Shown: piece by piece, positions 1 to 64,000 of the stretch
Numbering within the stretch: the stretch's first letter is position 1
How the letters are laid out: the number at the start of each line of letters is the position of its first letter
Source of the DNA: Ruoffia tabacinasalis
Lineage (GTDB): Bacteria; Bacillota; Bacilli; Lactobacillales; Aerococcaceae
Direction of reading: 5' to 3'
NCBI RefSeq assembly: GCF_005864045.1
Contig: NZ_VBSP01000007.1
Coordinates: forward strand, 1 to 64,000
DNA length: 64,000 nucleotides
Notes under the pieces: generated by a model
Databases searched by the model: none
Told to the model about the DNA's origin: nothing
Seen by the model: only the letters and a program-made list of their open reading frames with translations
Made by a program: the position numbers and the translations under genes

Positions 1-38
1 TCTTTTAATTGAAAGGTTTTTTGGATAAAATGGTTCAT
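1..38 (-). CDS. 5' end of an unidentified gene leaving the window
   Basis: An ATG at 38-36 on the minus strand opens a frame reading MNHFIQKTFQLK that runs off the left edge. An AAGGAG ribosome site lies at 50-55, 11 nt upstream, which is slightly far but usable. It sits downstream of the binding-protein gene, where a branched-chain amino acid permease (livH-like) would be expected, but twelve residues are too few to identify it. Confidence 0.35.
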   Translation of the reverse strand, partial: MNHFIQKTFQLK

Positions 39-114
39 GCGTAGATATTCTCCTTATGTTATTTGGTGGTACTTTTAATATAACGAATATCTGCGTCTTT
101 TAGAAGACACAAAG

Positions 115-154
115 ATAGGGTTGATGACATTTTAATTTTTGTCATCAACCCTAT
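115..154. repeat. 14-bp perfect hairpin, copy 1 of a recurring stem
   Basis: ATAGGGTTGATGAC (115-128) pairs perfectly with GTCATCAACCCTAT (141-154) around an A/T-only loop. It lies just after the end of the minus-strand binding-protein gene. Neither side carries a strong T run, so it may attenuate or protect transcripts rather than terminate fully. Almost the same stem (GGGTTGATGRCA) reappears at 20958-21000. Confidence 0.6.
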
Positions 155-190
155 TTATTGTAGAACCCGGTTTTTTGGGTACTTCTATTT

Positions 191-1351
191 TTAGTCAAAG
201 ACCACTTCATGAACTGCAGTTTCTTCAGCATTTTGAATTTCAATCATATTTACAACATTTTTTGTCGGGTTATGGTTTTCATCAAAGATAAAGTCGCCGG
301 TAATTCCAGAGAATTCTTCAAGATTTTCAAGCGCTTCATTGACTGCAACTGGGTCATCACTACCTGCTTGTTCAATGGCACTCTTAAGCATATAAATTGT
401 GTCGTAAGCTAGAGCAGCAAACATATCTGGATCTGAGTCAAATTGATCACGGTATTTTTCAACAAATTCGTATTCATCTTGAATAGGGTAAAGTGAAGCG
501 TAGTAGACGTTATTCATATTCTCAGCGCCAGCCAATTCATAAATAATATCATTACCGAATCCATTAGAACCTAATATTGGAGCATCGATACCAAACTCGC
601 GAGCTTGTTTAACAATTGGACCAGCAGTTTGATAAAAGGCTAGTATAGTAATTGCATCAAAATCTTGAGCAGCAATGTTTGAGATAATCGCACTAAAGTC
701 ATTCATCTCCGGTGTGAAAGTTTCAGTATGGACAATCTCTCCTTCATAACCTTCAACAAAATTATCATATAGCCCAGAACCATAATCACTTGAGTTATCA
801 TATAGAACGACCATCTTTTCTGCTTCCATATTTTCGTATCCAAATTTAGCAATCCCAGAACCCTGGAATGAATTTGGCCATGATGAACGGTATACGAAGG
901 GCTGAACATTTCCATCGTCATCAAAGGTAATATCATTATTAGTCACTGATGGAGAAATTAATGGGATTTGATATTCATTTGCTGCTGGGATTGCTGCTTG
1001 CATTTGACTTGTTGTCGCAGGACCAATCATTGCAACAACATCATCTTGGGTTGCTAAACGAGTCGCAATCATGGCAGCTTCTGTATCATCTGATTTAGTG
1101 TCGTACTCAACGATATTAAAAGGACGACCCATCACTCCGCCATCTTCATTAATTTCTTCAACCGCCATCTTAATCGCGTTGGATTGTGTAATTCCGTATG
1201 CTGCTACGGCACCGGATAATTCATAAATAACACCTAGATTAATTGGATCTTCGTCCTGGGCAAAAGCTGTAAAGGTAGGTGTGAATGCACTAGTAGCAAT
1301 GGTAGCAGTAGCAATAATTTTTGTAAGTTTTTTTCTAATTGAATTGAACAT
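191..1351 (-). CDS. ABC transporter substrate-binding protein, branched-chain amino acid type (LivJ-like)
   Basis: 386 residues of the periplasmic-binding-protein type 6 (Leu/Ile/Val-binding) fold. The mature part opens with INLGVIYELSGAVAAYG and continues with MIGPATTSQMQAAIPAANEY, both typical of extracellular branched-chain amino acid receptors that deliver ligand to a LivHMGF permease. ATG at 1351 has AGGAGG at 1359-1364. Residues 1-31 form a Sec signal peptide ending in AFA before QDED. The protein contains no cysteine, so the lipobox that anchors most Gram-positive binding proteins is absent; it would be released or held by the permease only. It is preceded by a leucine-rich leader peptide and attenuator (1475-1652), which supports a branched-chain amino acid role. 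Exact ligand unknown. Confidence 0.85.
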   Translation of the reverse strand: MFNSIRKKLTKIIATATIATSAFTPTFTAFAQDEDPINLGVIYELSGAVAAYGITQSNAIKMAVEEINEDGGVMGRPFNIVEYDTKSDDTEAAMIATRLATQDDVVAMIGPATTSQMQAAIPAANEYQIPLISPSVTNNDITFDDDGNVQPFVYRSSWPNSFQGSGIAKFGYENMEAEKMVVLYDNSSDYGSGLYDNFVEGYEGEIVHTETFTPEMNDFSAIISNIAAQDFDAITILAFYQTAGPIVKQAREFGIDAPILGSNGFGNDIIYELAGAENMNNVYYASLYPIQDEYEFVEKYRDQFDSDPDMFAALAYDTIYMLKSAIEQAGSDDPVAVNEALENLEEFSGITGDFIFDENHNPTKNVVNMIEIQNAEETAVHEVVFD

Positions 1352-1474
1352 TTAAGTTCCTCCTAGTTTAATTTGGTAAATTGTGTATTTTAAAGTCATA
1401 TATAAGTCCGATAAATCTGATAAGTCTGATAAGCTATCCACGTTTACCACCTCATTTATTTAGTAATAGTCAAC

Positions 1475-1505
1475 AAAAAAAACGAGCCTGAGTTATTCAG
1501 GCTCG
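1475..1505 (-). terminator. Attenuator terminator upstream of the binding-protein gene
   Basis: On the minus strand GAGCCTGA pairs with TCAGGCTC (outer CG pair included, 1505-1483) around a 5-nt loop, followed directly by a run of T (1482-1475). It lies between the leader peptide stop codon and the binding-protein start, so it would end transcription before the structural gene. Confidence 0.8.
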
Positions 1506-1521
1506 TCATGTGACATGAGCC
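1500..1521 (-). promoter_or_regulatory. Alternative (antiterminator) hairpin overlapping the attenuator
   Basis: On the minus strand GGCTCATGT (1521-1513) can pair with ACATGACGAGCC (1511-1500), with two bulged bases. Its 3' arm uses the GAGCC that forms the 5' arm of the terminator at 1483-1505, so the two structures exclude each other. This is the arrangement expected for leader-peptide attenuation. The pairing is seen in the sequence; the regulatory role is inferred. Confidence 0.6.
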
Positions 1522-1565
1522 CGTATTCACGAAGAATAGGACTCTAATCATTAATGATTAAAATC

Positions 1566-1652
1566 CTAAGGCATGTCTAATAATAAAGCTATATTTTGGA
1601 TAGCAAAGCATCGCTGAATGTTAGATTGAATATTTGGGTTAGATTTTTGCAT
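1566..1652 (-). CDS. Leucine-rich leader peptide (28 aa)
   Basis: ATG at 1652 is preceded by AAAGGAGGC (1669-1661) with 8-nt spacing, one of the best ribosome sites in the window. The peptide is MQKSNPNIQSNIQRCFAIQN followed by IALLLDMP. It has five isoleucines and a run of three leucine codons close to the stop. About 60 nt downstream come mutually exclusive antiterminator and terminator hairpins (1475-1521) and then the branched-chain amino acid binding-protein gene. In leader-peptide attenuation, ribosome stalling at leucine codons when charged tRNA is scarce would favour the antiterminator. I read the peptide as a sensor of Leu (and possibly Ile) supply rather than a functional product. 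Confidence 0.7.
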   Translation of the reverse strand: MQKSNPNIQSNIQRCFAIQNIALLLDMP

Positions 1653-1972
1653 AATACTTTGCCTCCTTTTTGTTGATAAAGTAAGTGTATAATAATTAAA
1701 ATTAAAAATCAACACTTATTTTAATCTTAATCTAATAAACCTGGCACATCACCGCCAAAGAATGGTAGATATAGTTTCCTATCTTCATAAAGGGAAAATT
1801 AATTAATTAAAAAAGTATTTATGAAACAGATTTCATCGCTGAATTAAAATCTTTTATGAAAACTTTAACTATATAAATTAAATAAAACTCAAGATAAAAT
1901 TAAATTAATGAGTACAAATAAAAAAAAGAAATTGATTTAATCATAATCTAATTAAATTCGTTAAAAAAGTAA
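1653..1972. other. AT-rich intergenic stretch with little structure
   Basis: It holds the leader promoter (1684-1712) and, on the minus strand, a start-less open stretch of 23 codons (1798-1730, stop 1729-1727) ending in LPFFGGDVPGLLD. From about 1800 to 1970 I see only AT-rich sequence without an ORF or hairpin worth noting. Confidence 0.5.
1684..1712 (-). promoter_or_regulatory. Promoter of the leader peptide / binding-protein gene
   Basis: On the minus strand TTGATT (1712-1707) and TACACT (1689-1684) are 17 bp apart; a TATACA two bases upstream is an alternative -10. Transcription would start about 25 nt before the leader peptide ATG. Confidence 0.45.
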
Positions 1973-2000
1973 TTGCTAAAAAATGATAATGCTATATAAT
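1973..2000 (+). promoter_or_regulatory. Promoter of a candidate small RNA
   Basis: TTGCTA (1973-1978), a 16-bp spacer and a consensus TATAAT (1995-2000). No coding start follows; the transcript would run from about 2007 to the strong terminator at 2147-2181. Confidence 0.6.
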
Positions 2001-2006
2001 AGTATT

Positions 2007-2181
2007 ATGCGATGAGTCGAAAAGCGATCAGGTAGATTGCAAGGTGATATACTACTGACTAACATCAACGTCGGGAAGACGAGTATAGCAAGCTCTCTGC
2101 TGTGAACAGAGACTTCGATTAATTATATTAATTTCGCCGTTCGAATAAAACCACGAAGAATTAATTCTTCGTGGTTTTTTT
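2007..2181 (+). ncRNA. Candidate structured small RNA, about 175 nt, family not recognised
   Basis: The unit has its own promoter (1973-2000) and terminator (2147-2181) and no credible ORF. Visible helices are a closing stem TCGAA/GCGA (2017-2027) with TCGC/TTCGA (2134-2144), separated by a 2x2 internal loop; a long-range stem TTGC and TATACT (2037-2053) with AGTATAGCAA (2082-2091); inside it a hairpin CGTC-GACG with loop GGGAA (2069-2081); and a hairpin TCTCTG/CAGAGA (2094-2112). I could not match it to 6S, SRP, tmRNA, RNase P, T-box or any riboswitch I know. Because glgB has a separate promoter, it is more likely a free RNA than a cis leader. Confidence 0.55.
2147..2181 (+). terminator. Terminator of the candidate small RNA
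   Basis: AACCACGAAGAATT pairs with AATTCTTCGTGGTT in a perfect stem followed by a run of seven T. Confidence 0.85.
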
Positions 2182-2331
2182 GTGCCATAAACGAATTTAA
2201 TTGTTAAGAAAATGTAAATTTTCATTTTTTGATTAAATAAAAATGAGATATAGGTTATAATGAAAATATGAACATTGTTAAATATATTTTATTACAAAAT
2301 ATTGTTACGGGAGTTAACAGAATGATACAGA

Positions 2332-2345
2332 AAAAAGCGCTTTCA
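2332..2345 (+). promoter_or_regulatory. Probable cre (CcpA) site in the glg promoter
   Basis: AAAAAGCGCTTTCA matches the cre consensus WGNAARCGYTTWCW at 13 of 14 positions. It fills the spacer just upstream of the extended -10 at 2346-2354, so CcpA bound here would block RNA polymerase. This fits catabolite control of glycogen synthesis, as reported for lactobacilli. Confidence 0.65.
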
Positions 2346-2354
2346 TGTTATAAT
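2346..2354 (+). promoter_or_regulatory. Extended -10 promoter of the glg operon
   Basis: TGT followed by TATAAT (2349-2354) forms an extended -10; the -35 position (about 2326-2331) is poor. It starts roughly 30 nt before the glgB ribosome site AGGAGGGG. Confidence 0.55.
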
Positions 2355-2392
2355 AAAACTATAGTACTAGATGCTAATAAGGAGGGGATTAA

Positions 2393-4300
2393 ATGAATAG
2401 TGAACTTGCCAAAGCTTCGAATTTTGAAAAGGATATTTATTTTTTCAATCAAGGAACCCATAGACAAGCCTATAAATTTTTAGGAAGTCAGCGGGTTGAA
2501 GACGGCAATAAGATTGGTTACCGATTTAATGTTTGGGCACCATACGCGAAACAAGTATTTATTCAAGGTGACTTTACAAATTGGAATTTGAAGGAATTAG
2601 AATATATTGATGGCGGCATTTGGTCAATATACTTTAATGAAGATTTAAAGGGGCAACATTATAAATATGGTATTGATAACGGTGTCGGACATATTGAATA
2701 TAAGATGGATCCCTTTGCCTACCGACACGAGACGGCACCGAAAGATGCGTCAATTGTTTGGGATTTACCCGACTATGAGTGGAATGACTCAAGTTGGATT
2801 AAAAAACAGCGTGAGAAGAACATACTAGAAGAACCTTTACAAATTTATGAGGTGCATTTTAGTTCTTGGCGTCAACATACAGATGGAAGAAGTTATAGTT
2901 TCCAAGAACTTGCTGAAACATTAGTACCTTATGTGAAGAAGATGGGTTACACGCATATCGAGTTTATGCCATTAATGGATCACCCCTTAGACGCCTCTTG
3001 GGGTTATCAAATCACTGGATTTTATGCAGTGTGTGGACGATATGGAACGATTGATGAATTAAAAGAATTCGTCGATTACGCTCATCAAAACGGCATCGGC
3101 GTTCTTATAGATTGGGTTCCAGGACATTATTCACGAAATTCAAATGGGTTAGCATATTTTGATGGTACACCAACGTTTGAATACCAAGATTTGAATAAAG
3201 CGAATAATGTTGGCTGGGGAACACTTAATTTTGACTTAGGGAGAACTCAAGTTCAAAGCTTCTTAATGTCCAACGCATTATTCTGGTTAAAAGAGTTTCA
3301 CATAGATGGCATTCGAGTGGATGCCGTATCTAATATGCTTTACTTAGATTTTGATGAAGGGCCGTGGACTCCAAATGAAGAAGGAACGAACATTAAGCTT
3401 GAAGGTGTTGATTTCTTACAGAAATTAAACACCGTTGTTCATGAAGAATGGCCCCAAGCAATCATGATGGCTGAGGAAAGTACTAATTGGAACGGCATCA
3501 CAAAGAGTGTCGAGGAAGGTGGCCTTGGTTTTGACTTCAAATGGAACATGGGTTGGATGAATGATACGTTGAAATTCTTTGAGATGGATCCACTCTATCG
3601 GCCAAAAAATTTAACATTGATTACCTTTGTTTTCATGTATCAGTTAAATGAAAACTATATCCTACCATACTCACATGATGAAGTCGTACATGGTAAGAAT
3701 TCTATGTTAGGTAAAATTCAAGGAGACCGCTACAATCAATTCGCAACATTGAGACTAATTCATGGTTATATGATGGCTCAACCTGGTAAAGTACTGCATT
3801 TCATGGGGAATGAAATTGGTCAATATTTAGAGTGGCGATACTATAACGAATTAGAATGGATTGATTTGGAAAGAGAATACAATAGTGAATATCAACACTA
3901 CATGAGTACTTTAAACCATTTAGGTCTTAAAGAAAAATCACTGCATGAATTGGATCATTCCGTAGATGGGTTGACGGTATTAGATGCAGATAATTATGAC
4001 GAAGGTGTTTTAACCTTTATTAGACATAGTAAAAAAACAAATGATTTTTTAATAATTATTTGTAACTTCGTTCCTGTACAAAGAGAAGATGTTCGCATTG
4101 GCGTTCCATTCGAGGGTACTTATGAAGTTTTATTAAATTCAGAAATGAAAGAATTCGGTGGTGCGTGGGTTGACCCGATAGCAGATTTAAAAACCGAAGC
4201 AATCGACACAAATGACCAACCGTTTTCGATTAAGACGATTATTCCTGCTACTTCAGTCCTTTACATCCGTCCCAAACGTATTTCAGGCGTAAAGAAATAG
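2393..4300 (+). CDS. glgB: 1,4-alpha-glucan branching enzyme GlgB
   Basis: 635 residues, the usual length. It makes alpha-1,6 branches in glycogen by cutting and transferring alpha-1,4 glucan chains in the cytoplasm. An N-terminal CBM48 domain (about 35-125, with GYRFNVWAPYAKQVFIQGDF) is followed by a GH13 barrel. Catalytic residues can be placed: the nucleophile Asp in GIRVDAVSNML near 310, the acid Glu in MAEEST near 361 and the transition-state Asp in YSHDEVVHG near 428. ATG follows AAGGAGGGG. First gene of glgB-glgC-glgD-glgA; the promoter overlaps a cre site, so catabolite repression is likely. No glgP or pullulanase gene follows, so breakdown enzymes must lie elsewhere. Confidence 0.97.
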   Translation: MNSELAKASNFEKDIYFFNQGTHRQAYKFLGSQRVEDGNKIGYRFNVWAPYAKQVFIQGDFTNWNLKELEYIDGGIWSIYFNEDLKGQHYKYGIDNGVGHIEYKMDPFAYRHETAPKDASIVWDLPDYEWNDSSWIKKQREKNILEEPLQIYEVHFSSWRQHTDGRSYSFQELAETLVPYVKKMGYTHIEFMPLMDHPLDASWGYQITGFYAVCGRYGTIDELKEFVDYAHQNGIGVLIDWVPGHYSRNSNGLAYFDGTPTFEYQDLNKANNVGWGTLNFDLGRTQVQSFLMSNALFWLKEFHIDGIRVDAVSNMLYLDFDEGPWTPNEEGTNIKLEGVDFLQKLNTVVHEEWPQAIMMAEESTNWNGITKSVEEGGLGFDFKWNMGWMNDTLKFFEMDPLYRPKNLTLITFVFMYQLNENYILPYSHDEVVHGKNSMLGKIQGDRYNQFATLRLIHGYMMAQPGKVLHFMGNEIGQYLEWRYYNELEWIDLEREYNSEYQHYMSTLNHLGLKEKSLHELDHSVDGLTVLDADNYDEGVLTFIRHSKKTNDFLIIICNFVPVQREDVRIGVPFEGTYEVLLNSEMKEFGGAWVDPIADLKTEAIDTNDQPFSIKTIIPATSVLYIRPKRISGVKK

Positions 4301-4301
4301 G

Positions 4302-4371
4302 AAAGGAGATAGAATATTGGTTAACATAGTTAAACCGTCTCGCCAACGATCAACAATATTCTAACTGTAAA
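4302..4371 (+). promoter_or_regulatory. Displaced ribosome site and hairpin in front of glgC
   Basis: The only Shine-Dalgarno sequence before glgC is AAAGGAG at 4302-4308, 63 nt from the ATG. Between them AGAATATTG (4311-4319) pairs perfectly with CAATATTCT (4354-4362). Folding this stem would leave about 11 unpaired nt between the ribosome site and the ATG, close to normal spacing. Alternatively the ribosome site serves a TTG-started 15-codon minicistron (4317-4364) whose stop is 7 nt before glgC, giving translational coupling. Confidence 0.5.
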
Positions 4372-5523
4372 ATGAAACATGAAATGATAGCAATGATTTT
4401 AGCTGGTGGACAAGGAACTCGATTAGGAGTCCTGACGAAGAATATCGCTAAACCAGCCGTACCTTTTGGTGGAAAGTATCGAATTATTGATTTTGCTTTA
4501 AGTAATTGTGCTAACTCTGGAGTTAAAAACGTTGGGGTTGTTACGCAATACCAACCATTAGAGTTAAATGAACATATTGGAAAAGGTGCTTCTTGGGGCT
4601 TAAATAGTCGTGATGGTGGAGCAACCATACTACAACCTTACTCAAGTACAGATGGCGAAAAGTGGTTTAAAGGAACTGCGAACGCTATTTATCAAAACAT
4701 AAGTTATATAGACTCTTTAAATCCTGACAACGTCTTAATTTTATCAGGAGACCATATTTACAAGATGGATTACAGTGAAATGTATAATTTCCACGTTGAG
4801 AATAATGCAAGTTTAACAGTTGGGGTTATCCCAGTTGATATGAGCGAAGCATCACGTTTCGGAATTATGAATACAGATCACAGTAACCGCATTATTGAAT
4901 TCGAAGAAAAACCAGCAGAGCCAAAGAGCAACTTAGCTTCAATGGGAATTTATATCTTTGACTGGCCAACACTTCGTAGATATTTAGTGAAAGATTCAGC
5001 TAAAGACCGTGTATTAGAAGACTTTGGTCATGATGTTATCCCAACATATTTAGATAACGCTGAGAACTGTTTTGCTTATTCATTCGAAGGTTACTGGAAA
5101 GATGTAGGAACGATTGAAAGTCTATGGGAAGCGAATATGGGATATTTAAACCCTGATCATCCATTAAATGAAACGCGAAATTCTTGGAGAGTCTACACAT
5201 CAAATAAAGTAACGGGTGCTCAGTTCTTAACTGAAGATGCAGAAATTTCGAATGTTTTAATTGTAGACGGAAGTTATGTAGCTGGTAAAGTGTCAGATTC
5301 AATTATTTCACAAGACGTAACCGTTTCTCATGGTACTACAGTATCAAATTCAGTCATTATGTCTGACGCTGTCATTGGAGAAAACTGTGAGATAGATTAC
5401 GCAATCATTGGTGAAGGTGCAGTGATCGCAGACGGAGCGAAAGTTGTCGGAACAAGAGATGAAATTGCTGTAGTTGGATTTTATGATAAGGTAGGAGGCC
5501 CAAAGAATGATGGCGAAAAATAA
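4372..5523 (+). CDS. glgC: Glucose-1-phosphate adenylyltransferase, catalytic subunit GlgC
   Basis: 383 residues. Makes ADP-glucose from ATP and glucose-1-phosphate, the committed step of glycogen synthesis. The nucleotidyltransferase signature [18 protein letters not shown] lies at residues 7-24, followed by [19 protein letters not shown]; the C-terminal third is a left-handed beta-helix hexapeptide repeat region (from about 290, with [12 protein letters not shown] and [14 protein letters not shown]). The ATG is supported by family alignment ([13 protein letters not shown]) but has no adjacent ribosome site; the nearest is 63 nt upstream across a hairpin. It overlaps glgD by 17 nt. Works as a GlgC/GlgD pair in Firmicutes. 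Confidence 0.96.
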
Positions 5524-6655
5524 TATTTGTGCAATTATAAATTTAACAGAAGATACAACTCAACTAAAACCCTTAACAAACAATCGTCCTATCGCTGGAT
5601 TACCATTCGCAGGACGTTACCGTATTATTGACTTTATGCTTTCAGACTTAGCGTATGCTAAGATTGAATCTGTCGGATTATTCATTGGTGAATCTGGTCG
5701 TTCTATTTATGACCACGTTCGTTCAGGAGCTGCTTGGGATTTACAATCTGAAGTAGCTGGAGGTATATTTACTTTTTCTCATCAAGATTGGAAGCGCAAT
5801 AATCCAAATGCGCATGAATATGAAGATTTTTACTATAACCATCGTTTATTCTTAGAAAGATCAAAATCTGAGTATGTTTTTGTAGCAGGAAGTAAAATTA
5901 TTGCTAATCTAGATATAATAGCAGTGAGAAAACAACATATTCAAAGCGGAAAAGACGTGACAGTTGTTTATAAACACTTTGATAAAAATCAAATTTCTGA
6001 TCAAGAATTACTAGCTCATGGTATCGTCTTTGACGGTGATGACATCGAAAAATTCACAGATTATGTTACACCTTCAGAAGATGGAAAAGTAAATCTAAGT
6101 TTAAATATGTATTTATTAGGTGTTGATAAAATGCTTAGTATTATAGACAAAGCTACAGAAGAAGGAGTTTATCTAGAACTAAATGAATTGTTACAACATT
6201 ATTCAACTACTTGTTCGTTGAATAGTTTTGAATATACAGGATACGCATCAAATATTGACACAATTGATAAATATTATAAAGCGAACATGGAGTTATTGAG
6301 TTTCCCGACATTCGCTTCATTATTCCAAACAAGTATTCCAATCTTAACAAAAACGAAACACGGTTCGCCTACTTATTATTCACCTGAATCTGAAGTAAGA
6401 GAATCATTTGTCGGAAGTGATACGTTTATCTCAGGAACAGTCAAACGCTCGGTTTTAAACCGTCGTGTTGTTGTTGAAAAAGACGCTATTGTTATGAACA
6501 GTATCCTTTTACAAGGAACTAAAGTCGGTGAAGGTGCGCAAATCGAGTATGCAATTCTTGATAAGAATACAACGGTAGAAGCAGGTGCCAAAATTATCGG
6601 ATCACCTGACGATATAAAAGTAATCGGAAAAAACTCGCACATTTATGCTGACTAG
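5507..6655 (+). CDS. glgD: Glucose-1-phosphate adenylyltransferase, regulatory subunit GlgD
   Basis: 382 residues, paralogous to GlgC. The N-terminal GGxGTRL loop is degenerate: the corresponding stretch reads [20 protein letters not shown], while the following [15 protein letters not shown] is kept. This is the known hallmark of GlgD, which lacks catalysis and raises GlgC activity in the heterotetramer. The C-terminal beta-helix repeats are retained. The start ATG 5507 has AGGAGG 8 nt upstream, inside the glgC 3' end, so the two are translationally coupled. Confidence 0.95.
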
Positions 6656-6665
6656 GAGGGGAAAA

Positions 6666-8102
6666 ATGAAGGTTTTATTTGCTTCAGCCGAAGCAGCACC
6701 ATTTTTTAAGTCTGGAGGACTTGGAGATGTTGCCGCTGCACTACCTAAAGAATTAGTCAAACAAGGTGTTGATATTAGAGTAGTTTTACCAAACTATACT
6801 AAGATGCCAGAAAAATATAAGAGTCAACTAAAAGAACACTCACATTTCCGTTTTCAATTAGGGAATAAAAATGTTTATTGTGGTATAAAAACGTTATCAC
6901 ATGATAATGTGATGTATTATTTTATTGATAACTTAAGTAATTTTGATCGTCCGGATCTTTACGGAGAATGGGATGATGGAGAACGATTTGCATATTTCTC
7001 AACAGCAATAATTGAGATGATGGAAGTGGTTGACTTTATTCCAGATATTGTTCACTGTAATGATTGGCAAACAGCTATGATTCCAGTAATGCTGGTGGAT
7101 AGATACCATTGGAAGGATGCATTGAAATCAATCCGTAAAGTTATTACTATTCATAATATTCGCTTCCAAGGAATATACGATCCTAGTATATTAACGAATG
7201 TCTTTGGGACAAGTTTTAATACTTTTACGGATGACGGTGTTAAATACCATGATTTAGTAAATTACTTAAAAGGTGGGATTAATTTCTCTGACCGTGTAAC
7301 GACAGTTAGCCCAACTTATGCGAATGAAATTACGACACCTGAATTTGGTGAAGGATTAGACGATGTCATTCGTCATAATCGTTGGAAATTACGTGGGATT
7401 ATTAATGGTATCGACTATGATTCAAATAATCCAGAAACTGATCCACTTATTCCACATCATTTTTCAATTGAAGACTTGTCAGGGAAAGCTAAGAATAAAC
7501 TTGAACTTCAACGACGCTTAGGTTTACCAGAGAACCCGGATGTGCCAATCATTGGAATGGTAAGTCGTTTAACAGACCAAAAAGGCTTTCAGTTAATTGA
7601 AGAAAAATTAAATGACTTGCTTCAACAAGATGTCCAAGTTGTCCTACTTGGTACGGGTGAAGAGCAATTTGAAAACTCGTTTAGATATTTTGAAGACGTT
7701 TATCGCGATAAGATGCGTTCTTGCATTATGTTTGATGTTGAGCTAGCTCAAATGATTTATGCGAGTTCGGATATGTTCTTAATGCCAAGTGCGTTTGAAC
7801 CTTGTGGTTTATCACAGATGATGGCCATGAGATATGGGACTTTACCAATCGTTCACGAAACTGGCGGCCTTGTAGATACTGTTCAGGCATATAATCAATT
7901 CACTGGTGAAGGGACGGGGTTCAGCTTCTCGCCTTTTAATGCTCAAACGATGATGGATGTAATTAATTTAGCCCTACTTATCTACCGCAATGATCAAGAA
8001 ACTTGGAACCAGCTAGTAGAGCAAGCAATGAAGAGTGACTTTAGTTGGAAAGGCCCAGCTCAAGACTATATTAATTTATACGAAGAGTTACTCAATGAAT
8101 AA
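6666..8102 (+). CDS. glgA: Glycogen synthase GlgA (ADP-glucose dependent)
   Basis: 478 residues, GT5 family, two Rossmann-like domains. The ADP-glucose binding K-x-G-G-L loop is visible at the N-terminus (AEAAPFFKSGGLGDVAAALP) and the C-terminal nucleotide-binding part contains SRLTDQKGFQLIEE and the PSAFEPCGLSQMMAMRYG acid/acceptor motif. I chose ATG 6666 over an in-frame ATG at 6645 because AGGAGGGG at 6655-6661 precedes it and family members start MKVLF. Last gene of the glg operon, followed by a strong terminator. Confidence 0.96.
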   Translation: MKVLFASAEAAPFFKSGGLGDVAAALPKELVKQGVDIRVVLPNYTKMPEKYKSQLKEHSHFRFQLGNKNVYCGIKTLSHDNVMYYFIDNLSNFDRPDLYGEWDDGERFAYFSTAIIEMMEVVDFIPDIVHCNDWQTAMIPVMLVDRYHWKDALKSIRKVITIHNIRFQGIYDPSILTNVFGTSFNTFTDDGVKYHDLVNYLKGGINFSDRVTTVSPTYANEITTPEFGEGLDDVIRHNRWKLRGIINGIDYDSNNPETDPLIPHHFSIEDLSGKAKNKLELQRRLGLPENPDVPIIGMVSRLTDQKGFQLIEEKLNDLLQQDVQVVLLGTGEEQFENSFRYFEDVYRDKMRSCIMFDVELAQMIYASSDMFLMPSAFEPCGLSQMMAMRYGTLPIVHETGGLVDTVQAYNQFTGEGTGFSFSPFNAQTMMDVINLALLIYRNDQETWNQLVEQAMKSDFSWKGPAQDYINLYEELLNE

Positions 8103-8111
8103 TTAATTAAT

Positions 8112-8150
8112 AAAACTACTGGATAGCTTATGTGTATCCAGTAGTTTTTT
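8112..8150 (+). terminator. Terminator of the glg operon
   Basis: AAAACTACTGGATA pairs with TATCCAGTAGTTTT around a 9-nt loop and ends in a T run. Confidence 0.9.
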
Positions 8151-8409
8151 GTTTTACATTAATTGCTTAGGCAATATCAATAGATATCAAATATCTTAAA
8201 AGACGTTTACCTATTAAAGATAGCGAATATTTCATTTATTTTTCACACTTATTGCTTATAATGTCCTTAAGTTAAATTAGTGTAAACTAACTTGTCATGC
8301 TGGAATTTATCTATATAATAAGTAAGGCTATCATTCCTTAGGCTGATAACAAATCAGTAGGATAATACTATATTAATTTATACAATAATAAAATGAAAGG
8401 AGGCAAACT
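8151..8409. other. Intergenic region with the pbp2A promoter
   Basis: Contains the promoter at 8292-8319 and a short inverted repeat GATATCAAATATC near 8183; otherwise AT-rich with no ORF. Confidence 0.5.
8292..8319 (+). promoter_or_regulatory. Promoter of pbp2A
   Basis: TTGTCA (8292-8297), 16-bp spacer, TATAAT (8314-8319); about 85 nt of untranslated leader precede the ATG at 8410. Confidence 0.6.
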
Positions 8410-10536
8410 ATGGAAGAAAATAACAATCAACCAACGAAACCAACGAGAAAAAGTAATGCAACCTGGGATAAAGTAAAATCCATGTGGAAATATTACCGTG
8501 GTTGGAAGTGGTTAATCTTTATTGGCTTAACGTTTGCCTTACTGCTATCAAGTTATTCTGTTCTTATTGCTAAGACAACGAGTGTCGCTACCTTGCAAGA
8601 AGGACTTATGTCTCAAACAACTATTTATGCTTACGATGATACAAGTGCTGGAACTTTAATGGCTCAAAAAGGGACTTATGTTCCTTTAGAACAAATCTCG
8701 CCCCAGATGCGAGAGACGTTAGTGGCCGTTGAGGATAAACGCTTCTATGAACATAACGGTTTCGATACTATCGGGATCGGACGTGCGTTTGTTAGGTTAT
8801 TAATCAATCGAGACACGAGTGGCGGTGGTGGGAGTACGATTACCCAACAACTTGTGAAGAATGCCTTCTTAACGCTCGATCAAACCTTCCAACGGAAGAT
8901 TAAAGAACTCTTTCTATCTATAGAAGTTGAAAAGCACTATACAAAAGACCAGATTTTAGAAATGTATTTAAATAATTCCTACTATGGTAACGGAGTTTGG
9001 GGGATTGAAGATGCTTCTCAGAAATACTTTGGTCATCCAGCTTCGCAACTTAACTATAATGAAAGTATGGTCCTAACAGGAACTCTTAAGGGACCTTCAA
9101 TATTTAACCCGATTGATGATTATGAAGCGGCGATTGAAAGACGGAATGTTGTAGCTCAATTGATGGCTTCAGATAATGTCATCACCCAAGAAGATGCTGA
9201 TGCCATAATGGCTGAAGGAATATATCTTTATGATAATTACTATGTCGAGGATAGTTACACTTATCCGTATTACTTCGATGGTGTCATTAATGAAGTAGTG
9301 GAAGTGACTGATATTCCAGAAGATGATTTATTATCAAAAGGTTATAAAATTTATACGAATTTAAACCCTGCATATCAAAATGCCATAGACAGGTCATATG
9401 ATAATACATGGATATTCCCAGATGATAGGACAGGAGAACCATTAGTTCAAAGTGCAAGTGTCGTTATTGATCCAAATACTGGTGGGATTATGGCAGTCTA
9501 CGGCGGCCGAGGGGATTATGTCTATCGCGGCTTTAACCGCGCAACGGACATGTACCGCTTACCAGGATCAACACTTAAACCAATGGCTGTCTATGTACCC
9601 GCCCTTGAGAATGGTTACAATATGCATTCAATCGTTCCGGATGTCGTGGAAGGCCATGGTGCGAATGATTATGCGCCAAATAATTATAATAATTATACGG
9701 AACCGGGTGGCGAAACCGAATTATACTACGCCTTAGCGCAAAGTAAGAATACAACGGCTGTTCACTTAATGGATGATATTGGAATTAGTGAATCGGTCAG
9801 AAAATTAAGACAATTTGGTATTAATGTCCCGAAAGAAAATCAAGATTTATCCTTAGCACTTGGAGTTATTAATCCAGGGCTTTCACCACTACAAATAGCG
9901 AATGCTTATTCAGCCTTTGCTAATGAAGGTATTCGTTATGAAAGTAGTTTTATTCGTCGAATTGAAGATGCATCGGGACGAGTGGTCTACAACAATGAAT
10001 CACCAACAAAACATATGGTAATGACTTCTAATGTCGCTGCAGATATGACAAGCATGATGTTAGATACTTATGGTGGATACGGGACCGGTTATGGATCCGG
10101 ACCAGATTATGGTATGTTAGCTGGTAAAACCGGAAGCACCGAAGTAGCAGAAGGAAATATGGATACACGTGATCGATGGATGGTTGGTTACACACCAGAC
10201 TTTGTCGTCGTGTCATGGTCAGGCTTAGACGAAGTAGACGTCGAAGGCCAACCGTCTTTAGATGAACTCATGCCAACTGGTATGGGTGCCTTATTCAATC
10301 TTCAGACAACGGCACTAATGAATCAATCACCGCAGACGCCTTTCGATGTCACTTATGCGTCACAAACTCAAGAGTCTACAAACATTGTGGAGAATGCGAA
10401 TAATTGGCAAGAACAAGCAACGTACTTCTTGAATGATGCGGGTGAGTTTATTACTGAACACGGTGGGAATCTACTCAATGAGATAGGTAGAATTGGTTCG
10501 AATGTAGTTGAAGAAGTTTCGGGTTGGATAAATTAG
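8410..10536 (+). CDS. pbp2A: Class A penicillin-binding protein 2A (transglycosylase/transpeptidase)
   Basis: 708 residues; polymerises and cross-links peptidoglycan at the outer face of the membrane. A basic cytoplasmic tail precedes one membrane segment (about 37-57). The GT51 domain has EDKRFYEHNG (near 107), GGGSTITQQLVKNA (near 138) and LEMYLNNSYYGNGVWG. The transpeptidase domain shows all three motifs: SxxK in PGSTLKP (near 387), SxN in SKNTT (near 450) and KTGST (near 573). The sequence around AKTTSVATLQEGL and YLNNSYYGNGVWGIEDAS resembles streptococcal PBP2A more than PBP1A. A Gln/Asn-rich tail follows. ATG has AAAGGAGG upstream. Monocistronic. Confidence 0.93.
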   Translation: MEENNNQPTKPTRKSNATWDKVKSMWKYYRGWKWLIFIGLTFALLLSSYSVLIAKTTSVATLQEGLMSQTTIYAYDDTSAGTLMAQKGTYVPLEQISPQMRETLVAVEDKRFYEHNGFDTIGIGRAFVRLLINRDTSGGGGSTITQQLVKNAFLTLDQTFQRKIKELFLSIEVEKHYTKDQILEMYLNNSYYGNGVWGIEDASQKYFGHPASQLNYNESMVLTGTLKGPSIFNPIDDYEAAIERRNVVAQLMASDNVITQEDADAIMAEGIYLYDNYYVEDSYTYPYYFDGVINEVVEVTDIPEDDLLSKGYKIYTNLNPAYQNAIDRSYDNTWIFPDDRTGEPLVQSASVVIDPNTGGIMAVYGGRGDYVYRGFNRATDMYRLPGSTLKPMAVYVPALENGYNMHSIVPDVVEGHGANDYAPNNYNNYTEPGGETELYYALAQSKNTTAVHLMDDIGISESVRKLRQFGINVPKENQDLSLALGVINPGLSPLQIANAYSAFANEGIRYESSFIRRIEDASGRVVYNNESPTKHMVMTSNVAADMTSMMLDTYGGYGTGYGSGPDYGMLAGKTGSTEVAEGNMDTRDRWMVGYTPDFVVVSWSGLDEVDVEGQPSLDELMPTGMGALFNLQTTALMNQSPQTPFDVTYASQTQESTNIVENANNWQEQATYFLNDAGEFITEHGGNLLNEIGRIGSNVVEEVSGWIN

Positions 10537-10661
10537 TTTAATTTGTGTGGAAAACTAACTAATGTAACTTTCAAATTAATTCAGATTTATAACCGTTTCT
10601 GGTAGTAAAGAGAGTCTAATTTTGCTAATATTAAGATAGAAGTTAAAAAAGGAGAGAGAAT

Positions 10662-11021
10662 ATGACAGAAAATAATAATATTTATGATACTGCGAATCAA
10701 TTGGAGCGCGACTTAAGAGCATTACCAGCATATAATGATTTAAAAGAATCAGTTGTTGCCATTGAAGCGAACGATGAGAGTCGTGAGTTATTCAAAGAAT
10801 TCCGCGCGATTTCGCAACAATTACAACAGAAACAAATGCAAGGTGAAGCACCTACAGAAGAAGAGATTGCAAACATTCAAGCAATGTCTGTTAAAGTTCA
10901 AGAAGATGAGAACATTAACCGTTTAATGGCTAGTGAGCAACAAGTAAGCCAAACGATTAATGACATCAACCAAATTATTACGAAGCCATTAAATGAAGTT
11001 TATCAAAACATGAGCCAGTAA
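10662..11021 (+). CDS. yheA: YheA-like protein of the YlbF/YmcA family
   Basis: 119 residues, mostly helical and charged, no membrane segment, with the family pattern of an N-terminal AxxLxxDLRxLPAYxxLKE segment and a central ELFKEFRAISQQLQQKQMQG helix. YlbF and YmcA (with YaaT) form a complex affecting RNase Y action in Bacillus; the role of the YheA branch is not established. It lies before yhaO, yhaN and yhaM, as in Bacillus subtilis. AAAGGAG precedes the ATG; a GU-rich hairpin terminator follows, so it is probably transcribed alone. Confidence 0.8.
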   Translation: MTENNNIYDTANQLERDLRALPAYNDLKESVVAIEANDESRELFKEFRAISQQLQQKQMQGEAPTEEEIANIQAMSVKVQEDENINRLMASEQQVSQTINDINQIITKPLNEVYQNMSQ

Positions 11022-11041
11022 TTATTTGCTGAACTTTATTG

Positions 11042-11089
11042 CCAGCTGGAAGTTTTCGAGACGATCGATGCTTTTGGCTGGTTTTCTTT
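11042..11089 (+). terminator. Probable terminator after yheA
   Basis: CCAGCTGGAAG (11042-11052) pairs with CTTTTGGCTGG (11071-11081) over 11 positions, three of them G-U, followed by TTTTCTTT. Confidence 0.6.
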
Positions 11090-11140
11090 ACGTAAATTTT
11101 CTCTCTTATATAAAACTATTCAATGAAAGGAGCAAACAAG

Positions 11141-12412
11141 ATGAAATTATTACACGTCAGCGATTTACACTTAGATAGTCCTTTTGCAGGGCTAGGTAAT
11201 GATTCGCCTCAATTACAAAAAGAGTTAATCAATGCCCCGTTTAAAGCGTTTGAGCGCTGTGTAAGTATTGCGATTAATGAAGACGTTGATGTCATGCTAA
11301 TTTCAGGTGATGTGTATAACAGCGAGCGGCAATCAATCGTCGCTCAGCATTTTTTTATGAAACAAATGGAACGCTTAGATAAAGTGGACATTCCTGTTGT
11401 ACTTATACACGGTAATCATGATTATATTCGTCCAGATAAAGCACGCATGGTCTATCCCAACAATGTGCATGCTCTAGATTCCCGACAAGTATCAAGTTAT
11501 GAATTCAATCTAGAGGATGGACGTTTAGTTCAAATTCATGGTTTCAGTTATACAACTAAATGGATTCACGAACGCGTGGTTAATGATTATCCAATGAATA
11601 ACAACCCAGACGCTTTCAATATCGGGCTGTTACATGGAGCTTTAGAAGGTATTGAATCAGATTCAGGAAATTATGCTCCTTTTAGTATCGAGGAACTACT
11701 CTCAAAAAACTATGATTATTGGGCTTTAGGACATATTCATAAATCTGAAGTAATGAACCAAGAACCATTGATTCAATATGCTGGGACAATTCAAGGGCGT
11801 CATATTAATGAAACTGGCGATAAAGGGTGCTATATCGTTGAATTAGAGAAGGGTCAAAAAACGATAAATACGTTTTACTCTCTTGCTTCAATTGTTTGGG
11901 AAAATGCTAAATTAGAATGTCAATCTGATTGGCAAGCGAATGATATTATTGAAGAATTACAACAAATCAGGGCTAATTTTCAAGATGAAGCGAACGCAAA
12001 TCAACAAACTTACTTTATTCATGTGGAGTTAACTCAAGCCCAAAGACTTGAACCTCAACTCCTTGAACAAATTCAAGATGGCGAATTTTTCCAAGTCTTA
12101 GACCAAGATTATCAGGAAAGTCCATTTGTACTCATTCATCGAATGACACCCAAATTAAATGTATCTTTAGATGTCTTCCATTTTGATCCAGGTTTGGAGG
12201 AAAGTTTTAATAAAGTGGTGGAAGAATTAGAAGGGGGCGACCGCTTTAAGACAGTCGTATCTGATTTGTATCAACATCCACTAATTAAACGTCACTTTAA
12301 CTTAGAACATGATGAATCCTTACAGGAAGATATGATTTATTCTGCTCGACAATTAATAGCACAAATGATCGGGCTAGATAAAGAGACGGAGGATGAGACT
12401 CATGAGAATTAA
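11141..12412 (+). CDS. yhaO: DNA repair exonuclease, SbcD/Mre11-type (YhaO)
   Basis: 423 residues. The calcineurin-like phosphoesterase core is complete: HVSDLHLDSPF at the N-terminus, LISGDVYNS, IHGNHDYIRPD, LLHGALEG and ALGHIHKSE supply the two-metal ligands of Mre11-type nucleases. The C-terminal 170 residues are the YhaO-specific capping region. It overlaps the following SMC-like ATPase gene by 11 nt; the two are the Bacillus YhaO-YhaN pair, resembling SbcD-SbcC. I chose ATG 11141 because AAAGGAGC lies just upstream; an in-frame ATG at 11123 precedes that site. Confidence 0.9.
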   Translation: MKLLHVSDLHLDSPFAGLGNDSPQLQKELINAPFKAFERCVSIAINEDVDVMLISGDVYNSERQSIVAQHFFMKQMERLDKVDIPVVLIHGNHDYIRPDKARMVYPNNVHALDSRQVSSYEFNLEDGRLVQIHGFSYTTKWIHERVVNDYPMNNNPDAFNIGLLHGALEGIESDSGNYAPFSIEELLSKNYDYWALGHIHKSEVMNQEPLIQYAGTIQGRHINETGDKGCYIVELEKGQKTINTFYSLASIVWENAKLECQSDWQANDIIEELQQIRANFQDEANANQQTYFIHVELTQAQRLEPQLLEQIQDGEFFQVLDQDYQESPFVLIHRMTPKLNVSLDVFHFDPGLEESFNKVVEELEGGDRFKTVVSDLYQHPLIKRHFNLEHDESLQEDMIYSARQLIAQMIGLDKETEDETHEN

Positions 12413-15287
12413 AACATTAGATATCTATGGATATGGACGTTGGATTAACCAAAAGTTTGATATTAACGATGACATTCAATTGTTCTATGGCCGTAATGAG
12501 TCAGGTAAATCAACTTTACAATCATTTATTCGTTCGATTCTCTTCGGTTTTCCAAGTCGACGTAAAAAAGTAAACCAACCTAATCGTTATGAACCTAAGA
12601 ATAGTGACGTATACGGTGGACGCATTCTGTTAACAGAAACAATCTATGGTGATGTTTGGATCGAAAGAACGGATAAAGAATTGAAACTTTATACAGATTC
12701 AGGCGAAGAATTAGCTATATCTAAACTGAATGAAATATTAGGTGGCTTAGACGAGTCATTATTTGATAACTTTTATGCTTTTAACTTAGCGAATTTACAA
12801 GAATTAGCGAATGTTGGTGCGGATCAGTTAAATGATTACTTTCTAAGTATTGGAACCCTTGGAAGCGATAAGTTCTTAAGCATCTCTAAGGATCTTGAGA
12901 AACAAACGGATGAATTATTCAAACCTAGGGGAGTTAAACCTGAACTAAACCGTCTGCTTAATGATTATGATCTTCTTTCTGAACAAGCCAATGAAGCTAA
13001 AAGAAACACGGGACGCTACAATGATTTAACTAGACGTCGGGACCAAATTGATGTTGTCATCAAAGAAACAAATCAACAACTCAATCAAGTTGAACAAGAC
13101 ATACGAGAAAAAGATAAACTCATCTCGCGTTATGACACTTACTTGAAACTCAAAGCGACAGAGAAAGCCTTACAGGGACTTGTATTTACGACTATTCCTG
13201 AGAACGCTCCAAAGAAATTGAAAGATAATGTGGACTCCATCCAAAACTTGGAGGAAGAGAATATAGCTTTAACAGAACGTATCTCTCACATTCAAAACGA
13301 ATTAGGCCAGCTAACACGATTTAACTGGGCGAATAATCATGAACAAGACCGTAAGAAATGGCTAGCTCATACAGAGCAAATTAAAGAAGTTCAAACCAAA
13401 TTTGAGCAAACGAATCAGCGTATTCACGAAACAAACGAATCTATGACTCAATTAGCGGTAAAAGGACAATTCTATCCAGAAAAGATTGAGAACAGCCAAG
13501 CATATGAAGAAAAAGTTGAAAAAGGTCTAATCATCCAAACTAAATTAATCGACAGCAATTCTGAAATTGAAACCATTCGAATTCAACGTAAGATGCTTTT
13601 AGAACAGAGAAAAAATCTGCAAAATAAAAGCGCAAACTTGCGTCAAAATGTGGCGAAGATTGAGAATCAGCGTGTAAATGAAGAAGAAATTCTAATTCAA
13701 AATACGCGATTATCAGAGTACTTTATCGGATTAACACTGTTAGTTGTTGGGCTTATTGTCGTATTCTTTAATTTAGTTAATGAAGCAAGCATGGCGAATA
13801 TAATATTCTGGTTGGGTGTTTTTATGACCCTTATTGGAATTGCGTCAATGTCTTATGTGTTTATAAAACACCGTAACTTAATGAATGAGTTTAATAATAG
13901 TCCAGTCCTCGATCGAGCAAACCAGCTGAAAGAAGAAGAGAAACAAGTGAGTGAGCAAAGTCGTGAACTTGGTACAGAAATCAATGAAAAAGAAGATACA
14001 ATTAATGAATTAGAAGAAGCGAAAGCAGAAATTGTAAAAGAACAAAATCATTGGTTAACTGAGATTGGTTTTTATCCAACAGCTGATCCAGAATGGATTC
14101 TAAAGACAAATCCAGTGAAAAGCTACTTCTCTGAGATGGAAAAACGCGAGACTTATGAGGCTGAATTGGCCAAATTAGCATCGCAAATTGAAGATTGGAA
14201 AGATGCAATCTCGCCACTTCTAGAACGATTCCCAGCCAAGGATGTAACTACCCGCGTGTTAATTCGTCACGTGGAAGAAGTCGAAGCGTCATTAATTCAA
14301 GCGCAACAAAGAGGGAATAGCTTGAAGGAGCGTTTAGTTGAAGCTAGAGAACGCATTGAGAAAAACAAAGGCAAAATTGACGCACGACAAGTTGAGATTC
14401 AAGACATCTATAATAAAACGGATGTTATAAATCGCTTAGAATTTGAACAACGAGTGTCAATTAACCAAGAAATTGAAGACTTAACGAATAAAAAAGAACT
14501 CTATAAAGAACAAATTACTGGCTACGAAGATGATTTAGCTTCGATTGAAAGTAAACAAAGTCTTAACGAGTCATTCCATGAATCAGAACGTGAGCATTCA
14601 ATTCTGAAAGGGAAGTTAGATCCGAATATTCGTGAGAGAGCGAATCTCGTCGTGGAGATTCAACAACTTGAGCAAGACGGTACTTTCCAAGAATTATCAC
14701 AACAACTTGAGAATAAAAAGACAGAAATTCTTGAAGTGATTCATGAATGGGGAACTAAACGTTTGGCAATGGATATGATTAATCAAACACTTCGTAAAGG
14801 TTTGGATAATCCAGTCAATGAAATGAATGATATTGCTGATCGTATCTTTAATATCTTAAGTTTCAGTCGCTATACACAAATTAAGATGAATAAGAAAGAT
14901 ATTAAAGTAAAACAATTTAGTGACGTCTTATTCTCACCACACGAATTATCACAAGGTACTTTGGAGCAATTATATGTTGCCTTAAGATTAGCCTTTGTCA
15001 TTAGTGCTCAGAGAATGATTAAGATGCCAATCATCATTGACGATGCCTTTGTAAACTTTGATGAATTCCGCAAAACTAGCATGTATAAAGTGCTGCAAGA
15101 TATTAGTGAAGACATACAAGTGCTATTCTTTACTTTTGACCAGCAAGCTAATGAAACATTCCATCCGAAATTTATTATTAATCTAGAGGAAATTAACTCA
15201 ATTGATTTACCTAATGAGAACACTCAAGATTATAAAGAAGCTTTGGTTGAATCGTTAGAAGCAGCAAAGGAAGAAAAATCTGAATAA
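12402..15287 (+). CDS. yhaN: SMC/Rad50-like ATPase YhaN with central membrane segments
   Basis: 961 residues. The N-terminal ATPase lobe has the Walker A GRNESGKSTLQSFIRSILFG (about residues 32-51); the C-terminal lobe has the ABC signature LSQGTLEQLYVALRLAF and Walker B PIIIDDAFVNFD. Long Q/E/K-rich coiled coils lie between. Two hydrophobic segments near 443-461 and 470-490 (LLVVGLIVVFFNLV and WLGVFMTLIGIASM) interrupt the coiled coil, so the protein may be membrane tethered, unlike SbcC. ATG 12402 was chosen because the in-frame ATG at 12393 touches the ribosome site GGAGG. Partner of YhaO; presumed role in DNA end processing is inferred from the family. Confidence 0.88.
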   Translation: MRIKTLDIYGYGRWINQKFDINDDIQLFYGRNESGKSTLQSFIRSILFGFPSRRKKVNQPNRYEPKNSDVYGGRILLTETIYGDVWIERTDKELKLYTDSGEELAISKLNEILGGLDESLFDNFYAFNLANLQELANVGADQLNDYFLSIGTLGSDKFLSISKDLEKQTDELFKPRGVKPELNRLLNDYDLLSEQANEAKRNTGRYNDLTRRRDQIDVVIKETNQQLNQVEQDIREKDKLISRYDTYLKLKATEKALQGLVFTTIPENAPKKLKDNVDSIQNLEEENIALTERISHIQNELGQLTRFNWANNHEQDRKKWLAHTEQIKEVQTKFEQTNQRIHETNESMTQLAVKGQFYPEKIENSQAYEEKVEKGLIIQTKLIDSNSEIETIRIQRKMLLEQRKNLQNKSANLRQNVAKIENQRVNEEEILIQNTRLSEYFIGLTLLVVGLIVVFFNLVNEASMANIIFWLGVFMTLIGIASMSYVFIKHRNLMNEFNNSPVLDRANQLKEEEKQVSEQSRELGTEINEKEDTINELEEAKAEIVKEQNHWLTEIGFYPTADPEWILKTNPVKSYFSEMEKRETYEAELAKLASQIEDWKDAISPLLERFPAKDVTTRVLIRHVEEVEASLIQAQQRGNSLKERLVEARERIEKNKGKIDARQVEIQDIYNKTDVINRLEFEQRVSINQEIEDLTNKKELYKEQITGYEDDLASIESKQSLNESFHESEREHSILKGKLDPNIRERANLVVEIQQLEQDGTFQELSQQLENKKTEILEVIHEWGTKRLAMDMINQTLRKGLDNPVNEMNDIADRIFNILSFSRYTQIKMNKKDIKVKQFSDVLFSPHELSQGTLEQLYVALRLAFVISAQRMIKMPIIIDDAFVNFDEFRKTSMYKVLQDISEDIQVLFFTFDQQANETFHPKFIINLEEINSIDLPNENTQDYKEALVESLEAAKEEKSE

Positions 15288-15308
15288 CAGGTTGAATAAG
15301 ATCAGTCC

Positions 15309-15368
15309 ATATCTGAGTCTTTAAATAATAATGACTTCATTATTATTTAAGGGCTCGGATATTTTTTT
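15309..15368 (+). terminator. Terminator after yhaN
   Basis: A long stem built from ATATC-TGAG-TTTAAATAATAAT and its near-complement ending GGATAT, followed by a T run. Confidence 0.8.
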
Positions 15369-15457
15369 ATCCGTATAATATGATAGAATAAAAGAGTGAT
15401 TATTATGTATATCTGTTTAACATAACTAGATGTTTTATATATACAAGGAGGTATATT

Positions 15458-16405
15458 GTGGCACAATTATTTGAAATTAAAAACGGAGAACAATTCGGTA
15501 TTTTTGTTCTAATTAAAGCAGCGGATATTCGTACAGCGCGTAATGGGAAACCATTCATAGCCTTTCGATTCCAAGACCGTTCAGGTTCGATGGACGGTAT
15601 GTTCTGGTCAGCAACTGAAGAAGAAGTGAACTTATACCAAGCAGGTAAAGTTGTTTTTCTGAGAGGTAAGAGAGATACATATCAAGGAACACCGCAAGTA
15701 AAGATTGAATCCATGCGCCTAGCAGAAGCGGGTGAGCCGGATGATCCAACGCTTTATGTAGAAAAAGTGAAGGTTAAACGTGAAGACTTGGAAGCAGAAC
15801 TTGATGATGCGTTATTACTTATAACTGAACCAAACATTGCACGTGTCGTTCGTAAAATCATTCACCAAACGCAGGAAGACTTCTTTGTCCATCCAGCAGC
15901 CAAACGATTACACCATGCCATGGCAGGTGGACTAAGCTTCCATACATTATCAATGGTTAAAATCGCACGTAATTTATTAACGATTTATCCACAACTGAAT
16001 CCAAGTTTATTAATTGGAGGAATCATCCTTCATGATATTGGTAAAACTGTTGAATTAAGTGGAGCCATCTCAACAGAGTATACCCTTAAAGGGAAGATGA
16101 TGGGACACATCGTCATTATCTCAGAGATGATTGACCGTGCGTGTGCTGAAATTGGCGTTGATCCTGAGAACGAGTCAATCTTATTACTGAAACATGTGGT
16201 ATTAGCTCACCATGGTAAAATGGAATTTGGTAGTCCTGTATTACCACAATTACTAGAAGCAGAGTTAATTCACTATATTGACGATATGGACGCTAAAATC
16301 AACATGATTACTGAAGTCCTAGATAAGACTGAGCCAGGCGAATTTACATCACAAATCTTTGCACTAGACCGCCGTCAAATCTATAAACCTAAATTCCAAA
16401 AATAA
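15458..16405 (+). CDS. yhaM: 3'-5' exoribonuclease YhaM
   Basis: 315 residues. An N-terminal OB-fold (about 10-95, KNGEQFGIFVLIKAADIRTA) precedes an HD phosphohydrolase domain with LHHAMAGGLSFHTLSM (near 149) and LHDIGKTVEL (near 190), the ligands of the metal site. In Bacillus YhaM is a 3'-5' exonuclease acting on short RNA and single-stranded DNA. The start is GTG 15458, preceded by AAGGAGG; no ATG fits. It follows the yhaN terminator but preserves the Bacillus yhaO-yhaN-yhaM order. Confidence 0.92.
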   Translation: MAQLFEIKNGEQFGIFVLIKAADIRTARNGKPFIAFRFQDRSGSMDGMFWSATEEEVNLYQAGKVVFLRGKRDTYQGTPQVKIESMRLAEAGEPDDPTLYVEKVKVKREDLEAELDDALLLITEPNIARVVRKIIHQTQEDFFVHPAAKRLHHAMAGGLSFHTLSMVKIARNLLTIYPQLNPSLLIGGIILHDIGKTVELSGAISTEYTLKGKMMGHIVIISEMIDRACAEIGVDPENESILLLKHVVLAHHGKMEFGSPVLPQLLEAELIHYIDDMDAKINMITEVLDKTEPGEFTSQIFALDRRQIYKPKFQK

Positions 16406-16428
16406 TCTAAAGAGAAAAGAGAGATAAT

Positions 16429-16995
16429 ATGGATTCACATAAAGACGAACATGCACATGAACATGGCCATGATCACAATCACGACCACCATCATCACTCT
16501 GAATTAGATCATTTAACACATAATCATGGTATAGACATTGTATTACAAGGTGAGTTAAATGCTAATATTGAGCGAGTTTGGGAAGTGTTAACATCGAATG
16601 AATACGTCAAACAATGGTTCCCTGAACTTGAATTTGAATCACTCAAAGCTGGCGGAAACTTGATGTTTAATTCAGGCGACATGCATATAGATATGATGAT
16701 TTATGACGTTGAAGTGCCGTCTCACTTGTCATTTGAATGGGGAGAAGGAAACATTGTAACCTTTGACCTTGTTAGCAATGACGACTTAACGACGCAACTG
16801 AATTATACTCAATGGATTCATCATATTGATGAAGAACATAGTCCGAAAGATGTGACGGGTTGGTTAATTTGTATGCAAAAAATTTCTGCGATTATTGATA
16901 ACAAACCTATTCCAGACACAATGGAGTTATACAATGAGTATTACGATGAAGTAGAACAGTTGATAAAAAAACAAACGTCGGCTGAGTTTGAATAG
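16429..16995 (+). CDS. SRPBCC (AHSA1-like) domain protein with a His-rich N-terminus
   Basis: 188 residues. The first 35 residues hold 13 histidines mixed with Asp and Glu (HAHEHGHDHNHDHHHH), a pattern seen in metal-storing or metal-sensing tails. From about 38 on the sequence is an SRPBCC/AHSA1-type domain: a GELNANIERVWEVLTSNEYV start, VKQWFPELEF, then beta-rich segments and a C-terminal helix with DVTGWLICMQKISAIIDN. No enzyme function can be assigned. It follows yhaM by 23 nt with an AGAGA ribosome site and may be co-transcribed; a terminator follows. The tail suggests Zn or Ni binding, which is inference. Confidence 0.75.
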   Translation: MDSHKDEHAHEHGHDHNHDHHHHSELDHLTHNHGIDIVLQGELNANIERVWEVLTSNEYVKQWFPELEFESLKAGGNLMFNSGDMHIDMMIYDVEVPSHLSFEWGEGNIVTFDLVSNDDLTTQLNYTQWIHHIDEEHSPKDVTGWLICMQKISAIIDNKPIPDTMELYNEYYDEVEQLIKKQTSAEFE

Positions 16996-17004
16996 AGATT
17001 ATTT

Positions 17005-17041
17005 AAGAAGTGTTGTAGCTTTTGCACAACACTTCTTTTTG
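17005..17041 (+). terminator. Terminator after the SRPBCC gene
   Basis: AAGAAGTGTTGT pairs with ACAACACTTCTT around a 9-nt loop, followed by T. Confidence 0.88.
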
Positions 17042-17148
17042 TGACTATATTTATGAACAACTGTGTAGAGGAAAATTAGAGTTCTATGATATACTAAGAA
17101 TAGTCTCGCTGAAACACAGCGTAAGTTAAATTAGAACGGAGAATCATG

Positions 17149-18738
17149 ATGGAAAAGTCAAATTCGCAAAGTTTATACCAAGCATTATGGAATTCAGCTG
17201 ATATATTAAGATCAAAAATGGATGCCAATGAATACAAATCATACTTATTGGGGCTGGTCTTTTATAAGTATTTATCTGATAGAATGTTGGTACATTCTAC
17301 AGAGTTACTAGAAGAAGAGTCACATGATTTAGAAAAAGCTCAGTTGATTTATGCCAATGCTTATAGAGATGCAGATACTCATGAAGATTTAAGGGAAGCA
17401 TTGAAAGATGATATTGCCTATGACATTAAACCAGAGCTAACTTTCTCTGCACTTATTGATGAAATTAACAATAATACATTCCAACGAGAGCATCTACAAC
17501 AAGGGTTAAGAGACATTGAACAGTCAAATCCTATCTTTGAGGACTTATTTGAAGATATTGATTTAAACTCAAGAAAGCTAGGACCTAATCCTCAGAAACA
17601 AAACCAAACAATTTCACAATTAATGAAAGAACTTGCTGATTTAAATCTTGTTGATTATGACGGAGATGCGCTTGGAGATGCTTATGAATACCTTATTGGT
17701 CAGTTCGCTTCAGAATCAGGGAAGAAAGCGGGAGAATTCTATACACCGCAACAAGTAGCTAGATTAATGACACAAATTGTATTAATGGATAAAGAGGATC
17801 AAAAGGGATTCACAATTTATGACCCAACTATGGGATCGGGATCGCTTCTTCTAAACGCACAACGCTATTCCAATGAACCATTAAGTGTCCGCTATTTTGG
17901 ACAAGAATTAAACACTTCTACCTATAACTTAGCACGTATGAATATGTTTCTTCATAGAGTTCCTATCGAGAATCAGAAGTTACGTAATGGTGATACACTT
18001 GATGAGGATTGGCCAATAGATGAGCCAACTAACTTCCAAGGTGTATTAATGAACCCACCATACTCAGCAAAATGGTCAGCATCTAAAGGCTTTTTAGATG
18101 ACCCAAGATTCTCTTCATTTGGGGTATTACCAACGAAATCTAAGGCAGACTTTGCATTCTTACTACATGGTTATTATCATTTACGTAATGATGGAGTTAT
18201 GGCAATTGTACTTCCACATGGCGTATTATTCCGTGGTGCATCTGAAGGGAAGATACGTAAAGCTCTATTAGAGAACGGAGCTATTGACGCGGTGATTGGT
18301 TTACCCGCTAATATTTTTGTGAATACAAGTATCCCAACCACAATCATTATCCTAAAGAAAAACAGAGTAAACCGTGATGTGATGTTCATTGATGCATCAA
18401 ATGAATTCACGAAAGAGAAAAATCAAAATATCTTAACTGAAGAAAACATTGAAAAGATACTTGAAACTTATAAGAAGCGCGAATTTGTAGATAAGTATGC
18501 TTATTTAGCACCTTATGATGAGATTGTAGAGAATGACTATAATTTAAATATCCCACGTTATGTAGATACTTTTGAAGAACCAGAACCCATTGATGTGGTT
18601 CAATTGAGTAAAGATATTCGCGAAATTGATGCTGAAATTGAGCAAACTGAGAAAGAATTACTTTCAATGATTGATGACTTTCAAGTGACGGATGAAACAC
18701 GAGATATCATTCAAGCGATGAAAGAGGTGTTTCAATAA
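17149..18738 (+). CDS. hsdM: Type I restriction-modification system, methyltransferase subunit HsdM
   Basis: 529 residues. An N-terminal helical HsdM domain (SLYQALWNSADILRSKMDAN) is followed by an N6-adenine methyltransferase: the SAM-binding motif PTMGSGSLLL near 226 and the catalytic NPPYSAKW near 301. It methylates adenines at the sequence set by HsdS and forms M2S or R2M2S complexes. GGAG at 17138-17141 suits ATG 17149; an adjacent in-frame ATG at 17146 is also possible. The stop overlaps the hsdS start (TAATG). A complete-looking gene, so the methylase should be active. Confidence 0.95.
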   Translation: MEKSNSQSLYQALWNSADILRSKMDANEYKSYLLGLVFYKYLSDRMLVHSTELLEEESHDLEKAQLIYANAYRDADTHEDLREALKDDIAYDIKPELTFSALIDEINNNTFQREHLQQGLRDIEQSNPIFEDLFEDIDLNSRKLGPNPQKQNQTISQLMKELADLNLVDYDGDALGDAYEYLIGQFASESGKKAGEFYTPQQVARLMTQIVLMDKEDQKGFTIYDPTMGSGSLLLNAQRYSNEPLSVRYFGQELNTSTYNLARMNMFLHRVPIENQKLRNGDTLDEDWPIDEPTNFQGVLMNPPYSAKWSASKGFLDDPRFSSFGVLPTKSKADFAFLLHGYYHLRNDGVMAIVLPHGVLFRGASEGKIRKALLENGAIDAVIGLPANIFVNTSIPTTIIILKKNRVNRDVMFIDASNEFTKEKNQNILTEENIEKILETYKKREFVDKYAYLAPYDEIVENDYNLNIPRYVDTFEEPEPIDVVQLSKDIREIDAEIEQTEKELLSMIDDFQVTDETRDIIQAMKEVFQ

Positions 18739-19925
18739 TGGCTAAGGAAGAAAGAAGACAACCGGAACTTAGATTTAAAGGATTTACGGCTGATTGGGAA
18801 CAGCGAGAATTTAAAGAAATTGTTAAAAGAGTGAGCAAAACATCAAATTCAAATCAATTACCAAAGGTTGAGTTTCAAGATATAGTCGCTGGACAAGGTA
18901 GATTAGATAGTAATTTTATAGAAATTTATGATGACAGAAAAGGAATTGTATTTAGACCTGGAAATATTCTTTACGGGAAATTACGTCCATATTTAAAAAA
19001 CTGGTTATTAGTAGATTTTAAGGGAAAAGCTATAGGTGATTTTTGGGTATTTGAAGAAAATAACTCAAACTCAAGGTTTATATATTATTTAATACAAACA
19101 AATCATTATCAAAGAATAGCTAATGATACTTCTGGAACAAAAATGCCTCGTTCGGACTGGAACAAAGTATCAAATTCCTCTTTTTTTATTCCAACTACAA
19201 ATGAGCAAGAATTAATTGGTCAATTGTTTAAGTTAATTGATTATACTCTCACACTTCATCAGCGAAAATTGAAAAAACTAAAAACATTAAAAAAAGCTTA
19301 CCTGCAGCAAATGTTCCCTGAAAAAACTCAAAATATTCCAAAATTAAGATTTAAATCTTTCTCGGACGAATGGAAACAGCGTGAATTATCTACTATGACT
19401 AAATATAAGAATGGTAAAGGATATGAAGATATCCAAGCAGAGTCAGGTGAGTTAGAATTAATAAATTTAAATTCAATTAGTCTTGATGGTGGTTTGAAAT
19501 ATTCAGGCAAGTATGTGGCAGAAGCAAAAGATACTCTTCATAAAAATGATATAGTGATGATTTTAAGCGATATTGGACATGGTAATTTACTTGGTAGAGT
19601 TGCATTAATTCCTGAAGATAATAGATTTGTACTTAATCAGCGGGTTGCACGCTTGCGACCAAATGAGACGGTAAATCCAGAATTTTTATTCACATACATC
19701 AATACACATCAATCCTATTTTAAATCCCAAGGAGCAGGAATGTCACAACTAAATCTTTCGAAAAGTTCTGTAGAAAATTTTAAAAACTATGTTCCATTAT
19801 TATTAGAACAACAAAAGATTGGCACCTTTTTCAAACACCTTGATGAACTTACCACTCTTCAAAAAGAAAAATTAACAGAATTTCAAAAAATTAAAAAATC
19901 ATTACTAAATAATTTATTTGTTTGA
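18738..19925 (+). CDS. hsdS: Type I restriction-modification system, specificity subunit HsdS (expressed copy)
   Basis: 395 residues with the usual two halves: target recognition domain 1 (about 20-170), a central conserved helix LHQRKLKKLKTLKKAYLQQM (174-193), domain 2 (about 210-365) and a second conserved helix LTTLQKEKLTEFQKIKKSLL. Each domain reads one half of a bipartite DNA site. Codons 20-24 (WEQRE, 18795-18809) are an exact 15-bp inverted repeat of the silent copy, and domain 2 opens with a near copy (WKQRE, 19371-19385). The first 19 codons are not present in the silent copy. The start overlaps the hsdM stop. Specificity cannot be read from sequence alone. Confidence 0.94.
   Translation: MAKEERRQPELRFKGFTADWEQREFKEIVKRVSKTSNSNQLPKVEFQDIVAGQGRLDSNFIEIYDDRKGIVFRPGNILYGKLRPYLKNWLLVDFKGKAIGDFWVFEENNSNSRFIYYLIQTNHYQRIANDTSGTKMPRSDWNKVSNSSFFIPTTNEQELIGQLFKLIDYTLTLHQRKLKKLKTLKKAYLQQMFPEKTQNIPKLRFKSFSDEWKQRELSTMTKYKNGKGYEDIQAESGELELINLNSISLDGGLKYSGKYVAEAKDTLHKNDIVMILSDIGHGNLLGRVALIPEDNRFVLNQRVARLRPNETVNPEFLFTYINTHQSYFKSQGAGMSQLNLSKSSVENFKNYVPLLLEQQKIGTFFKHLDELTTLQKEKLTEFQKIKKSLLNNLFV
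18795..18809 (+). repeat. Inverted repeat of the hsdS inversion system, left arm
   Basis: TGGGAACAGCGAGAA, codons 20-24 of hsdS. The exact reverse complement is at 22170-22184, in frame with the silent hsdS. Confidence 0.8.
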
Positions 19926-19991
19926 TTAAAACAATCTTTCCTTGATAATCAGAATTAGGATTTTTCCTAATATATTCAAGGAGGTTTCATT

Positions 19992-20921
19992 TTGGTAAAG
20001 AATAGAAAAACAAACCAATTATTTTCAGTCTATTTTAAAGATTGGGTGGCGCTATACAAGGAAGCTGCAGTGAGGCAAGTTACTCTTCAAAAATATTATA
20101 TTAATCAAAGGAGAATTGAAGAATTAGCACCAAATTTAAAAATGGGAGAACTAACGCGAACTTCGTATCAACAATTGTTGAATGATTATGCATTAACACA
20201 TGAAAGACAAACTACAATGGATTTCCACCACCAACTCAAAGGTGCAATATTAGATGCTGTAGATGAAGGTATATTACCCTATAATCCAACTCGTAAAGTA
20301 ATAATTAAAGGCAAAGAACCTAGAACCAAAAAAATAAAATATTTAAATCAATTTGAAGTTCAATCTTTAATCAAAGAATTTGAATTAACAAGTGAAATTA
20401 ATTGGGACTGGTTCTTTCTTTTAATTTTAAAGACAGGATTACGTTTTTCAGAGGCATTAGCACTAACACCAAAAGATTTTGATTTTTCTACTCAAAAATT
20501 AAAAGTAGACAAAACATGGGATTATAAATCACCTAAAGGAAAATATTTGCCAACAAAAAATCCATCATCAGTAAGAACAATTCAATTAGATTGGCAAACA
20601 GCGATGCAATTTTCTCAGCTAGTACGTAATATACCTTCTGATCAATTGATATTTGTAAGTGAGAGAATCTTTAACACTACGATTAACAAGAAACTTTCGA
20701 AACTATGTAATGATGCTGGGGTTCCAGAAATAACTATTCATAGTTTACGTCATACACATGCTTCCTTGCTATTTTATGCCGAAGTATCCATTGCATCAGT
20801 TGCTAGAAGGTTGGGTCATTCTAGCATGACAACTACACAAGAAACTTATTTACATATCATTCATGAATTAGAGAATCAGGATAATGATAAAATTATGCGT
20901 CATTTATCGATGCTTATATAA
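19992..20921 (+). CDS. Tyrosine recombinase in the hsd locus (CreX-like, probable hsdS invertase)
   Basis: 309 residues. An N-terminal SAM-like DNA-binding domain (FKDWVALYKEAAVRQVTLQK) precedes the catalytic domain with Arg in LKTGLRFSEAL (near 155), HSLRHTHAS (near 250), LGHSSMTTT and the nucleophile Tyr in QETYLHI (near 287). The R-H-R-H-Y set appears complete. The start is TTG 19992 behind AAGGAGG; no ATG fits. It lies between two hsdS copies in opposite orientation, the arrangement in which such enzymes invert the locus in Streptococcus and other Firmicutes. No phage or conjugative genes are nearby, so an invertase role is more likely than element integration. Confidence 0.88.
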   Translation: MVKNRKTNQLFSVYFKDWVALYKEAAVRQVTLQKYYINQRRIEELAPNLKMGELTRTSYQQLLNDYALTHERQTTMDFHHQLKGAILDAVDEGILPYNPTRKVIIKGKEPRTKKIKYLNQFEVQSLIKEFELTSEINWDWFFLLILKTGLRFSEALALTPKDFDFSTQKLKVDKTWDYKSPKGKYLPTKNPSSVRTIQLDWQTAMQFSQLVRNIPSDQLIFVSERIFNTTINKKLSKLCNDAGVPEITIHSLRHTHASLLFYAEVSIASVARRLGHSSMTTTQETYLHIIHELENQDNDKIMRHLSMLI

Positions 20922-20957
20922 AAAAACACAAATTATGCTTTTTAATGGTTTTAAAAT

Positions 20958-21000
20958 AAAAGGGTTGATGGCAAAAAATAGAATTGTCATCAACCCTTTT
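20958..21000. terminator. Bidirectional terminator hairpin, second copy of the GGGTTGATGRCA stem
   Basis: AAAAGGGTTGATGGCAA pairs with TTGTCATCAACCCTTTT (17 bp, one G-T). It separates the convergent recombinase and silent hsdS and carries A and T runs on both sides. The core is shared with the hairpin at 115-154. Confidence 0.75.
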
Positions 21001-21014
21001 TGATAAAGAATCTT

Positions 21015-22187
21015 CTAAATGAACATTTTACTTAACAAAGAGGTTTTAATTTTTTCAAGTCTTGATAATTTATTCTCATACTGTAATAGAATTTGATCTA
21101 TTTTTACAATAAAGTTTGCGATATTTTTTTGTTCACTATAGTCAGGAACATTGATATTTATTTCTTTTAAGCTTGGAAATTTTAAATTCCATGTATCTGA
21201 GGTCAAGCCTTGAGAGTATTTTTGAAAATTTTGAATCATATTAATATTTTTAAAATAATATGAAAAAAATAAAGAATGAACATCATTTTTAGGTGTAATA
21301 ACAGTATATGCCGGGCTTAGAATACCACTATATTTTGAAAAGCCACTAGCTCCTTGCCACATACGCATTGAATTGTAAGCAATATCACCTACCTCAACTC
21401 TTTTATAATTTGACTTATTACTACTTGAGTTATCTTTCCTATTTAGTTCATGTGCTTTTACTACGCCAGAGTTTATGGTAACAGAAATTAATTCACCTTC
21501 AGCACCACGCTGTTTTCTTTCTATGAAAATATCACCTATCACTCTTTTTTTCCAATCATTTGAAAAATTTGAAAATCTCAGTTTAGGAACACTATGATTT
21601 TTTTCAGGAAATATTTGTTGTAGATAGGCTTCCTTTAAATCTTTTAATATATCAAACTTACGCTGATGAAGAACTATTGCATTATCTATGCGAAATAATA
21701 TTGAAGCAATTTTTTCCTGCTCTTTATACGATGGTATGTATCCTTTAAACTTCATAAGATTAATTACAGATATGCCAAATACTTTCATACCAGTACCGGT
21801 TTTGTAGCCATATTTTCTAAATGTAGTTGATTTAAATAAGTTGTATAAAAACAAAGGATATATTTCAGTCGGTCTGAGGGCAATAGTATGTAAACCAGCA
21901 ACTATATTTGATATAGGCTCATCAATAATAATTGATGGGGTAGCAATTCCTTGATAATCTTCAGAAGCATCAGCAAGGATTATATCGCCCTTTCTTAATG
22001 TTTCATAATCACCCGGAACTATATTCGGTAAATTGGTCTCATTTGTAATTTTGTCTGCAACTTTTGTGTGAATATCACCATAGTGAACATATTTAGTACC
22101 TGTATAGTTTGGTGTTTCTACACTTCGAGAGAGTGAATAAGATTTTACTCTTTCTACTATGTCAGAAAGTTCTCGCTGTTCCCACGT
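21015..22187 (-). pseudogene. hsdS: Silent, start-less hsdS cassette
   Basis: A continuous minus-strand frame of 390 codons runs from 22187 to 21015 after an in-frame TAA at 22190-22188. It begins TWEQRELSDIVERVKS, matching residue 19 onward of the expressed HsdS (DWEQREFKEIVKRV), and contains domain 1, the central helix LHQRKFDILKDLKEAYLQQI, domain 2 and the C-terminal helix LQYENKLSRLEKIKTSLLSK. Only the first 19 codons and a start are missing; a TTG at 21854 lies inside domain 1 and is not a credible start. The recognition domains differ strongly from the expressed copy, so this is a stored alternative specificity rather than decay. Inversion at the 15-bp repeat would place it in frame behind the hsdS start. 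Confidence 0.85.
22170..22184 (-). repeat. Inverted repeat of the hsdS inversion system, right arm
   Basis: TTCTCGCTGTTCCCA on the plus strand, exact reverse complement of 18795-18809. The repeats bound a 3390-bp segment containing both variable regions and the recombinase. Confidence 0.8.
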
Positions 22188-22191
22188 TTAA

Positions 22192-22217
22192 TTTTAGTTA
22201 GCCCGGTATAACTAAAA
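22192..22217. repeat. Hairpin just outside the inversion repeat
   Basis: TTTTAGTTA pairs with TAACTAAAA around an 8-nt loop. It sits 8 bp outside the right arm and could stop transcription into or out of the silent cassette; no long T run follows, so this is uncertain. Confidence 0.4.
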
Positions 22218-22292
22218 TATTTTCCAAAAAAATATGTTTCCTTTGATAGAGCGAAAATACTACTCTTAAATACTATTTTAATGAGCTTTCCA

Positions 22293-22301
22293 TGCTATAA
22301 T
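22293..22301 (+). promoter_or_regulatory. Extended -10 promoter of hsdR
   Basis: TGC followed by TATAAT (22296-22301); no clear -35. It is 40 nt upstream of the hsdR ATG and outside the invertible segment, so hsdR expression would not depend on inversion. Confidence 0.5.
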
Positions 22302-22340
22302 GGGATAAATTAGACTATTAATAAAGAATGAGGGAGAGCT

Positions 22341-25300
22341 ATGCCGTCTTTTACTAGTGAAGCAGAATTTGAAAAAAATATAATAAATCAATTGATTCAA
22401 GGAGAGTCACAGTGGACTTATCGTAATGATTTAAAGACTGAGGATCAATTATGGGACAATTTCAGGCAAATTTTGGAAGCGAATAATGTAAGCGTTCTGG
22501 ATGGTGTTCCATTAACTGACCAAGAATTTGAACAAGTTAAAGCAGAATTAAACTTTAGCTCTTTTTATGCTGCTGCAGTTTGGTTAACAGGAGAGAATGG
22601 TGTTGCTAAGGCAACAGTTCAACGAGAAGATGCTAGCAAGGGAACCATAATATTGCAAGTCATTCGTCGCCAAGATATTGCAGGTGGTACATCTGTCTAT
22701 GAGGTGATTAATCAGTATCGGACTACTCAAGTGAGTCCTGTTGATCGTCAAAGGATTTTTGATGTAACTTTATTAATTAATGGGCTACCTATGATTCATA
22801 TTGAATTGAAAAACAAATCAGATGGGTATATGTCTGCTTATGAACAAATTAATAAGTACTTAAACGAAGGTAAGTTTAATGGAATTTATTCAACGACTCA
22901 GATGTTTGTCGTTACAAATGGTTCCGACACACGGTACATTGCAGCAGGTCGAGGAGAAAAACTTAATTCTAAGTTCCTTACAAATTGGGTTGATAAGGAT
23001 AATAAACGAGTGAATAATTATTTAGAATTTACTGAACACGTTCTATCTATTCCTCATGCGCATAAATTAGTTACACAGTTTACTGTAATAGATAACGAAA
23101 AGAAATCATTAATTTTACTGAGACCTTATCAAATTCATGCCATCGAAGCAGTGGAAAGGGCATCTAGAAGAAGAGAGTCAGGTTATGTTTGGCATACGAC
23201 TGGATCAGGAAAGACTTTGACTTCTTATAAGGTAGCGAGAAACTTACTTCAAATACCTTCAATAGATAAGACAATATTTATCGTTGATAGAATAGATCTT
23301 GATCAACAAACGACGGCATCTTTTACGTCTTATGCAGAGAATGATGTTATTGATATAGATCAGACTGATAATGTCTCTGATTTAGTAAAAAAACTAGTTT
23401 CAAATGATAGAACACTTATAGTGACGACCATTCAAAAATTGAATTATGTTATGAAAAGATATGGAGATAACGAAAACAATCGGAATTATAAAAAGTTACA
23501 ATCATTGAATGTAGCCTTTGTAGTAGATGAATGTCATAGGGCGGTCTCACCAGAAAAACAACAGGAGATTAATAAGTTCTTTCCTTATGCTCTTTGGTAT
23601 GGTTTTACAGGAACACCACTTTTTGTAGAGAATGCTCGTCAAGAACAGGGAAATTTAGCACGAACTACTGAAGAACAATATGGCCCTAGATTACATGAAT
23701 ATACAGTCAAAGAAGCAATTAATGATAATGCTGTACTTGGGTTTCAAGTAGAGTACAACAATACTATTAGTGATGATGATTTAATAGATATTGTTAAACA
23801 TGAAGCAAAAGTCGATAGTGTATTACATATGGATGAGGTTCAGAAAGAAAAATATATACCCACACAAATTTATTGTTCTGATGAACATAAATTAGAGGTG
23901 ATTGATACAATTATTAATCATTCAAAAAATAAATTTAACCTGGATCAAGGAATCGGAAATACTTACAGTGCAATATTGACGACGAGTTCTATTAAAGAAG
24001 CTCAACGATATTATGATTTATTTAGAGAAGTCATCGAGAGCAGAAGTTCAGTTGTTATTTCTGACAAAGTGAAAAAAGCAGTGGTTGACTTTCCTAAAGT
24101 GAGTGTCACTTATTCAGTAACAGAAACTGAGGAGAGTTCATTTGAGAACCAAAGTCATTTAAAAGGTGTCATAGAGGATTATAACAAGATGTACAATACG
24201 AATTATGATTTAAGTAATCTTCGAGGATTCAATAGAAATTTAAATGATAGATTAGCTCGGAAAAAGGAAATATATAAATATAGAGAAGAACAAATTGATA
24301 TTGTTATAGTTGTTGATCGACTATTAACTGGGTTCGATGCGCCTTCTTTAGCATTACTTTTTGTCGATAGACAACCGATGAGACCACAAGGTCTGATCCA
24401 AGCTTTTTCTAGAACCAACCGTATTTATGACCATACTAAACAATACGGACAAATCATGACATTCCAATCACCAGCTACATTTAAAGAGGCAGTTCAAGAA
24501 GCTTTTCTCTTGTATTCTAATGGAGGCGAAAATGCTATTCAAGCTCCAGATTGGGATGAAGCGTTTAGTAAATTCACTTTTGCTTTAGAGGAGTTAAGAT
24601 TTATAGCTCCCAATCCAGATAATATTGATATGAATGATGAGACAGAAGCACTAAAGCTCTTTGTGAAAAACTATCAACAATTTGATAAAACGTTCAGTGC
24701 AATCAAAGCATACTCTAATTATGATGAATATTACTTTAGAGAAGAATTCGGATTAAAAGTAGAGTTGATTGAAGATTACCACGGTAAATACGAAAATGCA
24801 TTGCAAGAAATTAAAGAACGGATTGGCGAGAATGATGTAGAAGAAATATTATTCGATATTGACTATAAATTATCATCAATTGGAACGGATAAGATTGATT
24901 ACGAGTATCTTATTCTACTCATTCAAAACTTATCGAATGAAAGATACAATCAAAAAGATGATAAACCAAGTAAAAAGAGAGTTAATGAAATTGAAAAGTA
25001 TATTTCTGACTTTAAACAAACAAATCCAAAATTAGCTGTCATTATTGACGATATCTGGAATGAAATTCAACATTTACCAAAAGAAGAATTGAAAAACTTA
25101 GATGTATCTCAAAAACTTCAGTTAAAGATTGAAGAAAAGATAGATACGATTGAAAAGAAGATTACTAAAGAATATTTCTTAAATAAGGAAGATTTCGCTT
25201 TCTTAGTAGAAAACTATAACCCAGCTAAGAAAAAACAAATCGGTGAGACAGAATTAAAAAGAAGTGCTGATTATAATGCCTATAAAGAAAACACTGAAAA

Positions 25301-25391
25301 TGGAGTTAATCGATTGAAATTCTGGAAACATGTAAAGAATGAATTTACAGACGTTATTGAAGAAGAGATACTACCATTAAACTGGCGTTAG
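22341..25391 (+). CDS. hsdR: Type I restriction-modification system, restriction subunit HsdR
   Basis: 1016 residues. The N-terminal nuclease domain carries the PD-(D/E)xK elements in RIFDVTLLINGLPM and IHIELKNKS (near 136-156). The SF2 translocase follows with Walker A HTTGSGKTLTSYK (near 290), DECHR (near 396), FTGTP (near 423) and motif VI QAFSRTNRIYD (near 690), and a helical C-terminal region binds the MTase. It cleaves unmethylated DNA after ATP-driven translocation. ATG 22341 follows GAGGGAGAGC. All motifs are intact, so the system should restrict. Gene order hsdM-hsdS-recombinase-silent hsdS-hsdR places hsdR outside the inverted segment. Confidence 0.95.
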   Translation: MPSFTSEAEFEKNIINQLIQGESQWTYRNDLKTEDQLWDNFRQILEANNVSVLDGVPLTDQEFEQVKAELNFSSFYAAAVWLTGENGVAKATVQREDASKGTIILQVIRRQDIAGGTSVYEVINQYRTTQVSPVDRQRIFDVTLLINGLPMIHIELKNKSDGYMSAYEQINKYLNEGKFNGIYSTTQMFVVTNGSDTRYIAAGRGEKLNSKFLTNWVDKDNKRVNNYLEFTEHVLSIPHAHKLVTQFTVIDNEKKSLILLRPYQIHAIEAVERASRRRESGYVWHTTGSGKTLTSYKVARNLLQIPSIDKTIFIVDRIDLDQQTTASFTSYAENDVIDIDQTDNVSDLVKKLVSNDRTLIVTTIQKLNYVMKRYGDNENNRNYKKLQSLNVAFVVDECHRAVSPEKQQEINKFFPYALWYGFTGTPLFVENARQEQGNLARTTEEQYGPRLHEYTVKEAINDNAVLGFQVEYNNTISDDDLIDIVKHEAKVDSVLHMDEVQKEKYIPTQIYCSDEHKLEVIDTIINHSKNKFNLDQGIGNTYSAILTTSSIKEAQRYYDLFREVIESRSSVVISDKVKKAVVDFPKVSVTYSVTETEESSFENQSHLKGVIEDYNKMYNTNYDLSNLRGFNRNLNDRLARKKEIYKYREEQIDIVIVVDRLLTGFDAPSLALLFVDRQPMRPQGLIQAFSRTNRIYDHTKQYGQIMTFQSPATFKEAVQEAFLLYSNGGENAIQAPDWDEAFSKFTFALEELRFIAPNPDNIDMNDETEALKLFVKNYQQFDKTFSAIKAYSNYDEYYFREEFGLKVELIEDYHGKYENALQEIKERIGENDVEEILFDIDYKLSSIGTDKIDYEYLILLIQNLSNERYNQKDDKPSKKRVNEIEKYISDFKQTNPKLAVIIDDIWNEIQHLPKEELKNLDVSQKLQLKIEEKIDTIEKKITKEYFLNKEDFAFLVENYNPAKKKQIGETELKRSADYNAYKENTENGVNRLKFWKHVKNEFTDVIEEEILPLNWR

Positions 25392-25401
25392 TATATTAAA
25401 G

Positions 25402-25437
25402 AGGAACCTGCTACAAAATAGCAAGTTCCTTTTTTTA
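25402..25437 (+). terminator. Terminator after hsdR
   Basis: AGGAAC-TGCTA pairs with TAGCA-GTTCCT and is followed by seven T; it faces the convergent DUF438 gene. Confidence 0.85.
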
Positions 25438-27420
25438 ATACAATCGTTTCTCTGTTCCGTCCAATTCAACATACATTGAAGCATCCTGAACGGTCTCCAC
25501 AATACCATGATAATTATCATTTTGATCTTGCGCACCAATATACAAGATATAAATAAGTTTATTCCCAGGTGAGAACCACATAGGTTCAATAAAACGACGT
25601 TGTGCTTGAAGGTCTTCAGATAAGCGTTTAACCTTTGGCCAAACTCTAGCTGGGTGACAATATTCTAAGTCACGTCCAATTTCTAAAGGTGATCTTTGGA
25701 AGAGCATCTCGTCATAAGGACCGATATTATTAAAGTATTTAAACTTATGATCGCCGTCAACGTAAGTAATCTCAAAGGGCATTGAATCCAAAATGAGTCT
25801 CACTTGCTTTAAACTTAAATATCCTTCGCCGATACTAATCAATTGCTCATTAGAAAAATCCTTTGGCTCATTGACTACTGTCTCATTGCTTACAGACCAG
25901 TTGAATTCCAACTGTCCTTTACCAAATTGAAGTACTTGTGATTCTGCTTGAGACTGATGTTTGTGATTAACCTGAGTTAAATTAGCTGGATCCTTAAGTG
26001 TTAAATCAACCTTACTTTGAGGGAGTAAATTACGCCATTTATCCGTTTGAATATCTAAGATAGGTTGGATGTTTTGTATTATTTCAACGAACCCTTGATA
26101 TTGCCCGGCTTCATTAAAGAGTGCTTTATACGAAATATATAAGAATTCTGATTCATGTTCAAACCAAAAGCTTTCTTCAGTTAATGTGTTATCTTTGAAA
26201 GCTTGAACAATGGGTTCTAATGTATCCCAGACAGCTTCTGGATAGACATCTTCTACCTTAGCACCGATGTTTTCAGCGTGTCGTGGTAATATTGATGACT
26301 CCTTCTTGTGATTGAAGTATTGTACGATATCATTTTGATCAACAAAAGTAACTTTCACTGGGATGTAATCAAAGATGACTTTGATTTGTTCTAAGCTCAA
26401 GTAACCATCACCTATCGAAAGAGGCACTGTTGGGTTCATGATTTGGTTACTGCTTGAGTCAAGCGTCTCATCTGGTTCCCAAAGAACGGTAAATTGACCG
26501 CCATTAACGGTAATTTTTCGTGTTTCGATTGTTTTACTTTCCACTGTATTCATTGTTTTTTGAACTGACTTAGTTGGTGTAGGTACTTCTTGAATTGTTA
26601 ATTCTTCAGCTTTTTTCGTATCTTCTTCGAGTAAGTCTGCCAGGTTTTCTGGTTCCCAAGTTTCGCGAGGAGGAATAATTGCATAGCCGTAATTATCGCT
26701 TTGCTGGGCGATGTTGTACCAATCCAATTGATTGAAACTTTCAAGTAAGATATTAATTAATATAGCTTCTTCTTTAAAAATCATTTCATTGAATTCAAAT
26801 TGGAAAGCTTCATACGTATCTCTTACTTTTGAAAATTTAATATCGGAAAATTTTTCCATGGCTTTATAGGCGCGTTTGAATAAGTCACGGATCTCATCAT
26901 CTTTTGCCCACATAACTTTTGGTGGAGCGTCGTGGCCGTAACTTTCCATAACCGGGAAGAATAAATGTTCTTTCCGGTTGTAATGGTTATCAAATTGCCC
27001 GATGATATCATATTGACGTTTAAGTCCTTTAATCATTCCATCAGACAATTCTTCAACCGGCATTTCTTCAAAGGTATCCAGAATATTGTTAATCCGTAGC
27101 AGGGCAGAGCGTAACGCCATATTCTCTTCTTTGAATACTGTTACGGGGTGTCCGGGGTGATCAGCATCGGGTGCTTTACCATCTTCAATCGTACCTTTGA
27201 ACAGATTCGCGTGAACATTACATAGCTTAAGAACATCTTGAAACGTAATCACACTATCCCCATACATTAATTGATGCTCCATCATGGAGATTTCAATGGC
27301 ACTCACACCCGTGAAATGCTCATTAAATTCATCCTGAACTGATTCAGGATCTGCTCCATGATGCAGTTTAAGAAGAATACCTTCTAATATATCTATGCGA
27401 TTGTCTGTATTATTACTCAT
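25435..27420 (-). CDS. DUF438 / hemerythrin-like protein with two PAS domains
   Basis: 661 residues. A DUF438 region (1-90, LEGILLKLHHGADPESVQDE) is followed by a hemerythrin-like HHE domain (about 95-235) with candidate iron ligands in DADHPGHPVTVFKEEN, FDNHYNRKEHLFFPVMES and the later EEAILINILLE helix. Two PAS domains come next (about 335-465 and 535-655); both open with a SIG(D/E)GYLSL(E/K)Q segment, showing internal duplication. Such proteins are thought to sense or relieve NO or redox stress. The start overlaps the DUF1858 gene by 8 nt, so the pair is translationally coupled; a DUF59 gene is divergent. Substrate and signal unknown. Confidence 0.82.
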   Translation of the reverse strand: MSNNTDNRIDILEGILLKLHHGADPESVQDEFNEHFTGVSAIEISMMEHQLMYGDSVITFQDVLKLCNVHANLFKGTIEDGKAPDADHPGHPVTVFKEENMALRSALLRINNILDTFEEMPVEELSDGMIKGLKRQYDIIGQFDNHYNRKEHLFFPVMESYGHDAPPKVMWAKDDEIRDLFKRAYKAMEKFSDIKFSKVRDTYEAFQFEFNEMIFKEEAILINILLESFNQLDWYNIAQQSDNYGYAIIPPRETWEPENLADLLEEDTKKAEELTIQEVPTPTKSVQKTMNTVESKTIETRKITVNGGQFTVLWEPDETLDSSSNQIMNPTVPLSIGDGYLSLEQIKVIFDYIPVKVTFVDQNDIVQYFNHKKESSILPRHAENIGAKVEDVYPEAVWDTLEPIVQAFKDNTLTEESFWFEHESEFLYISYKALFNEAGQYQGFVEIIQNIQPILDIQTDKWRNLLPQSKVDLTLKDPANLTQVNHKHQSQAESQVLQFGKGQLEFNWSVSNETVVNEPKDFSNEQLISIGEGYLSLKQVRLILDSMPFEITYVDGDHKFKYFNNIGPYDEMLFQRSPLEIGRDLEYCHPARVWPKVKRLSEDLQAQRRFIEPMWFSPGNKLIYILYIGAQDQNDNYHGIVETVQDASMYVELDGTEKRLY

Positions 27421-27655
27421 TCACGTCACCTCCGATGACAGTATAGCCGTTCCATTGTAGTTCATTCACTAATTGTTCCAAAGGAAGGTTGATTAATTTG
27501 CAGCCTTGTTTTAGTGTGACAACTTTTCCAACTGATTGTCTCATGGCTGGATTAGCTAAAGGTTTAAAGCCTAAATCGACAAGAATGTCGAGAAGTTCAG
27601 GGTGTGAATCAAGGACTTGTTTCACAGGTCTATTAAGGTCTACTTGATTTTCCAT
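27413..27655 (-). CDS. DUF1858 domain protein
   Basis: 80 residues covering one DUF1858 domain, the module at the N-terminus of ScdA/RIC iron-sulfur repair proteins and of some hybrid-cluster neighbours (VKQVLDSHPELLDILVDLGF, then a KPLANPAMRQSVGKVVTLKQ segment). Unlike the usual fused form it is a separate gene overlapping the DUF438-hemerythrin gene, so the two products probably act as a split version of one protein. ATG 27655 has AAGGAGTAAG upstream. No ligand residues can be named with confidence. Confidence 0.8.
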   Translation of the reverse strand: MENQVDLNRPVKQVLDSHPELLDILVDLGFKPLANPAMRQSVGKVVTLKQGCKLINLPLEQLVNELQWNGYTVIGGDVNE

Positions 27656-27801
27656 TTTCTTACTCCTTATAAAATTCGATTGATATTAAATCTATTTATG
27701 TATAAACTAAACGTACTATATTATATAATACTAGCGAACAATAACTTCATAAGCAATATGAATAAAATAAATATATTATTTAAACGAAAGGAACGTCTTT
27801 T

Positions 27802-28161
27802 ATGAATGAAGAATTTGGTATTCTATTCAAAAACGAAGCATTAAAGTACGAAGAAGAATTACTAGAGCAATTAACAGGAGTCATCGATCCAGAGTTAGGC
27901 ATAGATATTGCGAACTTAGGCCTAATATATGAAGTAGATATGGATGAAGCAGGGAAGGTTGAAGTCATAATGACTTTAACAACTGCCGGTTGTCCCTTAG
28001 CAGACTTCATTGATAGTGACGTGAGATATCAATTAGCTAACTTTGATAAAATTACTGAAATCGATATAAAAGTTGTCTTTGAACCGCATTGGGATTTATC
28101 TCGCATCTCACGCTTTGCTCGTATTGCTTTAGGTATTCCGAGTGATTTTATTCCGAATTAA
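27802..28161 (+). CDS. DUF59 / MIP18 family metal-sulfur cluster assembly protein
   Basis: 119 residues, the length of SufT/PaaD-type DUF59 proteins. The signature DPELGIDIANLGLIYEV (residues 31-47) and the Cys in TTAGCPLADFI are present; the family assists Fe-S cluster maturation. It is divergent from the DUF1858/DUF438 pair, with a 146-bp gap, which supports a shared role in Fe-S homeostasis under stress. ATG 27802 follows AAAGGAACG. Confidence 0.85.
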   Translation: MNEEFGILFKNEALKYEEELLEQLTGVIDPELGIDIANLGLIYEVDMDEAGKVEVIMTLTTAGCPLADFIDSDVRYQLANFDKITEIDIKVVFEPHWDLSRISRFARIALGIPSDFIPN

Positions 28162-28174
28162 ATTAATATTTAAA

Positions 28175-28205
28175 AGTCCTGTCTAACGATGGGGCTATTT
28201 TTGTA
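28175..28205 (+). terminator. Weak terminator after the DUF59 gene
   Basis: AGTCC pairs with GGGCT around a 15-nt loop, followed by ATTTTTG. Confidence 0.4.
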
Positions 28206-28244
28206 CAATGTTCTAAAATTCACATAAATAATTGTTATATCCTA

Positions 28245-28273
28245 TTGCTTTAGGTATAAAAATAGTTTATCAT
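28245..28273 (+). promoter_or_regulatory. Promoter of pflB
   Basis: TTGCTT (28245-28250), 17-bp spacer, TATCAT (28268-28273). Confidence 0.55.
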
Positions 28274-28276
28274 ATA

Positions 28277-28292
28277 TGTGTAATGAATCACA
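28277..28292 (+). promoter_or_regulatory. Probable Rex operator at the pflB start site
   Basis: TGTGTAATGAATCACA matches the Rex half-site pattern TGTGAAAT..TTCACA at 13 of 16 positions and covers the expected transcription start, so it would act as a repressor site sensing NADH/NAD+. Confidence 0.5.
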
Positions 28293-28332
28293 AGTTTAGA
28301 TGTTTGCTTTGAATTTATATGGAGGGGATACC

Positions 28333-30591
28333 ATGGAAAAATTAGAAAACGAAAAGATGAATGTAAATCCTTGGGAAGGTTTTACAGGGACTAAATGGCA
28401 AGAGTCAATTGATGTTAGAGATTTTATTCAAGAGAATTATACTTTATACGAAGGTGATGATTCATTCTTAGAAGGTGCAACGATTGAAACTTTCCAATTA
28501 TGGGATCAAGTAATGGAACTAACAAAAGCAGAACGTGATGCTGGTGGCGTTCTAGATATGGATACTAAAGTTGTATCAACAGTTACGTCACATGATGCGG
28601 GTTACTTGAACAAAGACGTTGAAAAAGTAGTAGGTGTTCAAACTGACAAACCTTTCAAACGTAGTTTACAACCATTCGGTGGAATCCGTATGTCTGTTCA
28701 ATCAGCAGAAGCATATGGGTATAAGATTGATCCAGAAATTGAACATATCTTTACAGAGTACCGCAAAACTCATAACCAAGGTGTATTTGATGTATACACA
28801 CCTGAGATGCGTGCTGCTCGTCGTTCAGGAGTAATTACAGGACTTCCAGATGCTTACGGTCGTGGACGTATTATCGGAGATTACCGTCGTGTTGCATTAT
28901 ACGGAGTAAACCGTTTAATGGAAGAGAAACAAAAAGACTTCGCAAATATTGGTAACGGACAAATGAACGAAGAAGTTATGCGTCTACGTGAAGAAGTTAG
29001 TGAACAATACCGTGCCTTACAAGATTTAATTGAATTAGGTAATATTTACGGCTTTGATTTAACTCGTCCAGCTGAAACAGCGCAAGAAGCATTCCAATGG
29101 TTATACTTAGGATACTTAGCGGCAATTAAAGATCAAAATGGGGCAGCAATGTCATTGGGTCGTACATCTACATTCCTAGATATCTATATTGAACGTGATC
29201 TTGCTACAGGTATGCTTTCAGAAAAAGATGCGCAAGAATTAGTTGACCATTTCGTTATGAAATTACGTCTAGTTAAATTCTCACGTACACCTGATTACAA
29301 CCAATTATTCTCAGGAGATCCAACTTGGGTCACTGAAGCAATCGGTGGTGTTGGGATAGATGGACGTCCACTAGTAACTAAAAACTCATTTAGATTCTTA
29401 CATACATTATCAAACTTAGGACCAGCACCAGAACCAAACTTAACAGTGTTATGGTCACCAAGCTTACCAACTCATTTCAAACGATTTGTTGCGAAGATGT
29501 CTATCGACACATCAGCTATTCAATATGAAAATGATGACATTATGCGTCCAATTTACGGTGATGACTATGCCATCGCATGTTGCGTGTCAGCGATGGAAGT
29601 TGGTAAACAAATGCAATTCTTCGGTGCGCGCGCGAACTTAGCAAAAGCATTATTATATGCAATCAACGGTGGTGTCGACGAAATGTCGAAAGGACAAGTT
29701 GGACCAAGCTATCGAGCAATTACTTCAGAATACTTAGAATATGAAGAAGTGATGGAACGTTATGATGACATGTTAGAATGGTTAGCAGGATTGTATCTCA
29801 ATTCATTAAATGTTATCCACTATATGCACGATAAATACAGCTATGAAAGTATCGAAATGGCTTTACATGATACAAATGTAAAACGTACGATGGCTACAGG
29901 TATTGCTGGATTCTCAGTAGCGATTGATGCTTTATCAGCAATCAAATACGCGAAAGTAAAAACAATCCGTGATGAAAATGGCTTGGTAGTCGATTATGAA
30001 ATCGAAGGGGAATTCCCACAATACGGTAATAACGATAAACGTGCCGATGAGATCGGTGTTGATTTACTTAAAGCATTCATGACTAAAGTTAAGAAACATC
30101 CAACTTACCGTGATGCAATCCATACAACATCTATCTTAACAATTACTTCAAACGTTGTTTATGGTAAGAAAACTGGTAACACGCCAGATGGACGTCGTGA
30201 AGGAGAGCCATTTGCACCTGGGGCGAACCCAATGCATGGACGTGATACTCACGGAGCGTTAGCAAGTTTAATTTCAGTTGCTAAAATACCTTACGAATAT
30301 GCTTTAGATGGAATTTCAAATACATTCTCAATCATTCCAAAAGCATTAGGTAAAGATGAAGAAATTCAAAAAGATAACTTAGTGAATATGTTAGACGGAT
30401 ATATTAAAGAAGGTGGACACCACTTAAACGTTAACGTGTTTAACCGCGAAACGTTATTAGATGCGATGGATCACCCAGAAGAATATCCACAATTAACTAT
30501 CCGTGTATCTGGTTATGCTGTAAACTTCATCAAATTAACTAGAGAGCAACAAATGGATGTTATTAACCGTACAATGCACAGTTCAATGTAA
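28333..30591 (+). CDS. pflB: Formate acetyltransferase (pyruvate formate-lyase) PflB
   Basis: 752 residues. Converts pyruvate and CoA to acetyl-CoA and formate by a glycyl radical mechanism in anaerobic cells. The adjacent catalytic cysteines appear in [12 protein letters not shown] near 416 and the glycyl radical site in [14 protein letters not shown] near 727, close to the C-terminus. ATG 28333 was chosen because GGAGGGG lies 6 nt upstream; an in-frame ATG at 28300 precedes that site. The activase gene follows 41 nt later. A Rex-like palindrome covers the start of transcription, consistent with redox control. O2-sensitive when activated. Confidence 0.97.
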
Positions 30592-30632
30592 TCACTTAAG
30601 TTTTAGATATCTTGTTGAAAGGGGGATATATC

Positions 30633-31403
30633 TTGTCAGAAGTTAAAACACCAATTATTGGGAACGTCCACTCGACTGAAAGTTTCGGATCAGTTGACGG
30701 ACCAGGGATACGATTCATCTCTTTTATGCAAGGATGTCGTCTACGTTGTCAGTTTTGTCATAATCCGGATACTTGGAATATGCGTGGGGGAACACCTTAT
30801 ACTCCGCAAGAATTATTCGATGAAGCCAAACAATACCGTTCTTTTTGGGGTAATAGCGGCGGGGTAACTGTAAGTGGGGGAGAACCTTTACTTCAAATCG
30901 ATTTTCTGATTGAATATTTCAAAATTTGTAAAGCACATGGTGTTCACACAACGATTGATACGTGTGGCGCGCCCTTTACTTTAGAGGAACCATTCCGCTC
31001 ACAATTTGAAGAACTGATGAAGTATACTGATCTGTTCTTATTTGATATTAAGCATATTGATCCAAAAGGTCATGCGAAATTAACAGGCGTGCGCAATGAG
31101 AATATCATGCAAATGGCTGAGTTACTTTCAGAGTTGAATATACCTGTTTGGATTCGACACGTACTTGTACCAACGCGTACGGATTATGATGAGTATCTGA
31201 TCCGATTAGGCGATTATGTTGAAACTTTATCAAATGTTCGCAAGTTCGAGGTGCTTCCATATCATAAACTAGGTGTCTACAAATATGAGGCACTGGGAAT
31301 TAAATACCGTTTAGAAGGAGTTGAACCACCGACTACAGAACGGGTCGAAAATGCTAAAAGATTATTGAGAACAGAACGCTATAAAGGATATTTAGATGAT
31401 TAA
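30633..31403 (+). CDS. pflA: Pyruvate formate-lyase activating enzyme PflA
   Basis: 256 residues, radical SAM. The cluster motif CRLRCQFC (C-x3-C-x2-C) lies in FMQGCRLRCQFCHNPDTW, followed by the GG-E motif VTVSGGEPLLQ. It installs the glycyl radical on PflB using SAM and a reduced 4Fe-4S cluster. The start is TTG 30633 (SEVKTPIIGNVHS), with AAAGGGGG 7 nt upstream; an earlier in-frame TTG at 30612 precedes that ribosome site. Immediately downstream of its substrate gene and ending at a strong terminator. Confidence 0.95.
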   Translation: MSEVKTPIIGNVHSTESFGSVDGPGIRFISFMQGCRLRCQFCHNPDTWNMRGGTPYTPQELFDEAKQYRSFWGNSGGVTVSGGEPLLQIDFLIEYFKICKAHGVHTTIDTCGAPFTLEEPFRSQFEELMKYTDLFLFDIKHIDPKGHAKLTGVRNENIMQMAELLSELNIPVWIRHVLVPTRTDYDEYLIRLGDYVETLSNVRKFEVLPYHKLGVYKYEALGIKYRLEGVEPPTTERVENAKRLLRTERYKGYLDD

Positions 31404-31419
31404 ATAAAGCGACATAATT

Positions 31420-31454
31420 AAAGCGTAACACTTTAAAACAGTGTTGCGCTTTTT
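31420..31454 (+). terminator. Terminator of pflB-pflA
   Basis: AAAGCG-AACACT pairs with AGTGTT-CGCTTT and is followed by T. Confidence 0.85.
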
Positions 31455-31666
31455 ATGTATTTCTAGCAAATATTACCAGTATATTCAAAGAAATATTTAT
31501 ATCAATAAAACAATATCAATATTGTTATATAACAGAAGCGGCAAGATGCTCATTTAATCACATATCGAGAATTATCATTGAATGAAACAGCATAGATAAC
31601 TGTTACAACACCTAATAAAAACCTATTATATTAGCGTTTTTAACAATAAACCTCTTTACTTTCATT
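31455..31666. other. Upstream region of adhE without a gene
   Basis: AT-rich, no ORF and no tRNA. A clear promoter could not be fixed; TTGAAT near 31580 is one possible -35. The Rex-like site lies at its right end. Confidence 0.4.
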
Positions 31667-31682
31667 TGTGAAAAGAGTAACA
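31667..31682 (+). promoter_or_regulatory. Possible Rex operator upstream of adhE
   Basis: TGTGAAAAGAGTAACA has a perfect left half-site and a right half with mismatches. It is 35 nt before the adhE ATG. adhE is a standard Rex target in Firmicutes. Confidence 0.45.
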
Positions 31683-31716
31683 TGTAATCAAAGATAAAGA
31701 AAAGGGGAGCGTAACA

Positions 31717-34359
31717 ATGACGGAATTAATTGAAAAAGAAGTTATTGGAAATGTTAATTACATGATTAATGGTTTAGTAGAAAAAGGTTTGGTTGCTTTA
31801 GAGGAATTCGATCATTTTAATCAAGAGCAAATTGATCACATTGTAGCGAAAGCTTCAGTTGCAGCTTTAGATCAACATGGTACTTTAGCAAGACATGCGG
31901 TTGAAGAAACTGGCCGTGGTGTATTTGAAGACAAGGCAACAAAGAACTTATTTGCTTGTGAGCACGTTGTAAATTACATGCGAAATATGAAGACTGTCGG
32001 TGTTATCAGTGATGATGAAGTGACGGGGATCACAGAAATTGCTGAACCTGTTGGAGTTATTTGCGCCATCACTCCGACAACGAATCCGACGTCGACAACT
32101 ATTTTCAAAGCGCTCATCGCATTAAAAACTCGTAACCCAATCATTTTTTCATTTCACCCGGCAGCACTTGAGTCATCAGCTCACGCTGCTCAAATCGTTC
32201 GAGATGCAGCGATTGAAGCAGGTGCACCAGAAAACTGTGTACAGTGGATTACAGAACCATCGTTAGATGCAACGAATGCATTAATGAATCACGATGGGGT
32301 TGCGACAATCTTAGCCACTGGTGGAAATGCCATGGTTAAATCAGCTTATTCATGTGGTAAGCCAGCGTTAGGAGTTGGGGCAGGGAATGTGCCAGCTTAC
32401 ATTGAAAAGACAGCAAACGTTAAGCAAGCAGCTTATGACATCATATTAAGTAAATCATTCGATAACGGAATGGTATGTGCTTCTGAACAAGCCGCAATTG
32501 TTGATAAAGAAATCTATAAAGAATTTAAAGATGAATTAGTAAGCTATCATGCTTATATCGTAAATTCAAAAGAGAAAGCACTATTAGAGGAATTTTGTTT
32601 CGGTTCTAAAGCATTCAGTGAAAACTGTGCTGGCGCAAAATTAAATAATGAAATTGTTGGGAAACCAGCGACATGGATTGCAGAACAAGCAGGTTTCACC
32701 GTTCCGGAAGAAACAAATATTCTAGTAGCAGAGGTGTCAGAAGTTGGACCAAACGAACCATTAACGCGCGAAAAACTATCTCCAGTCTTAGCCTTATTGA
32801 AATCAGAAACAACTGAAGATGGAATTCAAAAAGCTGCACAAATGGTTGAGTTCTTTGGATTAGGTCACTCAGCTGCGATTCATACACAAAATCAAGAATT
32901 AGCAAATGAATTCGGCCGTCAAGTTAAAGCCATTCGAGTTATTTGGAACTCTCCTTCAACATTCGGGGGAATCGGAGATGTATACAATGCTTTCATCCCA
33001 TCATTAACTCTAGGTTGCGGATCATACGGACGCAACTCAGTTGGTGGAAACGTCGGAGCATTGAATTTACTTAACATTAAAACAGTTGGGAGACGACGCA
33101 ATAACATGCAATGGTTTAAAGTACCTTCAAAAATCTATTTCGAACGTGACTCAATCCAATATTTAAAAACAATGGCTGATGTTGAACGTGTCATGATTAT
33201 TACGGATGAATCAATGATGAAACTCGGCTTTACTCAAAGAATTATCGACCAACTTGAGGCGCGCCAAAACAAAGTAAATTACCAAATCTTCCATAACATT
33301 GAGCCAGATCCAGATATTACAACTGTTAGAAGTGGAGCTGAAGCGATGGCTCAATTCCAACCCGATACAATTATAGCCCTAGGTGGTGGATCTGTTATGG
33401 ATGCGGCTAAAGTCATGTGGTTATTCTACGAACAACCAGAAGTAGACTTTAGAGATTTAGTTCAAAAATTCCTAGACATTCGTAAAAGAGCAGTTAAGTT
33501 CCCAGAACTTGGGTCTAAAGCGAAGTATGTAGGTATTCCAACGACATCAGGAACAGGATCTGAAGTGACACCATTTGCGGTTATCTCTGATAAAAAAAAT
33601 AATATGAAATACCCATTAGCGGACTATTCATTACTACCAACAGTCGCAATTGTAGATCCTGCTTTAGTTGAGACTGTACCAGATTTTGTTACAGCTGATA
33701 CAGGGATGGACGTGTTAACACACGCAATCGAAGCGTATGTATCAGTGATGGCTAACGACTTTACTGATGGACTGGCTTTACAAGCAATTAAGATTGTATT
33801 CGAAAACTTAGAAGCTTCAGTAAAATATAATGATCCAGAAGCACGTGAAAGAATGCATAACGCTTCAACTATGGCGGGTATGGCATTTGGTAATGCCTTC
33901 TTAGGAATTAACCACTCAATGGCTCATAAGATTGGTGGAGTTTTCCATACAGTTCACGGTCGAACAAATGCGATTTTACTTCCATTCGTTATTCGCTATA
34001 ACGGAACCCGACCAGCGAAACAGGCGAACTGGCCAAAATACAATTACTACAAAGCAGATGTAAAATACCAAGACATCGCTAAATTAATCGGACTTGATGC
34101 AAAAACTCCAGAAGAAGGAGTAAAAAACTTAGCACAAGCTGTGTTCGAACTTGGAGAACGTGTTGGAATTCAAATGAGTCTAAAAGACCAGGGCGTTGAT
34201 GAATCTGCCTTCATGGATAAAACAGAAGATATCGCCTACTTAGCCTTTGAGGACCAGTGTACACCAGTGAATCCGCGCTTAGCTTTAGTAAATGAAATGC
34301 AAGAAATCCTTGAAGATGCATATTATGGATATAAAGAAAGACAAGCAAACTACAATTAA
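31717..34359 (+). CDS. adhE: Bifunctional acetaldehyde-CoA/alcohol dehydrogenase AdhE
   Basis: 880 residues. The N-terminal half is a CoA-acylating aldehyde dehydrogenase with the catalytic Cys in FDNGMVCASEQA (near 252); the C-terminal half is an iron-dependent alcohol dehydrogenase with GGGSVMDAAKVMW (near 560) and metal ligands in MDVLTHAIEAY, NHSMAHKIGG and HTVHGRTNA. It reduces acetyl-CoA to ethanol in two steps, regenerating NAD+ and forming spirosomes in other bacteria. It complements the upstream PflB acetyl-CoA supply. AAGGGGAGC precedes the ATG. A Rex-like site is upstream and a perfect palindromic terminator downstream. Confidence 0.97.
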   Translation: MTELIEKEVIGNVNYMINGLVEKGLVALEEFDHFNQEQIDHIVAKASVAALDQHGTLARHAVEETGRGVFEDKATKNLFACEHVVNYMRNMKTVGVISDDEVTGITEIAEPVGVICAITPTTNPTSTTIFKALIALKTRNPIIFSFHPAALESSAHAAQIVRDAAIEAGAPENCVQWITEPSLDATNALMNHDGVATILATGGNAMVKSAYSCGKPALGVGAGNVPAYIEKTANVKQAAYDIILSKSFDNGMVCASEQAAIVDKEIYKEFKDELVSYHAYIVNSKEKALLEEFCFGSKAFSENCAGAKLNNEIVGKPATWIAEQAGFTVPEETNILVAEVSEVGPNEPLTREKLSPVLALLKSETTEDGIQKAAQMVEFFGLGHSAAIHTQNQELANEFGRQVKAIRVIWNSPSTFGGIGDVYNAFIPSLTLGCGSYGRNSVGGNVGALNLLNIKTVGRRRNNMQWFKVPSKIYFERDSIQYLKTMADVERVMIITDESMMKLGFTQRIIDQLEARQNKVNYQIFHNIEPDPDITTVRSGAEAMAQFQPDTIIALGGGSVMDAAKVMWLFYEQPEVDFRDLVQKFLDIRKRAVKFPELGSKAKYVGIPTTSGTGSEVTPFAVISDKKNNMKYPLADYSLLPTVAIVDPALVETVPDFVTADTGMDVLTHAIEAYVSVMANDFTDGLALQAIKIVFENLEASVKYNDPEARERMHNASTMAGMAFGNAFLGINHSMAHKIGGVFHTVHGRTNAILLPFVIRYNGTRPAKQANWPKYNYYKADVKYQDIAKLIGLDAKTPEEGVKNLAQAVFELGERVGIQMSLKDQGVDESAFMDKTEDIAYLAFEDQCTPVNPRLALVNEMQEILEDAYYGYKERQANYN

Positions 34360-34407
34360 TAGTATCCGACGCATCAAGTAATACCTAAATTTGATCCCCT
34401 TTTATAC

Positions 34408-34450
34408 ACGTATATGCCTTACTTGCGCAAGTAAGGCATATACGTTTTTT
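34408..34450 (+). terminator. Terminator of adhE
   Basis: A perfect palindrome at 34408-34445, centred on CTTGCGCAAG with 17-bp arms, followed by six T. Confidence 0.9.
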
Positions 34451-34467
34451 GATTTTGAGTTGTACCT

Positions 34468-34593
34468 AGCTAGAAGAATAAAAATAAATTGTTCTAGCTG
34501 AGGTGATTAACTGGAAGAATAAATACCAATTGTTCCAACTGAGGTGCTTAAGTGGAAGAATATAAACTAATTCTTCCACTTGTTGAGGTAAGC
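34468..34593. repeat. Three tandem 41-bp hairpin units with compensatory changes
   Basis: Units start at 34468, 34509 and 34550 (the last is 3 nt longer). Each is an inverted repeat around an A/T loop followed by a GAGGTRMTT-type linker. Outer arms differ but keep pairing: AGCTAGAA/TTCTAGCT in unit 1, TGGAA/TTCCA in unit 2, AAGTGGAAGAAT/ATTCTTCCACTT in unit 3. No promoter or ORF is evident. It occupies the gap between adhE and the HhH protein; the rest of that gap, to 34696, shows nothing else. Confidence 0.7.
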
Positions 34594-34696
34594 TTATTTA
34601 CGCTTATCTTTGAATTCAGGCATTTTCTCCTTTTAGTATGGGCTTATATATATTAAGATAGTGATATAAAGTGAAGAAAATGAAGGAGAGGGTATT

Positions 34697-35290
34697 ATGT
34701 CACACGGTTTACCTAATATTGGAAAAGCTGCTACCAAAGCACTTCAAACTATTGATGTCACACAACTTGAGGAAGTGGCTGCTTTTAGTAAAGATGAATT
34801 ATTAAAGCTACATGGAATGGGACAAAAGTCGATCAACATATTAGAATCTGCCTTAACTGAAAGTAATTTAACTTTTAGTGACGCTGAAGCACATCCATAT
34901 AAGCCAGATTTTTTATTGTTAGGTGATTTAAGTTGTGACAATGCGCCGAAAAGACGTGTTATTAGAGACTTTGTCGTAGGACTTTTTGTTGGAAAGCAAT
35001 CTAATCTAGAGGAAACACTTAATCCAGCTGTAGAAACGGAAATTAACGGCGACCAAACAATAAATGGGATTGATGAATTAATCACTTATTTTGATAAAAA
35101 AGATATACAGTTAAGTAGTTTAAACTTACTGAGTATTTTATCCCATGGGAAATATGGAGCAGCGGATGGTGTTATTATTGCAAAACCAGGACAGAGAATA
35201 CATTTTGCTTCATTTTATACATTTGAAAATACAAAAAAAGAAGCTTTAATTAAAGCAATTAGATTTTATATGATTGAAGAAGTTGAATAA
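34697..35290 (+). CDS. Helix-hairpin-helix protein with a SnoaL/NTF2-like C-terminus
   Basis: 197 residues. The first 60 residues form a compact helix-hairpin-helix domain (LPNIGKAATKAL and LLKLHGMGQKSINILESAL), similar to the C-terminal domain of RNA polymerase alpha and TfoX-type DNA-binding modules. The rest (about 70-197: RRVIRDFVVGLFVGKQSNLE, then a beta-rich part ending HFASFYTFENTKKEALIKAI) looks like an NTF2/SnoaL-like fold. The combination suggests DNA contact by the first part; no enzyme residues are evident. AAGGAGAGGG precedes the ATG. Function unknown. Confidence 0.65.
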   Translation: MSHGLPNIGKAATKALQTIDVTQLEEVAAFSKDELLKLHGMGQKSINILESALTESNLTFSDAEAHPYKPDFLLLGDLSCDNAPKRRVIRDFVVGLFVGKQSNLEETLNPAVETEINGDQTINGIDELITYFDKKDIQLSSLNLLSILSHGKYGAADGVIIAKPGQRIHFASFYTFENTKKEALIKAIRFYMIEEVE

Positions 35291-35324
35291 GTGAGCATAA
35301 TATTAACAAAATACGAGGTGCATA

Positions 35325-36515
35325 ATGGGAAGCAATGAGGATAAAGAACTAAGGGTTATAGTGAATGATGAAGTGTCTGACGTAAATCAAGTCAATCAAG
35401 CGATACTTAAGATAGATGGTCAAGAATATGTACTAAAGTCAAATAATCATTCAAGCAATCATCAAAAACTTGCTTTACGTTATTTCTTAATACCAGCAGT
35501 GATTGGAACTTTGATATATTTTCTTTTTTTCAATTCCCGAGAGCAATTATTTATTCAATTAATGGGACGTATTTCGATTGCGAGTGCGATATTGCTGATT
35601 GGGGTGATAAGTGGAGTCATTACTTTTGCGATTGCTTTTATCGTAGGTAAAAGAAAAAAATTAGCCAATTTGGAGAATATCTATTGGCGGAATGTTCCAA
35701 CGATATTATTATCTTTCGCCATCATCATTGCTTTAGCTATATTATTCTTTTTCTACCTCTTAGGTTTATTATTTGAAGGTTTAGTTTTAGATATTTACTT
35801 ATCAGCCTTACTGACTTTTATCTTTATATCGATTATTAATTATGTCATGATCAGTTTTGTGATGGTCCTTTCGCCGTCTTTAATGACCAAATTATTAGTT
35901 GTGGTCATTTTAAGTGGTGTGATTATCTCAATGATTACCAACAGTGAGGCACAGTGGTGGCAGCGAAATTTAAGTTTCTTAGGAACACAAGAGGCGAGCG
36001 GTGCTTGGCAATTTAACTTCACTTTGATGCTGTCTGCGTTTATGATGATTGCTTTAGTGGATTATTTATTTGTTGGTTTAAAGAAGATTTATCCAAAACA
36101 CCGTCCACTAACAATTCTAAGAATATTACTGACGATTACAGCAATTTGCCTAGGACTTGTTGGTTATTTCCCAAGTGATGGACCGGGAAATATGCCTAAA
36201 TATCATAACCAATCTGCAGCCATGCTAGTATATATGATTATCGCGATGATTATCGGAATTAAGTGGTTTGTGCCTAAGGTGTCACGAGAATTTGTGATTA
36301 CATCTTATGTGTTAGGCATTATGTTGTTCTTTGTTACTTATTATTATTTAACAGGCTGGTATATTACTTTAACAGGATTTGAAATAGTTTCATTTATTCT
36401 TGCCTTTACTTGGTTGATGCTACTATTACAAACACTTGATAAAGCAAGTCGAGAGCCCATCCCCGTTTATGACGTAGATATTGAGGTTAAGAAAGAAACA
36501 GAATCAAAAACATAA
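35325..36515 (+). CDS. Polytopic membrane protein, DUF998-like
   Basis: 396 residues with a 50-residue charged cytoplasmic N-terminus and about ten hydrophobic segments (first at 50-66). The segment NSEAQWWQRNLSFLGTQEAS and the following GLVGYFPSDG motif are typical of DUF998 membrane proteins common in Lactobacillales. No transport motif or catalytic residue is recognised. Starts 34 nt after the HhH gene and may be co-transcribed. Function unknown. Confidence 0.7.
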   Translation: MGSNEDKELRVIVNDEVSDVNQVNQAILKIDGQEYVLKSNNHSSNHQKLALRYFLIPAVIGTLIYFLFFNSREQLFIQLMGRISIASAILLIGVISGVITFAIAFIVGKRKKLANLENIYWRNVPTILLSFAIIIALAILFFFYLLGLLFEGLVLDIYLSALLTFIFISIINYVMISFVMVLSPSLMTKLLVVVILSGVIISMITNSEAQWWQRNLSFLGTQEASGAWQFNFTLMLSAFMMIALVDYLFVGLKKIYPKHRPLTILRILLTITAICLGLVGYFPSDGPGNMPKYHNQSAAMLVYMIIAMIIGIKWFVPKVSREFVITSYVLGIMLFFVTYYYLTGWYITLTGFEIVSFILAFTWLMLLLQTLDKASREPIPVYDVDIEVKKETESKT

Positions 36516-36550
36516 TTAGATTGAATTCATTCAATAATATAGGATAATAA

Positions 36551-36578
36551 GATTATGAGATTTCTCATAGTCTTTTTT
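36551..36578 (+). terminator. Terminator after the DUF998-like gene
   Basis: GATTATGAGA pairs with TCTCATAGTC (one G-U) over a 2-nt gap, followed by six T. Confidence 0.75.
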
Positions 36579-36605
36579 GTTTGTTATTGAAAGGAGGGTT
36601 TGATA

Positions 36606-37877
36606 ATGAGAAAGGTTTGGAAATGTTTAGTATTCTTTCTTTGTATTTTCTTTGCAATGACTGGCGCACAAGCGTCTAAAGCGGAGTCAGATTTGAGATT
36701 ATGGGTTGTGACTGATATCCATCATTTATCACCTAGCTTATATGTTGAAGGGCCCCGCATTCAGAAATTACAAGATACTGGTGCTGGTTTGGAATTTTTT
36801 TACTCCAATGAACGACTTGAAGCCCTTGCTTATCAAATCGAACAGGCAGAACAGCAACCGGATGCTTTAATAGTTGCAGGTGATTTGACTTTAAACGGTG
36901 AGTATCAAAGTTTAGTCGACCTTCAGAAAGTATTTGCGAAAATCGAAGCTTTAGGTACGGAAGTTTTTGTGATACCTGGCAATCATGATATTAACAATGG
37001 ATGGGCAAGTTCATTTACTGATAGTAGAGCTGTGAGGGATAAACAAATTACTCCCGTAGAATTTCAAAAATTAATGAATTCCTTTGGTTATGAAGAAGCA
37101 ACTTACCAAGATGATGTGAGTTTAAGTTATATTACTCAATTAATGAGCGATCATTGGTTAGTAATGTTAGATAGTAATATTTATCACGGAGAAGGCAATG
37201 ACCAACCGCCTGTGTCTAAAGGAGAATTGAGAGACGAAACCCTCATTTGGTTGGAGGATAAATTAGGGACTATTACGGGAGCAGACGTTGAAGTGACGGT
37301 TGTTTTACACCATAGTTCTATTCCGCATTTTGAATTGATGGGTCAGAATTTTGTTGTGGGTAATCATGATAGGTTGAAGAATATTTTAGAAAAATATCAA
37401 ATACCTGTAACATTGAGTGGGCATATGCATGCCCAACATATCGCGCAAGAAGGGCAAGTGACTGACATTGCGACAGGAGCGTTTGCTGTTCAACCGAGTG
37501 TGATTGGCGAGGTTGTGATTGATAATAACCAGAAGTCGTATCAACAAATAAAATTAGATATGGATGCTTGGGCAAAAGAGACTAAGACAGAAGATCCAAA
37601 TTTACTCGATTATGATACTTACCTTAAACAAGTCTTTACTAAAGCTAATGAGAAATTGGATTCTAATAAAGATCAAAATGATGAATTAAGACAATTAACA
37701 CAGGAATTAAATTTAGCTTTCTTTGCTGGAAATATCTCTAATATTTGGGAAGCAACTGTCTCTGCATATGAAGATACATTCGAGAAATTGATTAGTCCAG
37801 ATACAGAGTCGATGAACCGTTATCTACAAGTTTTAATTGATCAAGCAAATTATAATCATCAAGAGTTTACATGGTAA
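36606..37877 (+). CDS. Secreted calcineurin-like metallophosphoesterase
   Basis: 423 residues. A signal peptide (1-24, KVWKCLVFFLCIFFAMTGAQ, probable cut after AQA) exports it. The metallophosphoesterase ligands are all visible: VVTDIHHLS, VAGDLTLNG, PGNHDINNG, LHHSSIPH and SGHMHAQH. A helical C-terminal region of about 130 residues follows. Substrate unknown; extracellular members hydrolyse nucleotides or phosphodiesters. ATG 36606 was chosen because AAAGGAGG is 8 nt upstream; a TTG at 36600 is too close to it. Confidence 0.88.
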   Translation: MRKVWKCLVFFLCIFFAMTGAQASKAESDLRLWVVTDIHHLSPSLYVEGPRIQKLQDTGAGLEFFYSNERLEALAYQIEQAEQQPDALIVAGDLTLNGEYQSLVDLQKVFAKIEALGTEVFVIPGNHDINNGWASSFTDSRAVRDKQITPVEFQKLMNSFGYEEATYQDDVSLSYITQLMSDHWLVMLDSNIYHGEGNDQPPVSKGELRDETLIWLEDKLGTITGADVEVTVVLHHSSIPHFELMGQNFVVGNHDRLKNILEKYQIPVTLSGHMHAQHIAQEGQVTDIATGAFAVQPSVIGEVVIDNNQKSYQQIKLDMDAWAKETKTEDPNLLDYDTYLKQVFTKANEKLDSNKDQNDELRQLTQELNLAFFAGNISNIWEATVSAYEDTFEKLISPDTESMNRYLQVLIDQANYNHQEFTW

Positions 37878-37932
37878 TTTAGTATACATGCGCTTATGAC
37901 GCACATATCAAACGGACAGAAGGGACAACATC

Positions 37933-38844
37933 ATGGTCGAAACAATTATTAAAGCAGCAGTACTAGTATCAATTATCATATTGGCAAATATCTTAACAAC
38001 TCGAGGCTACTTTATCAGAGAAAGAGATTTTGACACGATTTCTAAATTAATTTTTTATCTAACTTTACCAAGTGCCATTATTTCAAATTTAAACGGTTTG
38101 AGCTTCCCACCGACATTGATTATTATTAGTATTATTGGGTTTTTATGTAATTGGGTGTATATTATATTCTCGCATGTGTTGGGTAAAACACCAACAGAGA
38201 AAGGTTTTTTAATGTTGAATATGAATGGTTATAATATTGGAAACTTTTCTTTACCGTTTATTTCTTTCTTTTTCTCTGAAGTAGCGATTTTGGCAGTAAG
38301 CTTGTTCGATGCCGGAAGTGCCTTCATGGTTTTAGGTGGAAACTACGGTATGGCAAAGAGTGTCAGGGACGGGGAGAGTAAGATTAATATTAGGTATATC
38401 CTCCGCATGATGATGAGTTCACCTTCAGTTATTGTCTATATTGTGATGATTACCTTATCGCTTTTTTCACTGCAATTACCAAGTTTTATTACGGATGTGA
38501 CCCAAATTATTGGGAATGGGAATACGTTCTTGTCGATGTTTATGATTGGTGTTGCCTTAGATTTAAGGATTCATAAGGAACATGTCCGGCTCTTAATTAA
38601 GACATTATCTGGTCGTTATATTGTAGCAGCAGGGATTTCAACATTATTATATTTTTTATTGCCATTTAGTTTAGAAATTCGACAAACTTTAGCGATACTT
38701 GCCTTTGCGCCGGTTTCAGGCGTTGCAACAATGTATACACGGATGTATGGGGAGAATTTTGAATTATCAGCAATTATAAATTCAATATCTATTATCATTT
38801 CGATTATTATTATGTCAATGTTATTAGTTGTCTGGCAAGTATAA
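37933..38844 (+). CDS. AEC family transporter (auxin efflux carrier-like permease)
   Basis: 303 residues, about nine or ten membrane segments in two repeats. YLTLPSAIISNLNG in segment 2 and MNGYNIGNFSLPFISFFF in segment 4 are characteristic of this family, which exports or exchanges small carboxylates such as malate in lactic acid bacteria. The substrate cannot be told from sequence. The ribosome site (CAGAAGGGAC) is modest. Stands between a phosphoesterase and an AI-2E protein with no evident operon link. Confidence 0.85.
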   Translation: MVETIIKAAVLVSIIILANILTTRGYFIRERDFDTISKLIFYLTLPSAIISNLNGLSFPPTLIIISIIGFLCNWVYIIFSHVLGKTPTEKGFLMLNMNGYNIGNFSLPFISFFFSEVAILAVSLFDAGSAFMVLGGNYGMAKSVRDGESKINIRYILRMMMSSPSVIVYIVMITLSLFSLQLPSFITDVTQIIGNGNTFLSMFMIGVALDLRIHKEHVRLLIKTLSGRYIVAAGISTLLYFLLPFSLEIRQTLAILAFAPVSGVATMYTRMYGENFELSAIINSISIIISIIIMSMLLVVWQV

Positions 38845-38927
38845 AATAACTCCATATTGTAATGAAACTGTTCGTAATCGCTAATAAAAACATGGTATAG
38901 TATATGTGCATATAGAGGGGGGATTTA

Positions 38928-40073
38928 ATGGATAAATTAGGCCGTTTGGATCGAATGGTCATGAAGTACGTTATTTTAGCTGCAGTATTTATTCTAGTTA
39001 TTTTTAATTATCAGCACATTTTCGCTGGTTTGAGAGAGCTTTGGGATATAATTTCTCCTGTTGTTTATGGATTTGTATTTGCATATATTTTGAATTTAAT
39101 TATGGTGATGTATGAGGGGTTCTGGTTTCCAGAAACGGATAATGAGCTACTTATTCGTGCAAGACGTCCAGTATCGATATTACTGGCACTGATTACAGTT
39201 ATTATTGTGATTGTTCTAGTGTTATGGCTCATCATTCCACAATTAATCTCCCTAGTACAAACTTTATTAGAAAATCTACCATTAATGGTTGAATATATTC
39301 AAAGGTGGATTGAGGATTTAGAAGAAATTTATCCTCAAATTGATACATTGATAAATAATTTAAACATTAATTGGGAAAGTATTGCCCGAGATGCGGCAAG
39401 TTTTGCTAATAACATTTTAGGGTCAACGTTTACGACATTCCAATTATTAACTTCATCTTTATTTAGATTAGTTGTTATATTAGTTGTCGCAATTTACGCC
39501 TTATTTTCAAAAGAGAAAATACAAAGACAAGTTAAACGCGTACTGCGTGCTTATATGAAGAGAGACCACTTCCGTCGTTTGAAGTATGTTTTAAGAGTGA
39601 CGAATGAATCATTCTCTAGTTTTATTACGGGAATGTTAATCGAAGCGATTATTTATGGTACGTTAGTAACGGTGGGGATGATGATATTTAACTTCCCATA
39701 TGCGGGTATGATTGGAGCACTCTCTGGGGCACTGGCCTTAGTACCAATGGTTGGGGCTATCTTATCAGCTGTTATTGGAACGATGTTAGTCTTCGTTCAA
39801 AACCCGATTCAAGGACTCTTTTTCCTTCTATTCAATATCGTACTGCAACAGCTTGAAAGTAATGCGATTTATCCAAGAATTGTTGGTGGATCGATTGGTT
39901 TACCAGGTATCTGGACTTTCATTGCGGTAACGATTGGTGGGGGAATCTTAGGACCCGCCGGCTTCTTCCTAGGGGTGCCTATTGCATCAGTCATATATAA
40001 ACTCATTCGTTCGAATGTTGAATACAAAGAACATTACTATGAGTTAGATCATGGAAGTGAATTAACATTTTAA
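38928..40073 (+). CDS. AI-2E family transporter
   Basis: 381 residues, about seven to eight membrane segments with a soluble loop near 110-160. The conserved C-terminal region is clear: SFITGMLIEAIIYGTLVTVG, then FPYAGMIGALSGALALVPMVGAILS and QQLESNAIYPRIVGGSIGLP. The family was named after autoinducer-2 export in E. coli but many members are sodium/proton antiporters; the role here is unknown. AGGGGGG precedes the ATG; a terminator follows. Confidence 0.88.
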   Translation: MDKLGRLDRMVMKYVILAAVFILVIFNYQHIFAGLRELWDIISPVVYGFVFAYILNLIMVMYEGFWFPETDNELLIRARRPVSILLALITVIIVIVLVLWLIIPQLISLVQTLLENLPLMVEYIQRWIEDLEEIYPQIDTLINNLNINWESIARDAASFANNILGSTFTTFQLLTSSLFRLVVILVVAIYALFSKEKIQRQVKRVLRAYMKRDHFRRLKYVLRVTNESFSSFITGMLIEAIIYGTLVTVGMMIFNFPYAGMIGALSGALALVPMVGAILSAVIGTMLVFVQNPIQGLFFLLFNIVLQQLESNAIYPRIVGGSIGLPGIWTFIAVTIGGGILGPAGFFLGVPIASVIYKLIRSNVEYKEHYYELDHGSELTF

Positions 40074-40084
40074 TTTAAAAGTTT

Positions 40085-40123
40085 AAACCTAATGATTAGC
40101 CTAGTTGCTGTCATTAGGTTTTT
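40085..40123 (+). terminator. Terminator after the AI-2E gene
   Basis: AAACCTAATGA pairs with TCATTAGGTTT around a 15-nt loop, followed by T. Confidence 0.85.
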
Positions 40124-40207
40124 ATATTTACATTGATTAATGTTGTATCCTAAAAACTTTTAACATATACTTACGTAAGAAATAAATAAAGTAGGAGGAA
40201 CACGTTT

Positions 40208-41560
40208 GTGAAAGATATGACGTCGGGAACACCGATCAAACAAATTCTATTATTTTCTATACCTTTAATTATAGGTAATATATTTCAATTGTTCTATAAC
40301 ATGGTGGATACCTTCATTGTCGGACGGACGTTGGGCGTGAATGCTCTAGCAGGTATTGGTGCAGCAGGGAGTGTCATGTTCTTTGTGGTTGGTTTCTCGC
40401 AAGGGTTCACTGCTGGAATGGCGATTCCAACGGCGCAAGCGTACGGGGCACGTGATTATGAAAAGGTCAGTCGAAGTGTCGCAATCAATGGGGTACTATC
40501 GACTTTAGTCGTTATTGTGATGACGGCATTAAGTATGTTTTTCTTATGGGATATTCTTTATTTAATGAATACGCCGGCTGAAATCATTCAGTACACCTAT
40601 GATTATTTAATTATTATCTTTGGATTTATGGCTATTACCATTCTATTCAATATGTTAAGTAACTTAATGAGAGCTTTAGGAGATAGTCGGACACCGGTGA
40701 TTGCTTTAGTCATTGCGGTTGTGATTAACATTATCTTAGATTATATCTTTATCCTAGTTTTTGATATGGGAGTAGCTGGGGTAGCGACTGCGACAATGGT
40801 ATCACAATTAATCGCCTCTTTAATTTGCTTATTCTATATTCAAAAGAAAGTTTATTTATTAAAAGTTAAAGCAAGACATTTTAAGATGCGTAAAGATGAA
40901 GTGATTCAACATTGCCGGATTGGATTCCCAATGGCGTTTCAATCTTCAATTATTGCGATTGGATCAATGTCTGTAACAATTGCCTTAAATACATTAGGAG
41001 CTGAAGCCGTTGCAGGTTACTCAGCAGCTCAAAAGATTGATCAAATTGTCGTCTTTGTTCTAATGTCATTTGGAGTATCAATGGCCACGTACGTTGGACA
41101 AAACTTCGGTGCCAAAAAATACGACCGTATCTTAAGAGGCGTAAAGCAAGTGCTTGTTCTTTCGATATCAGTGTCAATACTCTTCTCAGTTGTTTTATTC
41201 TTATTCGGTGGAGAATTAACGAGTGTCTTCGGAGACAGTTCTTCCAAACAAGTTCTGAGAAGTTACGGACAATACTATTTCCAATTAACCGGTCCATTTT
41301 ATTGGATTTTAGCGATTCTCTTTATCCTTCGTTACACTCTGCAAGGTTTGGGAGATAGTTTTATCCCGACAGTCGCAGGAGTGATGGAATTAACGATGAG
41401 AATCATTGCGGCGTTTGGTTTAAGTGGGCTTATTGGCTTTGCCGGTCCAGTTATTTCCAATCCAATGGCGTGGTTAGGTGCTGTACTTGCTTTAGTTCCA
41501 GCCTATTACAAACGCAATAAGAAGTTAGTTGAATTACAACAGCAAAAAGCAACTCAATAA
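40208..41560 (+). CDS. MATE family efflux transporter
   Basis: 450 residues, twelve predicted membrane segments in two MatE halves (about 15-175 and 235-395). FYNMVDTFIVGRTLGVNALA near the N-terminus and the equivalent QKIDQIVVFVLMSFGVSMAT in the second half are typical. Exports cationic compounds or drugs using Na+ or H+ gradients. The start is GTG 40208 with AGGAGG 9 nt upstream. The neighbouring TipA-type regulator could control it, but a terminator lies between them, so this is only a possibility. Confidence 0.92.
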   Translation: MKDMTSGTPIKQILLFSIPLIIGNIFQLFYNMVDTFIVGRTLGVNALAGIGAAGSVMFFVVGFSQGFTAGMAIPTAQAYGARDYEKVSRSVAINGVLSTLVVIVMTALSMFFLWDILYLMNTPAEIIQYTYDYLIIIFGFMAITILFNMLSNLMRALGDSRTPVIALVIAVVINIILDYIFILVFDMGVAGVATATMVSQLIASLICLFYIQKKVYLLKVKARHFKMRKDEVIQHCRIGFPMAFQSSIIAIGSMSVTIALNTLGAEAVAGYSAAQKIDQIVVFVLMSFGVSMATYVGQNFGAKKYDRILRGVKQVLVLSISVSILFSVVLFLFGGELTSVFGDSSSKQVLRSYGQYYFQLTGPFYWILAILFILRYTLQGLGDSFIPTVAGVMELTMRIIAAFGLSGLIGFAGPVISNPMAWLGAVLALVPAYYKRNKKLVELQQQKATQ

Positions 41561-41565
41561 AGTTA

Positions 41566-41604
41566 AGTCAGTCGATGCATTGAATGCACCGGCTGATTTT
41601 TTAT
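41566..41604 (+). terminator. Terminator after the MATE gene
   Basis: Imperfect stem AGTCAG-CG-TGCAT with ATGCA-CG-CTGAT followed by six T. Confidence 0.75.
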
Positions 41605-41632
41605 TATTTCAGAAAATATTATATAAAATGGC

Positions 41633-41663
41633 TTGACCTTGACGTAACGTTAAGGTGTAATCT
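41633..41663 (+). promoter_or_regulatory. MerR-type autoregulated promoter
   Basis: TTGACC (41633-41638) and TAATCT (41658-41663) are 19 bp apart, the overlong spacer untwisted by MerR activators. The spacer holds the near-perfect palindrome ACCTTGACGT-A-ACGTTAAGGT (41636-41656). It lies 19 bp upstream of the MerR gene. Confidence 0.8.
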
Positions 41664-41681
41664 GTATGAAGAGGTGAGGAA

Positions 41682-42443
41682 ATGAGTTATTCAATTGGAG
41701 AATTAGCAAAACTAGCCGGGATTAGCACAAGAACATTGCGTCATTATGATGCGATTGATTTGTTAAAACCTGCGTATGTCGAAGAGAATGGGTACCGAGT
41801 TTATAGTGAAGACGAAGTGAAAATGCTACAACAAATAATGTTTTACCGAGAATTTGGTATCACATTAGAGGAAATTTATGCGATTGTTAATTCTTCAGAA
41901 TTTGATCGTCTTAAAGCGTTGGAAACTCATTACCAACACCTCAAATCGGAAAAAGACCGTATCAGTCAATTGATGAATACAGTCGAAAACACAATTAAAA
42001 TATACAAGGAGGACTTAACAATGTCTAAAAAAGAATTTGAAGGCTTTAAAAAACAACAAATTAAAGCTAATGAAGAAAAATATGGTGAAGAAATCAGAGA
42101 AAAATACGGTGATGATGTCATTGATTCATCAAATAAAAAATTCGGAAATTTAACGCAAGAACAGTACGAACGTATTGAAAAGCTTAATGAAGAAATCAGT
42201 GAAGCTTTAGTAAATGCCGTACCAGAAGGGAAGCCTGAAAGTGCAGAAGGGCAACGAGTTGCTGAATTACATAAAGAATGGCTAATCATGGTTTGGCCAG
42301 ATGATCTATACTCTGAAGAAGCACACATTGGCCTAGCTCAAATGTATACACAAGATGAGCGTTTCAAGAAATATTATGAAGATATTACTGAAGGTGCAGC
42401 AGATTACTTATACGAAGCAATCAAGGTATTTTACAATAAATAA
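41682..42443 (+). CDS. MerR family regulator with a TipAS antibiotic-recognition domain
   Basis: 253 residues. The winged helix-turn-helix spans 1-70 (YSIGELAKLAGISTRTLRHY, then ENGYRVYSEDEVKMLQQ), a dimerisation coiled coil 80-110, and the C-terminal TipAS domain about 130-250 (EQYERIEKLNEEISEALVNA, MVWPDDLYSEEAHIGLAQMY). TipA-like proteins bind thiopeptides or other hydrophobic drugs and activate efflux or binding genes. Its promoter has a 19-bp spacer with a MerR palindrome, so it should activate its own gene. A second in-frame ATG preceded by AAGGAGG at 42006 could give a short TipAS-only product, as in Streptomyces tipA (ATG at 42021). Confidence 0.88.
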   Translation: MSYSIGELAKLAGISTRTLRHYDAIDLLKPAYVEENGYRVYSEDEVKMLQQIMFYREFGITLEEIYAIVNSSEFDRLKALETHYQHLKSEKDRISQLMNTVENTIKIYKEDLTMSKKEFEGFKKQQIKANEEKYGEEIREKYGDDVIDSSNKKFGNLTQEQYERIEKLNEEISEALVNAVPEGKPESAEGQRVAELHKEWLIMVWPDDLYSEEAHIGLAQMYTQDERFKKYYEDITEGAADYLYEAIKVFYNK

Positions 42444-42525
42444 GCGAAGACCGTAAATATTTAGAAAAATCGAGGCCTATGCTATACTTGTCTATAGTAA
42501 CAATCTGAAGTGAGGATGGATAGAG

Positions 42526-43362
42526 ATGAGTCATAGAAATAAAGGGTTTTTAGTAGCGATGTTATTCGCGATGCTATTCACCCCAATAAGCATAGCAGCA
42601 TCAGAAAGTAGTTCTAGTACAAGTGATGAAGAACTGGAACAAGTAGAATTAAGTGAAGAGGATAAAGTGAATTATATTCGCTGGTTTGGAGCCTATGACG
42701 ATCTGCCCCAAATACCTTTAGATGAATTAAAGTCTACGTTTGAGACGTTCATTTCCGAAGGTTCAACCGACATGACTAAAGAAGAAGTCATTGAATTAGT
42801 GGGCGAGCCTGCCGAAACATTTGACGCAGGTGCAAGTGAATTCTTATTGTATTATTCAATGAATGATGAAGAATCAGCTATTCTATATGCACAAATCTTC
42901 TCAGAAGAAAAGGCAGCGGAAGCAAGTAGTGGACAGGCAGCTTCGACAGAATCTGTGGAAAGAACAGAAACAGAAGAGGACTTTGCTACGCCTTATTTAA
43001 CAGAAGTGAATTTCTTGTTAGTGAATGAGACGGCCTTTGAGCCATTAAACATTTCCTTAGAAGAAATTGAAACTTGGCAAGATGCAGAGAGTGACAATCG
43101 TGAGTTTAATACGTTTGAAGAGTTACAGGAAATAATTGGTGAACCTTCAGAAGTAACATATCGATTCGAAGATGAAAGTTGGCTGTATGCTTGGATTCGA
43201 AATAGTGATGAAACTGACTCAATAGATTACGTCATGGCTGAAGTCGATGCTGACGGGAATATTGTGGAACTCAATACGATTGAAGAAAGCGAAGAGAGCA
43301 GCGAAAGTGTCGAGATTTCGAGCCTAGATGAATTTAACAACACTGACGAAACAGCTGAATAA
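42526..43362 (+). CDS. Secreted acidic protein with two SmpA/BamE-like modules
   Basis: 278 residues. A signal peptide (1-25, GFLVAMLFAMLFTPISIA) is followed by a Ser/Glu-rich linker. Two similar modules follow, each with an (E/L)xx(L/I)(V/I)GEP motif then an aromatic strand: KEEVIELVGEPAETF with EFLLYYSM (about 85-110) and FEELQEIIGEPSEV with SWLYAWIR (about 200-225). This resembles the SmpA/OmlA or BLIP-like fold found in Gram-positive lipoproteins, but no lipobox is present. The C-terminus is again Ser/Glu rich. No function assigned; a terminator follows. Confidence 0.65.
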   Translation: MSHRNKGFLVAMLFAMLFTPISIAASESSSSTSDEELEQVELSEEDKVNYIRWFGAYDDLPQIPLDELKSTFETFISEGSTDMTKEEVIELVGEPAETFDAGASEFLLYYSMNDEESAILYAQIFSEEKAAEASSGQAASTESVERTETEEDFATPYLTEVNFLLVNETAFEPLNISLEEIETWQDAESDNREFNTFEELQEIIGEPSEVTYRFEDESWLYAWIRNSDETDSIDYVMAEVDADGNIVELNTIEESEESSESVEISSLDEFNNTDETAE

Positions 43363-43380
43363 GCAGTTTGAACTAATTAC

Positions 43381-43424
43381 CGCTTAGGTTTACAACAATC
43401 ATTGTGTAGGCCTAAGCGTTTTTT
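43381..43424 (+). terminator. Terminator after the secreted acidic protein gene
   Basis: CGCTTAGG pairs with CCTAAGCG, with an inner stem in the loop, followed by six T. Confidence 0.85.
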
Positions 43425-43446
43425 AAAATATATGAAAAAGTGAGTC

Positions 43447-43884
43447 ATGAATATGAATCGAATTAACTTAATTGCTTTAGGTGTCAAAGATATCGGTAGG
43501 GCAATGAAATTTTATAAAGATATCGGCTTTAAAACCTATGAAGAGGCTGATAACCCACCGATTGTATTTTTTGATAAGGATGGGACAAAACTAGAGTTAT
43601 TTTCGCTGAAAGCCTTAGCCAAAGATATAAATCCAACCAACCCTCCAGTCATTAATACAGGTTTTAGTGGAATCACATTAGCAATCAACTTTAAAACTAA
43701 AGTTGAAGTTGATGAATTTGTTAAACTGGTTGAGTCTGCTGGTGGGCCGATCGCGAAATATCCTGAACCTACGGATTGGGGCGGGTATAGTGGCTACTTC
43801 CAAGATCTTGACGGTTATTATTGGGAAGTTGCATATGGCGATAGCTGGAAGTTCGATGATAATAATATGCTAGTCATAGAATAA
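43447..43884 (+). CDS. VOC (glyoxalase/bleomycin resistance) family protein
   Basis: 145 residues with a tandem beta-alpha-beta-beta-beta fold: NLIALGVKDIGRAMKFYKDI starts module 1 and a GGYSGYFQDLDGYYWEVAYG segment ends module 2. The usual N-terminal metal His is replaced (LIALGV), while Glu in WEVA is present, so metal binding is doubtful. Substrate unknown. The ribosome site is weak (AAGTGAG); ATG 43447 and ATG 43453 are both possible starts. Confidence 0.82.
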   Translation: MNMNRINLIALGVKDIGRAMKFYKDIGFKTYEEADNPPIVFFDKDGTKLELFSLKALAKDINPTNPPVINTGFSGITLAINFKTKVEVDEFVKLVESAGGPIAKYPEPTDWGGYSGYFQDLDGYYWEVAYGDSWKFDDNNMLVIE

Positions 43885-43900
43885 TAAGTGTTGAATGAAG

Positions 43901-43926
43901 GAGCTGTGGTTGCAGCTCTTTTTTTG
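43901..43926 (+). terminator. Terminator after the VOC gene
   Basis: GAGCTG pairs with CAGCTC around a 6-nt loop, followed by eight or more T. Confidence 0.8.
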
Positions 43927-43939
43927 TTGGGAAAATGGG

Positions 43940-44184
43940 TAAACCTGCATTCGAATTCAATTCGAGTCCTAGATTACGACTAAACACGCATTCGAAAAAA
44001 ATCCGAGTGCTAGATTCCGGCTAAACGTGCATTTGAATTCAATTCGAGTGCTCGATTCCGGCTAAACACGTATTCGAAAAAAATCCGAGTCCTAGATTAC
44101 GACTAAACACGCATTCGAAAAAAATCCGAGTGCTCGATTCCGGCTAAACACGCATTCGAAAAAATCCGAGTACTCGATTCCAGC
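43940..44184. repeat. Six tandem 41-bp repeats
   Basis: Units begin at 43940, 43981, 44022, 44063, 44104 and 44145 (the last is 40 bp). Each reads TAAACNYGYATTYGA, an A-rich or AATTCAATT centre, then TCGAGTSC and a GATTMCGRC end. GCATTCG can pair with CGAGTGC in each unit. Units 1 and 4 share GTCC with ATTACGAC, units 2, 3 and 5 share GTGC with ATTCCGGC, giving a 3-unit higher-order pattern. 41 is not a multiple of three and all frames contain stops, so the array is not coding. Confidence 0.85.
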
Positions 44185-44340
44185 TATATACTGGTCCTAT
44201 AAACGTGGACAACTAGAGACATGTCCGATTCATTCGTGGACTAAGTTCATTTCTGTCATTATCATCGTAGTCAGAGTTTTATTGCACAAAAAAATATCAT
44301 CTCCAATCCTTTCACATCGCAGTTACTTACAATTGTAAAT
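44185..44340. other. Gap between the repeat array and the nrdD control region
   Basis: About 155 bp without ORF, repeat or convincing hairpin. Confidence 0.5.
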
Positions 44341-44352
44341 AAATAATATTTA

Positions 44353-44366
44353 TGAAAACGTTAAAA
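44353..44366 (+). promoter_or_regulatory. Cre-like sequence upstream of nrdD
   Basis: TGAAAACGTTAAAA matches the cre consensus at about 12 of 14 positions. It is upstream of the NrdR boxes. Weak evidence only. Confidence 0.3.
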
Positions 44367-44378
44367 AAACCTCGACTA

Positions 44379-44394
44379 ACACAATATATGTGCT
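44379..44394 (+). promoter_or_regulatory. NrdR box 1
   Basis: ACACAATATATGTGCT fits the NrdR consensus ACACWATATNTWGTGT with few mismatches. It is 31 bp (three helical turns) from box 2, the standard spacing for cooperative NrdR binding. Confidence 0.75.
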
Positions 44395-44409
44395 ATTATT
44401 ATTAAGTGA

Positions 44410-44425
44410 ACACTATATATTGTGT
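44410..44425 (+). promoter_or_regulatory. NrdR box 2
   Basis: ACACTATATATTGTGT is a full match to the NrdR consensus and ends just before the nrdD ribosome site GGAGGAGG. Confidence 0.85.
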
Positions 44426-44440
44426 TGGAGGAGGATGGAA

Positions 44441-46672
44441 ATGGAGCAAACATTTAAAGGTATTAAGGAAAATAAAACAAATACAATCGTCATCAAACGA
44501 GATGGGCGAGTTGTAAACTTTAATCCGAATAAGATAAAAGCAGCGATTAACAAAGCATTTACTCATGTATATTCAAGCGAGGATGCTGAAATATCGGAAT
44601 TGGTTAAAGACATCATCACAAAACTATCTACTAGATATGGTCAAGAATTGACGATTAATCAAATACAGCGAGTAACAGAAGAGGTACTAGTGGCCTCTGA
44701 ATACAACGAAGTTGCCCAAGCTTACATTAGCTACCGGGTACAAAGAGAACAAGAACGCATGCTATCTGTTGATATCAATGAAAGTATCAAAGCCCTAACT
44801 GCAAAAGAAAGTACACTAATGAATGAGAATGCGAATAAAGATAGTCGTGTCTTTAATACTCAAAGAGATTTGACTGCAGGTGTCACGGCTAAAGCAATTG
44901 GGTTAAAGATGCTTCCACCTCATGTAGCTAACGCACATTTAAAAGGGCAAATACACTACCATGATTTGGATTATCAACCTTATGCACCGATGACAAATTG
45001 TAGTTTGATTGATTTTGAAACAATGTTTAATGAAGGATTTACAATTGGAAATGCCCAAGTCGAGTCACCCCAATCGATCCAAACGGCTACGGCTCAAATG
45101 GCTCAAATCATCGCCAACGTTGCAAGTAGTCAGTACGGCGGAACAAGTGCCAACCGAATTGATGAGATTTTAGCTCCTTATGCAGAAAAAAATTATCATA
45201 AGAATTTAAAGATGGCGCATCAGTGGATTGAAGATGAGGATAAACAAAAAGCATTTGCGGTGAGCAAGACGAAAAAAGATATTTATGATGCGATGCAAAG
45301 TTTGGAATATGAAATTAATACACTGTATACGTCTCAAGGACAAACGCCTTTTACGACACTGGGCTTTGGTCTAGGGACTTCATGGATTGAAAGGGAAATC
45401 CAATTTGCTATTTTGAAAGTTAGATTAGAAGGCTTGGGTAGCGAGAAAAGAACTGCAATTTTCCCTAAACTTGTCTTTACATTAAGAGACGGAGTGAACT
45501 TAAAAGAAGTAGATCCGAATTATGATATCAAACAGTTAGCACTTGAATGTACTGCTAAACGAATGTACCCGGATGTTCTAATGTATGACAAATTAGTTGA
45601 GCTAACAGGCAGCTTTAAAGTGCCAATGGGTTGCCGTTCATTTCTGCAAGGATGGAAAGATGATAATGGAAATGAAGTCAATGACGGTCGTATGAACTTA
45701 GGTGTTGTCACACTGAATTTACCGAGAATAGCGATTGAATCTAGCGAGAACAAAGAACAATTTTGGTCAATATTAGAGGAAAGACTCGATATTATGACAG
45801 ATGCTTTAGTATATCGCGTTGAAAGAGTGAAGGAAGCTTTACCAGAGAATGCACCTATCTTATATCAATATGGTGCATTTGGTGAACGATTGAATGAAGA
45901 TGAATCCGTTGATAAATTATTTAAAAACAAACGCGCAACAGTGTCGCTGGGTTATATCGGATTATATGAAGTGGCAACTGCTTTTTATGGTCCCGATTGG
46001 GAAGAGAATAAAGAAGCTAAAGATTTTACACTAGAAGTGATTAAAACTCTTAAAGCCAAGGCAGATGAGCTAGGTGAACAGTACGGTTATCACTTCAGTG
46101 TGTACAGCACTCCTTCAGAGAGTTTAACAGACCGATTCTGTCGGATGGATAAAGAACGATTTGGATCGATTCCTAATATTACTGATAAAGATTATTATAC
46201 GAATTCTTTCCATTATGATGTCAGAAAAAATCCAACCCCCTTTGAGAAAATCGAATTCGAAAAAGACTATCCACAATACTGTAGTGGCGGGTTTATTCAT
46301 TACTGTGAATATCCGAATATGCGCCAAAATTTAAAAGCGTTAGAAACAGTTTGGGACTTTGCTTATGACAAGATTGGGTATCTAGGAACGAATACACCGA
46401 TTGATCATTGTTATGAATGTGATTTTGATGGAGAGTTTGAAGCGACCGAACGCGGTTTTAAATGCCCTCAATGTGGCAATCAAAATCCTGACACTTCAGA
46501 CGTTGTAAAGAGAACTTGTGGTTATTTAGGCAATCCACAGAAAAGACCGATGGTTCGTGGAAGACATAAAGAAATCAACGCACGAGTGAAACATATTCCG
46601 GATAGCGTCGTGAAATTGAAACGCAATCAGAAAGCGAAATTATCAAACGACTCAAGGAGCGTACTCGAATGA
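44441..46672 (+). CDS. nrdD: Anaerobic ribonucleoside-triphosphate reductase NrdD
   Basis: 743 residues. An N-terminal ATP-cone (about 10-95, IVIKRDGRVVNFNPNKIKAA) gives allosteric control; the barrel includes PMTNCSLIDFE and the NVASSQYGGTSANRIDE segment; the C-terminal Zn site has CYECDFDGEF and CPQCGNQNP; the glycyl radical lies in RTCGYLGNPQ near 718. It reduces ribonucleotides to deoxyribonucleotides without oxygen. ATG 44441 has GGAGGAGG 6 nt upstream; open frame before it overlaps the NrdR boxes and is not coding. nrdG overlaps by 4 nt. Confidence 0.97.
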   Translation: MEQTFKGIKENKTNTIVIKRDGRVVNFNPNKIKAAINKAFTHVYSSEDAEISELVKDIITKLSTRYGQELTINQIQRVTEEVLVASEYNEVAQAYISYRVQREQERMLSVDINESIKALTAKESTLMNENANKDSRVFNTQRDLTAGVTAKAIGLKMLPPHVANAHLKGQIHYHDLDYQPYAPMTNCSLIDFETMFNEGFTIGNAQVESPQSIQTATAQMAQIIANVASSQYGGTSANRIDEILAPYAEKNYHKNLKMAHQWIEDEDKQKAFAVSKTKKDIYDAMQSLEYEINTLYTSQGQTPFTTLGFGLGTSWIEREIQFAILKVRLEGLGSEKRTAIFPKLVFTLRDGVNLKEVDPNYDIKQLALECTAKRMYPDVLMYDKLVELTGSFKVPMGCRSFLQGWKDDNGNEVNDGRMNLGVVTLNLPRIAIESSENKEQFWSILEERLDIMTDALVYRVERVKEALPENAPILYQYGAFGERLNEDESVDKLFKNKRATVSLGYIGLYEVATAFYGPDWEENKEAKDFTLEVIKTLKAKADELGEQYGYHFSVYSTPSESLTDRFCRMDKERFGSIPNITDKDYYTNSFHYDVRKNPTPFEKIEFEKDYPQYCSGGFIHYCEYPNMRQNLKALETVWDFAYDKIGYLGTNTPIDHCYECDFDGEFEATERGFKCPQCGNQNPDTSDVVKRTCGYLGNPQKRPMVRGRHKEINARVKHIPDSVVKLKRNQKAKLSNDSRSVLE

Positions 46673-47241
46673 AAAATCCAAAACCCAAAGAATGGCTAGC
46701 TGAAGATTTAAGTCTAGGTAAGATTGCGGATTACAAACCGTATAATTTTGTGGATGGTGAAGGAGTCAGATGTAGTCTTTACGTCAGTGGTTGTCCCTTT
46801 GCTTGTGTCGGTTGTTACAATCGTGTCGCACAAAACTTTAACTACGGCACACCTTATACGCAAGAACTAGAAGAGCGAATCATTGAAGATCTCGCGGCAT
46901 CATATTGCCAAGGCTTAACTTTACTAGGCGGCGAGCCTATGTTAAATACTAATATCGTAGTCCCTTTATGTAGAGCAATCCGAGAAAAATACCAGCAGAC
47001 TAAAGATATTTGGTCATGGACTGGTTATACATGGGAAGAATTACTTTCAGAATCTGAAGATAAGTTGGAACTATTATCCCTTATCGATGTTTTAGTCGAT
47101 GGGCGTTTTGACATTAATAAAAAAGACCTCACAAGGCAATTCAGAGGCAGTACAAATCAACGTATTATCGACGTCCAACAGAGTTTGGCGCAAGATAAAG
47201 TTGTGCTTTGGACACAATCGAATGGTCAACCATATTATTAA
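46669..47241 (+). CDS. nrdG: Anaerobic ribonucleotide reductase activating protein NrdG
   Basis: 190 residues, radical SAM. The cluster motif is in VSGCPFACVGCYNR (C-x3-C-x2-C, near 41-48), followed by TLLGGEPM. It forms the glycyl radical on NrdD. The start codon overlaps the nrdD stop (ATGA), giving translational coupling. A strong convergent terminator follows. Confidence 0.96.
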   Translation: MKNPKPKEWLAEDLSLGKIADYKPYNFVDGEGVRCSLYVSGCPFACVGCYNRVAQNFNYGTPYTQELEERIIEDLAASYCQGLTLLGGEPMLNTNIVVPLCRAIREKYQQTKDIWSWTGYTWEELLSESEDKLELLSLIDVLVDGRFDINKKDLTRQFRGSTNQRIIDVQQSLAQDKVVLWTQSNGQPYY

Positions 47242-47250
47242 TATACAAAA

Positions 47251-47288
47251 AACAACAGCTCGAATTTTTTGAACTGTTGTTTTTTTTA
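47251..47288. terminator. Bidirectional terminator between nrdG and the YggS-family gene
   Basis: AACAACAG-TC pairs with GA-CTGTTGTT around a T-rich loop, with A and T runs on both sides. Confidence 0.85.
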
Positions 47289-47289
47289 C

Positions 47290-47973
47290 TTATAAAGTAT
47301 CTTTGAAAAAGGCAGTACCTACACGAATAAAAGTAGCTCGCTCAGCTACAGCGATGGGGTAGTCTTGACTCATGCCCATGCTAACTTCGGTACAAGGAGC
47401 ATTTGAAAAGTTACCTTGTTCCACTTTAACTTGTAATGCCTTTAAAGAACGGAAATATTCATGAATTTCCTCTTGGCTGGCATCAATAGGAGCCATCGTC
47501 ATTAGGCCAATGATATTTAACTTATCATATGCTTCTAACTCTTTTAAAGTGTCATCCAACGCGTCGGGGTGGAAACCAGATTTACTATCTTCACCACTCA
47601 CATTAACTTGAATGAAGCAGTTAACTGGCTTATCAGCGCGTTTTTGAATTTCTTTTGCTAAAGAGAGACGGTCCAGAGAATGGAGATAATCAATATCATT
47701 AATGATCTTCTTCACTTGTCTCGTTTGTAAATTACCAATAAAATGCCATTGAATCTCGTCATTAATATCTGCCAAATGTTCATATTTCTTTAAGAATACA
47801 TCGGGGCGATTCTCCCCAAAGTGTTTTACTCCAAGAGCGTGCAAATCACGCATCGTTTTTTCATCAACGGTCTTAGTGACCGCAACTACAATAGGCTCCT
47901 TGTTTCCAGCGGGTAGATGATTTTCAATCGTTTCTTTAATTACATTGATATTTGTTTTTAACGTTTGTTTCAT
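47290..47973 (-). CDS. YggS family pyridoxal phosphate homeostasis protein
   Basis: 227 residues, single-domain alanine-racemase-like barrel. The PLP Lys is in VVAVTKTVDEKTM near 33; HFGENRPDVFLKKYEH, WHFIGNLQTRQVKKI and SMGMSQDYPIAV are family hallmarks. It binds PLP and buffers it for other enzymes. ATG 47973 gives the usual family length. A promoter TTGACA-17-TAAATT at 48042-48014 would start transcription near 48006, downstream of a possible ATG at 48057, which excludes the longer reading. Not in the ylm/sepF context usual for Firmicutes. Confidence 0.93.
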   Translation of the reverse strand: MKQTLKTNINVIKETIENHLPAGNKEPIVVAVTKTVDEKTMRDLHALGVKHFGENRPDVFLKKYEHLADINDEIQWHFIGNLQTRQVKKIINDIDYLHSLDRLSLAKEIQKRADKPVNCFIQVNVSGEDSKSGFHPDALDDTLKELEAYDKLNIIGLMTMAPIDASQEEIHEYFRSLKALQVKVEQGNFSNAPCTEVSMGMSQDYPIAVAERATFIRVGTAFFKDTL

Positions 47974-48013
47974 TGTCACTTCGTTCACCAATCCTTTAAT
48001 TATTCCTCTATTG

Positions 48014-48042
48014 AATTTATCAATAATGGTGGAGGGTGTCAA
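48014..48042 (-). promoter_or_regulatory. Promoter of the YggS-family gene
   Basis: Minus strand TTGACA (48042-48037), 17-bp spacer, TAAATT (48019-48014). Confidence 0.65.
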
Positions 48043-48076
48043 TTTGAAGACATTCAAACGAATTCAAGAATAATAC

Positions 48077-48122
48077 TTGCATTGAACAAATATCCATGTT
48101 AGTATTATTTCGAAGTCGAGAT
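48077..48122 (+). promoter_or_regulatory. Promoter-operator module A of the mhq cluster
   Basis: TTGCAT, 17-bp spacer, TAGTAT (48100-48105), followed directly by ATTTCGAAGTCGAGAT (48107-48122). The box resembles the MhqR operator known from Bacillus (inverted repeat of ATCTCGA). Confidence 0.6.
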
Positions 48123-48156
48123 AACACTTCATTGATCACTAATAAAAGTGAAAGAC

Positions 48157-48202
48157 TTGACCTCTAAATTGATTCATGTTAATATTAATTCGAAATCGAG
48201 AT
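48157..48202 (+). promoter_or_regulatory. Promoter-operator module B of the mhq cluster
   Basis: TTGACC, 17-bp spacer, TAATAT (48180-48185), followed by AATTCGAAATCGAGAT (48187-48202). It is 80 bp from module A, and the two share a near-identical 28-bp stretch running from CATGTT to the end of the box. Confidence 0.65.
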
Positions 48203-48233
48203 GTAAACATTTAAAGTAAAATTTTAAATGCTT

Positions 48234-48275
48234 TTGCTCGGTTATAATTATTAACTTATAATTCGAAAACGAGAT
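48234..48275 (+). promoter_or_regulatory. Promoter-operator module C, proximal to mhqR
   Basis: TTGCTC, 17-bp spacer, TATAAT (48257-48262), overlapped by AATTCGAAAACGAGAT (48260-48275). Being closest to mhqR and having a perfect -10, it is probably the main promoter. Confidence 0.7.
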
Positions 48276-48310
48276 AACAAAATATGAACAATCTTTTAGG
48301 AGGAGCAACA

Positions 48311-48742
48311 ATGAACAGAACCGATGAATCATTAAAAGCATTTGTAGGGATCCAAAGAACAAGCGAAACTTTAGATAGAACAGTTAGAAAAGACTCAAGA
48401 AAACACGGTCTAAACTTAAATGAGTTTGCCGTACTAGAATTATTATTGAATAAAGGGCCACAACCCATTCAACAAATAAAAGAGAAAATTCTAATTGCGA
48501 GCAGCAGTACTACTTACTTAATTGATAAATTATGTGAAAAGGGACTTGTTGAGCGAATTGTAAATGAACAAGATCGTCGTATCATTCGTGCCTCTTTAAC
48601 ACCTAGCGGGAAAGAGTTAATTGAACGCATCTTCCCATCGCATGCTGAATTGATTAGAGAATCATTTGATAAATTATCGGATGATGAACTCACACAACTA
48701 CGGTTCTTATTGAAGAAAATGAACGGCATAGACAACAAATAA
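48311..48742 (+). CDS. mhqR: MarR family regulator, MhqR-like
   Basis: 143 residues with the MarR winged helix (about 30-105): LNEFAVLELLLNKGPQPIQQ, SSSTTYLIDKLCEKGLVERI and DRRIIRASLTPSGKELI (the DR wing). No cysteine is evident, unlike OhrR/SarZ. The MhqR identity is inferred from context: it leads an operon with two ring-cleaving dioxygenase homologues, a flavin reductase-like protein and an MhqD-like hydrolase, and TCGA/CGAGAT boxes resembling MhqR operators sit in three promoters upstream. ATG 48311 has AGGAGGAGC 7 nt upstream. Likely represses its own operon and releases on quinone or diamide stress. Confidence 0.85.
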   Translation: MNRTDESLKAFVGIQRTSETLDRTVRKDSRKHGLNLNEFAVLELLLNKGPQPIQQIKEKILIASSSTTYLIDKLCEKGLVERIVNEQDRRIIRASLTPSGKELIERIFPSHAELIRESFDKLSDDELTQLRFLLKKMNGIDNK

Positions 48743-48756
48743 AGGAGCGTTTTATT

Positions 48757-49722
48757 ATGACGAACAATTTTGAACTTAAAGGAATTCACCACGTTACAGC
48801 GATTACGAATAGTGCTGAAAGAAACTATAAATTTATCACGGATATTTTAGGTATGCGTTTAGTTAAAAAGACAGTAAACCAAGATGATATCCAAACGTAT
48901 CATACATTCTTTGCGGATGACATCGGATCACCAGGAACGGATTTAACATTCTTTGATTTTCCGAATATTCCTTCAGGAACTTATGGATCAAACTCAATTT
49001 CGCGTATTGGCTTACGTGTTCCTAACGATGCAGCATTAGAATACTACTTAAACCGTTTTGAAGAATTTGATGTAAAACACGGCGAAATTGAAGATTTATT
49101 CGGTACGAAAGTTTTAGAATTTGAAGAAGAAGATGGGCAGCGCTACCGTTTATTCTCAGATGAGAATAATGAAGGAGTAGAGGCTGGAAGACCATGGCAA
49201 GATGGACCAGTACCAACAGATAAAGCTATCTACGGGCTTGGACCGATTGAAATTACTGTAAGTTATTTTGATGACTTCAAACAATTATTACAAGTAATCT
49301 ATAATATGAAACCAATGATTGAAGAAGAGGAAGTTGCAGTCTTTGAAGTTGGTGAAGGTGGAAATGGTGGTCGTGTTATCTTACGTAAAGATGAGGAAAC
49401 ACCCGTTGGAATCCAAGGTTACGGAGAAGTTCACCACGTTTCATTTAGAGTTGAAGACCATGCAGCAATTAAATCATGGGAAGCAAAATATGACCAAATC
49501 GGTGTTCGCCACTCTGGTTGGGTAGATCGTTTCTTCTTTGAAGCACTATATGCACGAATTGGCCACATCTTAATTGAAATCTCAACAGATGGACCAGGCT
49601 TCATGGGCGACGAACCATATGAAACATTAGGAGAAAAATTATCATTACCGCCATTCTTAGAAGAAAAACGTGACGAAATCGAAGCATCTGTACGTCCATT
49701 TGATACAACGCGCAATAAATAA
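48757..49722 (+). CDS. Ring-cleaving dioxygenase, VOC family (MhqA/MhqO-like, copy 1)
   Basis: 321 residues, two VOC halves. Metal ligands fit the type I extradiol dioxygenase pattern: His in LKGIHHVTAI near 11, His in YGEVHHVSFR near 226 and Glu in GHILIEISTDGPGF near 274. Homologues in Bacillus open hydroquinone-type rings and protect against quinones. It shares its layout with the next gene (copy 2) but with moderate identity, an old duplication. Starts 15 nt after mhqR with AAAGGAGCG upstream. Confidence 0.9.
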   Translation: MTNNFELKGIHHVTAITNSAERNYKFITDILGMRLVKKTVNQDDIQTYHTFFADDIGSPGTDLTFFDFPNIPSGTYGSNSISRIGLRVPNDAALEYYLNRFEEFDVKHGEIEDLFGTKVLEFEEEDGQRYRLFSDENNEGVEAGRPWQDGPVPTDKAIYGLGPIEITVSYFDDFKQLLQVIYNMKPMIEEEEVAVFEVGEGGNGGRVILRKDEETPVGIQGYGEVHHVSFRVEDHAAIKSWEAKYDQIGVRHSGWVDRFFFEALYARIGHILIEISTDGPGFMGDEPYETLGEKLSLPPFLEEKRDEIEASVRPFDTTRNK

Positions 49723-49770
49723 TAGCCAGGCGACTTTGAAATCTTTAATACAATATAAGGAGCTGATAAT

Positions 49771-50727
49771 ATGGAACCGGTGAAACATTTACACCATATT
49801 ACTGCGATTGCAGGTCCACCTCAAGAAAATTTACACTTTTATCGTGATGTTTTAGGCTTAAAATTAATTAAGCAAACAGTTAATTTTGACGATGTAAATA
49901 CATATCATTTTTATTTCTCAAATAAGGGTATGGATGATGGAACAATCTTAACGTTCTTCCCATGGGATACACGTAATCGTGGTGTTAAAGGTAGTGGGCA
50001 AGTTGGAAGAATTGCTTTCTCAGTACCTAATGGGTCATTAGAAAATTGGAAGAAACATTTAGAAACTCATGATGTTATTTTTGAAGAATCGAATATGTTT
50101 GGAAATCGTGGAATTATCTTTGAAGATAATCATACTTTACGCCTAGCAATCGTCGAAACTGATGAAGAGAATAATGATTCAGATATCTTAGGTTTCTACG
50201 GCGTGGAGTTGCTATCAAGCCAACCAGAAGCAACAAGAGATACATTACGTAACCAACTCGGTTTAGAGGAATTAGAAGCCACATTAGAATTCTTCCACTT
50301 AGAAACAGTGGGAGAACAACGTCATCACATTATTATACCTAAAGAAGCACCAGCGAGAGGTAGAGACGGTGTTGGAACAGTTCATCACGTGGCTTGGTCA
50401 ATGGAAGACGATCTTAAACAGCAAGAATGGCGTGAATACCTACAAGATGAAGGATTCCACGTGACAGATGTTAAGGATCGTAATTACTTTAATGCGATGT
50501 ACATGCGAGAAAAAGGCCATGTTCTATTCGAATATGCGACCGATGGTCCAGGCTTTGCTGTCGATGAACCTTTAGATGCCTTAGGCCAAAAGCTCATGCT
50601 TCCAGAACAATATGAAAGCCATCGAGAAGAAATCGAGCGAACTTTACCAAAAGTCGATTATAGGAGGGGTTTATGCATTTTTTTAAAGCAGATAATATGT
50701 CCTCTAAGGACAATAAAAAGAAATTAG
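49771..50727 (+). CDS. mhqO: Ring-cleaving dioxygenase, VOC family (MhqO-like, copy 2)
   Basis: 318 residues. Two VOC halves with metal-binding His in KHLHHITAIAG near 8, His in GTVHHVAWSM near 208 and Glu in GHVLFEYATDGPGF near 256. The family usually ends near LPKVDYR; here the frame continues through RRGLCIFLKQIICPLRTIKR and overlaps the flavin reductase gene by 55 nt, which looks like loss of an earlier stop codon. Ribosome site TAAGGAGCTG. Part of the mhqR operon. Confidence 0.9.
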   Translation: MEPVKHLHHITAIAGPPQENLHFYRDVLGLKLIKQTVNFDDVNTYHFYFSNKGMDDGTILTFFPWDTRNRGVKGSGQVGRIAFSVPNGSLENWKKHLETHDVIFEESNMFGNRGIIFEDNHTLRLAIVETDEENNDSDILGFYGVELLSSQPEATRDTLRNQLGLEELEATLEFFHLETVGEQRHHIIIPKEAPARGRDGVGTVHHVAWSMEDDLKQQEWREYLQDEGFHVTDVKDRNYFNAMYMREKGHVLFEYATDGPGFAVDEPLDALGQKLMLPEQYESHREEIERTLPKVDYRRGLCIFLKQIICPLRTIKRN

Positions 50728-51287
50728 CAGGAACAATTATTCCAAGGCCGATTGCCTTAGTGATGACGCAATTTGATGAAGTCATTAATATTGCACCTTT
50801 TAGTTACTTTAATATTGTTTCTAACAACCCACCTCTCATTTCGATTGCGATACAACGATCGAATGGTGAACTAAAAGACACTTCAAGAAATATTCTCGCA
50901 AAGAAAGAAGCGACGGTTCATGTTGTAGATGAGCAAATCGTAAACGATGCAAATGCAACATCAGCAACATTGTCTACAGATGAGAGTGAGTTAAGTGTAT
51001 CAAACTTTAACTTAATTGACTCAAAATTGATTGGCACACCAGGGATTAAAGAAGCCCTCGTCCGCTATGAGACACAGTTGTACAAAGCTGTTGAAATTAC
51101 GGATGCATCAGGGTTAATCGTTGCGGATTTAATCATCCTAGAGGTGGTTGGTTTTCATCTTGCAGAAGAGATTTACGATGTTGACACAGGCTATATTATA
51201 GCAGACAAACTGAAACCTGTGAGTCGATTAGCCGGTGCGGATTATGCCAAATTAGGTTCGCAATTTGATTTAGTTCGACCAGATTAA
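50673..51287 (+). CDS. Flavin reductase-like FMN-binding protein
   Basis: 204 residues. The N-terminus KKLAGTIIPRPIALVMTQ and PFSYFNIVSNNPPLISIAIQ match the flavin reductase-like split-barrel family, which binds FMN and often serves as partner of oxygenases or as a quinone or flavin reductase. Start ATG 50673 (MHFFKADNM) has AGGAGGGG just upstream, inside the previous frame. Position in the operon suggests reduction of quinones or of a flavin cofactor; the exact reaction is not determinable. Confidence 0.88.
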   Translation: MHFFKADNMSSKDNKKKLAGTIIPRPIALVMTQFDEVINIAPFSYFNIVSNNPPLISIAIQRSNGELKDTSRNILAKKEATVHVVDEQIVNDANATSATLSTDESELSVSNFNLIDSKLIGTPGIKEALVRYETQLYKAVEITDASGLIVADLIILEVVGFHLAEEIYDVDTGYIIADKLKPVSRLAGADYAKLGSQFDLVRPD

Positions 51288-51302
51288 AGGAGTTAATAAT
51301 TT

Positions 51303-51908
51303 ATGGAACATATCTTTAGAGAAGGAAAAGCAAACCATCCTGTATTCATTATGTTGCATGGAACGGGTGGAAATGAAACAAATTTACTACCCTTAGGTGA
51401 GATTTTAGATCCTGAGGCAGCAATCTTAGCCATCCGTGGAGATGTTGTAGAGAATGGCATGTTACGCTACTTTAAACGTAAAGAAGAAGGCGTATATGAT
51501 GTTGAAGACTTAAATCAACGCGGAGAAGCTTTACATCAGTTTATCGTTGAATCGAGTAAAGAATATAACTTTAATTTAGATGATGCAGTCTTTGTTGGCT
51601 TTTCAAACGGATCAAACATTGCAATGAATATCTTATTAAGAGAAGACAGTCAAGTGAATAAAGGGACACTCTTTGCACCAATGTATCCAGTGGACGTGTC
51701 TCATAATACAAAAGATATGAAAGATGTTTCAATTTATTTATCAATGGGAGAAAATGATCCCATCGTTTCGTTAAATGATAGCGAGAATGTTGTTGATATC
51801 TTCGAGACACGCGGCGCAGAAGTCACAACGTTTTGGGTAAATTCCCATGAGTTAAATGGTGAAACAGCTATGCAAGCAAAAGCTTGGTTAAATAAAGTTT
51901 TTAAATAA
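51303..51908 (+). CDS. mhqD: Carboxylesterase / phospholipase family hydrolase MhqD
   Basis: 201 residues, alpha/beta hydrolase. Oxyanion region MLHGTGGNETNLL near 18, nucleophile elbow GFSNGSNIAMN near 98 (Ser), acid Asp in MGENDPIVS and His in WVNSHELNGE near 182. This matches MhqD of Bacillus, induced by hydroquinones and diamide. Fifth and last gene of the mhq operon, ending at a bidirectional terminator. Confidence 0.92.
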   Translation: MEHIFREGKANHPVFIMLHGTGGNETNLLPLGEILDPEAAILAIRGDVVENGMLRYFKRKEEGVYDVEDLNQRGEALHQFIVESSKEYNFNLDDAVFVGFSNGSNIAMNILLREDSQVNKGTLFAPMYPVDVSHNTKDMKDVSIYLSMGENDPIVSLNDSENVVDIFETRGAEVTTFWVNSHELNGETAMQAKAWLNKVFK

Positions 51909-51917
51909 TATAATAAA

Positions 51918-51951
51918 AGAGGGACGAGATCATAATAGAACTCGTTCCTCT
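51918..51951. terminator. Terminator between mhqD and the ywaF-like gene
   Basis: AGAGGGACGAG pairs with CTCGTTCCTCT (11 bp, one G-U) between convergent genes. Confidence 0.8.
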
Positions 51952-52625
51952 GTTTGTTTGTGAATAAATTTGCTTTGAACTAAGTGAAATATCTGTTCAA
52001 TGATAAAGAACAGCAAGATAGATACTAAAATTGAGCCCGGATAATAAAAGATAATAGGTACGGAAGAAAAGATGGGTTTATCTCTAAGATAAAAGTAATT
52101 ACCATTAACAATTGGATTAAATAACGCCACGAAGACAAAGTATACTAAAAACAATAGAATGACACGCTTACGTGCGGATGCATAAACTTTATAGTTATAG
52201 GCAATCATACCGTAGAAGGGTAGTAGCAATGTAATAACATGATTCGTTAAAAAACTTACCCCTCTAGGATGCGTAATCGGTTCAATGTTTGATGGTACTA
52301 AGAAACTTAACCAAGCAAACACTGAGAAATAGGCAACGATGTTAAATAATTTTTCAGATTTAGTAAATAAGAAAATGATACCTAGAATGGTATTAATCCG
52401 ACTAATGTGGAAGGGTAAGGATTCTTGTAATGTAAATTCACCGAGTAGGACATAAGAACCGTATAATAAAATTTGTTGAAGGATTGAAATAGTCACAATG
52501 TATTTTGAAATAGTATTGCGGTGGTCTCTAACATACGATTGATTCATAAATAAGAGGCAGGTAAAGAAAATTAAAACAGCAATATATAATAAATGATTCG
52601 GACCAAGAATTTGAATATATTCCAT
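51930..52625 (-). CDS. TIGR02206 family integral membrane protein (YwaF-like)
   Basis: 231 residues, six to seven membrane segments. The motif LPFHISRINTILGIIFLFTK in the middle and the FNPIVNGNYFYLRDKP loop match YwaF/TIGR02206 proteins. No known function. The 3' end overlaps the right arm of the terminator shared with mhqD. Confidence 0.82.
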   Translation of the reverse strand: MEYIQILGPNHLLYIAVLIFFTCLLFMNQSYVRDHRNTISKYIVTISILQQILLYGSYVLLGEFTLQESLPFHISRINTILGIIFLFTKSEKLFNIVAYFSVFAWLSFLVPSNIEPITHPRGVSFLTNHVITLLLPFYGMIAYNYKVYASARKRVILLFLVYFVFVALFNPIVNGNYFYLRDKPIFSSVPIIFYYPGSILVSILLFFIIEQIFHLVQSKFIHKQTEERVLL

Positions 52626-52787
52626 GTTAGTTACTTACCTCACTTTATAATATATTAGTTATAAAAAAATAGTTTAATATGCATTCATTTTAAGAATCTC
52701 ATTTCTTTTTGTCAAACTTATTTTTCATTTGTACTTTTAGATAGATATCGGTAAAATTAAATAAAAAGTATAAGGAGTTGTGAATCA

Positions 52788-53154
52788 GTGTTCCTAGAAG
52801 AATTGATTCAAATTGTTAGCCCACCCATTATTCATATATTAGAATTAATCGGAATTTTTATTATTTTTTTTCGGTAGTTTAAAGGTACTTTGGATTTTTA
52901 TGAAATCTGGCTTTAACTTTCATGATAAGGCGATTACGATTACTTTAGGTGAAGTCCTCGCTTTGAGTTTACAGTTTAAACTTGGGGCAGAGGTTATTAA
53001 GACGGTCGTTATTCGAGATTTCCAAGAACTGATTGTATTAACCGTAGTTGTAATTCTAAGAATAGTTCTAAGTTTTGTCGTTCACTGGGAAGTAAAGAAC
53101 GCGAATATGGAAGAACGCGAGCGTTTAATGACCGATTCAGATAGTTTCGATTAA
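52788..53154 (+). pseudogene. DUF1622 family membrane protein, frameshifted at a T8 tract
   Basis: GTG 52788 has AAGGAG 10 nt upstream and opens FLEELIQIVSPPIIHILELI, then reaches TAG at 52875-52877 after a run of eight T (52864-52871). With seven T the frame continues without a stop through FFGSLKVLWIFMKSGFNFHD and LGEVLALSLQFKLGAEVIKT to 53154, a full DUF1622 protein of about 121 residues with three membrane segments. An ATG at 52900 opens only the 3' part. Either a real inactivating or phase-variable slippage, or a base-count error in the homopolymer. Confidence 0.8.
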
Positions 53155-53176
53155 TCAGCACTTATTATATACATAC

Positions 53177-53229
53177 AAATACACCTTATTATTCAATATT
53201 CTTACTCATTTGAATAATAAGGTGTATTT
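53177..53229. terminator. Bidirectional terminator
   Basis: An 18-bp perfect stem, AAATACACCTTATTATTC with its complement, around a 17-nt loop, between convergent genes. Confidence 0.85.
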
Positions 53230-53241
53230 ATGTAAATGTTA

Positions 53242-53688
53242 CTAATCTAAATTAAATTCATCTTTGAAAAATTCTTCGCGTTTTTCAAAACTAACTTCTT
53301 CGTGGATTTCATGTAACATCCAAATGTAATTTGAGTTATCCAAGAACATTCCATTAGTTACACCCATCTTAGGCATATGCATAAGTTCTTGAATGACAGA
53401 AGCGCCATTATCAATTGCATTTTGGAACGTGTCTTTAATGTTAGGTACCATCACATTGAACCATAAAGTTTTAGGATCATCTTCTGTAGGTGCTAATAAA
53501 TTATACTCAGCATTAGCATCTAAAAGATGGAAGCGAGTGCCGTATAAAGTAAACACTGCTTCGTTTAAACCTGTAGGGAAACTTGTTTTTTCAATGACTT
53601 CTAATGCATCAGCAAAGATTGCTTGATACATTTCAAGTGCTTTTAGTGAGTCTTCAACAACGAAATCAATCTCTACGCCTGTAATCAT
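53242..53688 (-). CDS. VOC/PhnB-like protein
   Basis: 148 residues, VOC fold: GVEIDFVVEDSLKALEMYQA starts module 1 and NVMVPNIKDTFQNAIDNGAS module 2. The typical metal ligands are not all present, so it may bind a ligand without catalysis. ATG 53688 directly abuts the stop of the upstream amidohydrolase gene (next base), so the two are probably co-transcribed. Function unknown. Confidence 0.8.
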   Translation of the reverse strand: MITGVEIDFVVEDSLKALEMYQAIFADALEVIEKTSFPTGLNEAVFTLYGTRFHLLDANAEYNLLAPTEDDPKTLWFNVMVPNIKDTFQNAIDNGASVIQELMHMPKMGVTNGMFLDNSNYIWMLHEIHEEVSFEKREEFFKDEFNLD

Positions 53689-54885
53689 CTATTTGTTCTC
53701 GCTTTGATCATTACTGAAGTAATCAGCTACAACCGTCGCCATTGCACGGGCAGCAATCATCATTGAGCCTTCTTCGATATCGAATTTAGGATGGTGATGT
53801 GGGAAAGCTTCTTTATCTACTGGGGCTGCACCAACATAGAAGAAAGAACTTGGAACTTCTTTAGCGTAGTAAGCGAAGTCTTCTGATGGAGACATTGGTC
53901 CTGCTTTAACAACTTCTGTAACATCTTCAAGATTAGCTTCAGATAAAACTGCACCAATGTGTTCTGTTAATTCTGGATCATTGTATAGAACAGGATAGTC
54001 ATTTGCGTAGTCAAGTTCGCAAGTGACGTTGTACATAACTTCAAGCCCCTTAATGATACGTTTTACTTCGTCTTCTATTTTTTTACGTACTTCTTCAGAC
54101 ATACCACGAACGTCACCTTCAAGGACTACTGAATCTTTAATAGCGTTGAACGACCCTTTACCGTCGAAAGAACCGATGGTTACAACACCTGTATCGAATG
54201 GACTTAAACGACGTGAAACAACTGTTTGTATCGCTGTAACAAAGTAACTAGCCGCAACAATCGCGTCATTCGCTTCGTGAGGACTTGAACCATGTCCACC
54301 AACACCTTGTACTTTAAGAACAAATTTCGCACGACCATTTTGTGCTTCACCTGGGACATAATGAATTTCTCCATATGGTTTGTTAGACATCACATGGATA
54401 CCAAAGGCATTATCAACACCGTCTAAGACACCATCTTTAATCATACCGATAGCCCCTCCGGGTGGAACTTCCTCAGCATCTTGATGAATAATAACAATCT
54501 TACCTTCGAACTCATCTTTTAATTCGATTAAAGCATCAGCTACGATAAGCATGTAAGCAGTATGGGCATCATGTCCACATGCATGCATCACACCTGGGTT
54601 TTTAGAGGCAAAGGGTAAACCAGTGGCTTCTTCGATAGGTAGTGCATCAAAATCAGCACGGATAGCTAACGTTTTACCTGGTTTACCAGAATCAATCGTT
54701 ACTTTAACCCCGTGATTACCAACATTTGTTTGAACATCTACATCTTTATCTTTGTAAAAGTCCGCGATGTATTTAGAAGTATTCACTTCTTCAAAAGATA
54801 GTTCTGGATTTTCGTGTAAGTAGCGACGAATATCAATCATCTGATCTTTATTTTCTTCAATTTTTGCTAGTAATTTCTCTAACAT
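53689..54885 (-). CDS. M20 family amidohydrolase (N-acyl amino acid or hippurate hydrolase type)
   Basis: 398 residues. The M20D metal-binding pattern is clear: VMHACGHDAHTAYML near 102, QDAEEVPPGGA near 137, FGIHVMSNKP near 162 and HHHPKFDIEEG near 365. A dimerisation lid (about 185-300) includes GVGGHGSSPHEANDA. Such enzymes remove N-acyl groups from amino acids or diaminopimelate. The exact substrate is not readable; it lacks the dap gene context of N-acetyldiaminopimelate deacetylase. Ribosome site AGGAGGG. Confidence 0.9.
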   Translation of the reverse strand: MLEKLLAKIEENKDQMIDIRRYLHENPELSFEEVNTSKYIADFYKDKDVDVQTNVGNHGVKVTIDSGKPGKTLAIRADFDALPIEEATGLPFASKNPGVMHACGHDAHTAYMLIVADALIELKDEFEGKIVIIHQDAEEVPPGGAIGMIKDGVLDGVDNAFGIHVMSNKPYGEIHYVPGEAQNGRAKFVLKVQGVGGHGSSPHEANDAIVAASYFVTAIQTVVSRRLSPFDTGVVTIGSFDGKGSFNAIKDSVVLEGDVRGMSEEVRKKIEDEVKRIIKGLEVMYNVTCELDYANDYPVLYNDPELTEHIGAVLSEANLEDVTEVVKAGPMSPSEDFAYYAKEVPSSFFYVGAAPVDKEAFPHHHPKFDIEEGSMMIAARAMATVVADYFSNDQSENK

Positions 54886-54971
54886 TATTTCCCTCCTAAG
54901 GTTTTTCTTACTTAAATCATCCTATTCCTATTTCAGTATATTTTCAAGCTTTACCGCTTGTGTGTCCTTTA

Positions 54972-55000
54972 TTGTTAGTCGATTAAAAATTGGCTATAAT
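54972..55000 (+). promoter_or_regulatory. Promoter of the gcv operon
   Basis: TTGTTA (54972-54977), 17-bp spacer, TATAAT (54995-55000); transcription start near 55007, about 250 nt before gcvT. Confidence 0.6.
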
Positions 55001-55006
55001 ACAATT

Positions 55007-55258
55007 GAGAATGTGTAAAGACCGCTACTAAAATTTACACACGATATTTAAAAAACGCTTATACTACAGTGGGTTTTCTGAAAAAAACTAAGTTATAACG
55101 AACAATATGATTGTTTTATTAATGTTCGTGCGTAGAAGTATTGCAAGGTTTACTAGGTGTCTTATAATTAAAAAACAGACAGGAATTTATTAGAATCGAA
55201 TATAAAGTGTGTAGCTGACAATATAAAAGCTGTAATAATACGATGGAGGTAGTTAAGA
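55007..55258 (+). promoter_or_regulatory. Long structured leader of gcvT, no glycine riboswitch seen
   Basis: GTGTAAA/TTTACAC (55013-55040) forms one hairpin. ACGAACA/TGTTCGT (55098-55129) and AACAAT/ATTGTT (55101-55115) share bases and exclude each other. I searched by eye for glycine aptamer motifs (GGAGAG, ACCGAAGG, GGGCAA, CTCAGGCA) and found none. Purpose unknown. Confidence 0.45.
55050..55063 (+). promoter_or_regulatory. Cre-like sequence in the gcv leader
   Basis: AAAAAACGCTTATA matches the cre consensus at 12 of 14 positions and lies about 45 nt downstream of the transcription start, a possible roadblock position. Weak evidence. Confidence 0.3.
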
Positions 55259-56374
55259 ATGGCTGAAAAAAATTTAAAACAAACCCCACTTTTTGATTAT
55301 TATGTTGAGAAAGGGTTAAAATTAACTGATTTTGGAGGCTGGGCGCTGCCAATCCAATTCACAAAAATTCAAGAAGAACATGATGCGGTGCGTCAAACGG
55401 TTGGGATTTTTGAAGTTTCTCATATGGGGGAAATTTTAATTAAAGGTTCAAATGTGCTTGAATGGTTTAATCAAATCATCACGAACGATACACAAAAGAT
55501 TTCATTAAACGACGCACAGTATACTGCCATCGTGAATGAGAATGGCTATACTTTAGATGATTTGATTTATTATTATGTTGCAGAGAATACATTATTTGTC
55601 ACTCCCAATGCTGGAAATAAAGACAAAATTCTAGCATGGTTAAATGAGCATAATTCCGATAACACAGTAGAGATCGTCGATCAATCAGCAGAATACGGAT
55701 TGATTGCGGTTCAAGGTCCAAATTCTGAAAAAGTATTAAAGGAAATTGCAGCACCTAAAGTGTTAGAATTAAATAATTTCCAAATGTTCAGTCAACAAAC
55801 TATTGCGGGTGTTGATTCAGTGCGTATTTCTAAGACAGGTTACACAGGTGAATTGGGTTATGAATTATATATTCCATGGTCAGAGACAGCCGAAGTTTGG
55901 GAGACGTTGCTTAACGTAGGTGAGTCTTATGGACTGAAAGAATGTGGTCTAGGAGCAAGAGACACTTTACGACTTGAAGCTGGTATGGCTTTATACGGCA
56001 ATGATCTTAGCGAAGAAATTACACCGATAGAAGGTGGGATTGCTTTTGCAGTTGATTTAAATAAGGAGAACTTTATTGGTAAGGAAGCCCTTGAGACAGT
56101 GATGAACGATCCGAATCGTTATATGTCTCGTGGCTTTGAACTTACTGGAAAAGGGATTGCCCGCCAAGGATTTAAAATCTATGAATTAGAAGAAAGTACG
56201 AAAGTCATTGGGGAAGTAACATCTGGAACAAAATCACCAACCTTTAAAAAAGCAATCGGTTTTGCACAAATTAGAAAACCATTTGCCAAAATAAACGATC
56301 GAATTTTTGTTGAGATTCGTAATAAACGCGTACCAGCGAAGATTACTAAAAAAGATTGGTTAAAAAATAAATAA
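55259..56374 (+). CDS. gcvT: Glycine cleavage system T protein (aminomethyltransferase)
   Basis: 371 residues, the usual bacterial length. Transfers the aminomethyl carbon from lipoylated H protein to tetrahydrofolate, releasing ammonia. N-terminal TPLFDYYVEKGLKLTDFGGW, GIFEVSHMGEI and the folate-site segment GLGARDTLRLEAGMALYGND are diagnostic. First gene of gcvT-gcvH-gcvPA-gcvPB; ATG follows GGAGGTAG. The dihydrolipoamide dehydrogenase (L protein) is not in this window. Confidence 0.96.
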   Translation: MAEKNLKQTPLFDYYVEKGLKLTDFGGWALPIQFTKIQEEHDAVRQTVGIFEVSHMGEILIKGSNVLEWFNQIITNDTQKISLNDAQYTAIVNENGYTLDDLIYYYVAENTLFVTPNAGNKDKILAWLNEHNSDNTVEIVDQSAEYGLIAVQGPNSEKVLKEIAAPKVLELNNFQMFSQQTIAGVDSVRISKTGYTGELGYELYIPWSETAEVWETLLNVGESYGLKECGLGARDTLRLEAGMALYGNDLSEEITPIEGGIAFAVDLNKENFIGKEALETVMNDPNRYMSRGFELTGKGIARQGFKIYELEESTKVIGEVTSGTKSPTFKKAIGFAQIRKPFAKINDRIFVEIRNKRVPAKITKKDWLKNK

Positions 56375-56388
56375 TTGGAGGAAGAAAA

Positions 56389-56769
56389 ATGGATAAAAAT
56401 ACATTATTTTACACAGAAGATCACGAATGGGTTCAAGTATTAGATGACAATACTGTTCGTATCGGAATTACAGATTACGCTGTAGAACAATTAGGGGACA
56501 TCGTTTATGTTGAAGTACCCGAGATGGATGAGGAATATGATCTAGAAGAAGCATTCGCAAACATTGAATCAGTGAAATCTACGTCAGAAATTTATGCACC
56601 AATTGCTGGGAAAGTAACTGCAGTGAATGAAACTTTAGAAGATGAACCTGAGAATGTTAACGAAGACCCTTATGAATTAGGGTGGATTTGTGAATTAACA
56701 AGTGAATCAGCTATTGATACATCTCATTTAATATCATTAGAACAATATACTGAATTTGTAGAAGATTAA
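56389..56769 (+). CDS. gcvH: Glycine cleavage system H protein
   Basis: 126 residues. The lipoyl-lysine is in FANIESVKSTSEIYAP (Lys near 63). Shuttles the aminomethyl group between P and T proteins. EDHEWVQVLDDNTVRIGITD and the following DIVYVEVPE segment match the family. Starts 14 nt after gcvT with GGAGGAAG upstream. Confidence 0.96.
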   Translation: MDKNTLFYTEDHEWVQVLDDNTVRIGITDYAVEQLGDIVYVEVPEMDEEYDLEEAFANIESVKSTSEIYAPIAGKVTAVNETLEDEPENVNEDPYELGWICELTSESAIDTSHLISLEQYTEFVED

Positions 56770-56825
56770 GTTTATTTTCAATCCAGTAATCAGAATGAAT
56801 GTTTAAATGTGAGAGGATGAATGAG

Positions 56826-58181
56826 TTGAAAAAATTTCGTTATTTACCTCATACAGAGGAAGACAGAGAAAAAATGTTAAATACCATTGGCGTTAAGTCA
56901 GTGGATGAATTATATGAAGACGTCCCAAAAGCAGTTAGAACCCAGGAAAGAATGGATCTACCTAAAGAGTTAAGTGAATTTGAACTACTTAAACACGCTC
57001 GTGAGCTAGCTAGTAAGAACACAAATGCTACTCAGATGCCTTACTTTATTGGGGCAGGGACGTATGACCATTATATTCCTTCTATTGTCCAAGCGATAAT
57101 ATCTAGACAAGAATTTCTAACAGCATACGTTCCGTATCAGCCTGAAATTAGCCAAGGAGAGCTACAGGCTTTATTTGAGTGGCAATCTATGATTGCAGAG
57201 TTGACTCAGATGGAAGTGGCAAACTGTGGGATGTATGACGGATATAATGCTATTGCTGAAGCAGCGAATTTAGCAATAAGTTCTGTAAGAAAATCATCAA
57301 AAATCTTAATATCTCAAGGGGTGAACCCACAGGGGATTGATGTCTTAAACACATATGGCTTTGGTAAGGAATATGAAGTGAATGAAATTCCTTTAGCAAA
57401 TGATGTGACAGATATTGAAAAGCTTAAAGAGCAATTAGATGACTCCGTTGCTGCTGTTATTATTCAATACCCTAATTTCCTTGGATCGATTGAAGATCTG
57501 AAAGAAATTAAAGCAGCCATGAGTGATACAAAAGCGTTACTTATTGTATCAGCAAATCCGCTTGCTTTAGGTGTTCTAGAAGCACCAGGTAATTTAGGTG
57601 CAGATATTGTTGTTGGGGACGTGCAACCATTTGGTATACCAATGTCATACGGTGGACCTCACTGTGGTTACTTTGCGACAACAAAGAAATTAATGCGTAA
57701 AATACCTAGCCGTATCGTCGGCCAAACGGAAGATGAGAATGGCGAACGTGGTTTTGTTATGACTTTAGCTACACGTGAACAACATATTCGTCGTGAGAAA
57801 GCGACAAGTAATTACAGTTCAAATCAAGCTTTATATGCTTTAGCTTCAGCCATAGCTATCTCTGCTTTAGGTCGAGAAGGCATTGTCGAGATGGCTAAGC
57901 AAAATATTAATAAAGCTCATTATTTAAAAGACCAATTAGAAGCGCAAGGCTTCAAAGTTCTTAATCAAGTGCCTTTCTTCAATGAGTTTGTAATTCAATT
58001 AGAGCAACCTGTTAAAGAAGTTAACTTGGCATTACACCAACTAGGCTTTGTTGGTGGTTATGATGCGACTCGCTCAACAGGTATTGAGAATTCTTACTTA
58101 TTATGTGCAACGGAGAAACGCTCGAAGTCAGAAATTGATGCTTTTGTATCGAGTTTAGTAGAGGTGACACGTCATGCTTAA
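56826..58181 (+). CDS. gcvPA: Glycine dehydrogenase (decarboxylating) subunit 1
   Basis: 451 residues, N-terminal half of the split P protein found in Firmicutes. [39 protein letters not shown] and [18 protein letters not shown] are conserved. With subunit 2 it decarboxylates glycine using PLP. I prefer the TTG start at 56826 ([10 protein letters not shown]) because GAGAGG lies 9 nt upstream and homologues begin there; in-frame ATGs at 56799 and 56817 precede or touch that site. Overlaps gcvPB by 8 nt. Confidence 0.94.
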
Positions 58182-59646
58182 AGAATATAATGAAATAATA
58201 TTTGAAATTTCTCAACCTGGTCATATCAGTTATGATTTACCAGAGAACGATGTCCCAACGTATGATCTAACTAAAGATTTACCTAAATATTTAAATCGAC
58301 AAGAAGTAGCAAAATTACCAGAAGTGTCAGAATTGCAACTGGTAAGACACTATACAGCCTTATCGAATAAAAACTTCGGTATTGAGTCTGGACCATATCC
58401 GCTTGGGTCATGTACGATGAAATATAACCCAAAAGTGAATGAGACGATTGCTGCTTTAGACGGATTCAGTCAAATTCACCCTCAACAAGAACCAGAGACA
58501 GCTCAAGGAGCCTTAGAATTATTGCATAACTTACAAGAATACCTTGCGGAAATTACAGGGATGGATCATATTTCTCTTCAACCTGCCGCTGGAGCTCATG
58601 GAGAATTAGCTGCAATATTGATGTTTAAAGCTTTTCATGAAGCGAACGGTGAAGGTGAGCAACGTAAGAATATTATTGTTCCAGACTCTGCTCATGGGAC
58701 GAACCCTGCGACAGCAACGGTTGCTGGCTATGAAACGTTTGAAATCCCTTCAACTAAAGAAGGCATTATAGATATTGAAGCATTGAAACAAGTAGTCAAT
58801 GAAGAGACGGCGGGTATTATGTTAACGAATCCTAATACAGCAGGTTTATATGAACGTGATATTCAAGAAATTGTAGACATTGTTCATGAAGTAGGTGGCT
58901 TAGCATATTACGATGGTGCTAATTCAAACGCGATTATGGGAATATCTAATCCAGGTGCAATGGGCTTTGATGCTGTTCACTTGAATTTACATAAGACCTT
59001 TACAGGACCTCACGGTGGTGGTGGTCCAGGATCAGGACCTATCGGTGTGAAAGCAAACTTAGAAGCTTTCTTACCTGTGCCTAGAATTGAAAAAGTAGAC
59101 GAGCATTACATTATTAATTCTGACTATCCTCAAAGTATTGGTCGAATTAAAGGTAACTTTGGAAACTTTGGTGTGAATGTCCGTGCTTATTCTTATATTA
59201 GAACCATGGGTGCAGATGGTCTAACGCAAGTGTCTAAAGATGCCGTCTTGAATTCTAATTACTTGAAAGCACGTATTAAAGAATATTACGACGTTCCTTT
59301 TGCCCAACATTGTATGCATGAATTTGTTGTGAGTTGTAAAAGACAAAAAGTTGAGCATAATGTCAATGCGAAAGATATTGGGAAACGTTTGTTAGACTAT
59401 GGTATTCATTCACCAACGACATACTTCCCACTAATTGTAGAAGAATGTCTGATGATAGAACCGACTGAAACGGAATCAATCCGTGAATTAGACCAAATTG
59501 CAGATGCTCTTATTTCAATTTCAAAAGAAATTATGGAAGATCCAGAAATGGTTAAACAAGCACCACACTTAACATCAGTTAGAAGATTAGATGAGACAAT
59601 CGCTGCGCGTAAGCCAGTGTTAACTTATCAAGCGGGTCTTCAATAA
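58174..59646 (+). CDS. gcvPB: Glycine dehydrogenase (decarboxylating) subunit 2
   Basis: 490 residues, C-terminal half of the split P protein. The PLP-binding Lys is in [20 protein letters not shown] near 274; [14 protein letters not shown] and [17 protein letters not shown] are also diagnostic. Contains the active site of the heterotetramer. ATG overlaps the end of gcvPA, so translation is coupled. A terminator follows. Confidence 0.96.
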
Positions 59647-59661
59647 TAAATAATAAAGTTT

Positions 59662-59695
59662 GACGGCAGATATTTATTTTCTGTCGTCTTTTTCA
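59662..59695 (+). terminator. Terminator of the gcv operon
   Basis: GACGGCAGA pairs with TCTGTCGTC (one G-U) around a 9-nt loop, followed by TTTTTC. Confidence 0.8.
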
Positions 59696-59863
59696 TTTCA
59701 AAATATAAGCTAAAAAAATATATATTGAAATGATGGGACAAAAGAGCATAAAATCAAGCTTTATCATGGTATCGAAGCCAATACTATGGTAAATTAATTG
59801 ATAAGTAGATTTAATTACTTAAACAAAATTAATGACGATGATTACATAATAAGAGGTGGATGG

Positions 59864-60385
59864 ATGTCGATTCGATTAGCAACACAAAGTGATTTTGATA
59901 TCATTATGGACAATTATAGAGTGATGACCGAATATCCGGGGCAAGTAGAGGCTGGGGCAGGTTGGGTACTTGGTATTTATCCTGATGAAACAATGATTCA
60001 AGAAGCGATTAATCTTAAACAATATTATGTTTTTGAACTAGAAGACAAAATCTGTGGTGGAATGATTATTAATGAAGCCTATACAGAAGGTTACGAAAAG
60101 GTAAGCTGGCAAATACAAGCCGATGAAGGCGAATTCATATCGATACACGCTCTAGGCGTCATGCCTAATGCAAGAGGCAAAGGTATCGCAAAAGCATTAG
60201 TGCAATTTGCCCAAGCTTACGGGAATAAACGCAATTATAAAGCCATTCGCATTGATGTTTACGGAGTAAATAGAGCTGGGAAGAAATTATATCCAGCAAC
60301 TGGCTTTGTTTTGGTTGATACCATTGAACTGTATTACGAAGATACAGGTTTAGCAGAATACTTAATGTATGAGTACATCATTTAG
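59864..60385 (+). CDS. GNAT family N-acetyltransferase
   Basis: 173 residues. The acetyl-CoA binding loop is ALGVMPNARGKGIAKALVQF (R/Q-x-x-G-x-G type), followed by KAIRIDVYGVNRAGKKLYPA and a C-terminal VLVDTIELYYE. Substrate unknown. ATG 59864 is favoured by AAGAGGTGG upstream; an earlier frame start at 59798 lacks a ribosome site. It overlaps no gene but lies 13 nt before the DsbA-family gene and may be co-transcribed. Confidence 0.87.
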   Translation: MSIRLATQSDFDIIMDNYRVMTEYPGQVEAGAGWVLGIYPDETMIQEAINLKQYYVFELEDKICGGMIINEAYTEGYEKVSWQIQADEGEFISIHALGVMPNARGKGIAKALVQFAQAYGNKRNYKAIRIDVYGVNRAGKKLYPATGFVLVDTIELYYEDTGLAEYLMYEYII

Positions 60386-60398
60386 GAGGAATTTATTT

Positions 60399-61037
60399 AT
60401 GGAAATTACTATTTGGTCGGATTTTGTTTGTCCTTTTTGCTACATTGCTGAGGAGCACTTAAACCGAGCTTTAAGTACTTTTTCTGAGAAGGACGATGTG
60501 ACTATTGAATATAAAAGTTTTCAACTAGATCCAATGGGAACTTATCAACCTGAATTAAACTATTATGAAACCTTTGCGAAATTAAAAGGCATGCCAATGG
60601 ATAAAGTCACACAAATGATGGACAGTGTCAAGAACATGGCAACTGAAGCTGGTTTAACAATGAATTATGACGATGCAAAGTACTCAAACACGTTAAAAGC
60701 TCACCGAGTCTTCCAGTATGCAAAAGAAGAAGGACGAGGGAACGATTATTTCCATCGCTTTTATCGAGCGCATTTCGTCGAAGGTTTGAATATAGAAGAT
60801 AATGAAGTCATTGAAAAACTCAGTCAAGAACTAGAACTAAACTTAGCTGATGTTCAATCGATTCTTAATGATAGTCAAACTAATCATCAAAAAGTCCAAG
60901 ATGATATTGCTACAGCGGGCTCGATTGGTGTTCAAGGGGTTCCATTCTTTGTGTTTAATAATAAATATGCTGTTTCAGGGGCTCAGCCAATTGAAGTTTT
61001 CAAAAATATCCTTGAACAAGTTGCAACTGAGTCATAA
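60399..61037 (+). CDS. DsbA family protein, FrnE-like thiol oxidoreductase
   Basis: 213 residues, thioredoxin fold with a helical insertion. The active site CPFC is in WSDFVCPFCYIAEEHL near 11-14; the cis-Pro segment is GSIGVQGVPFFVFNNKYAVS. No signal peptide, so it is cytoplasmic, as for FrnE-type proteins linked to thiol stress. ATG 60399 has AGGAGG 9 nt upstream. Confidence 0.9.
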   Translation: MEITIWSDFVCPFCYIAEEHLNRALSTFSEKDDVTIEYKSFQLDPMGTYQPELNYYETFAKLKGMPMDKVTQMMDSVKNMATEAGLTMNYDDAKYSNTLKAHRVFQYAKEEGRGNDYFHRFYRAHFVEGLNIEDNEVIEKLSQELELNLADVQSILNDSQTNHQKVQDDIATAGSIGVQGVPFFVFNNKYAVSGAQPIEVFKNILEQVATES

Positions 61038-61069
61038 AATGAAGTATATATTTATAGGAGGTGGATGTA

Positions 61070-62458
61070 TTGGAAAAAATTAGACAATTGCCTAAACGAT
61101 ATGTGATTACTGCCATCGTAGCTCTTTTAATTTTACTAATTTATTTTGTGGGTGCATTTTACTTTAAATCTCATTTTTTGCCTCGCTCTTATGCAGGACC
61201 AGTAGAAATTAGTCAAATGACACCACAACAAGCGACCGAAACGGTGGAGCAGAACCTTGAGTCAAAAACTTTGATTTTTAATGAAAATGAAAATAATATT
61301 GGCTACATCGAAATGAACCAAATTGGTATGTCTGCTGAAGTAGATGAACTTATGGGGCAAGCCATTCAAAATCAGAATGGCTGGAGTTGGCCAATTGCCT
61401 TCTTCAATGGCGATAAAGTCGTTAATATTCAAGATCAGATTCAAATTGATGAGAATATTGTAGCTGGCTTGGTTCCTAGTCTTGGAATTAAAAATGAAGA
61501 AAGAGAACCAACCGTTGATGCTCAATTAGTGAAGAATGCCAATGGTGAAATAAGTGTTGCAGAAGAAACATACGGAAACCAAGTTACTTCGGATAGTTTA
61601 GCTCAAGCGATTGTTCAGTCAGTGGGAACAGGAGCGGGGCAGTTAAATATCGAAGACGCCTATGTTAAACCAACAGAATTAACTGAAAGTGAGAGCTTGA
61701 TTCAAAGAGCAGATATCATTGAACAAATGAAAAGTACATCTATTACATTGGAATTCGACGGAAACTCTGTTACAATCCCGCAAGGGCAAATTAACGCTTG
61801 GATTTATTTAGATGAGGATAATAACCCACAAGTGGATCAAGAAGCTGTGGAGGAATATATTCTTTCACTAAATGAACAATATGCAGGTTTATTCTTACCT
61901 CGTAATTTTAATAGTACTTATCAAGGAGAAGTTCAAGTACAACCTGGTACTTATGGTTGGTTTATCGATCGTTATGATGAAGCAGAGTTGATTGTTCAAG
62001 ATATACATAACGGAGCTCAAGTCACTAGAGAACCTGTGATCGGTGGAAGTGGTTACGGTATGGGAGATTATGTCGGAGAGGATTATGTTGAAGTCGATAT
62101 TGCATATCAAATGATGTTTATTTACCGTGATGGACAACTCGTATTAGACACACCCATTGTTTCAGGAATCATTGGGGCAGAAACAGTTCCAGGCGCGTAT
62201 CAAGTTTGGAATATGGAACAAGATACGAACTTAGTTGGCTACAATACAATTACTGAACAAGATTATGTTCAACCTGTGTCATATTGGATTGCTTTTGATG
62301 ACCAAGCGCAAGGTATTCATGATGCCTCATGGCAGTCATCTTTCGGTGGGAATGCGTACCAAACAGCCGGATCACTTGGTTGTATTAATACGCCGCCCGG
62401 AATGATGGGGCAAGTATTTGAATTAGTTGAATATGGTATGCCAGTCATTATTTTTTAA
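61070..62458 (+). CDS. L,D-transpeptidase (YkuD) with a peptidoglycan-binding domain
   Basis: 462 residues. One N-terminal membrane anchor (about 12-34, VITAIVALLILLIYFVGAFY), a PG_binding_4-type region (about 45-310) and a C-terminal YkuD domain with HDASWQSSFGG and the catalytic Cys in SLGCINTPP near 440. It forms 3-3 cross-links or attaches groups to peptidoglycan outside the cell. The start is TTG 61070 with AGGAGG 8 nt upstream; the in-frame GTG 61061 overlaps that ribosome site. Strong terminator follows. Confidence 0.9.
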   Translation: MEKIRQLPKRYVITAIVALLILLIYFVGAFYFKSHFLPRSYAGPVEISQMTPQQATETVEQNLESKTLIFNENENNIGYIEMNQIGMSAEVDELMGQAIQNQNGWSWPIAFFNGDKVVNIQDQIQIDENIVAGLVPSLGIKNEEREPTVDAQLVKNANGEISVAEETYGNQVTSDSLAQAIVQSVGTGAGQLNIEDAYVKPTELTESESLIQRADIIEQMKSTSITLEFDGNSVTIPQGQINAWIYLDEDNNPQVDQEAVEEYILSLNEQYAGLFLPRNFNSTYQGEVQVQPGTYGWFIDRYDEAELIVQDIHNGAQVTREPVIGGSGYGMGDYVGEDYVEVDIAYQMMFIYRDGQLVLDTPIVSGIIGAETVPGAYQVWNMEQDTNLVGYNTITEQDYVQPVSYWIAFDDQAQGIHDASWQSSFGGNAYQTAGSLGCINTPPGMMGQVFELVEYGMPVIIF

Positions 62459-62475
62459 ATCTAGACTATAAAAAG

Positions 62476-62520
62476 AAATCGGGCTATCTTTAGTTTTCAC
62501 TAAGGATAGCCCGATTTTTT
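62476..62520. terminator. Bidirectional terminator
   Basis: AAATCGGGCTATC pairs perfectly with GATAGCCCGATTT, between convergent genes, with T after it on the plus strand. Confidence 0.9.
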
Positions 62521-62532
62521 GTTGTTATGTCA

Positions 62533-63630
62533 TTATAGATGTTCGTTACCAAGTTGTTCATCTTCATCATGATACTCAATATAACGTTCTTTGTAGATAC
62601 GTATAATGCTATTGAGTTTCACTAAAGACTCTTCATAATTATAAGTTGCTGATAAGATATGAATAACCCCATTACTATCATTATCATAGCTCGTATCGGC
62701 TTCCAGTTCATCCCAAGCTTGATCAAAGAATCGCTTCATAAATTCTAATTTAAAATCTTTTTGAGAATGAATAAAATTCACTTCTGATGCTGAAACTCGA
62801 CCACTAAATTTAAGTAAAATTTGTTCGTGCCCAACCATTAATGTTTCAATGTGTTCGCGGAGCATTATTCTTAAATCTACTGGGAAACTTTGAAAGACGT
62901 GATCATTCGAATGAAGGGCATCAAGTAAATCAATGACTGATTTAGTTGTTTTAATCATTTGACGATAAATAACTAATCGTCTTGCTTTACCCATTCTCTC
63001 TGTCTTAGAGAATGTTACTTCATTATTCATTAAATCAAATAGAGTTGTTAGAGTAGAATATTCTTTTCTTGCCCATTGGATATCTCGATGTAGAATCGAG
63101 AAAGTGACATTCTTTCTGAGTGTCGCACGAATGAATATTAAAACTTCATTCGTCAAATTGACCAGAGTTGAGTAGAAAGGTTTGTCATGTTGCGGAGGGT
63201 AGACTAACCAATTAATAATGAAAGAAACAATCACCCCAATCGTTGTTTCTAACACACGGTATAGTGCAGCTAGATAATAATTGTCTGAAGTCGTTAACAT
63301 TACTGCTACAAGTGTGATAACTGCTAATGTTAACACATCTGATAAGTTTAAGGCATTTAATACTGCAATCGTAACTATGGCAGCAATACCGATGGCTACA
63401 GGGTTACTCCCGATGGCAAAAAGCATGAAGACCGCAACGAGACCACCGATGATGTTACTTACTAATCGACGAGTAAACATGTCGAAAGATTTTCTTACTG
63501 ATGGCATCGTTGTTGTAACTGCGGCAATCGCTGCAAGCGCTGCACTGTTATCAGGAATCAGTAGTATAGATAAATATGTCGCAAGTGAAATCGCTAGTCC
63601 TGTTTTTAAGACCCGCGCGCCAATTTTCAT
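62533..63630 (-). CDS. Aromatic acid exporter (ArAE/YqjA, DUF939-like) membrane protein
   Basis: 365 residues. Six membrane segments in the first 150 residues (MKIGARVLKTGLAISLATYL, MPSVRKSFDMFTRRLVSNII, YRVLETTIGVIVSFIINWLV) and a long cytoplasmic helical C-terminal domain with a His/Asp/Glu-rich tail. This matches the ArAE_1 family of putative aromatic acid exporters. Substrate unknown. ATG 63630 has AGGAG upstream. Confidence 0.85.
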   Translation of the reverse strand: MKIGARVLKTGLAISLATYLSILLIPDNSAALAAIAAVTTTMPSVRKSFDMFTRRLVSNIIGGLVAVFMLFAIGSNPVAIGIAAIVTIAVLNALNLSDVLTLAVITLVAVMLTTSDNYYLAALYRVLETTIGVIVSFIINWLVYPPQHDKPFYSTLVNLTNEVLIFIRATLRKNVTFSILHRDIQWARKEYSTLTTLFDLMNNEVTFSKTERMGKARRLVIYRQMIKTTKSVIDLLDALHSNDHVFQSFPVDLRIMLREHIETLMVGHEQILLKFSGRVSASEVNFIHSQKDFKLEFMKRFFDQAWDELEADTSYDNDSNGVIHILSATYNYEESLVKLNSIIRIYKERYIEYHDEDEQLGNEHL

Positions 63631-63805
63631 TTTTTTATTCTCCTAATGTAGATTTTAATTAACTTAATAGTACTTGATTTTCAGAAATATTCAAGATATA
63701 AGGTCCAATAATAATAGAGAATATTGTATTAAAGAACGATAGATTAGTAAAGGGTATTTGGACTACAATTAGATTACAAAAACAATAAATTTCTATAAAT
63801 AAATA

Positions 63806-63834
63806 CGCCCAGATTAATTCGCGTTAACTGGGCG
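63806..63834 (-). terminator. Probable terminator of trpS
   Basis: CGCCCAG pairs with CTGGGCG around a 15-nt loop, 30 nt after the trpS stop; the T run is interrupted (TATTTATTTA). Confidence 0.6.
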
Positions 63835-63864
63835 CATAAATATGATAATGATTAAAAAATGTAA

Positions 63865-64000
63865 TTAATAAGTTAAGCCAATTGTTTTTTCGACACGACT
63901 CAATGTAGACTCAGCGATAGCAGAAGCTCGTTTCGCTCCGTCTTGTAAGATATCGTCTAAATCTGAACTTGTTAATAGTGATTCATAACGTTCTTGGATA
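63865..64000 (-). CDS. trpS: Tryptophanyl-tRNA synthetase, C-terminal 44 residues (partial)
   Basis: The frame entering from the right edge ends LDDILQDGAKRASAIAESTL and then SRVEKTIGLTY before TAA at 63867-63865. The ILxDGAxRAxxIAxxTLxxVxxxxGL pattern is the standard C-terminus of class I TrpRS. The rest of the gene lies outside the window. Cytoplasmic; charges tRNA-Trp. Confidence 0.85.
   Translation of the reverse strand, partial: IQERYESLLTSSDLDDILQDGAKRASAIAESTLSRVEKTIGLTY

What the first reader, a model, noticed from the sequence alone, without database searches (positions are those of the whole stretch)
34468..34593. Tandem 41-bp hairpins with compensatory base changes after adhE
Three units each fold into a hairpin whose arms differ between units yet remain complementary (AGCTAGAA/TTCTAGCT; TGGAA/TTCCA; AAGTGGAAGAAT/ATTCTTCCACTT). 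Covariation within an array implies selection for the pairing rather than the sequence. They lie after the adhE terminator and carry no ORF. I know of no described element of this form.
Basis: seen in the sequence. Interest (0 to 1): 0.62.

Follow-up and report, generated by a model that had tools for sequence, protein, structure and literature searches.

The report
Evenly spaced palindrome arrays between genes
The three hairpins after adhE belong to a widespread class of short tandem palindromes in the gaps between genes of Ruoffia and two related genera; about 30 unrelated sequence families all repeat every 40-43 bases (about four turns of the DNA helix), a regularity that no paper I found describes.

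Summary
The three 41-bp hairpin units at 34467-34589 are real, non-coding, and lie after the adhE terminator. The claim that covariation shows selection for pairing fails: over 36 distinct units, pairing and covariation do not exceed shuffles, the central pair is mismatched in 29 of 36, and G·T and A·C one-sided changes are equally common.

What is there is larger than the finding. The same unit forms arrays at other intergenic sites in Ruoffia, and moved with adhE into two genomes of another genus. A second, unrelated 41-bp array lies in this window (43940-44186). In 2.4 Mb sampled, 57 of 65 intergenic tandem repeats (30 of 36 unrelated sequence families, from three Aerococcaceae genera apart from that transferred copy) have a period of 40-43 bp, usually with a palindrome as the unit. 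They are enriched between convergent genes and mostly lie beyond terminators. Unit number changes in whole units (2, 3, 5, 5 at adhE).

Most likely these are DNA-level extragenic palindrome arrays, comparable to REP/BIME or STAR but without their tags, motif or transposase. The spacing suggests side-by-side occupancy on one face of the helix; binding partner and function are inferred. A functionless slippage satellite is the main rival.

The parts
34408..34445 (+). adhE intrinsic terminator (17-pair stem plus T tail), upstream boundary of the array
34467..34507 (+). unit 1 of 41 nt; hairpin 34467-34500 (13-nt arms, 8-nt loop)
34508..34548 (+). unit 2; hairpin 34508-34541, three stem mismatches
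34549..34589 (+). unit 3; hairpin 34549-34582, perfect 12-bp stem
43940..44186 (+). second array of the same class but unrelated sequence (GCATTCGAA..TTCGAGTGC), 6 units of 41 nt with an 82-nt higher-order repeat, after a glyoxalase gene and its terminator

Best explanation
The three hairpins are one locus of a class of extragenic tandem palindrome arrays. Shown: many unrelated sequence families share one architecture, an imperfect palindrome repeated head to tail every 40-43 bp; arrays sit in gene-end gaps, favour convergent pairs, mostly lie outside transcripts, grow and shrink by whole units, and keep their arms more constant than loops and linkers. Inferred: they work as double-stranded DNA rather than RNA; the fixed centre-to-centre distance of about four helical turns puts successive palindromes on the same face of the helix, so that a palindrome- or cruciform-recognising protein (a nucleoid or topology protein, in the manner of gyrase at E. 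coli BIMEs) can occupy them side by side at gene boundaries. Unit number changes by slippage or unequal recombination between units. The protein partner and the function are not shown.
For: 57 of 65 intergenic tandem repeats (period 25 or more) have period 40-43; 30 of 36 unrelated families do. Palindrome span varies (5th-95th percentile 23-39 nt) with little relation to period (rho 0.24, p 0.07), and dyad symmetry exceeds shuffles (38 of 57 arrays p<0.05; combined p 3e-33). Arms vary less than loops and linkers: 0.129 vs 0.348 and 0.257, 39 of 40 arrays, 0 of 5000 rotations. One-sided G.T and A.C changes are equal: 58 vs 59 overall, 16 vs 16 in codirectional gaps, so no RNA-strand signature. 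21 of 51 arrays are convergent against 16% of gene pairs, p 2e-5. 40 of 59 gene-end sides have a terminator between gene and array. Whole-unit copy change at adhE: 3, 2, 5, 5, although adhE of two of these is 99-100% identical over 466 bp to the window.
Against: No binding protein identified; different families share no sequence, so one sequence-specific protein cannot read them all. Function untested. Arm conservation can partly reflect recent duplication and templated correction between arms. The sample is partly biased to stretches with known hits, genes were called crudely, and G001 lacks the adhE array, so that array is not essential. Some arrays (for example L099, L118, L180:19109) have weak or no dyad signal. 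TRF's own fit can be off by one base in the period.
Confidence: 0.45

Rival explanations
1. Functionless satellites: replication slippage and templated correction at chance palindromes create and renew tandem units in unconstrained gaps beyond terminators, with a polymerase- or repair-imposed unit size near 41 bp.
For: Rapid whole-unit turnover with near-identical flanks; arms reshuffled between units; location in gaps outside transcripts; absence of the array in G001; no covariation.
Against: No slippage mechanism known to me gives one unit size for unrelated sequences; arm conservation over loops; enrichment between convergent genes beyond gap availability.
Confidence: 0.33
2. RNA hairpins: transcribed 3' elements that protect mRNA ends, back up terminators, or are processed.
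For: Strong predicted RNA folds; gene 3' location and, in the arrays of the GGAAGAAT family read one by one, the unit strand follows the upstream gene. Hairpin clusters have been proposed to terminate transcription (PMC8355165).
Against: No U tract in the array; arrays lie beyond terminators in 40 of 59 cases; no G.U preference on the sense strand; no compensatory excess; no reason for a fixed 41-bp period.
Confidence: 0.12
3. Non-autonomous mobile palindromes of the REP type moved by a RAYT (Y1) transposase.
For: Dispersed palindromic units at many extragenic sites.
Against: No Y1_Tnp match in any of the three Ruoffia genomes while the control search rings in 5 genomes; no GTAG or CGTC tag in the two families of this window; head-to-tail arrays.
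Confidence: 0.04
4. Sites of a tyrosine-type recombinase: the GGAAGAAT unit has 13-bp arms around an 8-bp centre, the dimensions of loxP and FRT (dimensions from my own knowledge).
For: 13-8-13 geometry; unit loss and gain in whole units.
Against: Other families have quite different arm and loop lengths; the central 8 bp vary between neighbouring units, which site-specific recombination would not tolerate.
Confidence: 0.03

Closest known systems
REP / BIME (GTAG- and CGTC-tagged palindromes; PMC3733652)
   Same: Short extragenic palindromes, several types per genome, mainly downstream of genes in unidirectional and convergent gaps; proposed DNA role through gyrase
   Different: No GTAG or CGTC tag in the two families in this window, no RAYT-type transposase in the genomes, strictly head-to-tail, fixed 40-43 bp period shared by unrelated sequences
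STAR elements of staphylococci (PMC3532100)
   Same: Interspersed intergenic direct repeats whose unit number varies by locus and lineage; function unknown
   Different: STAR has a 14-bp GC-rich motif with 40-44 bp spacers, so a period near 54-58; the motif is absent here and one sequence family is involved
Tandem repeats of archaeal Borg elements (PMC9879509)
   Same: Independently arising, fast-evolving intergenic tandem repeats
   Different: Borg units are perfect repeats of varied length (the intergenic example there is 20 nt) and many are in ORFs; palindromy is not general
CRISPR arrays
   Same: Regularly spaced, partly palindromic repeats
   Different: Here linkers repeat too, so there are no unique spacers; the one CRISPR-like array in the sample (period 61, L198) stands apart

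Membership tests
REP/BIME | Unpaired GTAG or CGTC tag beside the palindrome | tested here: not met
   Absent from consensus units of both window families; not checked systematically in all 36 families
REP/BIME | Cognate RAYT (Y1) transposase | tested here: not met
   No PF01797 match in G000-G002
REP/BIME | Extragenic, convergent or unidirectional gaps | tested here: met
   21 convergent, 24 codirectional, 6 divergent
REP/BIME | Gyrase or other protein binding | not testable with these tools
   needs ChIP
STAR | 14-bp motif T(G/A/T)TGTTG(G/T)GGCCC(C/A) or its core | tested here: not met
   Core pattern: one 1-mismatch hit in the window, outside the arrays and no more than chance
Intrinsic terminator | Hairpin followed by U tract | tested here: not met
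   Only the adhE terminator at 34408-34445 qualifies
Structured RNA family | Covariation above control | tested here: not met
Known Rfam family | Match above gathering score | tested here: not met
   (34300-34800)
CRISPR | Unique spacers between repeats | tested here: not met
   Linkers repeat with the unit

The most novel reading that the evidence does not exclude
A clade of Aerococcaceae carries a system that makes or maintains palindrome arrays by architecture rather than sequence: any palindrome can serve provided that dyads recur every four helical turns, read by a structure-specific protein that organises or insulates gene ends, or written by an enzyme with a built-in 41-bp ruler.
Probability: 0.25. 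Interest if true: 0.85.

Novelty: new variant of a known kind. Interest (0 to 1): 0.6.

Why it matters
Extragenic palindromes in bacteria are normally defined by one conserved sequence. Here the shared feature is spacing, across families with no sequence in common and across genera. That points to a structural rule (a DNA-length ruler or phased occupancy) that can be tested directly, and such fast-changing arrays give natural series of unit number at fixed loci.

Tried and rejected
Covariation as proof of pairing: rejected. REP with RAYT: no Y1 transposase. STAR motif: absent. Redundant terminators: no U tract. Rfam: nothing above gathering. Plasmid and phage homologues: none. My first collection patterns were mis-spaced by one base (their zeros are uninformative; the viral scan was not repeated); the corrected one named Ruoffia halotolerans. 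Candidate family members outside Ruoffia: one single hit in G011 (L050), probably chance.

Full report
OBSERVATION. The window holds three head-to-tail units of 41 nt at 34467-34589. Each has a dyad: hairpins 34467-34500, 34508-34541 and 34549-34582, dyad centres exactly 41 bp apart. Folding is far better than dinucleotide shuffles, though the middle unit has three stem mismatches. The array follows the adhE terminator at 34408-34445 and precedes a gene at 34697; no ORF crosses the gap. The window belongs to a genus with three genomes held (G000, G001, G002); contig lengths identify G002 as Ruoffia halotolerans INB8.

THE SAME UNIT ELSEWHERE. DNA and covariance-model searches find arrays of this unit at other intergenic sites in the own genome (after polA, near a tautomerase gene, near a PTS gene, after an aminotransferase gene; gene names read from translations by eye) and at corresponding places in G002 and partly G001. 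Outside Ruoffia, arrays of the unit turn up only in two genomes of another genus, G055 and G057 (76 family genomes; 295 genomes of the order), and there only at adhE. There adhE is 99-100% identical over 466 bp to the window and the downstream gene is truncated, so the locus was transferred with its array. Yet the arrays differ: 123 bp (3 units) in the window, 82 (2) in G002, 204 and 205 (5) in G055 and G057, with recognisable first and last units and changed inner units. In some units one arm is replaced and not the other. G001 has no array at adhE.

TEST OF COVARIATION. On 36 distinct units, 81.8% of stem cells pair against 82.5% in shuffles; covariation score and two-sided changes are at chance; the central pair is unpaired in 29 of 36. 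Over 40 arrays of all families, two-sided changes number 23 against 18.8 expected, 5 of them complementary. One-sided changes giving G.T and A.C on the sense strand are equal, 58 and 59, and 16 and 16 in codirectional gaps.

A LARGER CLASS. The window has a second 41-bp array, 43940-44186, with unrelated sequence, found only in Ruoffia among 76 family genomes. Another unrelated 41-bp family lies beside a degenerate copy of the first in G001. I therefore sampled stretches of up to 20 kb from the three Ruoffia genomes and from 20 others, about 2.4 Mb in all with the window. Of 65 intergenic tandem repeats of period 25 or more, 57 have period 40-43 (40: 8, 41: 38, 42: 7, 43: 4); coding repeats mostly have codon-multiple periods. 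Clustering the units gives 36 sequence families, 30 of them at 40-43 bp, from Ruoffia and two other genera of the family (G013, G020). The other genera sampled showed none, apart from the transferred adhE array. One repeat of period 61 in G020 looks like a true CRISPR and serves as a positive control. Dyad symmetry exceeds shuffles in 38 of 57 arrays at p<0.05; the palindrome span varies widely while the period does not. Arms vary less than loops and linkers in 39 of 40 arrays, and none of 5000 rotations of the arm mask does as well. Part of this contrast could come from templated correction between arms.

CONTEXT. 21 of 51 arrays lie between convergent genes against 16% of gene pairs (p 2e-5); divergent gaps hold 6. 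In 40 of 59 cases an intrinsic terminator lies between the gene end and the array. In G001 the arrays are unevenly spread: none in 13 evenly placed stretches of contig 1, which includes the GC-skew switch expected of the terminus, and many on contig 2.

MECHANISM. The constant centre-to-centre distance of about four helical turns for unrelated sequences, indifference to the G.U strand, and the position outside transcripts point to double-stranded DNA. I commit to phased palindromic sites at gene ends, occupied side by side by a structure-recognising protein, with unit number changing by slippage or unequal exchange. The last clause is supported by the adhE comparison; occupancy and function are inference. 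The main rival is a functionless satellite with an unexplained preferred size.

COMPARISON. REP/BIME is closest in position and palindromy, but the tags were not found in the two window families and the transposase is absent from the genomes (PMC3733652). STAR resembles it in lability but has another motif and period (PMC3532100). Literature searches found no account of this class; the library is open-access only, so absence is weak evidence.

LIMITS.

Noticed in passing
window 43940-44186: Six-unit 41-bp palindrome array of unrelated sequence with alternating unit types (82-bp higher-order repeat); about 3.2 kb around it are 96% identical to G001 whereas adhE is only 79% identical, which suggests a recombined segment.
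   Followed up: partly
L048, L049 (G057, G055): Ruoffia-type adhE with its array in two genomes of another genus, ending in a truncated downstream gene: horizontal transfer of the adhE end region.
   Followed up: partly
G001 contigs C1 and C2: Arrays are absent from evenly sampled stretches of contig 1, around the likely terminus, and frequent on contig 2, which also has higher G+C.
   Followed up: partly
L124:18490-20000 (G057): Palindrome-containing tandem repeats with period 62-63, and in L209:1413-1767 (G013) period 31; these are near 6 and 3 helical turns, so other multiples may exist.
   Followed up: no
window 34697-35290: 197-aa protein after the array with a sub-threshold match to the RNA polymerase alpha C-terminal domain (helix-hairpin-helix type); function unclear.
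   Followed up: no
L119:5266-5566 (G000 C17): Tandem repeat of about 70 bp made of two different hairpins of about 35 bp.
   Followed up: no
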